Source: Candidatus Zixiibacteriota bacterium (GTDB lineage Bacteria > Zixibacteria > MSB-5A5 > GN15 > FEB-12). From it: a stretch of DNA of 38,370 nucleotides. Below are positions 1-38,370 of the stretch, in pieces. The notes beneath the pieces are model-generated. The model was not told the origin of the DNA. It worked only from the letters and a program-made list of their open reading frames with translations, and ran no database searches. The DNA lies in NCBI GenBank assembly GCA_040756055.1, contig JBFLZR010000011.1:1-38370 (forward strand), read 5' to 3'. A program made the position numbers and the translations under genes. Positions within the stretch are counted from its first letter, which is position 1, and each line of letters starts with the position of its first letter.

Positions 1-236
1 TCATCCCACGGGACCGTGATACGGTGGATGTTTACGGTTTGGTTATTCGCAGCATAGACGTAGATATACAGCGTAGCTGATTGAAGCGTCGCACCCGCCG
101 GCAGCATGAACTGCCCCAGCGCTGAAGATTGACCGAGAGTCACCGAACCTGATTCTATCGGGTACGGATCATTCTGACAGCCGGCTGTGAGGATTACTGC
201 CAGTAAGATTAATGGCAGAAAGAAAAGAGTACGCAT
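1..236 (-). CDS. Lipoprotein, DNRLRE-like, 5' part only
   Basis: The gene starts with ATG at 236 and leaves the window at base 1, so only about 78 residues are visible. The N-terminus is a lipoprotein signal: MRT, a hydrophobic stretch, then the lipobox LTAGC with the lipidated Cys at residue 20. The following segment alternates polar and hydrophobic residues (ATLYIYVYAANNQTVNIHRI), which resembles the start of DNRLRE-type beta-sandwich domains of surface proteins. It has a GGGAGC ribosome site 7 bases before the ATG. A well-formed promoter lies about 170 bases upstream, giving a long leader. Cell location is the envelope, by the lipobox. The function is unknown and the domain assignment rests on a short stretch. 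Confidence 0.7.
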   Translation of the reverse strand, partial: MRTLFFLPLILLAVILTAGCQNDPYPIESGSVTLGQSSALGQFMLPAGATLQSATLYIYVYAANNQTVNIHRITVPWD

Positions 237-290
237 AAAGTTGCTCCCTTTAATTGATTGTGAGGTTCTACAATTTTCACTGGAAATCTG

Positions 291-312
291 TTAGCCCCCT
301 GCGAGTGGCTAA
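291..312 (-). repeat. Small inverted repeat in the lipoprotein leader
   Basis: TTAGCC (291-296) and GGCTAA (307-312) form a 6-bp stem with a 10-base loop inside the predicted untranslated leader of the left-edge lipoprotein gene. There is no T-run after it in either direction, so it is not a typical terminator. A regulatory role is only a possibility. Confidence 0.3.
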
Positions 313-406
313 ACAAACTCAAATACCCCTAAAACACCTGCAAAATCCAAAGTAATTTCAGAAATTGTGAATGTCTGTACGTGTGAAGTAATTCAACCCG
401 CGAACC

Positions 407-435
407 AATATACTAAAAGTGTCCTATTTGGTCAA
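407..435 (-). promoter_or_regulatory. Sigma-70 type promoter of the left-edge lipoprotein gene
   Basis: Read on the minus strand, TTGACC (435-430) is followed after exactly 17 bases by TATATT (412-407). Transcription would start near 400, leaving about 164 bases of leader before the ATG at 236. It sits just past the end of the PEP synthase gene, so the lipoprotein is probably transcribed separately. Confidence 0.65.
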
Positions 436-524
436 GATTTCTTTTGCCAGGGCAACTGAGAAGGGTGTGTAACGGCAAAGTTGCTCGAAAATTGAACACT
501 CGGATAGCGGGGTCCAGGGAATCT

Positions 525-2936
525 CTATTTTCCTTCGAGCTTGGCCAGATACACGCCGGTCTTGAGGATGGCGTCGGGGTTGAGTGATATCGAATCGATT
601 CCCTGCTCAACAAGGAATTTGGCGAAATCGGGAAAGTCAGAAGGCCCCTGGCCGCAGATCCCGATTTTCCGCTTGTACTTTTTGGCCACCCGGATAACAT
701 CAGCAATCAGACGTCTTACTGCCTCGTTGTTTTCATTACCGAGGTGAGCGAGACGTCCCGAGTCGCGGTCCAGGCCCAGCGTAAGCTGCGTAAGATCGTT
801 GGAGCCAATCGAGAAACCATCGAATATCTCGGCAAATTTATCCGCGAGGATTACATTCGACGGTATTTCACACATGACATAAAATTCAGTACCGTTAACA
901 CCACGCTTCAGGCCGTTTTCGGTCATTATCTTAATTACCTGTTTGCCTTCCTCGACAGTACGGCAGAACGGGACCATCACTTTTACATTGACCAGCCCCA
1001 TGTCGTCACGGACTCTTTTGATGGCCCGGCACTCGAGATCGAAGGCCGGCCGATAGGCCGGGTCGCAATAGCGAGAAGCGCCACGCCAGCCAATCATGGG
1101 ATTGCGTTCCTCCGGCTCGAACTGCCGGCCGCCTATTAGATCGGCGTATTCGTTGGAGCGGAAGTCAACCAGCCGGACTATTACTTCTCGCGGATAAAAA
1201 GCTGCCGCTATCGTGGCTATGCCGTAGGCGAGTTTATCGACATAGTAAGCTTTCTTGTCTGAGTAGCCCACCGTCAACGCGTTGATTCTGGCCCGCACGC
1301 CCTCGTCCGCAAGGTCCGTGTGATTCAACAAAGCCAGGGGGTGAACTTTGATGTAAGAGTTTATGATAAACTCCAGTCGGGCCAGACCGACACCATCGTT
1401 GGGGATCTGTGAGACTTTGAACGCCAGCTCAGGTGTGCCGAAGATCATCTTGAGTTGGGTCTTTTTCGGCCTTTTCAGCTTTTGCAGGCTGGTACGCTCT
1501 ATTCTAAACGGAATCTTGCCGGCGTAAACCCTGCCGATATCACCTTCGCAGCAACTGACAGTCACCGGCTGATTGGGCGGAATCCGCGATGTGGCTCCAT
1601 CGGCGCCCACGATAGCCGGGATACCCAGTTCGCGGCTTACGATTGCGGCGTGAGAAGTCCGGCCGCCTTCATCGGTGACGATGGCCGAGGCAATTTTCAT
1701 GATTGGTTCCCAATCCGGATCGGTCATGTGGGTGACGAGAACATCCCCTTTCTTAAATCTCTCGATATACTTGGAGTCTCGAATTATGTTGGCGGTGCCG
1801 GAGCCCACCTTAGTTCCCACGGCGTGGCCGGTGACCAGCGTTTTTCCGTTTTTTTCCAGAACATAATCTTCGAGAACCTGGGTGTCGCGTCGGGAGATTA
1901 CGGTTTCCGGGCGGGCCTGGACGATGAAGATGTCGTTGGTGATGCCATCCTTGGCCCACTCGATATCCATCGGTTTGGTATAACCCGCTTTCTTAGAATA
2001 ATGCTCTTCTATGATCACGGCCCATTTTGCAAGCTGCAGGGCTTCATCGTCGGTAATGCTGAAGAGTTGCTGCTCTTTCTCAGGTACGGCAATAGTCTTG
2101 ACCCGCTTGGCACCATTGGCGTAGACAATCCGGAGGCGTTTGGTTCCGAGGGATTTGGAGACTATCGACGGGAATCCTTTTTTCAGGGTCGGCTTGTGGA
2201 CGTAGAATTCGTCGGGACACACCGCCCCCTGAACGACTATCTCGCCCAGGCCATAGGAGGCGTTTATCAGGACCATATCCTTATGCCCCGATTCGGTGTC
2301 GATTGAAAACATGACGCCCGAGGCTCCTTTGTCCGAGCGCACCATCTTCTGAACCGTGATAGACAGACCGACCGAAAGGTGGTCGAAGTGCTGATCCTCA
2401 CGATAAGAAATGGCCCGGTCAGTGAACATCGATGCGAAACACTGCCGGCAGGCCTGAAGGAGGCGGGCGGTGCCTTTTATGTTGAGAAAGGTATCTTGCT
2501 GGCCGGCAAAGGATGCTTCGGCGAGGTCTTCGGCAGTCCCCGAGGACCTGACCGCGACATCGACATTGCGGCCGTACTCCTTCTCCAGTCGGGCGTAGTT
2601 CTCTGTGATGGCCCTTTCCAGGTCCTCGGGAAAGGGAGCCTCAAGAATCAGGTTTCGGACGCGCGCACCTCGTTCGCGAAGGTTGGAGATATTGGTGGTA
2701 TCGAGATCTTTGAGAGTCTGCTTGATTTTCTTTTCGATTCCAGCCTTCTTGAGAAGATAAAAGTAGGCTGCCGCGGTGATAGCGAAGCCGTTGGGGACTC
2801 TTATGCCGCTTTTGGTGAGGTTGCGGTACATTTCCCCGAGGGAGGCGTTTTTGCCGCCGACGATGGAGATATCATCGAGACCTATCTCGGAAAACCAGAG
2901 GATAAGCCTGCGTTTCTTGCCGTTGTTTTTGGACAT
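525..2936 (-). CDS. ppsA: Phosphoenolpyruvate synthase
   Basis: This 803-residue protein converts pyruvate, ATP and water to phosphoenolpyruvate, AMP and phosphate, a gluconeogenic step in the cytoplasm. The N-terminal pyruvate-phosphate-dikinase ATP-grasp domain covers about residues 15-350, with VGGKNASLGEM near 27 and VRSSGTAEDL near 129. The swivelling phosphohistidine domain has GGRTSHAAIVSREL with the catalytic His at 429. The C-terminal PEP/pyruvate barrel has SIGSNDLTQ and GICGQGPSD with the acid/base Cys near 761. Length is normal for PpsA (about 790-810) and shorter than pyruvate phosphate dikinase (about 870-880). The start at 2936 is the first residue before the conserved domain; no strong Shine-Dalgarno is seen. 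It is divergent from the atp operon. Confidence 0.95.
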   Translation of the reverse strand: MSKNNGKKRRLILWFSEIGLDDISIVGGKNASLGEMYRNLTKSGIRVPNGFAITAAAYFYLLKKAGIEKKIKQTLKDLDTTNISNLRERGARVRNLILEAPFPEDLERAITENYARLEKEYGRNVDVAVRSSGTAEDLAEASFAGQQDTFLNIKGTARLLQACRQCFASMFTDRAISYREDQHFDHLSVGLSITVQKMVRSDKGASGVMFSIDTESGHKDMVLINASYGLGEIVVQGAVCPDEFYVHKPTLKKGFPSIVSKSLGTKRLRIVYANGAKRVKTIAVPEKEQQLFSITDDEALQLAKWAVIIEEHYSKKAGYTKPMDIEWAKDGITNDIFIVQARPETVISRRDTQVLEDYVLEKNGKTLVTGHAVGTKVGSGTANIIRDSKYIERFKKGDVLVTHMTDPDWEPIMKIASAIVTDEGGRTSHAAIVSRELGIPAIVGADGATSRIPPNQPVTVSCCEGDIGRVYAGKIPFRIERTSLQKLKRPKKTQLKMIFGTPELAFKVSQIPNDGVGLARLEFIINSYIKVHPLALLNHTDLADEGVRARINALTVGYSDKKAYYVDKLAYGIATIAAAFYPREVIVRLVDFRSNEYADLIGGRQFEPEERNPMIGWRGASRYCDPAYRPAFDLECRAIKRVRDDMGLVNVKVMVPFCRTVEEGKQVIKIMTENGLKRGVNGTEFYVMCEIPSNVILADKFAEIFDGFSIGSNDLTQLTLGLDRDSGRLAHLGNENNEAVRRLIADVIRVAKKYKRKIGICGQGPSDFPDFAKFLVEQGIDSISLNPDAILKTGVYLAKLEGK

Positions 2937-2950
2937 TTAGCTAAAAAAAG

Positions 2951-3024
2951 GTGGAGCGTTTTATATAACTATTACGAAGTGAGAGTCCGAAACCGGAGAA
3001 AAAATAATCGTGGAGCGATTTTAT
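2951..3024. repeat. Direct repeat in the ppsA-atp divergent spacer
   Basis: GTGGAGCGTTTTAT at 2951-2964 recurs as GTGGAGCGATTTTAT at 3010-3024, 59 bases apart, differing by one inserted A. Both copies lie between the ppsA start and the atp promoter. They could be binding sites for one regulator, but the sequence matches no operator I know. Confidence 0.4.
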
Positions 3025-3066
3025 TTCCATTCGGATGGGATCAACACAGCCATCGCTCGCGGTGTT

Positions 3067-3092
3067 AATCACCATGGACTTAAACGGTGATT
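3067..3092. repeat. Inverted repeat upstream of the atp promoter
   Basis: AATCACC (3067-3073) and GGTGATT (3086-3092) are perfect 7-base inverted arms separated by 12 bases. The right arm ends 28 bases before the -35 box of the atp promoter. Dyad symmetry at this place suits an operator or activator site; the protein is unknown. Confidence 0.4.
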
Positions 3093-3120
3093 GAAGTAGA
3101 AAATAATGGACAAAAAAGGG

Positions 3121-3148
3121 TTGACTTTGGATGCGGCGTGGCTATATT
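3121..3148 (+). promoter_or_regulatory. Sigma-70 type promoter of the ATP synthase operon
   Basis: TTGACT (3121-3126), a 16-base spacer, then TATATT (3143-3148). Transcription would begin near 3155, about 25 bases before the GTG start of the first gene. No other good promoter is seen before atpC, so the ten genes are likely one transcript. Confidence 0.65.
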
Positions 3149-3179
3149 TGCGGCTTATGATTATTGAAGGCGGGGTGTA

Positions 3180-3449
3180 GTGTCCTCATTTTACCCTAAG
3201 CCTAATCAGAAGCCCGGCAAAGACATAAGACAATTCAGTCTCCTGGTTTCAGTGCCGGCAATCATGTTTGCCGCTCCGGCGGTTGGTTACGTTATCGGAA
3301 ATTGGGCTGACAATAAATTTGGAACAGACCCTTATTTGTTAATTGTTGGTGTTATTTTTGGGTTTACTGCCGCCGGAGTCGAGGTCTACAGGCTTGTGAA
3401 AAAGTCTTCGGCACTGGATGAAAACAAGAAAAATGAAGACCGGCTTTGA
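3180..3449 (+). CDS. atpZ: AtpZ/AtpI-type ATP synthase accessory protein
   Basis: A small 89-residue membrane protein at the head of the ATP synthase operon. It has two hydrophobic segments (about residues 21-41 and 51-70) joined by the GNWADNKFGTDP loop. This is the pattern of the AtpZ/Fo-associated family, whose members are thought to aid Mg2+/Ca2+ transport or Fo assembly. It starts with GTG at 3180, preceded by a GGCGGGG purine stretch. Its 3' end overlaps the next gene by 32 bases, which suggests translational coupling. The family identity is good from pattern and position; the exact role is not certain. Confidence 0.75.
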   Translation: MSSFYPKPNQKPGKDIRQFSLLVSVPAIMFAAPAVGYVIGNWADNKFGTDPYLLIVGVIFGFTAAGVEVYRLVKKSSALDENKKNEDRL

Positions 3450-3849
3450 ATTAGACTTCATCGATCGAACTCTCAAGACAACGGGAATTGTCCTTTTGAT
3501 AAGCCTGATATTCGGGCTTTATTATTTCGGGCTCTGGCCGACTCTGGCTTTCTTCTCAGGTGGCATATGGGGGATGGTCAATATCATCTTTTTGACCGGG
3601 CTTGTACGGGCGACGATTCGACCTGATAAAGCCGACACCATGAAGGCGGCAGGGCTGGCGATAATCAAGTTCCCGCTTTTGTATCTGGCGGGCTATTTCC
3701 TGCTTAAAGTGCCTCAATTCGAGCCGCTGCATCTTTTAGCTGGATTTTCCCTTCTTTTCTTAGTATTAGTCCTCAAGGTTGTCGGACGAGCGGTTCTTGG
3801 TTTGGACGAAACCAACCGGCAGCCCACTAATCCTGGTCAGGTGTTATGA
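3418..3849 (+). CDS. atpI: ATP synthase subunit I-like protein
   Basis: A 143-residue protein with four predicted membrane helices (about residues 20-38, 42-62, 78-97 and 104-120). Position and topology match the AtpI (ATP synthase I) family, which helps assemble the c-ring. Two starts are possible, ATG 3418 and ATG 3433 (residue 6); neither has a clear Shine-Dalgarno, as expected for a gene read by coupling from the overlapping upstream gene. Its TGA stop overlaps the atpB ATG (ATGA at 3846-3849). The sequence is poorly conserved in this family, so the name rests mainly on context. Confidence 0.65.
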   Translation: MKTRKMKTGFELDFIDRTLKTTGIVLLISLIFGLYYFGLWPTLAFFSGGIWGMVNIIFLTGLVRATIRPDKADTMKAAGLAIIKFPLLYLAGYFLLKVPQFEPLHLLAGFSLLFLVLVLKVVGRAVLGLDETNRQPTNPGQVL

Positions 3850-4700
3850 CAGCAAGCGTATTGAGCAACATAATTGGGATTGGTCTTGTAAGATGGACAC
3901 CATATCTGTCGGTTGCCGCCGGAGGCGGCGAACACGGCAGCGGTCCGCCGCACCTACCCAATGTCTTTTCCCTGCTTTACCATTATGGCGTAATGCCGGA
4001 ATCGATATATCATTTTACTAACGAGTGGATTAATGTCATTTATGCCTTTTTCACGGCGATCATAATGAGCGTTATCGCCATTCGCATATACTCCCGGCGC
4101 AAAATGATACCCGATAAGGGCCAGAACCTGGTGGAAATGCTCGTCGAGAGCATGTACAATTTCTTCTATTCGATTCTCGGAGAGGATGCCAAGAGGTACA
4201 CCCCGTTTCTGGGTACCCTGTTTTTCTATATTCTGTTCAACAATTTCTGGGGATTGATCCCGGGCGGTCACTCACCGTCGACAAGCATCAATATCACCGC
4301 CTCGCTGGCCATACTCGTATTTCTCTATGCTCAGTATACCGGTGTTCAGAGGCTGGGTATAGTCGGATACCTCGATCACCTGGCCGGTCAGCCCAGATCG
4401 GTGATTACGTGGTGCCTGGTTCCGCTTTTGCTGCCCATACATATTATAGGCGAGCTGGCCAAGCCGTTCAGTTTGGCGGTTCGTCTTTTCGGTAACATCA
4501 CCGGCGAGGATGTTCTCGTGGCGGCCTTTGTGGGATTGGGAATCACGGCGTTGTCCTTTATGCACTCGCCGATTGGTCTGCCATTAAATGTACCGTTTAT
4601 TTTGCTGGGTCTGATGCTGTCAACGATTCAAGCCCTGGTGTTCACGATTCTCTCGACCATATACATTTTGTTGATGCTGCCTCACGAGGAACATCATTGA
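3846..4700 (+). CDS. atpB: ATP synthase Fo subunit a
   Basis: Subunit a, 284 residues, forms the half-channels through which ions reach the rotating c-ring. The signature GELAKPFSLAVRLFGNITGE is present, with the essential Arg at residue 213 (equivalent to E. coli Arg210). Five or more hydrophobic helices follow a roughly 60-residue N-terminal region. The start ATG at 3846 overlaps the upstream stop. A Gly/His-rich stretch near residues 26-36 (GGGEHGSGPPH) before the first helix is not a conserved part of the family. The family call is secure. Confidence 0.95.
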   Translation: MTASVLSNIIGIGLVRWTPYLSVAAGGGEHGSGPPHLPNVFSLLYHYGVMPESIYHFTNEWINVIYAFFTAIIMSVIAIRIYSRRKMIPDKGQNLVEMLVESMYNFFYSILGEDAKRYTPFLGTLFFYILFNNFWGLIPGGHSPSTSINITASLAILVFLYAQYTGVQRLGIVGYLDHLAGQPRSVITWCLVPLLLPIHIIGELAKPFSLAVRLFGNITGEDVLVAAFVGLGITALSFMHSPIGLPLNVPFILLGLMLSTIQALVFTILSTIYILLMLPHEEHH

Positions 4701-4739
4701 TAGAGAAAAATACAGAGATTCTATAAAAAGAAACTAGTT

Positions 4740-4745
4740 AGGAGG
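4740..4745 (+). promoter_or_regulatory. Very strong ribosome binding site of atpE
   Basis: AGGAGG lies 5 bases before the atpE ATG and is the best Shine-Dalgarno in the operon. This fits the need for many copies of subunit c per enzyme. Confidence 0.7.
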
Positions 4746-4750
4746 AAAAA

Positions 4751-4984
4751 ATGGATTATCAGTCAATGTTAGCATGGGCTCTTCCGATGGGTGTGGGAGT
4801 TGCCGCAGTGGGTTCCGCCCTCGGGCTGGGTCGTGCTGTTGGTTCCGCCATGGAAGCCATGGGCCGTCAGCCGGAAGCAGCCGGCAAGATTCAGACCGCG
4901 ATGGTAATCGGCGCGGCCTTTATCGAGGCGCTCACCTTGTATGCTCTGCTGGTATTCTTTATTCTGTCAGGCAAGATTGGTTGA
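4751..4984 (+). CDS. atpE: ATP synthase Fo subunit c
   Basis: A 77-residue hairpin of two membrane helices joined by the polar RQPE loop (residues 39-42). The ion-carrying carboxylate is Glu59 in helix 2 (GAAFIEALTLYALL). Aligning on RQPE, the helix-1 position that is Gln32 in the sodium c-ring of Ilyobacter is Leu26 here, and the Ser after the Glu is Ala60. The sodium-liganding set is therefore absent and a proton-driven ring is expected. It sits 50 bases after atpB with a perfect ribosome site. Identity is secure; the ion choice is inferred from residues. Confidence 0.95.
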   Translation: MDYQSMLAWALPMGVGVAAVGSALGLGRAVGSAMEAMGRQPEAAGKIQTAMVIGAAFIEALTLYALLVFFILSGKIG

Positions 4985-5040
4985 CCGGGGCGATACCATC
5001 GAGGTGTTAAAAACCGGCAGACCAAATATAAGGTGAGGCT

Positions 5041-5523
5041 ATGGATATACAGCTACAACAGATAATCACACATGCTGTAGGCTTTATCATAACTCTGTGG
5101 ATTCTCAAGAGATTCGCCTGGGGTCCGCTTCTGGCCATGATGGAGGAGCGGCGCAACAAAATAGTGGGCGAGTTTCAAAAGATAGAGGATCACAAGGCCG
5201 AGGTCGATAAGCTGGCCGCCGATTATGAGGCCAGGCTGAAGGATATCGACAACGAGCGCCGGGCGAAACTCGTTGAAGCCGTCAACGAGGGCAAGAAAGT
5301 GGCCGAGGAAATCAAGGCCGCCGCGCAGGCCGATGCCCGCAAGATCACGGAGAAAGCCAAAGCCGAACTGAAAATGGATGTCGACAAGGCCAAAGTCGAA
5401 TTGAAGGAAGAAATGATCAAGCTCACCATGACCGCGGCCGAGAAGATTATCCGCGAAAGGCTCGACAGCGACAAACATCGCGAAATGATCGGGCGATTCA
5501 TTGATAACGTGGAGAAGGCATAA
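5041..5523 (+). CDS. atpF: ATP synthase Fo subunit b
   Basis: Subunit b, 160 residues, is the peripheral stalk linking Fo to F1. One N-terminal membrane helix (about residues 8-28) is followed by WGPLLAMMEERRNKI and then a long, highly charged Lys/Glu/Ala helix to the end. This is the typical b layout at typical length. An AAGGTGAG ribosome site precedes the ATG. There is a single b gene and no b' paralogue, so a homodimeric stalk is expected. Confidence 0.93.
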   Translation: MDIQLQQIITHAVGFIITLWILKRFAWGPLLAMMEERRNKIVGEFQKIEDHKAEVDKLAADYEARLKDIDNERRAKLVEAVNEGKKVAEEIKAAAQADARKITEKAKAELKMDVDKAKVELKEEMIKLTMTAAEKIIRERLDSDKHREMIGRFIDNVEKA

Positions 5524-5529
5524 CAGACT

Positions 5530-6078
5530 ATGCTGATCTGGGAAGTTGCCAGAAGGTACGCGCACGCGCTGTATTTATCGGCCGAAGGCAAAGGGCTGTT
5601 AAATATCGCGTATGAGCAGCTCAATGACCTGAGCGATTTCGTCCAAAAGGATCCCAAACTCCGGAATTTCCTAAGCGCCCCGCAGGTGCTCGAGGAAAGC
5701 AAAAAGGATCTGGTCAGAAAAGTATTCGCTCAGCGTATCGACCGCCTCCTGGTCGAGTTTCTGGTAGTGCTGATTGACAAAGGCAGAATCAGGTACCTGG
5801 TCGAGATCATTGATGAGTTCGGACGCCTGGTCGAGGCTCATCAGGGGGTCGGACGGGTCACCGTGATAACCGCCGTCACGCTCACCGACAGCGAGCGCGA
5901 GCAGCTTTCCCGGAAGATGGCAGCCAAGACCGGACTCAAGATTGTTCTCGAAGAGAAAATCGATCCGTCGATAATCGGTGGTCTGATAGTCCTGCTCCAT
6001 GATGAAATTATCGATGGTTCGGTGAAGCATGGATTGAATTTAGTGCGAGATCAATTGGAAGGCGTTCGGGTGCACTGA
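5530..6078 (+). CDS. atpH: ATP synthase F1 subunit delta
   Basis: Subunit delta (OSCP), 182 residues, caps F1 and holds the b stalk. The start WEVARRYAHALYLSAEGKG matches the family N-terminus (xxxRYAxALf), and the C-terminal part has the usual IGGLIVLLHDEIIDGSVKHGL segment. The gene begins 6 bases after the atpF stop with no strong ribosome site, which suggests coupling to atpF. Length is normal. Confidence 0.93.
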   Translation: MLIWEVARRYAHALYLSAEGKGLLNIAYEQLNDLSDFVQKDPKLRNFLSAPQVLEESKKDLVRKVFAQRIDRLLVEFLVVLIDKGRIRYLVEIIDEFGRLVEAHQGVGRVTVITAVTLTDSEREQLSRKMAAKTGLKIVLEEKIDPSIIGGLIVLLHDEIIDGSVKHGLNLVRDQLEGVRVH

Positions 6079-6143
6079 GCGTCGCTTCCGGCAAAACGGC
6101 AAACGAGTGAATATAAAAACCAAGCGAAGCTTGTAGGAGTACG

Positions 6144-7655
6144 ATGATGGGTCTTAACCCTGAAGAAGTATCATCGGTATTAAGACAAGAGATTGAAAAA
6201 TACGAGTCCAAGCTGGAGATGGAGTCGGTTGGCACTGTCTTGCAGGTTGGCGACGGTATAGCCCGCATATGGGGCCTCGAGGATGTCCAGATGTCCGAGT
6301 TGATTCAATTCCCCGGCGACATTATGGGGCTGGTGTTGAATCTCGAGGAGGACAATGTCGGCGCCGCCATCTTCGGGTCCGATGTCGATATCAATGAAGG
6401 TGATACTGTAAGACGCACGGGCAAAGTTGCCTCGGTGCCTGTTGGCGATGCCCTGGTCGGGCGTGTCGTAAATCCTCTGGGGCAGCCCATCGACGGTAAA
6501 GGCCCCATTGTTACCGATAAATATCGCGTCATCGAAGGAAGGGCACCCGGTGTGGTGGAAAGACAGCCGGTAAGAGAGGCCCTGCAGACCGGCTTGAAGG
6601 CGATCGACTCGATGATACCGATCGGTCGCGGCCAGCGAGAACTGATTATCGGTGACCGTCAGACGGGAAAAACGGCTCTGGCTATCGACACGATTATCAA
6701 TCAGAAAAACACTGATGTAATTTGTATATATGTAGCCATCGGTCAGAAGGCTTCGACTGTCGCACAGGTAGTGGAGACTCTTCGCAAACACGGCGCCATG
6801 GAATACACTATCGTAGTGTCGGCATCAGCGACCGATCCCGCCCCGCTTCAGTATATCGCCCCCTACGCCGGTTGCGCTATGGGTGAGGAGTTCCGCGACA
6901 ACGGCGGTCACGTTCTGTGTATCTATGACGACCTCTCCAAACAGGCGGCATCTTACCGTCAGCTTTCGCTGCTTCTGAGGCGTCCGCCGGGACGCGAAGC
7001 TTATCCGGGTGACATTTTCTACTGCCACTCGCGTCTTTTGGAGCGCGCGGCCAAGCTGTCCGATGAACTCGGCGGCGGGTCGCTGACGGCGCTACCAATC
7101 ATCGAAACACAGGCCGGCGACGTATCGGCATACATCCCCACCAACGTGATTTCGATTACCGATGGCCAAATATTCCTCGAAGGCGAGTTGTTCTTCGCCG
7201 GTATTCGCCCCGCCATCAACGTAGGTATCTCCGTGTCGCGAGTGGGCGGCAACGCGCAGGTGAAGATGATGCGTCAGGTGGCTGGATCTCTCAAGCTGGA
7301 TTTGGCGCAGTATCGCGAACTCGCGGCCTTCACGCAGTTCGGTTCGGACCTCGACGAAGGCACGCGCAGACAGCTAAACCGCGGCGAAAAGATGGTCGAG
7401 CTGCTCAAGCAGGGACAGTATGTGCCGATACCGGTGGCTCAGCAGGTTATGATAATCTGGGCCGGCACGAAGGGGCATCTGGACAGTATTCCCACGGCCG
7501 CGATTGGCAAATTCGAGAAGGAATTTATCGCGTTCTGTGAGAAGAACTATCCCGATATCGAACACAATCTGACCCAGGAAAAGATAATCAGCGATGCCAC
7601 TCAGGCGAAACTCGAATCGGCTGTAAAGGAATTCAAAGGGCAGTTCAAAGCGTAG
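6144..7655 (+). CDS. atpA: ATP synthase F1 subunit alpha
   Basis: Subunit alpha, 503 residues, carries the non-catalytic nucleotide sites of F1. The P-loop GDRQTGKT is at residues 170-177, and [14 protein letters not shown] supplies the Arg that reaches into the catalytic site of the neighbouring beta. The gene opens ATGATG. AGGAG at 6135-6139 is 4 bases from the first ATG and 7 from the second, so translation may really begin at 6147, shortening the protein by one residue. Length and motifs are standard. Confidence 0.97.
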
Positions 7656-7689
7656 GTGTTTTTGAGCTGTGTATTCATAGAATGATTCT

Positions 7690-8553
7690 ATGGCGACACT
7701 TAGAGAAGTAAAAAAGCGAATCAGGTCGGTCGTATCCACCAAGCGCATCACCAAGGCGATGGAGATGGTGGCTGCCGCCAACCTGCGACGGGCGCAACAG
7801 AAAGTCGAACAGTCGCGGCCGTATTCGAAGATGATGGAGCAGTTGCTCAGCCATTTGGCCGGAGCGTCATCCGATGACATTACGCATCCGTTTTTCGAAG
7901 AACGTGATATCAGCAGGAAAACGCTGGTGGTGATTACTTCGGATCGCGGCCTGTGCGGTTCATACAATGGCAACGCTATTCGCATGGCCCACCAGTGGCT
8001 GAACGACAACAAGGATTTCGAGTGCGAGGTGGTCTGTGTCGGCAAACGCGGCAACGATTTCTTCAAGCGCCGCCAGTGGCCGATAGTCGGCTACTGGACC
8101 GACTGGAGCGGCGCGATAGATTACTCAAAAGCCAAAGACATTTCCCGCTTTCTCACTTGGCGCTTTTTGAAGGGCGAGACCGACGAAATCACCATATTGT
8201 TCACGAGATTCATATCGACCGTGAGTTATCGCCTGTCCGTAGAACGCTACCTGCCCGTGGCCAAGCCGAAGGCGGAAGAAGACGCCGGCTATAACATCGA
8301 TTACATCTTCGAGCCGTCGGCGGAGGCCATCTATGGATCCATCCTGCCGAATTACACGACCTCCAAGCTGATAATGGCGCTGGCGGAGTCGTTTGCCTCC
8401 GAACATGGAAGCCGGATGATAGCGATGGGTAACGCGACTTCGAACGCCGAAGAAATGGTTGATACACTCACGCTCGACTATAACAAGGCCCGTCAGGCGC
8501 AGATTACCACCGAGCTGTTGGAGGTGGTGTCGGGCGCTGAGGCTTTGAGGTAG
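7690..8553 (+). CDS. atpG: ATP synthase F1 subunit gamma
   Basis: The central rotor shaft, 287 residues. The N-terminal helix has the family pattern (REVKKRIRSVVSTKRITKAM), SDRGLCGSYNGN near residue 80 is the conserved core motif, and the C-terminal helix has MGNATSNAEEMVDTLTLDYNKARQ. It follows atpA by 34 bases with only a weak ribosome site. Nothing is unusual in length or motif. Confidence 0.95.
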   Translation: MATLREVKKRIRSVVSTKRITKAMEMVAAANLRRAQQKVEQSRPYSKMMEQLLSHLAGASSDDITHPFFEERDISRKTLVVITSDRGLCGSYNGNAIRMAHQWLNDNKDFECEVVCVGKRGNDFFKRRQWPIVGYWTDWSGAIDYSKAKDISRFLTWRFLKGETDEITILFTRFISTVSYRLSVERYLPVAKPKAEEDAGYNIDYIFEPSAEAIYGSILPNYTTSKLIMALAESFASEHGSRMIAMGNATSNAEEMVDTLTLDYNKARQAQITTELLEVVSGAEALR

Positions 8554-8586
8554 GACACATATAAAGAAAAAGAATGTTGACAATAA

Positions 8587-10007
<1,421 letters not shown>

Positions 10008-10008
<1 letters not shown>

Positions 10009-10418
10009 TGGAACTGTTTGACCTTTCCATAGTAACGCCGGAGAAAGTTTTTCTCGAGGCGAAAGCAAAGTCTATCGTTATCCCCGGCTCTGAAGGGTAT
10101 CTGGGGGTGTTGCCACATCACGCTCCGCTGATCACGGCTCTAAAGCCGGGAAGGCTGGAGTTTACCGATGTCGACGATAAGACCCACGTGCTGGCGGTGT
10201 CCGCCGGCTTTCTCGAAGTCTCCCGTAATCATGTCAATCTTCTGATTGAGGCGGTAGAATATGCCGATGATATCGATCTTCAGCGCGCCGAGCTGGCTTA
10301 TAAAACCGCGAAAGAAAAGCTGACTACGGAAGGCTCGGAAATCGATGTTCAGGCCGAAGAGGCAGCTATGGCAAGGGCTGCCAACAGGATGAAGATTTAC
10401 CGCGAAACCCATAAATAG
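10008..10418 (+). CDS. atpC: ATP synthase F1 subunit epsilon
   Basis: Subunit epsilon, 136 residues, at the foot of the central stalk. The N-terminal beta-sandwich (about residues 1-85) includes GSEGYLGVLPHHAPLITAL. The C-terminal two-helix region (about 86-136), rich in Ala, Glu and Lys, is the part that inhibits ATP hydrolysis in many bacteria and is present here. It closes the operon; no clear intrinsic terminator follows in the 190-base gap. Confidence 0.95.
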
Positions 10419-10571
10419 ACGCCCGGTCAAGATCAGCTACAACGGACTGCTTCCCCCAGTTTACCGTCTATAAAGTGCGGCGCTTATCGCTGCCCCGTCA
10501 AGTCTGCGGCCCGCACCGGTCGAATACGGTTAAGCTATTGTGATACATAGTATTTAGGGGTCGTTTTCTGC

Positions 10572-10600
10572 TTGACTTTTGGGGCCATATTCCGTAAACT
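10572..10600 (+). promoter_or_regulatory. Promoter of the yceD-rpmF-fab cluster
   Basis: TTGACT (10572-10577), 17 bases, then TAAACT (10595-10600). The predicted start of transcription is near 10607 and the yceD ATG is at 10609, so the message would have essentially no leader. The rest of the 190-base gap after atpC shows no gene and no good terminator. Confidence 0.5.
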
Positions 10601-10608
10601 CTTAGGCT

Positions 10609-11160
10609 ATGATATTGCATTTGCGGGAATTCGAAACATTTCCGGTCCACATGTCGTTAAAGGGTGACCCGGACATGATCAAGGTTGATTATGACAGCGT
10701 GGCGGCTGTCAACAGTATTGATCTGCGTCTGGATATCCAGAAATCAGGCGATGAGTACTACTGTCAAGGAGTGGCAAACGCCAGCGTTAAACTAGTGTGT
10801 GCTCGCTGCCTCGCTGAGTTTGACCTTAAGTTGTCCAACAGCACGGATTTCATTATCTGTTCCCGTGAATGGCACGAAAATAATCGCGATGCGATTGATA
10901 ATGAGGATTACGTATATTTACAAGGTGGCGATTTGACGGCGGATCTAACCGATATTGTCCGTCAGACGCTTATAACTGCGCTTGACCTGAAACCGTTGTG
11001 TTCGGAAGGCTGCCGGGGAATCTGCTGTCACTGCGGGGCCGATCTGAACCATGAATCCTGTTCCTGTCATCAGGACAAGACAGACACACGGTGGGAAGGG
11101 CTTAAGCAGCTATCGCACATAATGAAGGAAAACAAAGGAATCACTGATGCCTCTTCCTAA
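10609..11160 (+). CDS. yceD: YceD family (DUF177) protein
   Basis: A 183-residue cytoplasmic protein of the YceD/DUF177 family, which is found almost always just before rpmF and is linked to 23S rRNA maturation in plants and bacteria. The central CARCLAEF motif has Cys at 64 and 67. The C-terminal CSEGCRGICCHCGADLN segment holds the second Cys group, giving a putative metal site. The first residues (MILHLREFETFP) match the family N-terminus, so ATG 10609 is favoured although it has no spaced Shine-Dalgarno. It overlaps rpmF by 14 bases. Confidence 0.88.
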   Translation: MILHLREFETFPVHMSLKGDPDMIKVDYDSVAAVNSIDLRLDIQKSGDEYYCQGVANASVKLVCARCLAEFDLKLSNSTDFIICSREWHENNRDAIDNEDYVYLQGGDLTADLTDIVRQTLITALDLKPLCSEGCRGICCHCGADLNHESCSCHQDKTDTRWEGLKQLSHIMKENKGITDASS

Positions 11161-11329
11161 AAGACGACATTCGCGCACGAGAGGGCGTAAACGCCGCACC
11201 GGCTGGACTCTTGCTACTCCCAACGTAGTGGACTGCCCTCAGTGCCATCACCCACGACTGCCCCATCACATTTGTACCCATTGTGGCTATTATAACGGCA
11301 AAAAAATCATTGGGGTGAAAGAAGTATAA
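11147..11329 (+). CDS. rpmF: Ribosomal protein L32, zinc-binding form
   Basis: A 60-residue basic ribosomal protein of the large subunit. It opens MPLPKRRHSRTRGRKRRTGW, close to the family consensus. It has two CxxC pairs (Cys30, 33, 43 and 46) that would bind zinc, so this is the C+ form rather than the zinc-independent paralogue. It overlaps the end of yceD, with AAGGA upstream as ribosome site. Position between yceD and plsX is the conserved arrangement. Confidence 0.95.
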   Translation: MPLPKRRHSRTRGRKRRTGWTLATPNVVDCPQCHHPRLPHHICTHCGYYNGKKIIGVKEV

Positions 11330-11374
11330 AATCCCGGGGAGAGTTGCTAAAGGATTGTTGATACTATTGCTGTT

Positions 11375-12475
11375 ATGACAGCGAATAAACAACATGCGGT
11401 CGTTCTGGATGTTATGGGCGCCGACGGCGGCGTTGAGCCTATCATTCAGGGCGGCGTAGATGCGGCCAGAAAGCTTGGCGGCAAGCTCAAGGTCGTCTTT
11501 GTCGGCCGACGCGATGAGATCGAAAAGGTTCTCGCCACGGTGGAAGAGCTGCCTTCGAATCTCTCTATCGAGCACGCCGATGATATTGTGCCGATGCACA
11601 TAGCCGCTACCGACGGTGTTCGCATGCGGAACAGCTCCGTATCGGTCGGGATGCGTCTGGTGAAGGCCGGCAAAGCCGATGCCTTCGTATCGCCGGGTAA
11701 CACCGGCGCGGTGATGGCGACAGCGCTTTTGACACTGGGTAGAATCGAGGGTGTAAGTCGCCCGGCCATAACGACACTGTTCCCGACATCGACCGGTAAG
11801 AGAACAGTTGTTCTCGACGCAGGCGCCAACGCCGATTGCAAGCCACAGCACCTGTCGCAATTCGCCGTGATGGGTTCGGTTTATGCCTCCGTGGTCTCAA
11901 AAATAGAGCATCCCCGGGTCGGCTTGATTTCTATCGGTGAGGAGCGCAGCAAGGGCAACGACCTGATATTCAACGCCCAGAAATTGCTCAAGGACTCAAA
12001 GATAAATTTCGTGGGAAATATCGAGGGACGGGACATTCTCTCGGGTACTATCGATGTTGCCATTACGGATGGCTTTACCGGCAACATACTGCTGAAATTT
12101 GCCGAATCGATAAAGCCGATGCTGGTTAAGTCGATACAACGCCAGATTCAGACCAATATTTTCTCGCGGATCGGAGCCATGCTGCTTCTGCCGTTTTTGA
12201 AGCGGATGCGCAACACTTTCGATTACGCCGAAATGGGCGGCGCCCCGCTTCTTGGTGTCGATGGCATCGTCGTTATCTGTCACGGATCATCTAACGCCAG
12301 GGCAATCTCGAATGCCATGATCGTCGCCTATGAAATGGCGGCCAAAGAGATCAAGAAACGCATCCACGATGAGCTAATAACAAATCACTTCGGACAAAGT
12401 AATGGATCGCAAAATAAGAGCGAAAATAATCGGAACGGGGTCGTATGCTCCTCCGAATCGAATGACCAACGCTGA
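11375..12475 (+). CDS. plsX: Phosphate acyltransferase PlsX
   Basis: Converts acyl-ACP to acyl-phosphate, the first step feeding phospholipid synthesis. Family motifs are LDVMGADGG at the N-terminus, FVGNIEGRDIL and AITDGFTGNILLKFAES in the middle, and APLLGVDGIVVICHGSSNARAI late. At 366 residues it is about 25-30 longer than usual. The extra tail (about residues 337-366, rich in Asn, Ser and Gln) is encoded entirely where the gene overlaps and approaches fabH in another frame, and looks like chance coding. A lost stop or a base error near 12375 would explain it. No good ribosome site precedes ATG 11375. Confidence 0.92.
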   Translation: MTANKQHAVVLDVMGADGGVEPIIQGGVDAARKLGGKLKVVFVGRRDEIEKVLATVEELPSNLSIEHADDIVPMHIAATDGVRMRNSSVSVGMRLVKAGKADAFVSPGNTGAVMATALLTLGRIEGVSRPAITTLFPTSTGKRTVVLDAGANADCKPQHLSQFAVMGSVYASVVSKIEHPRVGLISIGEERSKGNDLIFNAQKLLKDSKINFVGNIEGRDILSGTIDVAITDGFTGNILLKFAESIKPMLVKSIQRQIQTNIFSRIGAMLLLPFLKRMRNTFDYAEMGGAPLLGVDGIVVICHGSSNARAISNAMIVAYEMAAKEIKKRIHDELITNHFGQSNGSQNKSENNRNGVVCSSESNDQR

Positions 12476-13391
12476 TTTCGAGAAGCTGGTCGATACTTCG
12501 GATGAGTGGATCGTATCCCGAACAGGGATAAGAGAAAGACGCATCGCCGAAAACGGCATGGCGACATCGGATATGGCCGTTGAGGCGGCGAAAGGCGCCC
12601 TTGATATGGCCGGGTATACGGGGGAGGAGATAGACCTGGTCGTAGTCGGCACCGTTACGCCGGATTACAAATTGCCGTCGACCGGATGCGTGATGCAGGA
12701 AAAAATGAATCTGCCGAACGCCGTCGCGTTCGACATCGCTTCCGCCTGCACAGGATTCATCAGCGGGTTGTCAATCGCCTCTCCGTTTATAGAAACAGGA
12801 AAATATAAAAGCGCGCTCGTCATCGGTGTGGAAAAGCTTTCAGCATTCACCAATTACAAGGACCGTAACACGTGTGTACTCTTCGGCGACGCCGCCGGGG
12901 CCGCGGTGGTCTCCGGTAGCGAAGATGAATCCGGTATTGTTTCGACCTATATCAAATCCGATGGTTCGATGCGGGAGTTGCTCTGGTCCGAAGTCGGTGG
13001 CACAGTCAACCCCTACAGCAAGGAATTTCAGTTTGACGGACGCGACAAGATTATGATGAACGGCTCGGATGTATTCAAAGTCGCCGTGCGCGAAATGTGT
13101 AACGCCGCCCTCAAAGTGCTCGACGACGCCGGGTTGACCGGGGCCGATATTTCGCTGGTGATACCTCATCAGGCCAACATTCGCATTATTGATGCCCTCG
13201 CGAAACGCCTTAAGGTCGACGAGAGCAAAGTATATATAAATATTGAAAATTACGGGAATACTTCAGCTGCCTCGATTCCGCTGGCGCTCGACGAAGCTAA
13301 TCGGGCCGGAAGGATCAAAAAGGGTGATTACGTTTTGATGGTGGCATTCGGAGGCGGACTCATCTGGGGCTCGGCTCTGGTAAGGTGGTAA
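12402..13391 (+). CDS. fabH: 3-oxoacyl-ACP synthase III
   Basis: Starts fatty-acid synthesis by condensing acetyl-CoA with malonyl-ACP. At 329 residues it is normal in length. The catalytic triad is visible: Cys116 in DIASACTGF, His256 in VIPHQAN, and Asn286 in NYGNTSAAS. The N-terminus MDRKIRAKIIGTGSYAPPNRMTN matches the family, so ATG 12402 is probably right even though it lies 74 bases inside plsX and has no strong ribosome site. Coupling to plsX translation is likely. Confidence 0.96.
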   Translation: MDRKIRAKIIGTGSYAPPNRMTNADFEKLVDTSDEWIVSRTGIRERRIAENGMATSDMAVEAAKGALDMAGYTGEEIDLVVVGTVTPDYKLPSTGCVMQEKMNLPNAVAFDIASACTGFISGLSIASPFIETGKYKSALVIGVEKLSAFTNYKDRNTCVLFGDAAGAAVVSGSEDESGIVSTYIKSDGSMRELLWSEVGGTVNPYSKEFQFDGRDKIMMNGSDVFKVAVREMCNAALKVLDDAGLTGADISLVIPHQANIRIIDALAKRLKVDESKVYINIENYGNTSAASIPLALDEANRAGRIKKGDYVLMVAFGGGLIWGSALVRW

Positions 13392-13392
13392 T

Positions 13393-14322
13393 ATGAGTAA
13401 GACAGCACTATTTTTCCCCGGACAGGCGTCACAGTATGTCGGTATGGGCCGCGACCTCTACGAATCATCGGATAAGGTCAAAGCTCTGTATGACCTCGCC
13501 AGCAGCGAGATCGGCGCGGATATCGCGAAGATATCGTTCGAAGGTCCGGCGGAAGAACTCAAACGTACCAGATTCACCCAGCCGGCGATTTTGCTTCACG
13601 CCCTGGGAGTGTTGACCATTCTGGGCGATAAGCTCCCGGCTTTTGACTACGCCTGCGGTCACTCGCTGGGTGAGTATGCCGCGCTGGCGGTTACCGGCGC
13701 GATGACGTTTGAAGACGCCATCCGGGCGGTTGTCAAACGGGCGGCTCTCATGGAGGATGCCTGTCAGAAAAATCCCGGCACGATGGCGGCCATCATGGGA
13801 CTGGATTTTGCGCAGGTCGAGGACATTTGTCGACGAGCGTCGTCGAAGGGAGTAGTAATTCCTGCCAATTTCAACTCGAATATTCAAATTGCTATATCCG
13901 GCGCCATTGCTTCGGTGGAAGAGGCCGTCGAACTGGCCCGGGAGGCCAAGGCCAAAAGAGCGATAATACTCGAGGTCGGCGGGGCGTTTCATTCGCCGTT
14001 GATGGAGCCGGCCCGGGTCGGACTTCAGGAGTATCTCAAAAATCTGCCAATAAAAAACCCATCGGTGCCGGTAGTGGCGAATGTGACAGCATCATCGGTT
14101 ATGGATGCCGAGGATATCCGCACTCTTCTGGTTCAGCAGGTCACCGAGCCGGTGCGCTGGTCTCAGACGATGGATTACCTGGTAAAAAGCGGCGTGACCA
14201 AAGTGGTCGAGATCGGACCCGGCAAAGTGCTGAGCGGGCTGGCAAAACGTGATATGAAACCGGAGCAGATGCTCAACCTCGATACCCTTGCCGATATCGA
14301 GAGTTTTGCTGCGGGCAACTGA
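13393..14322 (+). CDS. fabD: Malonyl-CoA:ACP transacylase
   Basis: Transfers malonyl from CoA to acyl carrier protein. FPGQASQYVGMG opens the protein, the nucleophile is Ser91 in GHSLGEY, and His200 in GGAFHSPLM completes the catalytic pair. It has 309 residues, the usual size. It starts one base after the fabH stop, and its TGA overlaps the first possible ATG of the next gene. Confidence 0.96.
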   Translation: MSKTALFFPGQASQYVGMGRDLYESSDKVKALYDLASSEIGADIAKISFEGPAEELKRTRFTQPAILLHALGVLTILGDKLPAFDYACGHSLGEYAALAVTGAMTFEDAIRAVVKRAALMEDACQKNPGTMAAIMGLDFAQVEDICRRASSKGVVIPANFNSNIQIAISGAIASVEEAVELAREAKAKRAIILEVGGAFHSPLMEPARVGLQEYLKNLPIKNPSVPVVANVTASSVMDAEDIRTLLVQQVTEPVRWSQTMDYLVKSGVTKVVEIGPGKVLSGLAKRDMKPEQMLNLDTLADIESFAAGN

Positions 14323-14336
14323 TGAGAGGGGTAGTC

Positions 14337-15071
14337 ATGAATTTTGAAGGCAAGACAGTGATAGTGACGGGATCGGCCAGAGGGATTGGCCGGGCCATCG
14401 CGGAGAAGTTTGTTGCCCTGAAGGCCAGGGTTGTCCTGTGCGATATCGACCAGGGTCTGGTGGACCAGACGGCCCGTGAAATTGGGGGAGATACGGTCGG
14501 GATTAAGGCTGATGTCACCAATCAGGCCGATATCGACAGCCTTTTCGCCAAAACACTCGAGAAATTCGGTTCGGTCGATATTGTCGTAAATAATGCGGGG
14601 ATAACCCGAGACACCCTGATGATAAGGATGGACGAGAAAGATTGGGATATGGTACTTGACATAAATCTCAAAGGTTCATTTCTTGTCACGAAAGCCGCGG
14701 CTAAGATTATGATGAAGCAGCGGTATGGACGCATCGTAAATATAAGTTCGGTGGTTGGTCTGAGCGGCAATGCCGGCCAGGCCAATTACTCTGCCTCGAA
14801 GGCAGGGCTTATAGGCCTGACCAAATCGGCCGCGAAAGAACTTGGAGCGCGCGGTGTTACCGTCAACGCCGTGGCGCCCGGATTTATCGCCACCGATATG
14901 ACCGCGAATCTTCCGCAGCAGGCCAAAGAAGCGTTTCTCGGTAAAGTTCTGATCAAACGTCCGGGTACGCCGGACGATGTAGCTTCAACGGTGCTCTTTT
15001 TGGCATCGGATGAGGCTTCATACATCACCGGCCAGGTGCTGGCCGTTGATGGCGGTTTGACAATAGCATAA
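14337..15071 (+). CDS. fabG: 3-oxoacyl-ACP reductase
   Basis: NADPH-dependent reductase of the elongation cycle, in the short-chain dehydrogenase family. With the start chosen here it has 244 residues. The cofactor motif TGSARGIG is at 11-18, NNAG at 85-88, and the catalytic Ser138, Tyr151 and Lys155 lie in NISS and YSASK. An earlier in-frame ATG exists at 14322, overlapping the fabD stop. GAGGGG at 14326-14331 is correctly spaced only for 14337, and that start gives the usual N-terminus MNFEGKTVIVTG. Confidence 0.95.
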   Translation: MNFEGKTVIVTGSARGIGRAIAEKFVALKARVVLCDIDQGLVDQTAREIGGDTVGIKADVTNQADIDSLFAKTLEKFGSVDIVVNNAGITRDTLMIRMDEKDWDMVLDINLKGSFLVTKAAAKIMMKQRYGRIVNISSVVGLSGNAGQANYSASKAGLIGLTKSAAKELGARGVTVNAVAPGFIATDMTANLPQQAKEAFLGKVLIKRPGTPDDVASTVLFLASDEASYITGQVLAVDGGLTIA

Positions 15072-15101
15072 TACTGTAATACAACTTAAAAGGAGTTAGC
15101 A

Positions 15102-15341
15102 ATGTCAGTCGAAGAGAGAGTTAAGGAAATTATCGTTGAGCAGCTTGGGGTGGAAGCCGGTCAGGTTACCGAACGCGCGAAATTTGTCGAGGACCTTGGC
15201 GCCGATTCCCTCGATACCGTCGAGTTGGTCATGGCTCTCGAAGAAGAATTCTCGATAGAAATCCCGGATGAAGACGCCGAGAAGATCGTCTCGGTCGGCG
15301 ACGCCATCAATTACATTACGACGCATTCGGAGAATAAGTAA
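15102..15341 (+). CDS. acpP: Acyl carrier protein
   Basis: A 79-residue acidic protein carrying the growing acyl chain on a phosphopantetheine arm. The attachment Ser is residue 36 in [20 protein letters not shown], an almost perfect family signature. AAAAGGAG before the ATG is a strong ribosome site, which fits high expression. It lies between fabG and fabF as in many bacteria. Confidence 0.97.
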
Positions 15342-15385
15342 GAGTATTCGCCGGACGTTGTTCACCATTTAGAGAACTGACGAAT

Positions 15386-16633
15386 ATGAATAACAGAGTT
15401 GTCATTACCGGGATGGGCGTCATCACGCCGGTGAGTAATTCACTCGATGGATTCTGGAAGGCCCTTCTGGAAGGGCGGTCCGGGATCGCTCCGATTACTC
15501 GCTTTGATGCTTCCGCTTATCCGACCCGTATTGTCGGCGAAGTGAAGGATTTCAATCCGGACAATTACATGGACAAGAAGGAAGCTCGTCGGATGGATCT
15601 GTCGGAACAGTATGCGATGGCGGCCTCCGAGCAGGCGATAAACGACAGCGGCATCAATCTTGAGACGGTCGATAAGGATCGTTGCGGAGTGGTTATCGGC
15701 AGTGGCATCGGCGGGATATCGACCTTCGAGAAACAGCACAGCCTTCTGGAAAACTCCGGGCCGGGCCGGGTTTCGCCTTTCTTCATCCCGATGATGATCA
15801 TCGATATGTGCGCGGGGTTGGTTTCGATACGCTACGGGTTCAGGGGTCCGAATTACGCGACCGTCTCGGCCTGCGCGTCATCGGCTCACGCTCTGGCCAA
15901 TGCTTTTCATATCATTCAGCGCGGCGAGGCCGACATAATGATTGCCGGCGGAGCCGAGGCCACCATTACGCCAACCGCCCTGGCAGGGTTCTGCCAGGCG
16001 AAGGCTCTTTCGACGCGCAATGACGAGCCCGAACGGGCGTCCCGCCCGTTCGACAAGGACCGCGATGGTTTCGTGATGGGCGAAGGAGCCGCCATAATCG
16101 TGCTTGAGTCGCTCGAGCATGCCAAAGCCAGAGGCGCCAGGGTCTACGCTGAATTCCTCGGAGCCGGTTCCACCGCGGACGCCCACCATATTACCGCTCC
16201 TCATCCGGATGGTTACGGTGCGCGCAAGTCGATTGAGCTGGCCATAAAATACGCCGGCATCACCAACGATCAGGTTGATTACGTTAACACTCACGGAACC
16301 TCCACGGAACTCGGGGACATTTCGGAGACCAAGGCTCTCAAGGAGGTGCTTGGCGGGCGCGCCTACAAGATTCCGATAAATTCGACCAAGTCGATGATCG
16401 GGCATTTGCTTGGCGCGGCCGGAGCTGTCGAAGCCATAACCACGGCTAAATCGATCGCGGAGCAAGTTGTACATCCCACGACGAATCTCGACAACCCCGA
16501 TCCCGAGTGCGACCTTGACTACGTGCCCGAAGGCAAACGGAGCTGTGCCATCAACTATGCCATTTCCAACTCGTTCGGCTTCGGCGGTCACAACGTCACC
16601 CTCGTTCTGGGAAAACTCGATGGCACTCACTAG
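15386..16633 (+). CDS. fabF: 3-oxoacyl-ACP synthase II
   Basis: Condensing enzyme of chain elongation, 415 residues. The active-site Cys163 sits in VSACASSAHA, and the two catalytic His are in VNTHGTSTELGD and KSMIGHLLGAAG. The C-terminus NSFGFGGHNVTLVL is typical. It is followed at once by rnc: the TAG stop at 16631-16633 touches the rnc ATG at 16634. Confidence 0.97.
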   Translation: MNNRVVITGMGVITPVSNSLDGFWKALLEGRSGIAPITRFDASAYPTRIVGEVKDFNPDNYMDKKEARRMDLSEQYAMAASEQAINDSGINLETVDKDRCGVVIGSGIGGISTFEKQHSLLENSGPGRVSPFFIPMMIIDMCAGLVSIRYGFRGPNYATVSACASSAHALANAFHIIQRGEADIMIAGGAEATITPTALAGFCQAKALSTRNDEPERASRPFDKDRDGFVMGEGAAIIVLESLEHAKARGARVYAEFLGAGSTADAHHITAPHPDGYGARKSIELAIKYAGITNDQVDYVNTHGTSTELGDISETKALKEVLGGRAYKIPINSTKSMIGHLLGAAGAVEAITTAKSIAEQVVHPTTNLDNPDPECDLDYVPEGKRSCAINYAISNSFGFGGHNVTLVLGKLDGTH

Positions 16634-17386
16634 ATGGGCTTCTGGGAATATTTAAAGCATATCGTAAATATACCCAAAGGGTTTGACGCTGAAGCCCGTC
16701 TGGCCGAGGTACAGAATATAATCGGCTATCATTTTCGCGATGAGTCACTGCTCTTGCTGGCGCTGACTCATCGCTCCTATCACCGCCAGTTGGAGGAGTT
16801 CCGTCCTTCCAACGAACGATTGGAATACCTGGGGGACTCGGTCCTCGGTCTGATAATTGCCGATCAACTCTATCATGATCATCCTTACTGGCGTGAAGGC
16901 AAACTCACCAAGACCAAGGCCAAGCTCGTTAACGAATCAACCCTCTCCGCTATCGGCAGGGAAATCAAACTGAACGCTTATGTACTTTTGTCTCCCGAGG
17001 AAGACCGTCTGGGCGGCCGGGAGCGTCCGTCGATCATTTCCGACGCGTTCGAGTCGGTCATTGGGGCGGTTTATCTCGACGGCGGGTGCGACGCCGCGCG
17101 CGACGTGGTCCTGAGACTGATATATCTTCGCAAGGAAATGATTCTTGCCGACGCCTCGCAGCGCAACTACAAAGGAGCGTTGCTGGAGTTGATGCAGGCC
17201 AGAGGCGATGGGATGCCGCGCTACGATGTCGTCAGAGAGACGGGACCGGACCACGAGAAGGAGTTCAAGGTCGTCGTGTTCATCGGCGACAAACGCGTGG
17301 GCACCGGTGTGGGATTCTCCAAGAAGGAAGCCGAGCAGAGAGCCGCGGCGATGGCGCTTGATATTCTCGAGAACGGTGAAGACTGA
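16634..17386 (+). CDS. rnc: Ribonuclease III
   Basis: Cuts double-stranded RNA in rRNA processing and mRNA turnover. The RNase III domain has ERLEYLGDSVL at 61-71 (Glu64 and Asp68 metal ligands) and SDAFESVIGAVYLDGG at 136-151 (Asp137 and catalytic Glu140). The C-terminal double-stranded RNA-binding domain runs from about residue 175 to 247 and ends in GFSKKEAEQRAAAMAL. At 250 residues it is slightly longer than E. coli Rnc, because of an N-terminal extension of about 20 residues. No separate ribosome site is evident, so coupling to fabF is likely. Confidence 0.96.
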   Translation: MGFWEYLKHIVNIPKGFDAEARLAEVQNIIGYHFRDESLLLLALTHRSYHRQLEEFRPSNERLEYLGDSVLGLIIADQLYHDHPYWREGKLTKTKAKLVNESTLSAIGREIKLNAYVLLSPEEDRLGGRERPSIISDAFESVIGAVYLDGGCDAARDVVLRLIYLRKEMILADASQRNYKGALLELMQARGDGMPRYDVVRETGPDHEKEFKVVVFIGDKRVGTGVGFSKKEAEQRAAAMALDILENGED

Positions 17387-17465
17387 TCACGCGTACGAAC
17401 CCTTCACATCCGTTACGATTTTACTTTTTCTACGAACTCCGACGGTGATTTTCGCGATTTTTTAT

Positions 17466-17494
17466 TTGACAATTTTCCCAACATCCCTTATCAA
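17466..17494 (+). promoter_or_regulatory. Promoter of the histone H1-like gene
   Basis: TTGACA (17466-17471), 17 bases, then TATCAA (17489-17494). Transcription would begin near 17501, giving a leader of about 100 bases that ends with AAAGGAG before the start at 17603. Confidence 0.55.
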
Positions 17495-17602
17495 CAAACG
17501 GGTTGCAAAGATTTCGCGATGAAAAGAGCAACGATCCGAAGAAGAATGCAATGCACAAACTAATTCTTTAACCATCGGTAACCTTTACAAAGGAGTGATT
17601 CA

Positions 17603-17986
17603 ATGCGCAAAGCAACCAAGAAAACAGTTCGTAAGGCTAAGGCTAAAAAACCGGCCGTGCGTAAAGGCGCCAAGGCATGGGCTGCTGCGGAAGTGTCCAC
17701 GCTGCGCAAGGCATACAAAACCAAAACCGCGACTGAGCTGGCCAAGATGTTCCGCAGAAGCGTTTCATCCGTGAAGGCCAAAGCCCGCTCGCTGAAGCTG
17801 AAAAAGGCTAAAGTGAAAAAGGCGGCGCCGAAGAGAAAAGCCGCTCCGAAGCGCAAAGCCGTAGCCCGCAAAAAAGCCGCTCCCAAGAGAGTGACCAGGA
17901 AGAAAGTGGCTAAGAAAAAAGCCGCTCCGAAGAAGAAAGCGGCCGCGAAGACCTCGAAAAAGAGAGTCGCCAAAAAGAGAAAATAA
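17603..17986 (+). CDS. Histone H1-like basic protein with a Myb/SANT-like domain
   Basis: A 127-residue protein in which roughly a third of the residues are Lys and many of the rest Ala, Arg or Pro. Residues 1-25 are basic. Residues 26-68 (WAAAEVSTLRKAYKTKTATE onward to RSLKLKK) look like the small Myb/SANT-like helix-turn-helix found in DNA-binding proteins, with ELAKMFRRSVSSVKAKA as the likely recognition part. Residues 69-127 are degenerate KKAAPKRKA repeats like the tails of H1 and bacterial Hc1/AlgP-type proteins. A role in DNA compaction or gene control is inferred. Strong ribosome site AAAGGAG, own promoter and own terminator suggest a well-expressed single gene. Confidence 0.75.
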   Translation: MRKATKKTVRKAKAKKPAVRKGAKAWAAAEVSTLRKAYKTKTATELAKMFRRSVSSVKAKARSLKLKKAKVKKAAPKRKAAPKRKAVARKKAAPKRVTRKKVAKKKAAPKKKAAAKTSKKRVAKKRK

Positions 17987-18018
17987 GAGCGAGAAAGCCT
18001 TATTCGATCTATAAAAAG

Positions 18019-18042
18019 CCCGTCGTCCGGCGGGTTTTTTTT
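18019..18042 (+). terminator. Intrinsic terminator after the H1-like gene
   Basis: CCCGTC (18019-18024), loop GTCC, GGCGGG (18029-18034), then eight T. The six-pair stem includes one T-G pair. It ends the H1-like transcript 33 bases past its stop. Confidence 0.85.
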
Positions 18043-18069
18043 ATTACGCGCTCGCAAGTCCCGACAGGC

Positions 18070-18098
18070 TTGACAAGACCCCGCCGATTTATGATATT
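18070..18098 (+). promoter_or_regulatory. Promoter of etfB
   Basis: TTGACA (18070-18075), 17 bases, then GATATT (18093-18098), with the overlapping alternative TATGAT at 18090-18095. Transcription would begin near 18105, about 47 bases before the etfB ATG. Confidence 0.5.
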
Positions 18099-18151
18099 CC
18101 TTCAACATATTGGCCCAATCGAAATCGATACCACAATCGACAGGAGATACA

Positions 18152-18937
18152 ATGAATATAGTCGTCTTAATCAAACAGGTTCCGGAGATAGCCCTCATTA
18201 AGGTGGATCAAGCCGCCAACGAGGTTGTGCTCCCACAGGGACCGGGAACGGTCAACCCTTTCGATGAGTATGCCGTGGAAGAAGCCCTGCGGATGAAAGA
18301 AAAGCACGGCGGCAAGGTGACGGTCATGACGGTCGGCACCGACAGGGCCGAATCCGCCCTGCGGGCATGTCTGGCTCTCGGCGTCGATGAGGCTTGCCTT
18401 CTCAGTGACGATACGTTCAAGGGCTCCGACCAGCAGGCAATAGGTAAAATCCTCTCCTGCGGCCTCAAGAAACTTGGCGAATACGACCTCATTCTGGCCG
18501 GCAAACAGGCCATCGATTCCGACTCCGCGCAGGTCCCCGGAGCTGTGGCCGCCGCACTGGGTCTGCCGCAGGCCATGTTCGTTAAGAAATTCGAGAGTGT
18601 CGGCGATGGTAAGGCTACCGTGTACCGCACGACCGAAGATGGATACGACGTGGTGGAACTGACCCTCCCCGCGGTAGTGTCGGTGGTCAAAGAAATAAAC
18701 GAACCGCGCCTCCCGTCGTTAAAGGGCAAGATGGCCGCGAAAAAGAAAGAGATCACCAAATGGAGTGCTTCGGATCTCGGTCTCGATGGCGCCGCGATTG
18801 GCGGCAATTCGAAGACGAAGGTCACCAAAGTGTCGCCTCCGCCGCCGCGCCCCAAGGGTGAGCTTATCGAAGGTGAGACGCCTGAAGAGATTGCCGGCAA
18901 GCTGTTCACCAAGCTCAGGGATAATCAGGTACTTTAA
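18152..18937 (+). CDS. etfB: Electron transfer flavoprotein, beta subunit
   Basis: The 261-residue beta subunit of an electron transfer flavoprotein, which passes electrons from acyl-CoA and other dehydrogenases to a quinone or other acceptor. The N-terminus MNIVVLIKQVPE and the internal NPFDEYAVEEALR, DLILAGKQAIDSDSAQVP and LPAVVSVVKEINEPRLPS segments are family hallmarks. ATG 18152 is chosen because AGGAG lies 5 bases before it. An upstream TTG at 18110 would add 14 unrelated residues. The usual partner etfA does not follow; a terminator comes immediately instead. Confidence 0.93.
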   Translation: MNIVVLIKQVPEIALIKVDQAANEVVLPQGPGTVNPFDEYAVEEALRMKEKHGGKVTVMTVGTDRAESALRACLALGVDEACLLSDDTFKGSDQQAIGKILSCGLKKLGEYDLILAGKQAIDSDSAQVPGAVAAALGLPQAMFVKKFESVGDGKATVYRTTEDGYDVVELTLPAVVSVVKEINEPRLPSLKGKMAAKKKEITKWSASDLGLDGAAIGGNSKTKVTKVSPPPPRPKGELIEGETPEEIAGKLFTKLRDNQVL

Positions 18938-18946
18938 AATAACGAA

Positions 18947-18971
18947 GCCGCCGCAAGGCGGCTTTTGTTTT
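18947..18971 (+). terminator. Intrinsic terminator after etfB
   Basis: GCCGCC (18947-18952), loop GCAA, GGCGGC (18957-18962), then TTTTGTTTT. A perfect six-pair stem with a stable GNRA loop. It lies only 12 bases before the cupin start codon. Confidence 0.88.
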
Positions 18972-18982
18972 ACCGGTGTCAC

Positions 18983-19363
18983 ATGTTGATCCGAAAATTC
19001 CACCACTGTCCCGAAATCGTCGCCGGCGATCACACCCGCCTGCGCGAGCTGCTTCATCCCGACAGGGATTACTCCTTTAACGGCCGCTACTCGCTGGCTC
19101 ATGCGGCGCTTGCCCCCGGCCGGGTGTCGAAAAAGCACCGTTTGAAAACCGATGAGGTCTATTTCATTATTTCGGGGTCGGGTCGGATGCATATTAATGA
19201 TGAGGTCGCTCAGGTCGAGAAGGGCGACGCCATAGATATACCGCCGGGGGCGATTCAGTGGATAGAGAACACCGGTGAAAGCGAACTGACCTTCCTTTGT
19301 ATAGTCGATCCGGCCTGGAAAGCTGACGACGAAGAGATTTTGGGGCAAACTGACGGTTGTTGA
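18983..19363 (+). CDS. Cupin-domain protein
   Basis: A 126-residue single-domain cupin. Motif 1 is around residues 46-70 (GRVSKKHRLKTDEVYFIISG) and motif 2 around 81-100 (GDAIDIPPGAIQWIENTG). Of the usual metal ligands His52 and Glu58 are present, but the second His of motif 1 is Leu54 and the motif 2 His is Gln92, so metal binding may be weak or altered. ATG 18983 is preferred over an upstream TTG at 18965 that lies in the terminator tail. There is no clear ribosome site. The substrate is unknown; this type includes sugar-nucleotide-like and mannose-6-phosphate-isomerase-like small cupins. Confidence 0.8.
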   Translation: MLIRKFHHCPEIVAGDHTRLRELLHPDRDYSFNGRYSLAHAALAPGRVSKKHRLKTDEVYFIISGSGRMHINDEVAQVEKGDAIDIPPGAIQWIENTGESELTFLCIVDPAWKADDEEILGQTDGC

Positions 19364-19411
19364 CAGCGATTAGCCCGCCGGGCAAAATATTTTCCGCCCC
19401 AAGTTTCAAAA

Positions 19412-19441
19412 TTGACATCTTCAACAAACAGCCGATATATT
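19412..19441 (+). promoter_or_regulatory. Promoter of the exported GATase-like protein gene
   Basis: TTGACA (19412-19417), 18 bases, then TATATT (19436-19441). Transcription would begin at about 19448, which is the A of the start codon, implying a leaderless message. Confidence 0.6.
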
Positions 19442-19447
19442 TATGAT

Positions 19448-21697
19448 ATGAAAAGGACTTCAATTTCGGCCCGATTCCGGCCGGGAATCCTGACAATCCT
19501 GGCTCTGGCTTTTTCTCTGTTAATGTTCAGCGCCTCCAATGCAGCGGCCAACGAACTCGTGAAGCATAGCCTTTGCGATGTGAGAGTGCTGTATTTGTTC
19601 GATGACCCGACGTCGATTGAGTGGCCGACGCTATATTATCTCAATGATGAGATCGGCTGCCGGATCGAACTGCTGACCGCATCGGAACGAGCGCGCGCCG
19701 GCAGTGACAATGCCGAGATACCGGACAAGGAAATTTATCTTACCAGAGCGCATTTTCCCGCCGGTGATTCGAGCGCCGTCTCGACTCTGATCGCCGACCT
19801 GTTTTACGATCGCCCACCAGATATTGTCATTTTTGGCGACAGGGGAGGAGATCCGCTGTTCGAACTGCTCAAAAGAAAATTAATCGAGAGAGCCCGGCCT
19901 GAAGACAGGCTTTTCAATATCCTCAAGGTGTACAGGAAATCACCCGACGACAACCGTCAGAAAGTATCGAGTGGCGCGATAGCTCTCAACAGCCGGGAAT
20001 TGTTTAACCGCTACCACGACCGCATGAAGCTCGAAATACCGGTTTTGTTCCCGCTTTTCGAGATAGATGGTTTCAAGGCCGCCAGACTTACCCGCTACGC
20101 GCTGCTTGAGAGCAATATGCCGAACGCGCCGTACGAGGACAACTTCATGTCCGGCATAGGACATCTTCGACTGACTTCCATCATCGACAGCGTCTTTGTC
20201 GACGGCCCCTTGAAGCAGACGATAATGAAGCAGGCGAGAAAATACGTTTCCAGTTTCAATGCGTCGAAGATTTCCGTCGGACAGACCAAGGTCAGCTTTA
20301 TAGTCGACGGTTATCGGGAGATGAGACAGTTGAGCCGCCACGAGTCAGCCATCGGCAGCATACCCGGATTTCAGCAGTACCTGCTGGAGTTGGAACGCAA
20401 GGCGGAGCTTGCCGCGCTGAAGGCAGTCGGGATTACGTGGGAAGGAAGAATCGTTCTGAGGGACTCTCCACACGGCCCCCGGCTGAAATTTATCGCGTCG
20501 GTTTCGGCCAACGGTCCCAAAGAGATCGAACTGAACGGCTTTACGTTCCATCCGTACTGGGATTCGGTCGCGGTCCCTCTCGACGAAACACCAAAAGTAA
20601 TCTTGCCGCATCAGTCCTACACCCGGGAGTTTTTCGTTGATATCGAAAGATCGTACCTCGACGGTGAGATACCGGATTCGCTTGAGTTCACGGTGGACGC
20701 CGCTTATGGACAGATTCCGCTCACCTTTACGAGCAAGATTCCGGTCTGGCAGGCGCCCGACCTCGAGATCGAATTCGAACCGGACTATTATTTCGTAAAA
20801 CCATTCCCCAGCCTGGAAATAGACAGGCTTGTGACAAGCTTGAATATGAAGGCGGTAATCACCAAGCCGTACGACTATGCCGGTATCGCTCAGCTGAACC
20901 TGCAGACTCCACGAGGCCTGTTTGCCGGAGCTTATCGCAAGGAACTTGAATTGGAAAAAGGCACCCTTACCGAGACAGTCAGGATCCCATTCACAATCTC
21001 GAATCTATTCGAACTGGGCATACAATATCAGACTATCGAGCTTTCCGTTGATGACAAACTGGTCGACGTCGACACGAGCCGCATCCGAATCGCCTCCTGT
21101 GATATTGCCGATACCATCAAGGTGGCTTTCATGCCCGACACGCTGGGAATGCTCGAGGATATCCTTCGCATGACCGAAGTAGCCTATCTGCCCCTCACGG
21201 ATCGCGCTCTGGTTACAGCGGACCTCGATGCCTACAATGTGATTGTCATCGGCTCGGGCAGTTTTCGCAACTATCCGTCATTTCACCTGATGAAGAACCG
21301 GTTCGAAGAATATCTTCGTCAGGGGGGCTCGCTGGTGGTGTTGGGGCAGCCCGATGACTGGCCATCCACGGTGCTTCCGGTCTCTTTCGTGCCGGTTATC
21401 GAGGTAGTTGATCAGCAGGATGTCGTCAACCGGATCCCCGGGGCCAACCTACTCGGCGGCCCATATCCTATATCGGAGAAGAACCTGCTCTCATCATTTT
21501 TCAAGAAACGTGATGTTTCACCGGCGGTCATTTCACCGGCGGAGAAAATTTATGTAACCCCTACGGGCGCAACGCTGCTGTCGGTGTCCCGATTGGGCGA
21601 TGGTCAGATTATCTTCTGCGGATTTCCTCTGCCTGAGATGATCTCCCGGCTTGACATCGATGCTATCCATCTTTTTGCCAATATCTTGAACTATTAA
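19448..21697 (+). CDS. Large exported protein with C-terminal amidotransferase-like domain
   Basis: A 749-residue protein I do not recognise as a whole. It begins MKRTSISARFRPG followed by a hydrophobic run and SNAAA, a standard Sec signal peptide cut near residue 34. Residues 40-150 have an alpha/beta look (DVRVLYLFDD, PPDIVIFGDRGG). The middle, about 330-550, is mostly beta. The last 190 residues (IKVAFMPD, DLDAYNVIVIGSGSFRNYP, FEEYLRQGGSLVVLGQPDDW, GDGQIIFCGFPL, HLFANILNY) resemble the class-I amidotransferase-like domain seen at the end of some PIG-L deacetylases; no catalytic Cys is evident. The start is set by the signal peptide and promoter; a TTG at 19412 would be inside the -35 box. 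It lies 53 bases before an ABC exporter pair. Confidence 0.75.
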   Translation: MKRTSISARFRPGILTILALAFSLLMFSASNAAANELVKHSLCDVRVLYLFDDPTSIEWPTLYYLNDEIGCRIELLTASERARAGSDNAEIPDKEIYLTRAHFPAGDSSAVSTLIADLFYDRPPDIVIFGDRGGDPLFELLKRKLIERARPEDRLFNILKVYRKSPDDNRQKVSSGAIALNSRELFNRYHDRMKLEIPVLFPLFEIDGFKAARLTRYALLESNMPNAPYEDNFMSGIGHLRLTSIIDSVFVDGPLKQTIMKQARKYVSSFNASKISVGQTKVSFIVDGYREMRQLSRHESAIGSIPGFQQYLLELERKAELAALKAVGITWEGRIVLRDSPHGPRLKFIASVSANGPKEIELNGFTFHPYWDSVAVPLDETPKVILPHQSYTREFFVDIERSYLDGEIPDSLEFTVDAAYGQIPLTFTSKIPVWQAPDLEIEFEPDYYFVKPFPSLEIDRLVTSLNMKAVITKPYDYAGIAQLNLQTPRGLFAGAYRKELELEKGTLTETVRIPFTISNLFELGIQYQTIELSVDDKLVDVDTSRIRIASCDIADTIKVAFMPDTLGMLEDILRMTEVAYLPLTDRALVTADLDAYNVIVIGSGSFRNYPSFHLMKNRFEEYLRQGGSLVVLGQPDDWPSTVLPVSFVPVIEVVDQQDVVNRIPGANLLGGPYPISEKNLLSSFFKKRDVSPAVISPAEKIYVTPTGATLLSVSRLGDGQIIFCGFPLPEMISRLDIDAIHLFANILNY

Positions 21698-21750
21698 TCT
21701 CCGGGAGTGTTATATTGCGTATCTGAGGGGAAGACCCCGGATAGGATGGT

Positions 21751-23520
21751 ATGACCACTAGCTCTGAAAATCCCAAGACAAATCTCTCGCAATTTTCTAC
21801 GGTAACGAAATACTTCGCCCGCTATAAGGGATATCTGATTGCCGGCGCCGCCGCCGTGGTGATGTCCAACGGGCTGATTCTTATCGTCCCGTATGTTTCC
21901 AAACTCGTTTTCGACGCCCTCGAAGCCGGCAAACCGATCTCTGTTATTCTCAAGTACGTTATTTTCGCCTTCGCTCTTGCCGTACTGTCGGGTGTGTTCC
22001 GGTTCATGATGCGCCGCACGATTATCTGGATGTCGCGGCACATCGAGTATGATTTGCGCGGCGAGATTTTCTCTCACCTTCTGAGACTGTCGCCGACATT
22101 CTATCACAATACCCGCACCGGTGATCTCATGGCCCGAATGACCAACGACCTCGAGGCGGTGAGGCAAATGATCGGGCCCGGCGTCATGTATATCAGCGAC
22201 ACTGTCATCAAACTCACGGTCTCTTTCGCGGTAATGCTTTTCCTTTCAACGAAACTTACCCTGTATGCGGTCATTCCGCTTGTCCTTCTGCCGGTGGCCG
22301 TGTACAAGCTGGGTAACATGCTGCACAAGAGATCAATGAAGGTTCAGGAGAAATTCTCCGAATTGACCGCCACCGCGCAGGAGAATCTCTCCGGCGTCCG
22401 GGTTATAAAGGCTTTTCGCCAGGAAGGCGCCGAAATACGAAATTTCAATTTGATGTCCAAAAGTTATATCTTCTTGAACATGGCGCTCGCGAACCTTCAG
22501 GGCGTCTTCATGCCCTCGATGCGGCTTCTGGCATCAGCGTCCTATCTGATTGTCTTTTACTTTGGCGGTCTGGAGGTTATCAAAGGCAATCTGGGCCTGG
22601 GCGATATCGTGGCGTTCTTCGCCTATCTGTCGATGATCTTGTGGCCGATGATCGCTATCGGATGGGTAACATCACTCTACCAGAGAGGGAAAGCGTCCCT
22701 TGAGCGCATCAATACCGTCCTGCAAACTGAGCCGCTTATCAGAGATGGTGACCACACGGGACACGATCAGCCCGTCGCCGGCAGGATCGAGATTCGTGAT
22801 CTCAGCTTTGGTTATAACGGCAACAGGGTGCTCGAAAACATAAGCCTTATCATCGAGCCCGGCCAGACTATCGGACTGGTGGGTAAGACAGGTTCGGGGA
22901 AAACAACGCTCGTCTCTTTACTGGCCAGACTTTTTCCGGTGGAACGGGGGAAGATATTCATCGATGGTGTGGATGTTAACGACTGGCAACTGGAAGCTCT
23001 CCGGCGTCAGATCGGTTTCGCCACCCAGGAACCGTTTCTCTTCTCCGATACGATCGCGGATAACATCCGGTTCGGATGTCAGGAGGCGGGCAGAGAGGCT
23101 GTCGTGGAGGCCGCTCGCATGGCCGACCTGATCAAGGATGTTGAGTCGTTTCGCAACGGTTTTGACACTATCGTCGGCGAGCGCGGTATCACCCTCTCAG
23201 GAGGACAAAAACAGCGTACCGCCATAGCACGGGCAATATTGCCCAAACCGAAAATCCTGATACTTGATGACGCTACCTCGGCTGTTGATATCGAAACCGA
23301 ACACCAGATAAACCAGCGGATCAAGCAGGTACTGGAAAACCGCACCTCGATTATTATATCCCACCGGGTATCCTCCGTAAAGGACGCTGACCTGATATTG
23401 TACCTGCACGAAGGACGAATTGTCGAGAAAGGTACGCACGAGCAACTCCTTCGGCTGGGCGGAGAATATGCGGAACTGTACCGTTCACAGCTGTTGGAGA
23501 TGGAGCTGGAAAAGTTATGA
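21751..23520 (+). CDS. ABC exporter half-transporter, degenerate-site subunit
   Basis: A 589-residue ABC exporter with an N-terminal six-helix domain (about 20-315) fused to an ATPase domain (about 345-585). Walker A is GKTGSGKTT (378-386), the signature is canonical LSGGQ (482-486) and the switch His is 538. Walker B reads ILILDDATS, so the catalytic Glu is replaced by Asp507. That substitution marks the degenerate-site subunit of heterodimeric exporters such as TM287/288 and BmrC/D. Ribosome site AGGATGG precedes ATG. It overlaps the next gene by ATGA. Drug or lipid export is likely; the substrate cannot be read from sequence. Confidence 0.93.
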   Translation: MTTSSENPKTNLSQFSTVTKYFARYKGYLIAGAAAVVMSNGLILIVPYVSKLVFDALEAGKPISVILKYVIFAFALAVLSGVFRFMMRRTIIWMSRHIEYDLRGEIFSHLLRLSPTFYHNTRTGDLMARMTNDLEAVRQMIGPGVMYISDTVIKLTVSFAVMLFLSTKLTLYAVIPLVLLPVAVYKLGNMLHKRSMKVQEKFSELTATAQENLSGVRVIKAFRQEGAEIRNFNLMSKSYIFLNMALANLQGVFMPSMRLLASASYLIVFYFGGLEVIKGNLGLGDIVAFFAYLSMILWPMIAIGWVTSLYQRGKASLERINTVLQTEPLIRDGDHTGHDQPVAGRIEIRDLSFGYNGNRVLENISLIIEPGQTIGLVGKTGSGKTTLVSLLARLFPVERGKIFIDGVDVNDWQLEALRRQIGFATQEPFLFSDTIADNIRFGCQEAGREAVVEAARMADLIKDVESFRNGFDTIVGERGITLSGGQKQRTAIARAILPKPKILILDDATSAVDIETEHQINQRIKQVLENRTSIIISHRVSSVKDADLILYLHEGRIVEKGTHEQLLRLGGEYAELYRSQLLEMELEKL

Positions 23521-25331
23521 GCGCGACCGGTTACCACGAAGAAGAAGTACTGGGAAAAGCCTATGATGCCCGCCTGATGCGGCGTCTGTGGAAATACTCC
23601 CGACCGTATCGATGGATAATCGTTCTCGCCGTCTCGGTGCTGGTAGTTAATGCCGTGCTTCAGACCTCGCTCGCCTTCGTCACCAAAAACGGTATCGACA
23701 ATTATATCATGAAAGGTGTCGCCGAAGGCTTCGAAAAAATAGCCCTGATCTACATGGCGATTACGGCCGTGCTGCTCGTGGCCAGCTACACTCAGATATA
23801 TGTGACCATGTGGCTGGGTCAGAGAATACAGCACGACATCCGCATGCAGATATTCCGCCATCTCCAAAGACTGCATCTGGGCTTCTTCGATAAAAATCCG
23901 GTAGGCAGAATGGTCACCAGGGTTACCAACGATGTCAACACGTTGAACGAGTTGTTCTCTTCGGGGGTGGTCAATATTATCGGCGACATTCTGATGCTGG
24001 TCTTCTTCGTCGCCGCGCTGGTGTATGTCAACTGGAAACTGGCGCTCGTGACTTTCGTCTCGTTGCCGCTGCTTGTGCTTGTGACTTTCGTGTTCAGGGC
24101 CAAAGCGCGCGATGCCTACCGCGTGGTAAGAATCAAATTGGCCCGACTGAACTCATTCGCGCAGGAGCATATCACCGGCATGAATATCATCCAGCTTTTC
24201 ACGCGTGAGGACACCACCTTCGGCAAATTCGACGATATCAACAAAGACCTCCGCGGCGCCCATTTTAGATCGGTTCTCTATTACGCCGTCTTCTATCCGA
24301 CTATCGAGATTATCGGGGCGATGTCGCTGGGACTGCTTTTCTATTATGGCGGCCGGATGATTGGTATGGGCAGCCTGACCTACGGTGAACTGGTGTTGTT
24401 CATCTATCTCGTGGAGCGTTTCTTCAATCCGATACGCGACCTGTCGGAAAAGTACAACATCCTTCAGGCGTCCATGGCGTCATCCGAGAGAATATTCAAG
24501 CTCATCGATACCGAACCGCTGATTGTGAGCAAGAGGACGGCCAAAAGAACCGGCGACTTTAAGGGCTCAATTGATTTCGAGAACCTGTGGTTTGCTTACA
24601 GCGATGAAGACTGGGTATTAAAAGATGTATCGTTTTCCGTTGCCGCCGGCGAAAAGGTGGCCATCGTGGGCGCCACCGGCGCGGGGAAGACATCGCTGAT
24701 GTCGCTGCTGTATCGCTTCTATGACTACCAGAAAGGCTCGATTAAGATCGACGGTATCGATATCAAAGACTATTCCATCAAGGCCCTTCGCTCCCACATG
24801 GGGCTCGTGCTGCAGGATGTCTTCATTTTCAGCGGAGATTACGCTCAGAATGTGCGGTTGCGCGATAGCCGGATTTCCGACAGGCAGGTGGACCAGGCTC
24901 TGGCCAGGGTCGGTTTCGACAGATTCATGAAAAATCAGTCGCAAGGCATACACACGGAAGTAAAAGAACGGGGAGCGACATTATCGACCGGGCAAAAACA
25001 GCTCCTCTCGTTCGCCCGGGCTTTGGCCTTCAATCCGGATATTTTGGTTCTGGACGAAGCCACCAGTTCGGTCGATACCGAGACCGAAACACTTATCCAG
25101 AGAGCACTCGATGAACTCCTGAAAGGCAGAACTTCGATAATAATAGCGCACCGGCTCTCGACCATCGAAAAGGCTGATAAGATTATCGTGTTACATCACG
25201 GGGAGTTACGCGAAATGGGCAAACACGAAGAATTGTTGAAAAAACAAGGCATTTATTATAAATTGTACCAGTTACAGTACAAAAGACAGGATGTCACGTC
25301 CGGCTCGCAGGCATCTGTGGCCGGCGGATAA
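23517..25331 (+). CDS. ABC exporter half-transporter, catalytic subunit
   Basis: A 604-residue partner of the preceding gene, same layout: membrane domain about 30-320, ATPase domain about 350-595. Walker A GATGAGKTS is at 385-393 and Walker B is ILVLDEATS with catalytic Glu514. The signature is changed to LSTGQ (489-493). Together with the LSGGQ of the upstream protein, this makes one complete ATP site and one degenerate site in the heterodimer. The ATG overlaps the upstream TGA, so the two chains should be made in equal amounts. Resembles BmrD/TM288-type subunits. Confidence 0.93.
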   Translation: MSATGYHEEEVLGKAYDARLMRRLWKYSRPYRWIIVLAVSVLVVNAVLQTSLAFVTKNGIDNYIMKGVAEGFEKIALIYMAITAVLLVASYTQIYVTMWLGQRIQHDIRMQIFRHLQRLHLGFFDKNPVGRMVTRVTNDVNTLNELFSSGVVNIIGDILMLVFFVAALVYVNWKLALVTFVSLPLLVLVTFVFRAKARDAYRVVRIKLARLNSFAQEHITGMNIIQLFTREDTTFGKFDDINKDLRGAHFRSVLYYAVFYPTIEIIGAMSLGLLFYYGGRMIGMGSLTYGELVLFIYLVERFFNPIRDLSEKYNILQASMASSERIFKLIDTEPLIVSKRTAKRTGDFKGSIDFENLWFAYSDEDWVLKDVSFSVAAGEKVAIVGATGAGKTSLMSLLYRFYDYQKGSIKIDGIDIKDYSIKALRSHMGLVLQDVFIFSGDYAQNVRLRDSRISDRQVDQALARVGFDRFMKNQSQGIHTEVKERGATLSTGQKQLLSFARALAFNPDILVLDEATSSVDTETETLIQRALDELLKGRTSIIIAHRLSTIEKADKIIVLHHGELREMGKHEELLKKQGIYYKLYQLQYKRQDVTSGSQASVAGG

Positions 25332-25334
25332 TAA

Positions 25335-26132
25335 ATGAAACCAAGTCAAACTGAACTGAGACAATACCAGACCTTCGCGCAGAAACTTGCTGCCGGGGCG
25401 GGGAAAATCCTCTCGGATGGCTTTCATCGGGGCAAGAAAGTCAAATTCAAGGGGCAGATTGACCCGGTTACGCAATTCGACCTGAAGTCGGAGAAATATA
25501 TCATCTCGGCCATCCGTAAGAAATATCCCGATCATGGAATTTTGGCGGAAGAAGGTTCGGGCTTTGATAGAGAATCGCCGTTTCGATGGGTTGTTGACCC
25601 GCTTGATGGCACAGTAAATTACGCCCACGGCTTTCCCGTTTACTCCGTTTCGATTGCTCTGGAGTATAAGAAGAAAGGCATCGTGGGAGTAGTTTATGAT
25701 CCCGAGGCAAATGAGTTGTATTCCGCGGCACGCGGACTGGGAGCAACCCTGAATAAAAAGCGTATAACGGTTTCTTCGCAACGGAGTCTCGAGCGTTCCC
25801 TTCTGGCGACAGGCTTCGCTTACAATATTCGCACGGCGCGAAAGAACAACCTCGGGATGTTCGCGCGTATGATGAAAAAGGCTCAGGCGGTGCGAAGACT
25901 CGGCTCGGCGGCGCTGGATTTGTGCTGGCTCGCGGCCGGGAGGCTCGATGGCTTCTGGGAGTACTACCTGCATCCATGGGACACCGCTGCCGCGGCTTTG
26001 ATTGTGAAAGAGGCCGGAGGCAAGGTTTCGCGTATAGACGGCGGGGAATACTCTATCTTTGACAAAGACATTTTGGCAAGCAATGGATATATACACTCGT
26101 CGATGAAGTCCGTGCTGACCGGTCGCGGTTAG
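25335..26132 (+). CDS. Inositol monophosphatase family enzyme
   Basis: A 265-residue Mg2+-dependent, lithium-sensitive-type phosphatase. The metal-binding motifs are all present: AEEGSG (71-76), VDPLDGTVNY (87-96, Asp88 and Asp91), and HPWDTAAAALIVKEAGG near residue 215. Possible substrates are inositol-1-phosphate, other sugar phosphates or 3'-phosphoadenosine nucleotides. The motifs fit the SuhB-like group best. It starts 3 bases after the ABC exporter stop, so it is likely in the same transcript. Confidence 0.92.
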   Translation: MKPSQTELRQYQTFAQKLAAGAGKILSDGFHRGKKVKFKGQIDPVTQFDLKSEKYIISAIRKKYPDHGILAEEGSGFDRESPFRWVVDPLDGTVNYAHGFPVYSVSIALEYKKKGIVGVVYDPEANELYSAARGLGATLNKKRITVSSQRSLERSLLATGFAYNIRTARKNNLGMFARMMKKAQAVRRLGSAALDLCWLAAGRLDGFWEYYLHPWDTAAAALIVKEAGGKVSRIDGGEYSIFDKDILASNGYIHSSMKSVLTGRG

Positions 26133-26174
26133 CTTTCGGGGCGGGCGGAAGAGACATACCTTTAAGAGGATGAT

Positions 26175-27494
26175 ATGATATTACGTTACATCGGTGTAAT
26201 TCTCGGTCTGGCGTTGATTGTGACGCTCGGTTGTTCCGGTGATGATGAGACTATCGTGGGACCGGCTGACACAACGCCGCCTGCGGATATTCTGAATCTG
26301 ACTGCCAGTGATCCCAGCGGCAGCACGGTCACTCTTGTCTGGACAGCTTCGGGCGATGATGGTGTGTTGGCAAGGGCCGACCACTATGAAATAAAATACT
26401 CTATTTCGCCGATCACCGAAGACAACTGGAGCGCGGCCACGACGGTTGCCGATCCTCCATATCCGTCCGTGGTTGGCTATCCGGATACTTGTATTGTCAG
26501 CGGCTTGTCTCCCGTCACAACATACTACTTTGCCGTCAAAGTGGCTGATGAGGCGGACAACTGGTCGGGTATTTCGAACGTCGTCAGCGCCACAACCCTT
26601 CTCGCCGGTAGCTGGTCTGTCTACACAGAAAGCAACAGCGGGTTACCTTCGGACATGGTCAGGGATATCGCCGCCACCGGATACGGCCGCTTCTTCGCCA
26701 CCAATGCCGGACTGGCTCATCTGAACGGCCTGACATGGACAATATTCGATACCGCCAACTCCTATATACCAGGTGATGACCTCACTTGCCTTGCGGTTGA
26801 TGGAACGGGAATGTTGTGGATCGGCACCAGTTCCGCAGGACTGAGCCGGTTCAACGGCGCTACCTTCACGAATTATTCCAGCGACAGCACTTCGCTTCTC
26901 TCGAATTCCATCAACTCCATTGCGGTATCCCCCGATAACGAAATCTGGGTTGGAACGACCGGCGGTATCTTTCACCAGGTTGATACCGGCTGGGTAAATT
27001 ACAACACGTCCAACACCAGTGGCGGCTTGAACTCCAACATCATAGGTTCTCTGGCTTTCGACTCCGCCGGGTATCTCTGGATTGGATACAACTATGGCGG
27101 CGCCAGTCGATTCGATGGTGTGAATTTCGAGGACTTTAACGCGGGAGACGGTTTCACGTCGGGAGGCGTGATATCGATTCTGCCAACCGCGGGCAGAGTC
27201 TGGTTCGGAACCGAGCAGGGAGCGTTCAGCTATGACGGCAGTGATTGGAGTGTACTGAATACATCGAATAGCGAACTGACAAGCGATGTTATTTTTTCGA
27301 TAGCGGTCGATCTGGCCGGGCACCGCTGGTTTGCCACTAATGATGGCGTGTTTAGATACGATGGCGCCGCCTGGACACACTACACCACCGTCAACAGTCT
27401 CCTTCCGGATAACGTCGTCAATATGGTAAAGACCGATGCTTACGGAACAATCTGGATTGGAACCGAAGGCGGGGCGGCGGCGTTTGACGACTGA
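26175..27494 (+). CDS. Lipoprotein with Fn3 domain and seven-bladed propeller
   Basis: A 439-residue lipoprotein: hydrophobic signal, then TLGC with Cys20. Residues 35-140 form a fibronectin type III domain (TVTLVWTASGDDG, YEIKYSIS, TTYYFAVKVADEADNWS). From about 155 to the end there are seven repeats of the form IxSIAxDxxGxxWxGTxxGxxxxDGxxWxxY. These are the two-component-regulator-propeller type repeat, enough for a closed seven-blade propeller. AAGAGGA serves as ribosome site. It is likely exposed on the envelope and may bind ligands or partners; no catalytic motif is seen. Freestanding, with no histidine-kinase domain attached. Confidence 0.85.
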   Translation: MILRYIGVILGLALIVTLGCSGDDETIVGPADTTPPADILNLTASDPSGSTVTLVWTASGDDGVLARADHYEIKYSISPITEDNWSAATTVADPPYPSVVGYPDTCIVSGLSPVTTYYFAVKVADEADNWSGISNVVSATTLLAGSWSVYTESNSGLPSDMVRDIAATGYGRFFATNAGLAHLNGLTWTIFDTANSYIPGDDLTCLAVDGTGMLWIGTSSAGLSRFNGATFTNYSSDSTSLLSNSINSIAVSPDNEIWVGTTGGIFHQVDTGWVNYNTSNTSGGLNSNIIGSLAFDSAGYLWIGYNYGGASRFDGVNFEDFNAGDGFTSGGVISILPTAGRVWFGTEQGAFSYDGSDWSVLNTSNSELTSDVIFSIAVDLAGHRWFATNDGVFRYDGAAWTHYTTVNSLLPDNVVNMVKTDAYGTIWIGTEGGAAAFDD

Positions 27495-27698
27495 TTGATA
27501 CATGGTCAGATGCCAAAAATAGACTCGGAAAAGCCGGGTCGGTCAAACCGGGGGGGCCGAAATTGCGTTTTAATTGATGAAGAGCGCTTGACACCGGTGA
27601 GCGTAGCAGTTAAGTAATTGTCATCCAATATTTTCAGGCTTGGCTGATCTATAAAAACGGGATAGAAAGAGACGGTTACTTTAGCCGACATTAAAATA

Positions 27699-27704
27699 TA
27701 TAAT
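27699..27704 (+). promoter_or_regulatory. Possible -10 box of glmM-glmS
   Basis: A perfect TATAAT lies 14 bases before the glmM ATG, but at the proper distance the -35 region is only TTACTT (27676-27681), a poor match. If used, the leader would be about 8 bases. The rest of the 224-base gap after 27494 shows no gene and only an imperfect GC-rich fold without a T-run. Confidence 0.35.
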
Positions 27705-27718
27705 ACGGATTATAGCTG

Positions 27719-29074
27719 ATGAAACAGAAGTTGGTAAAATCTACCTCGGGTGTAAGAGGGGTAATCGGAGCCGGTCTTGACCCGGTTATGGCAACCGCCT
27801 ACGGAGCCGCTTTCGGTACGCTTGTTAAGACAGGTACGGTGGTTATCGGCCGCGATAGCAGACCTTCGGGCTCAATGATCCTCCCGGCGGTAATCTCCGG
27901 GCTGGTATCGGTCGGTATTGATGTTGTCGATATCGGTATTGTCCCGACGCCGACCGTCGAGATAGCGGTGAAACAACTCAGGGCGGTTGGTGGAATCTGT
28001 GTCACAGCTTCGCACAACCCATCTGAATGGAATGCCCTGAAATTCTTCAACGATCGAGGCGAGTTCATAACCCCCGCGCAGTACAAGAGGCTGGACCGCA
28101 TTTACTCGACCGGCGCCTTTGCATACAAGACGTACAAAGACCTCGGTAAGGTGGTTGTTCAGAATCACTGGGTTGGTGAGCACGTAAAGAAGACCCTCAA
28201 AGTGAGAGCGGTAGACAAGGCTGCCGTAATAAACCGCAAGTTCAAGGTGGTTGTCGATGCTGTCAACGGGGCAGGTTCGGAGGCTCTCCCATTGTTGCTG
28301 ACGAGACTCGGGGCGAAAGTTGTAGAGATCAATTGCGATGGTGACGGTAATTTCAAACGCAACCCCGAACCGGTGCCGGCCAATTTGAGACTGTTGTCAT
28401 CGGCAGTGAAGCGTCACAAGGCTGATATTGGTATGGCCTGCGATCCCGATGCCGACCGGCTCGCTTTGGTCGATGAGAAGGGCAACCCCATCGGAGAGGA
28501 ACTCACGCTTTCAATCGCGGTGGCGGCAGTGCTGTCAAAGACCAAGGGTCCGACAGTAATAAATTTATCAACCTCGAAAGTTACCGAGGAGATTGCTAAT
28601 TCGCTCGGTTCGAAAGTTATTTATTCCAAAGTCGGCGAGAGCAACGTGGTGCAGATGATGCACAATCGCAAAGGCGTGATTGGCGGCGAAGGTAACGGCG
28701 GCGTAATCTATCCCGCGTTCCACAGCGGCCGTGACGCGCTCATTGCCGCCGCGCTGGTGCTGTCGTACTTGGCAAAAAAGAAAATGAGCCTGGGGGAACT
28801 GGTTGCAACTTTCCCCAGGTACTATAATATAAAGACCAAGGGTTTGTTGAAGGCGAACTTTTCGTCGAAGCTTAAGCAGTTCGAAAAAGAAGTCCCCCGT
28901 CTACTGGGCAAAACCAGAGTGGACCGTCGCGACGGTCTCCGCTTCGATTTTGAAAGCGGGTGGCTGCAGATTCGTACCTCCAACACTGAGCCCATATACC
29001 GCGTAATCATTGAGACATCGGATAGATCCCTCACCGAAAGTCTCCTTCGAAAAGTGCGGAAATATTTAAAATAG
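27719..29074 (+). CDS. glmM: Phosphoglucosamine mutase (phosphohexomutase family)
   Basis: Interconverts glucosamine-6-phosphate and glucosamine-1-phosphate for UDP-GlcNAc synthesis. At 451 residues it is standard. The phosphoserine is Ser98 in TASHNPSEWNALKFF, the Mg2+ loop is DPDADR (Asp242, 244 and 246), the sugar-recognition loop is GEGNGGVIYP, and the phosphate-binding loop is RTSNTEP near the C-terminus. The family also contains phosphomannomutases and phosphoglucomutases. Adjacency to glmS, 17 bases downstream, decides for GlmM. The form of the active-site loop is like Bacteroidota and archaeal members rather than E. coli GlmM. Confidence 0.85.
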   Translation: MKQKLVKSTSGVRGVIGAGLDPVMATAYGAAFGTLVKTGTVVIGRDSRPSGSMILPAVISGLVSVGIDVVDIGIVPTPTVEIAVKQLRAVGGICVTASHNPSEWNALKFFNDRGEFITPAQYKRLDRIYSTGAFAYKTYKDLGKVVVQNHWVGEHVKKTLKVRAVDKAAVINRKFKVVVDAVNGAGSEALPLLLTRLGAKVVEINCDGDGNFKRNPEPVPANLRLLSSAVKRHKADIGMACDPDADRLALVDEKGNPIGEELTLSIAVAAVLSKTKGPTVINLSTSKVTEEIANSLGSKVIYSKVGESNVVQMMHNRKGVIGGEGNGGVIYPAFHSGRDALIAAALVLSYLAKKKMSLGELVATFPRYYNIKTKGLLKANFSSKLKQFEKEVPRLLGKTRVDRRDGLRFDFESGWLQIRTSNTEPIYRVIIETSDRSLTESLLRKVRKYLK

Positions 29075-29091
29075 CGGATAGGATATAGAAT

Positions 29092-30918
29092 ATGTGCGGA
29101 ATAGTCGGATACGTAGGTCCCAAGAAAGCCATGCCGGTGCTCATAAAAGGGCTCAAACGCCTTGAATACAGAGGCTATGATTCTTCCGGGATCGCCATGC
29201 TGACCGGCTCAGGACTAATGGTTGCCAAGTCGGCGGGAAAGATAAAGAAACTCGAAGAGACACTTAACGGCAACAGCATGGAAAGCACCCACGGTATCGC
29301 CCATACCCGATGGGCCACCCACGGTGAGCCGACTCAGCTGAATGCCCACCCGCACACCGACGAAAAACAGGAGATCGCCCTTGTCCACAACGGTATCATA
29401 GAAAACTACCGCACCCTCAGAGAGTTTCTCGTTCAAAAGGGTTATGAGATCAAGACCGAAACCGACACGGAAATTCTCGTGCATCTGATCAGGTTCAACT
29501 ACAAGGGTTGTCTGACCGAGGCTGTTCGCAACGCTCTGACGCAGGTCGACGGTACTTATGGTATCGCGGTCATCTCGGCGCTGCATCCCGGCATGATTGT
29601 CGTCGCCCGAATGGGTTCGCCGCTGGTTCTGGGGCTCGGTAACGGCGAGAACTTGGTGGCATCGGATGTCTCCGCCATGCTCGAATACACCAATCGCGTG
29701 GTTTATCTCGAGGATGGCGAGATCGCCACTGTTACCGCCACTGATTACAATATCACCACGATTCAGAACGTGCAGATAACTCCTCAAATCGAAGAGGTGA
29801 CGTGGACACTCGACCAGATTGAAAAAGGCGGCTACGACCATTTCATGCTCAAGGAAATTCACGAGCAGCCCACGACTCTTCGCAACGCCATCAGGGGACG
29901 TTTGAATTACGATGAAGGCATTCCGCGCTTGAACGGTTTGAACCTTCAGTATGATCAACTTCGCAAAATCGAAAAAGTCATTATCACGGCCTGCGGAACC
30001 TCGTGGCACGCCGGGCTTATCGGCAAGTACCTGATCGAAGAACTGGCGCGAGTCTCCGTCGATGTCGAGTACGCCTCGGAATTTCGTTACCGTTCCCCGA
30101 TTATCGGCCCGAACGACATTCTCTTCGCTATCAGTCAATCGGGTGAAACCACCGATACGCTGGCTGCCATGCGCGAGGCAAAAAAACGCGGCACGACCGT
30201 GCTCGGTATTGTCAACGTGGTCGGCTCGACCATGGCGCGCGAGACCGACGGTGGCGTGTTTATTCACGCCGGCCCTGAAATCGGTGTGGCATCGACCAAG
30301 GCGTTCACATCGCAGGTCATGGTGCTCAGCCTGATAACGACGCTGCTGGCAAGGATGCGCCAGATGTCTGTTCAGGCGGGGCAGGAGATCATCGCCGCCA
30401 TTCAAAGAATTCCCGACCAGGTCGAACGCTGCCTGCAGACCTCGGAGCAGGTAAAAAAGATAGCCTCCGAGTACTATCGTAATAACAATTTTCTCTATCT
30501 CGGGCGCGGTATCAATTTCCCGGTTGCTCTCGAGGGAGCGCTCAAGCTCAAAGAAATTTCCTATATCCACGCTGAGGGTTACCCGGCGGCCGAGATGAAA
30601 CACGGTCCGATCGCTCTAATCGATGAAAACATGCCGGTCGTGGTCATCGCGCTCAAAGATCCGGTGTACGATAAAGTCATGTCGAATATCGCCGAGGTTA
30701 AGGCCCGCAACGGTAATGTGATCGCGATTGCCACCGAAGGCGACACCGAGATTGCCGATCGTGTCAACCACGTTATCTATATCCCGGAAACCTATCGCCT
30801 GCTTACTCCGCTGCTGTCGATCATCCCGCTGCAGCTTCTGGCCTATCACATCGCCGTCATGCGGGGATGTCACGTCGATCAGCCGAGGAACCTGGCGAAA
30901 TCGGTGACCGTAGAATAA
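29092..30918 (+). CDS. glmS: Glutamine-fructose-6-phosphate aminotransferase
   Basis: Makes glucosamine-6-phosphate from fructose-6-phosphate and glutamine. It has 608 residues, the standard length. The N-terminal glutaminase starts MCGIVGYVG, with the nucleophile Cys exposed after Met removal, and continues with GIAHTRWATHGEP and HNGIIENY. Two SIS sugar-isomerase domains follow (CGTSWHAG and ISQSGETTDTLAAM in the first, EGALKLKEISYIHAEGYPAAEMKHGPIALI in the second). The C-terminus NLAKSVTVE is the family end. No glmS ribozyme-like structure can fit, since only 17 bases separate it from glmM. Confidence 0.98.
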   Translation: MCGIVGYVGPKKAMPVLIKGLKRLEYRGYDSSGIAMLTGSGLMVAKSAGKIKKLEETLNGNSMESTHGIAHTRWATHGEPTQLNAHPHTDEKQEIALVHNGIIENYRTLREFLVQKGYEIKTETDTEILVHLIRFNYKGCLTEAVRNALTQVDGTYGIAVISALHPGMIVVARMGSPLVLGLGNGENLVASDVSAMLEYTNRVVYLEDGEIATVTATDYNITTIQNVQITPQIEEVTWTLDQIEKGGYDHFMLKEIHEQPTTLRNAIRGRLNYDEGIPRLNGLNLQYDQLRKIEKVIITACGTSWHAGLIGKYLIEELARVSVDVEYASEFRYRSPIIGPNDILFAISQSGETTDTLAAMREAKKRGTTVLGIVNVVGSTMARETDGGVFIHAGPEIGVASTKAFTSQVMVLSLITTLLARMRQMSVQAGQEIIAAIQRIPDQVERCLQTSEQVKKIASEYYRNNNFLYLGRGINFPVALEGALKLKEISYIHAEGYPAAEMKHGPIALIDENMPVVVIALKDPVYDKVMSNIAEVKARNGNVIAIATEGDTEIADRVNHVIYIPETYRLLTPLLSIIPLQLLAYHIAVMRGCHVDQPRNLAKSVTVE

Positions 30919-30936
30919 CCGAAGGGGTTTAATCCC

Positions 30937-32733
30937 TTGAGTGAACATCTTCTAATCGGCCTGGCCAGCATACTCATACTGGGTATTCTGGCCCAGTGGC
31001 TTGCCTGGCGGCTGCATCTTCCCGCCATCCTGCTGTTGTTGGTTTTCGGTATTATCGCCGGTCCTGTCGTGGGGCTTTTGCGCCCCGATGAGGTCTTCGG
31101 CGAGGCGCTCTTCCCGATTGTGTCAATCTCGGTCGCTATCATTCTCTTCGAGGGAGGTCTGAGCCTCAAACTTTCCGAACTTCGCAAAACGGGTGGCGTC
31201 GTCACCCGGCTTGTGACGATCGGAATACTCGTCACATGGCTTTTTGGGGCGCTGGCGGCGCACTATGTCGCGCGTCTGGAGTGGTCGCTGGCGATTCTGC
31301 TGGGCGCCATCCTCGTTGTCTCGGGGCCGACTGTCATTATCCCGCTTCTCAGACAGGTGCGTCCGCGCGGAAGAATCGGCTCGGTAGTCAAGTGGGAAGG
31401 GATCGTTAATGATCCCATCGGAGCGGTTCTCGCGGTGCTTGTATTCGAAGTGATAGTCTCCGGCGGGGCGCACGGAAGCACCAGCGTGGTATTCTGGGGT
31501 GTTATCAAGGCGCTAATGTTTGGCACATTCGTTGGATTGTTATCTGCTGGTGTCATTGTCCTCATGCTACGGAAATTCCTGGTTCCGGACTTCCTGCAGA
31601 ATCCCGTTTCGCTGATGATAGTGATCATGTGCTATGTGGCCGCGAACGGTCTTCAGACCGAATCCGGATTGCTCGCCGTGACAGTCATGGGCGTGGCGCT
31701 CACGAACCAGAAGTTCGTTTCGGTGCATCATATCCTGGAATTCAAAGAAAACCTCCGGGTGCTCCTCATATCGAGCCTGTTTATCGTGCTGGGAGCGCGT
31801 CTTGAAGCATCGCAACTGGCCCTGGCCGGAATAGGAGGATGGATCTTTGTTATAATCCTCATAGTCATAGTTCGGCCCATCGCTGTGTTTGCCTCCACCG
31901 TAGGGACATCGCTGACGACTAATGAACGTCATTTTCTCTCATGGATGGCCCCGCGCGGAATCGTCGCGGCCGCTGTCGTGTCTGTGTTCGCGATCCGTCT
32001 GACCGAAACCGGCCACCCTCAGGCGGCGGCGCTGGTGCCGCTGACGTTTATCGTTATTATCGTCACGGTCGCGGTCTACGGACTCACCGCATCGAAGGTC
32101 GCGCGTCGCCTCAAAGTGTCCCTGAAAGATCCGCAGGGAGTGTTGTTCGCCGGGGCGCCGCCCTGGGCGCGCGATATGGCCAAAATTCTCAAGGACAACG
32201 GATTCGAGGTCGCGATGGTTGACTCCAACTGGGATAACATCACCGAGGCCCGACGCATGGGTCTCACCGGCTATCACGGCAGCGTGCTCGGCGAGGAAAT
32301 GATGTACAATCTGCAACTCGACGGTATCGGGCGACTGTTGGCGGTGACGCCCAACGATGAGGTCAATTCGCTGGCGGCGCTGCATTTTGTCGATGTTTTC
32401 GGAAGCTCCGAGGTGTATCAACTGCCGCCGGCGAAGGAGCGCAAAAAGGACAAACGCGAGCAACTGCCGGAGCATCTTCGCGGACGGTTCCTGTTCGACG
32501 AAGAGGCCAACTGCCGCTATATGACAAACCGGTTTCGTGACGGCGCCGTGATCAAAAGGAATTCTATCACCAAAGAGTTTGATTTCGAGGCGTTCAAGGC
32601 GAAGTATGGGACTTCGGCCCTGCCTGTTTTTTTGATCAACGAGTCCGGCAAGCTCACTGTCGGCACGGTACAGGATCCCCTGTCCCCCAAACCGGGGCAA
32701 ACTATCATCAGCATTGTCAACCCCGTGGACTGA
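30937..32733 (+). CDS. Cation:proton antiporter with C-terminal RCK-like domain
   Basis: A 598-residue membrane protein. About twelve hydrophobic helices cover residues 5-390 and form a CPA-family exchanger, with the ion-binding pair Asn158-Asp159 in GIVNDPIGAVLAVLV and the SGPTVIIPLLRQVRP segment. Residues about 398-500 are a TrkA-N-like nucleotide-binding fold (VLFAGAPPWARDMAKILKDN, VAMVDSN), though the Gly-rich loop is not canonical. The tail of about 95 residues is less clear. The start is TTG at 30937 with GAAGGGG 9 bases upstream. Na+ or K+ for H+ exchange is expected; regulation by a nucleotide is inferred. It follows glmS by 18 bases. Confidence 0.88.
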   Translation: MSEHLLIGLASILILGILAQWLAWRLHLPAILLLLVFGIIAGPVVGLLRPDEVFGEALFPIVSISVAIILFEGGLSLKLSELRKTGGVVTRLVTIGILVTWLFGALAAHYVARLEWSLAILLGAILVVSGPTVIIPLLRQVRPRGRIGSVVKWEGIVNDPIGAVLAVLVFEVIVSGGAHGSTSVVFWGVIKALMFGTFVGLLSAGVIVLMLRKFLVPDFLQNPVSLMIVIMCYVAANGLQTESGLLAVTVMGVALTNQKFVSVHHILEFKENLRVLLISSLFIVLGARLEASQLALAGIGGWIFVIILIVIVRPIAVFASTVGTSLTTNERHFLSWMAPRGIVAAAVVSVFAIRLTETGHPQAAALVPLTFIVIIVTVAVYGLTASKVARRLKVSLKDPQGVLFAGAPPWARDMAKILKDNGFEVAMVDSNWDNITEARRMGLTGYHGSVLGEEMMYNLQLDGIGRLLAVTPNDEVNSLAALHFVDVFGSSEVYQLPPAKERKKDKREQLPEHLRGRFLFDEEANCRYMTNRFRDGAVIKRNSITKEFDFEAFKAKYGTSALPVFLINESGKLTVGTVQDPLSPKPGQTIISIVNPVD

Positions 32734-32738
32734 CCGGC

Positions 32739-32772
32739 AAAACAAAAGAGGGGCTCACGATCGTGAACCCCT
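32739..32772 (-). terminator. Terminator between convergent genes
   Basis: AGGGG-C-TCACGA/TCGTGA-A-CCCCT at 32749-32772 is a near-perfect hairpin. Read on the minus strand it is followed by CTTTTGTTTT, so it should end the sigma/anti-sigma transcript. The plus side lacks a T-run but the hairpin may also slow transcripts from the antiporter gene. Confidence 0.75.
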
Positions 32773-32795
32773 GCTAACGTCTATCGTGACCCGCG

Positions 32796-33533
32796 TTACT
32801 GGGTAACCTCGAGGTCGATTATAACCGTGCCGTCTACTTCGTTGGTGATAACATGGATAGCACCCGGCTCGAATCCGGCGTCAATGAGCTGGTCTCTGAT
32901 CTGTTCTTCGATCTCTTCGGGAGTACCACCGACTTCGGTCGTGATCGTGATTTCACGAAGCTCCTCGACCACCTGCGCGTACAGGCTGCCCGATACTTCC
33001 TTGAGCACCGGCGTGATATCAGGCTCAGCATCGGTACCGGTCATGGTGCGAAACGCCGCGGCGGCGGTCGTGGCCGCTTTCTGATCCGGAAGGTTGCTCA
33101 GGGTCCAGACCGTGCTTTCGCCATCGATGTTGTAATTCACCCAGACATCGTTGAGTCCGAGAGTCGACATCGCCGAAGCAAGCTGGTTGGGATCGGAGAT
33201 GGCCTGGTCCGACGGGAGACTGAAAGCTACGGTGTAACCGACCGTCTTCATGTAGGAGAACGGGATCATGGTGCCACCTAAGATGATGGCGAGAGCTATT
33301 ATCGCGGTGATGCCGCTGACGCGATGATTGGCGAACAATCTTGTTGCTAAAGACATGGCAGTATCCTTTCGGGATGCTTGCTGAGCCGCTTGGGCCTCGA
33401 GCCTTGTCTTGAGAAAAGACAGCGGCGTGGTATTGTCGGCCTGCTGATCGCGAAGAGTCTCGAGCGACTGATTCAGGATGCGCTCGGCTCGCTCGGGGTC
33501 AGTCCGACGGTTGTTGGCTTTGCGAAAAAGCAT
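32796..33533 (-). CDS. One-TM protein, putative anti-sigma factor
   Basis: A 245-residue protein with a cytoplasmic-looking N-terminus (residues 1-70, basic and helical, RTDPERAERILNQSLETLRD), one membrane helix at about 72-95, and an outer part of about 150 residues with two alpha/beta segments (TVGYTVAFSLPSD; REITITTEVGGTPEEIEEQI). This topology and the place directly after an ECF sigma gene suggest an anti-sigma factor. It lacks the HxxxCxxC zinc motif of ZAS domains. ATG 33533 is favoured because GGAG lies 6 bases before it; an upstream ATG at 33590 has no such site. It overlaps the sigma gene by 35 bases. The function is inferred from context. Confidence 0.65.
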   Translation of the reverse strand: MLFRKANNRRTDPERAERILNQSLETLRDQQADNTTPLSFLKTRLEAQAAQQASRKDTAMSLATRLFANHRVSGITAIIALAIILGGTMIPFSYMKTVGYTVAFSLPSDQAISDPNQLASAMSTLGLNDVWVNYNIDGESTVWTLSNLPDQKAATTAAAAFRTMTGTDAEPDITPVLKEVSGSLYAQVVEELREITITTEVGGTPEEIEEQIRDQLIDAGFEPGAIHVITNEVDGTVIIDLEVTQ

Positions 33534-34101
33534 GGGCGGCTCCATTGGTTTGAATTTCTTCGTGTCTTTCAAGATAGCGCTCGATTTCACGGCGCATCTT
33601 TTTGCGCGCGCGGGCGAGTCGGGCTTTTATCGTCCCTGTGGGACGCCGGTACAGGGCGGACAATTCGCCCACTGTCCAGCTTTCAAGTTCATAAAGACTG
33701 ACCAGCGCACGTTCATCGGCAGAAAGAGCGGCCATCGCGCGGCTCACCCATCGACGGGCGCAGTGCGCAGCGGCCGGATCCTGGCCGCAGTCGATCTGCG
33801 CGGCTTGCGATGTGAGGGGGAGACGCCTTTTGCGCCAGCCTCCGGCAAACCGGTTTTTGTGCCGGTTGACGAAGATGCGGTACAGCCACGGGCGGAACGC
33901 ACCCAGCTCTTTGAGGGTGTGAAATTTCCGCATCGCTGTCAGCAGACAGTCCTGATACAGATCATCGCCCTCTTCGCGAGACCCCATCAACCGCCGGCAG
34001 AAAGCTTCGGCCCGGGCATGCTCCGGTTCGAGCAGCTTCCAAAAAAGCTGATGGTCGCTCGTTTGAGGTTGGCTATCTGTTTTCATCAGGGGCTCTGGCA
34101 T
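33499..34101 (-). CDS. ECF-type sigma-70 family factor
   Basis: A 200-residue RNA polymerase sigma factor of the extracytoplasmic-function type. Region 2 covers about 18-88 (EAFCRRLMGSREEGDDLYQD, AFRPWLYRIFVNRHKNRF). Region 4 covers about 120-172 (MAALSADERALVSLYELESW, VGELSALYRRPTGTIKARLARARKKMR), an evident DNA-binding helix-turn-helix. ATG 34101 has AGAGAG 5 bases before it; the reading frame stays open upstream to 34236 but that part is not sigma-like. The group within the ECF classification is not determined. Likely held inactive by the next gene's product. Confidence 0.9.
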   Translation of the reverse strand: MPEPLMKTDSQPQTSDHQLFWKLLEPEHARAEAFCRRLMGSREEGDDLYQDCLLTAMRKFHTLKELGAFRPWLYRIFVNRHKNRFAGGWRKRRLPLTSQAAQIDCGQDPAAAHCARRWVSRAMAALSADERALVSLYELESWTVGELSALYRRPTGTIKARLARARKKMRREIERYLERHEEIQTNGAAHAFSQSQQPSD

Positions 34102-34213
34102 AAGTGCTCTCTTTACCGTTTTGTTTAAAGACAGTTTGAAACCCGATTCGGTTGCCTGTCTTTGGCACAAGATGTTACCCGTTATATGTAGCCTGCGTGG
34201 TTTTGTTTCACCC

Positions 34214-34229
34214 GGCGGCCACGGCCGCC
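34214..34229. repeat. GC-rich hairpin upstream of the sigma factor gene
   Basis: GGCGGC (34214-34219), loop CACG, GCCGCC (34224-34229). There is no T-run on either side. It may be part of the sigma gene leader or a short palindromic element. Confidence 0.5.
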
Positions 34230-34319
34230 TTAACACAACGATATGGCCGCCGTAATCGCCTGTTAAACAGCGACTTATTTCGATATGGCTTCGCCTTTAG
34301 GTTTCTGATATAAAACACC

Positions 34320-34384
34320 GCTACCACTACAAACCGCCGTTACCACTACAAACCCCCGCTACCACTACAAACCCCCGCTACCAC
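34320..34384. repeat. 19-bp tandem repeat, three copies and a part
   Basis: Unit GCTACCACTACAAACCCCC at 34320, 34339 and 34358 (first copy ends CGCC, second starts GT), then a partial GCTACCAC from 34377. The units abut with no spacer. Variation between copies is one to two bases. Confidence 0.85.
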
Positions 34385-34388
34385 GTCA

Positions 34389-34406
34389 CCCCCGCGAAAG
34401 CGGGGG
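34389..34406. repeat. CCCCCGC-GAAA-GCGGGGG hairpin element
   Basis: A perfect seven-pair stem with a GAAA loop, flanked by GTCA and CCCAG. This resembles a short palindromic intergenic element seen in many bacterial genomes (GTCACCCCCGCGAAAGCGGG...). It directly follows the tandem repeat. Confidence 0.7.
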
Positions 34407-34497
34407 CCCAGCCACACGCGACCGCTTTCAGGGCGCGTTACTTCGGCGGAGGTCGGAATCCACATATTCACAATGGACGGTGTGGTCTACAATCCCT

Positions 34498-34526
34498 TTG
34501 ACATTCCCCGCCCTGCCTTTTATTTT
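34498..34526 (+). promoter_or_regulatory. Promoter of the pentapeptide-repeat gene
   Basis: TTGACA (34498-34503), 17 bases, then TATTTT (34521-34526). Transcription would start near 34533, leaving about 100 bases before the ATG at 34632. Confidence 0.45.
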
Positions 34527-34631
34527 GTGTAAGTTAGCGGGAGGTTTTGCTTGAATCCGCTTACCTTGATTTCACAGCTTGGCAAGATGATCCTAAAGAA
34601 CTAACACTGTGTCAGCAAACGATGGAGCGGT

Positions 34632-36242
34632 ATGTCAACGTGTCAGGTTGAGATGCAGCGTGGGCGCCCATGCGGTAAGCCCCTGTATGACGGCCAGAAG
34701 TGTATATTCCATAGCGAAGATTCAGACAAAGATGCCGACCTTTTCAACTCCGACTTGGGTAATCTTCTGCACCGTCCACCGGGCAATATTCATGACTTGA
34801 CAAAATTTGTTTTCCTGGAGAAAGTGACACCATTTCCTACCAGCCTTGCGGGAAAGGCGTTTTTTGAGGGTGCAGTTTTTCTGGGCGATACAAGTTTCCT
34901 ACCCAGTGAGTTCGTTTCCGACGTGTCCTTCAATGAGGCCATTTTTCAATTTGACGCCAAGTTTGCCGGTACCGTCTTTCACCGCCGAGCCGACTTCTCT
35001 GGAGCGCGCTTCAATGGGTCGGTTGCCTTTGGAGGTGCTCGGTTTGAACATGACGCGACATTTCACTATGCTCAGTTCAATGGTGATGTATTCTTCAGTT
35101 ACGCCAGATTCCACAATCCAGGGTTATCAGATGTCAACCGGGAAAACTTAAGGGCTTCCTTTTCCCATGCCAGATTTTGTGGGAAAGCTCAATTCGATAA
35201 CGTGGTCTTCGATATTGGATTCATTTTCGACCAGGTAATCTGCGAAAGCGATTGTGATTTTTCATCCTCGCAATTCCTCAGAGACCTCTTGTTCGACTCG
35301 TGTCAATTCCAGAAGAAGTGCTCATTTCTTGGTGTGCACTTTCAAGGTGATGCCGCCTTCGCCGATAGCCGATTTCGTGATGTCTCTTTTAAAGCTTGCC
35401 AAATGAGAAGTGGTGCGCAGGTCCGGTTTGACGGCGAAAAGACTAGAGACAAAGAATTTTCCGCATTTCAGGAGTCGGGTGATTTCCGAAGGGTAATTCA
35501 TAATGACTCTTGCTTCATGTATTTCCGGATGGTGGACCTGAAAAACGCTTACTTTCTAGAAACAGATGTTAGTCGCTATCACTTTATCGACGTTTCGTGG
35601 GCCGCCAGACCGGGTTTTTTCCACCGATTCGTAGTATGGCCAAAGCGTTTGAGAGATTATCTTGAAAAGCACCAGCTGAGGAGAGCGCTTAGGGACGAAT
35701 TATCCTTGCCCAAGGATGCTGATGCGTCAGATTTTAACTTAGTGGCGCAGTTGTATCGCCGTCTTCAGGCCAATTATACGGCTAATTACCAGTATTCCGA
35801 AGCGGGTGATTTTTATATCGGCGAACAGGAAATGGTGAGGAAAGCGAAAGGGATAATTCGACGCTACCTATATGTCAATTATCTGTACAAGCTGGCCTCT
35901 CTCTATGGAGAGAGCTTTCTTCGTCCACTGTTTTGGCTGTCGGTTGTACTCCTTTGTTTCCCAATGTGGCTTCTTTACGACGGAGTGAAGTTCACTCCTG
36001 TTGTAGAAACCAACTATGACTGGAGTTGGTCACCTGCCGACCTCCTTCTATTCCGGCTCGACTACTGGGAGTGTTTCTTCAGGAATCTGGCTGTCTGTTC
36101 CATAAGTAGGTCCGCACTGAACGATAGCTTCACGTCGTCCTCCCAGATCGGAGTGGTGACTCTTGAGACAATACTCGTAATTACTTTCGCAACGCTATTT
36201 GTGCTTGCGCTGCGTCGTCGATTCAAAAGAAAGAGCTTCTAG
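34632..36242 (+). CDS. Pentapeptide-repeat membrane protein
   Basis: A 536-residue protein. Residues 4-27 hold a Cys/His cluster (Cys4, Cys14, Cys24, His27; GRPCGKPLYDGQKCIFH) that looks like a small zinc-binding knuckle. From about 70 to 285 there are many pentapeptide-type repeats of the AxFxG form (ADFSGARFNGSVAFGGARF), which fold as a square beta-helix. A charged helical region follows (330-415), and the C-terminus has two hydrophobic helices (about 436-452 and 507-529). This layout is shared by ion-channel-like pentapeptide proteins, but no selectivity-filter motif is visible. GGAG 4 bases before the ATG is the ribosome site. The role is unknown. Confidence 0.8.
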   Translation: MSTCQVEMQRGRPCGKPLYDGQKCIFHSEDSDKDADLFNSDLGNLLHRPPGNIHDLTKFVFLEKVTPFPTSLAGKAFFEGAVFLGDTSFLPSEFVSDVSFNEAIFQFDAKFAGTVFHRRADFSGARFNGSVAFGGARFEHDATFHYAQFNGDVFFSYARFHNPGLSDVNRENLRASFSHARFCGKAQFDNVVFDIGFIFDQVICESDCDFSSSQFLRDLLFDSCQFQKKCSFLGVHFQGDAAFADSRFRDVSFKACQMRSGAQVRFDGEKTRDKEFSAFQESGDFRRVIHNDSCFMYFRMVDLKNAYFLETDVSRYHFIDVSWAARPGFFHRFVVWPKRLRDYLEKHQLRRALRDELSLPKDADASDFNLVAQLYRRLQANYTANYQYSEAGDFYIGEQEMVRKAKGIIRRYLYVNYLYKLASLYGESFLRPLFWLSVVLLCFPMWLLYDGVKFTPVVETNYDWSWSPADLLLFRLDYWECFFRNLAVCSISRSALNDSFTSSSQIGVVTLETILVITFATLFVLALRRRFKRKSF

Positions 36243-36399
36243 CAACGGAATTGATAGCGTGAAACCGCGCATCATGTACATAGCGTTAAAGGATCATGGG
36301 GGTGGGCACGACCATTGTCGTGTGGAGAGCGAATGTGAACTTGGGATGCATAGCCTATCGCCACGATGCGCATAACCCTCTTGGGAAAGGTTTGGATTC

Positions 36400-37161
36400 A
36401 TGGACCACAGTGATGTGCTAAAAACCGAGTTAGGCGAGCAATATAACCAATACCGCTGGGTCGGTCAGATTCAAGCGATCGTGCTGACCTTTTATGGCGC
36501 CGTCGTCACCTTAGTCTTGTCAGCGGCAGCTCTCCTTCGTCCGGCGCATATAAACCCGCCGCACTACGTCTGGATAGGTTGGGGTTTGATCTGTCTTGGT
36601 CTATTTGGCAGCTTTGTTGGCTACGGACTTTTTCGGTCTCGCCGGATGCAAGTCATGACTGCGAGATATATGTCGTTACTCCTTCTCAACCTGGTAAACG
36701 AGACCAAAGACAATGTAAAGCCGGGGTGCTCGGCTTTTCGGTTCCGTAATCTGCGGTCTACGGGTGGAGGTTTTTCCCTCTCAGATACAATCAATTTGGC
36801 CATACTTATAGCGTTTTATGTCGGAGAAGCCTTGTTGATAGGTGGGCTTTCTCTCCTCTTGTATGTCTGGGAGGTTGATTTGCTGATTTCGGTTGCATTA
36901 GTTTTGAGCGTGGTAGCTTTGCTTGTTACCCCACTTGTCCTAGACAGATCCATGAGGAAAGAGCGCAGCAAGATGGACAGGAAGTGTCAGGAGTTGGCGG
37001 TACAGGACAGTCCCGAAAATTGGGCGGACCCATTTGATATTCTGGGATTTCCCCTCCAGAGTCCACCCGCGACCGCGGATGCGAAACCTGTTAACGTTGA
37101 TGACAAGTCGGAGGATAGCCATCGAGCCGTTCCTCTGGCAGAGCAGGAGGGCACCAGCTAG
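36400..37161 (+). CDS. Four-helix membrane protein of unknown function
   Basis: A 253-residue protein I do not recognise. Hydrophobic helices lie at about 24-46, 56-78, 129-157 and 160-180. The loop between helices 2 and 3 is basic (RSRRMQVMTARYM, CSAFRFRNLRS). The last 70 residues are polar, acidic and probably disordered. ATG 36400 is preceded by GGGAAAGG at 9 bases. It lies 157 bases after the pentapeptide gene in the same direction; the gap between shows no gene or terminator. The two may be expressed together, but nothing in the sequence ties their functions. Confidence 0.65.
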   Translation: MDHSDVLKTELGEQYNQYRWVGQIQAIVLTFYGAVVTLVLSAAALLRPAHINPPHYVWIGWGLICLGLFGSFVGYGLFRSRRMQVMTARYMSLLLLNLVNETKDNVKPGCSAFRFRNLRSTGGGFSLSDTINLAILIAFYVGEALLIGGLSLLLYVWEVDLLISVALVLSVVALLVTPLVLDRSMRKERSKMDRKCQELAVQDSPENWADPFDILGFPLQSPPATADAKPVNVDDKSEDSHRAVPLAEQEGTS

Positions 37162-37256
37162 GCCTTTTCCTGACACGCTATCCCCCCCCACATTTTCCCT
37201 ACAACTTCCGAGGAAAATGCTCCCACCGGTTCTCCTGTAAAAGGAGAACTGTACCT

Positions 37257-38015
37257 ATGCCAGCATCAAAAAAACAAATCCAGGCTAACAAAAAAAACGC
37301 CCAAAAATCTACCGGCCCCAAAACCCCCGAAGGCAAAGACGCCGTCAGGCTCAACGCCGTCAAACACGGCCTCTACGCCACCGACCTCGTCATCAACTCC
37401 CCCAACCTCAAAGAAAACCCCGACCACTATACCGAACTGCTCGACTCCCTCATAAGCGACTTCAAACCCAAATCCCTCTTTGAACTTTCCCTCATCCGCA
37501 AAATCGCCAACTGCATCTGGCGCTCCCGCCGCATCACCGCCGCCGAAACCGCTCGCATTAACAAGCAAATCGAAGACATCAATCCCCGCCTCATCCGCGA
37601 ATACCAACTGCGCTTCTACGATTGGGACCGTGATGACCCCGAAGAAATGAAAGAACTCGATGAGGTTGTCGAAGATGAGGTTCATCAGCTCGCCCTGATC
37701 AAAAGCATCCCCGAAGACAACTTCGCCCGCGTTCTGCTGCGCTACGAAATGCGCCTCGACCGCCAACTCACCCGCGCCCTCTCGCAGCTAAATGCAATTC
37801 AAAATCGACGTAAACGCGGACCTTACAACAACAAGCAGCAAAAAAACGAATTTCGGGACCCTGAAAAAATAACCGAACAAACCCAATTTCCCGCGCCCAC
37901 CCCCTCACCAGACCCTGACTACCCTGACAGTACCCCACCGCCGGTGTTAGACGAAACGATACCTGCATCTGACAACAGTACCCCACCTAAAGCGTCAGCG
38001 ACAGGTGGAAAATGA
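37257..38015 (+). CDS. Basic protein with STGPKTPEGK...NAVKHG motif
   Basis: A 252-residue soluble protein. Residues 4-41 carry NKKNAQKSTGPKTPEGKDAV followed by RLNAVKHGLYA, a motif I know from many uncharacterised bacterial proteins, often of accessory regions; it looks like a small nucleic-acid-binding segment. Residues 50-190 are predicted helical. The last 60 are Pro/Thr/Asp-rich and low complexity. Codon use differs sharply from the neighbours: nearly all Lys are AAA, Glu GAA, and pyrimidine-ending codons end in C, giving an A/C-rich coding strand. This hints at a different origin. The function is unknown. Confidence 0.75.
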   Translation: MPASKKQIQANKKNAQKSTGPKTPEGKDAVRLNAVKHGLYATDLVINSPNLKENPDHYTELLDSLISDFKPKSLFELSLIRKIANCIWRSRRITAAETARINKQIEDINPRLIREYQLRFYDWDRDDPEEMKELDEVVEDEVHQLALIKSIPEDNFARVLLRYEMRLDRQLTRALSQLNAIQNRRKRGPYNNKQQKNEFRDPEKITEQTQFPAPTPSPDPDYPDSTPPPVLDETIPASDNSTPPKASATGGK

Positions 38016-38078
38016 CTTGCCCGGGTGGCAGGCTCAAACTTGCTTTGGGCCTGACGTGCATACAAATGGATCGTAGGT

Positions 38079-38091
38079 CGGCGTTCCGCCG
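38079..38091. repeat. Short hairpin CGGCG-TTC-CGCCG
   Basis: Five perfect pairs with a three-base loop, within GTAGGTCGGCGTTCCGCCGG, a form common in intergenic palindromic repeats. Confidence 0.45.
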
Positions 38092-38144
38092 GGTGTGGCC
38101 TCGTCTCACGAAGGATACACGCCAAGAAACCCGACATCTTCACT

Positions 38145-38176
38145 TCGTAGGGGTTCAAAATTTTGAACCCCTACGA
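38145..38176. repeat. Perfect 32-bp palindrome
   Basis: TCGTAGGGGTTCAAAA (38145-38160) is followed directly by its exact reverse complement (38161-38176). With no spacer it is a complete palindrome, centred on AAAATTTT. Reading either strand gives the same sequence. Confidence 0.9.
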
Positions 38177-38181
38177 GAGAC

Positions 38182-38219
38182 TGGCCCGCCCTTTGGGACT
38201 GGGTGGCCCGCCCTTTGGG
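38182..38219. repeat. 16-bp direct repeat
   Basis: TGGCCCGCCCTTTGGG at 38182-38197 recurs exactly at 38204-38219, a period of 22 bases. It directly follows the 32-bp palindrome. Confidence 0.8.
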
Positions 38220-38257
38220 TGGGTTTCTATTTGTGTTAATGTGGCGGTTTAGTCAAT

Positions 38258-38274
38258 CCCACCTAAAAGGTGGG
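38258..38274. repeat. Hairpin CCCACCT-AAA-AGGTGGG
   Basis: A seven-pair perfect stem with an AAA loop. No T-run follows. Confidence 0.6.
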
Positions 38275-38312
38275 GCACCCTTTGCGAATTTGAAGGGGGA
38301 TGATAACATTAA

Positions 38313-38336
38313 GGCGGGTTCGAAGACGGACCCGCC
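38313..38336. repeat. Strong 10-pair hairpin
   Basis: GGCGGGTTCG (38313-38322), loop AAGA, CGGACCCGCC (38327-38336): ten pairs including one G-T. It is followed by CTACAAG. The sequence type (GGCGGGT...ACCCGCCCTACA) is what short intergenic palindromic repeats often look like. Confidence 0.7.
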
Positions 38337-38370
38337 CTACAAGATATTTATGTCTGTCTACTGCTCGACT

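Follow-up and report, generated by a model that had tools for sequence, protein, structure and literature searches.

The window, by which we mean the whole stretch of 38,370 nucleotides that was analysed, is contig C11 of the 12 contigs that make up the 3.3 Mb genome of a Candidatus Zixiibacteriota bacterium (G000). A small gene, which we call gene A, lies in it between two genes named from sequence as rnc and etfB-like (Table 1), and a paralogue, gene B, lies on another contig of the same genome. The product of gene A is strongly basic, with a mass of 14.1 kDa and a pI of 12.0; lysine and arginine fill 56 of its 127 positions, and aspartate and glutamate fill two. A basic N-terminal segment leads into a helix-turn-helix core, and the core is followed by a tail that an earlier reading of the window (hereafter the sequence-only reading) had described as about 60 residues of KKAAPKRKA-type repeats. 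The description holds: the 57 residues of the tail comprise 23 lysines, 7 arginines, 15 alanines and 4 prolines, giving 30 lysines and arginines in all, and acidic residues are absent. The DNA that encodes the tail contains a weak tandem array at 17912-17951. For the etfB-like gene the start is probably at 18152, with AGGAG before it. We also note an open frame of 212 residues antisense to gene A (17560-18198, minus strand), which is most likely a by-product of the lysine and alanine codons.

Table 1. Gene A with its parts, signals and neighbours in the window, and its paralogue elsewhere in the genome
Feature	Position	Strand	Basis or remark
rnc (ribonuclease III), upstream conserved neighbour	16634..17386	+	named from sequence
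Promoter: -35 TTGACA 17466-17471, 17-nt spacer, -10-like TATCAA 17489-17494	17466..17494	+	sequence and conservation
Leader end: TAACC box 17579-17583, Shine-Dalgarno AAAGGAG 17589-17595	17579..17595	+	sequence
Gene A open reading frame	17603..17986	+	ATG start, 127 aa
Basic, presumably disordered N-terminal segment, residues 1-25	17603..17677	+	composition; pLDDT of residues 16-25
Helix-turn-helix core, residues 26-68	17678..17806	+	alignment, AlphaFold model
Lys/Ala/Pro tail, residues 71-127, KKAAPKRKA-type repeats	17813..17983	+	composition
Intrinsic terminator: hairpin 18013-18040 and T run	18013..18042	+	-15.7 kcal/mol
etfB-like gene (electron transfer flavoprotein beta), downstream conserved neighbour	18110..18937	+	named from sequence
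Paralogue B of the same genome	G000:C10:28038-28400 (L057:2998-3399)		Arg/Ser-rich tail

Expression signals

A strict-rule promoter scan and a terminator scan of the window listed neither the promoter nor the terminator of gene A, and in a scored two-hexamer scan the best site was, for most single genes, not unusual in comparison with shuffles. We call the promoter because its position is conserved across A genes and not from single-gene scores. Among 28 syntenic A genes (the copies of G026 and G051, cut by contig ends, were left out), TTGACA/T occurs within 160 nt upstream in every one, versus 2.7 expected from mononucleotide shuffles, and in 27 of them it lies between -112 and -151 relative to the start; the full arrangement TTGACA-17-TATCAA is common to the window and L005. 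Terminator-like hairpins follow 19 of the 28 genes versus 0.22 expected; of the nine genes without one, one lacks downstream sequence altogether. The separate promoter, ribosome site and terminator that had been claimed for the gene are thus all found, and a promoter and terminator of its own imply for gene A a probably monocistronic transcript whose leader is about 100 nt long. The further suggestion of an abundant product gains nothing from codon usage, since the codon index of gene A, 0.68, falls in the middle of the range of 30 window genes (0.56-0.78) and at the lower end of that of 17 reference ribosomal-protein open reading frames (0.675-0.768); what might point to abundance is the promoter, Shine-Dalgarno and terminator signals only.

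Within 18 nt before the Shine-Dalgarno sequence, 24 of the 28 A genes and 16 of 21 genes of type B have a TAAC-type box, a pattern that we picked after viewing the data; among Shine-Dalgarno-like sites in the window the count is 14 of 273. The box is possibly a shared translation enhancer or control element. Similar boxes are seen by eye before several of eight HU loci.

Homologues and conservation

The sequence-only reading had proposed a search for homologues of the same two-part layout, and such a search finds core plus basic tail recurring in seven families of the phylum. Residues 1-71 of gene A were matched in 75 of 98 genomes at E <= 0.01 (the window's own genome counted), and of 132 genomes in the phylum a profile of the core matched 92 at E <= 0.001, leaving 40 without a match. 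The core matches are strong in 83 of the 132 genomes, which belong to families f1-f4, f8, f9 and f14, and are weak only (E > 1e-10) in 9 of the 92. A scan of 84,980 species genomes with one protein, sensitive to close relatives only, gave three loci, all in metagenome-assembled genomes (two of Candidatus Zixiibacteriota, one of an FCB group bacterium). A weak third match in the window's own genome (C3:277227-277370, E 0.016, two stops) was discarded, as the core profile gives nothing there. A phage or plasmid source of gene A likewise finds no support: window residues 16-75 have no match at E <= 0.1 in 50,697 phage records or in 72,556 plasmid records, and viral contigs match neither these residues nor B.

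We aligned 69 sequences, 48 of type A (window included) and 21 of type B; L001, L003, L004, L006, L009 and L023 were dropped as repeats of the window or of doubly held loci, and L068 (B type) and the tail-less second helix-turn-helix frame of L039/L165 also stand outside the alignments. In a tree on 47 columns only, clades A and B each occupy one side of a branch with 100/100 support. All 69 sequences, and hence both clades, share W26, R52, K60 and K68 without exception; the last three are basic and lie in or around the recognition helix, which is strongly conserved; in clade B its RTVYSVRYKA is nearly invariant. Between the window and its congener G002 the core has a dN of 0.106 and a dS of 1.81, that is a dN/dS of about 0.06, and dN/dS is below 0.3 in every listed close pair with estimable dS. 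Judged by these substitution rates, the core is under purifying selection.

The tails behave differently from the core. Those of clade A contain 35% lysine, 17% arginine, 21% alanine and 6% proline, with no acidic residue in 45 of 48, and run from 12 to 130 residues (median 54.5, some being shortened by contig ends), so that they show the lysine-, alanine- and proline-rich, low-acid repeats of variable number that mark an H1-like tail. Even within one genus, L025, L031 and L033 have tails of 106, 69 and 96 residues. In clade B the tails contain 28% arginine, 12% lysine and 11% serine, and 20 of 21 are free of acidic residues. The core is kept, as its dN/dS and invariant residues indicate, and the tails hold composition rather than sequence or length. 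Free variation of residues 26-68, in the way of a low-complexity tail, had been named as grounds for giving up the idea of a folded unit; we see the opposite.

A B-type match occurs in 44 of the 54 genomes of family f1 and is commoner there than A, the count being taken from the places of core-profile matches, with unfetched members assigned to B by their lower identity to the window. A gene for an AI-2E-type transporter, named from sequence, adjoins B at 17 of 22 B loci. B also has a conserved PSVWKGN-type segment following the core.

Predicted fold and structural neighbours

Structure prediction places a helix-turn-helix within residues 26-68, where the sequence-only reading had expected a compact Myb/SANT-like unit. 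The AlphaFold2 model of gene A, made for residues 16-75 from the 69-sequence alignment, contains three helices, spanning protein residues 28-37, 43-50 and 54-63 (model residues 13-22, 28-35 and 39-48), with a mean pLDDT of 91-92 over model residues 11-50 and a pTM of 0.64; model residues 1-10 (protein 16-25) have a mean pLDDT of 64. In a VIA-align comparison, where a Z below 8 may reflect merely a common helical arrangement and every neighbour of the core falls below 8, GcrA of Caulobacter comes first with its DNA-binding domain (5yiu, Z 7.7, rmsd 1.3 A, 47 aligned residues, 28% identity), and the GcrA-DNA complex 5yiv gives Z 7.2 and rmsd 0.9 over 43 residues. Lower in the list come Tc3 transposase (Z 6.1), the spliceosome chain 7w59_L, which we take to be CDC5L (Z 6.1), Reb1 (Z 6.0), 1h8a, presumably a Myb complex (Z 5.8), and 2din, the Myb domain of CDC5L (Z 5.4). 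A separate model of B again has GcrA first (5yiv, Z 6.6), and its tail has a pLDDT of about 50-62. Both models show a three-helix helix-turn-helix with the third helix as recognition helix, an assignment that, at Z below 8, is one of fold type.

Foldseek gave zero matches at E <= 0.001 for the gene A core against the PDB; against viral models its lowest E was 3.5e-3, and several of the matches there carry the name GcrA or Myb-like. When the sequence profile of the family was compared with structure chains, the SANT domain of DNAJC1 (2cqq) came at E 4.8e-4, 2lvs, a CRISPR-repeat-binding protein according to its title, at 0.0013, GcrA at 0.016 and the DMP1 Myb domain at 0.076; the two other chains, with E values of 0.086 and 0.22, belong to unrelated proteins. 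The Pfam Myb models leave the window protein unmatched, and Myb_DNA-binding matches 5 of the 69 members weakly at E <= 0.1 (best 0.0046). The family profile and the predicted structure agree on the Myb/SANT likeness of residues 26-68; the nearest neighbour, however, is GcrA and not a eukaryotic Myb protein.

Could a core so rich in basic residues be a chance product of composition? Shuffle controls rule this out. A profile of 67 relatives, made without the window and its congener, gives the window segment 80.9 bits versus at most 8.2 for 1000 shuffles of it, and a profile of clade B only gives 41.0 bits versus at most 11.5.

Searches of Pfam and NCBIfam match the window protein to no family. 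Membership of the GcrA family is ruled out by the absent match to PF07750, which is also without a match in G000 and has one over cut-off, at another locus, among 61 genomes. A fusion with HU is ruled out as well, for the gene A protein has no match to Bac_DNA_binding (HU/IHF, PF00216) and the HU genes are separate: G000 has two, and HU occurs in 59 of the 61 genomes (own counted), mostly in open frames of about 90-120 residues that are, by length, mostly tail-less. HC2 (PF07382) does not match the window protein or the tail-only protein of L115 described below, and gives the orthologue L034 21.5 bits versus a cut-off of 40. All 69 cores match PHROG 323, the group of phage T5 D5, at E <= 0.01, and D5 is annotated as a DNA-binding protein; D5, however, has 255 residues and several helix-turn-helix-like segments and lacks a basic tail, unlike A, and we dropped the profile as a specific link to it because it also matches 13 of 14 control genomes.

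Occupied, empty and tail-only sites

In family f1 gene A sits between rnc and etfB, with both neighbours in 25 genomes and with one neighbour before the contig end in 5. Thus of 54 genomes 30 have A at the site, 16 have an empty site, 2 have a tail-only protein and 6 (G005, G018, G020, G025, G038 and G053) are unreadable. In the 16 empty ones, a third of the 48 readable sites, rnc adjoins etfB without an A-like gene; G001 and G003, congeners of the window, are among them, and G015 and G037, counted here as empty, have an A gene elsewhere. The empty sites contain no ATG-started basic frame of 15 or more residues, and their sole TTGACA/T is found 46-76 nt ahead of the etfB match, at the place expected for the promoter of etfB itself, so that the promoter of A is missing as well. 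As A is absent from 16 of 48 sites and HU is present anyway, A is not a core packaging protein.

The two tail-only genes encode basic proteins of 144 residues (G019, L115:931-1365) and 36 residues (G021, L114:1155-1265) in which the core is absent. By eye, TTGACA can be read 148 and 134 nt before their respective starts, a Shine-Dalgarno sequence is present in each, and a hairpin follows the stop. Because outgroup families have proteins with core and tail, these sites are more simply read as having lost the core, and the presence of tail-only proteins with a promoter and a Shine-Dalgarno sequence makes it probable that the tail is of use by itself.

Discussion

Starting from computed observations, namely the layout, the predicted fold, the conserved core, the transcription signals, paralogue B and the tail-only proteins of the site, the best reading by layout and predicted fold is that gene A encodes a bacterial DNA-binding protein with an H1-like tail on a GcrA/Myb-type domain. 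As to its function, we propose, and think fairly probable, that it is an accessory nucleoid-associated protein of the Zixiibacteriota, whose core would place or orient it and whose tail would bind and condense DNA. How might such a protein work? The third helix of the core would enter the major groove and so place or orient the protein, with a modest or a strong sequence preference. The Lys/Ala/Pro tail and the basic N-terminus would bind the DNA backbone nonspecifically, raising affinity and screening charge, and might aid the condensation of neighbouring segments, as proposed for HupB and Hc2-type tails. A would act beside HU and, in most genomes, also beside the Arg-tailed paralogue B of equal layout; as HU occurs in nearly all of the 61 genomes, A and B come on top of it. 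DNA binding, condensation and the way in which core and tail share the work are what we infer here, and the role given to the tail is borrowed by analogy from work on HupB (PMC5676037), Hc2 (PMC2848022) and AlgP (PMC9239181).

Each half of this design has known counterparts. The core has the hydrophobic pattern and the three-helix arrangement of eukaryotic Myb/SANT domains (DNAJC1, CDC5L, Myb). Classical Myb domains have three tryptophans; the A core, unlike them, has one invariant tryptophan and is compact, without tandem repeats. In GcrA, a two-domain sigma cofactor, residues 1-45 form a three-helix DNA-binding domain similar in length and fold to the A core, but there the protein continues into a linker and a sigma-interacting domain (108-173; PMC7403470), whereas A has an H1-like tail instead. 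As regards overall layout, mycobacterial HupB (PMC5676037) and Streptomyces HupS (PMC3784963) likewise join a folded DNA-binding domain to a Lys-rich tail, though the fold is that of HU and not a helix-turn-helix, and the H1-like tail of HupB is described as indispensable for nucleoid association (PMC5676037). The tails of A have the Lys/Ala-rich repeats of varying number seen in Hc2/HctB and AlgP (PMC2848022, PMC9239181), and the tail-only proteins of G019 and G021 resemble Hc2 and H1-like proteins; in the sections of PMC2848022, PMC9239181 and PMC8578834 cited here, however, no helix-turn-helix is reported for Hc2/HctB, H1-like proteins or AlgP, the N-terminal domain of AlgP being a putative helical one of 124 residues. 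Xanthomonas H1-like proteins are tabulated in PMC8578834, one of them with an HC2 match in its C-terminal part only. A fusion of helix-turn-helix and H1-like tail was not found in the cited parts of PMC4989314 or PMC8578834. More broadly, among the matches listed from the open-access literature we found no fusion of a bacterial Myb/SANT/GcrA-like domain with such a tail. The small Streptomyces nucleoid protein Gbn, which we take to be SCO1839, would be a further analogue of A. A proteomic survey describes SCO1839 as a helix-turn-helix regulator of 7.6 kDa (PMC3784963).

The likeness to GcrA also raises the question whether A is a classical sequence-specific transcription factor, acting at few sites in the manner of GcrA, with a tail that merely speeds the search and adds affinity. 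A core nearest to the GcrA DNA-binding domain, a recognition helix as strongly conserved as this one, nearly invariant in B, and a lone gene with its own promoter would all suit such a factor; yet outside the core one sees no sigma-interacting or ligand domain but a basic tail of low complexity, the whole GcrA family has no match in A or anywhere in G000, and in two genomes tail-only proteins occupy the rnc-etfB site. We regard this reading as unlikely. Also rather unlikely, in our view, is a lineage-specific two-protein chromatin layer of Lys-tailed A and Arg-tailed B, in which each protein has a GcrA-like reader of sequence or of methylated adenine that directs where its H1-like tail condenses the chromosome, some species having given up the reader and retained the tail.

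The composition of the tail fits DNA, RNA and polyphosphate alike, and AlgP, with its H1-like KPAA tail, associates with polyphosphate granules (PMC9239181). A might then be mainly a binder of RNA, ribosomes or polyphosphate, with a polycationic tail and an accessory core, and having rnc as its neighbour would agree with this. We consider it quite improbable, since the core is of a DNA-binding fold type by profile and predicted structure, paralogue B, with the same core, sits elsewhere, usually beside the transporter gene, and A has its own promoter, independent of rnc. That the core has stopped reading DNA, leaving A a plain polycation with a folded plug, as the coreless variants at the site and a core that is itself 27% lysine and arginine in clade A might suggest, is very improbable given the low dN/dS of the core and the invariance of R52, K60 and K68 across both paralogue clades.

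In bacteria, H1-like tails have been described as free-standing proteins (Hc2) and as extensions of other domains, for instance HU (HupB, HupS). The parts of the A protein are thus known; their joining on a GcrA/Myb-type helix-turn-helix is what the literature matches listed do not contain. If A is an accessory nucleoid-associated protein as we propose, a linker-histone-like design would have been built on more than one fold. Moreover, two paralogues across much of the phylum and natural tail-only versions at the rnc-etfB site offer a test, already in place, of how much a folded domain adds to a generic DNA-condensing tail.

L165 (G056:C1, about 3028966-3029115) is an open frame that ends in the core; the tail is absent, and an A-type gene of the normal short-tailed kind lies some 6 kb away. 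L160, L161 and L164 (G119, G122 and G088), from families with weak core matches only, are proteins of about 230 residues (L164 is cut) with several consecutive helix-turn-helix-like repeats distantly related to the core. Finally, two adjacent open frames of L159 in the window's own genome (G000:C4, about 260343-260911) and one of L162 in G002 have a similar N-terminal domain, and in them a GcrA-like helix-turn-helix lies near the C-terminal end.
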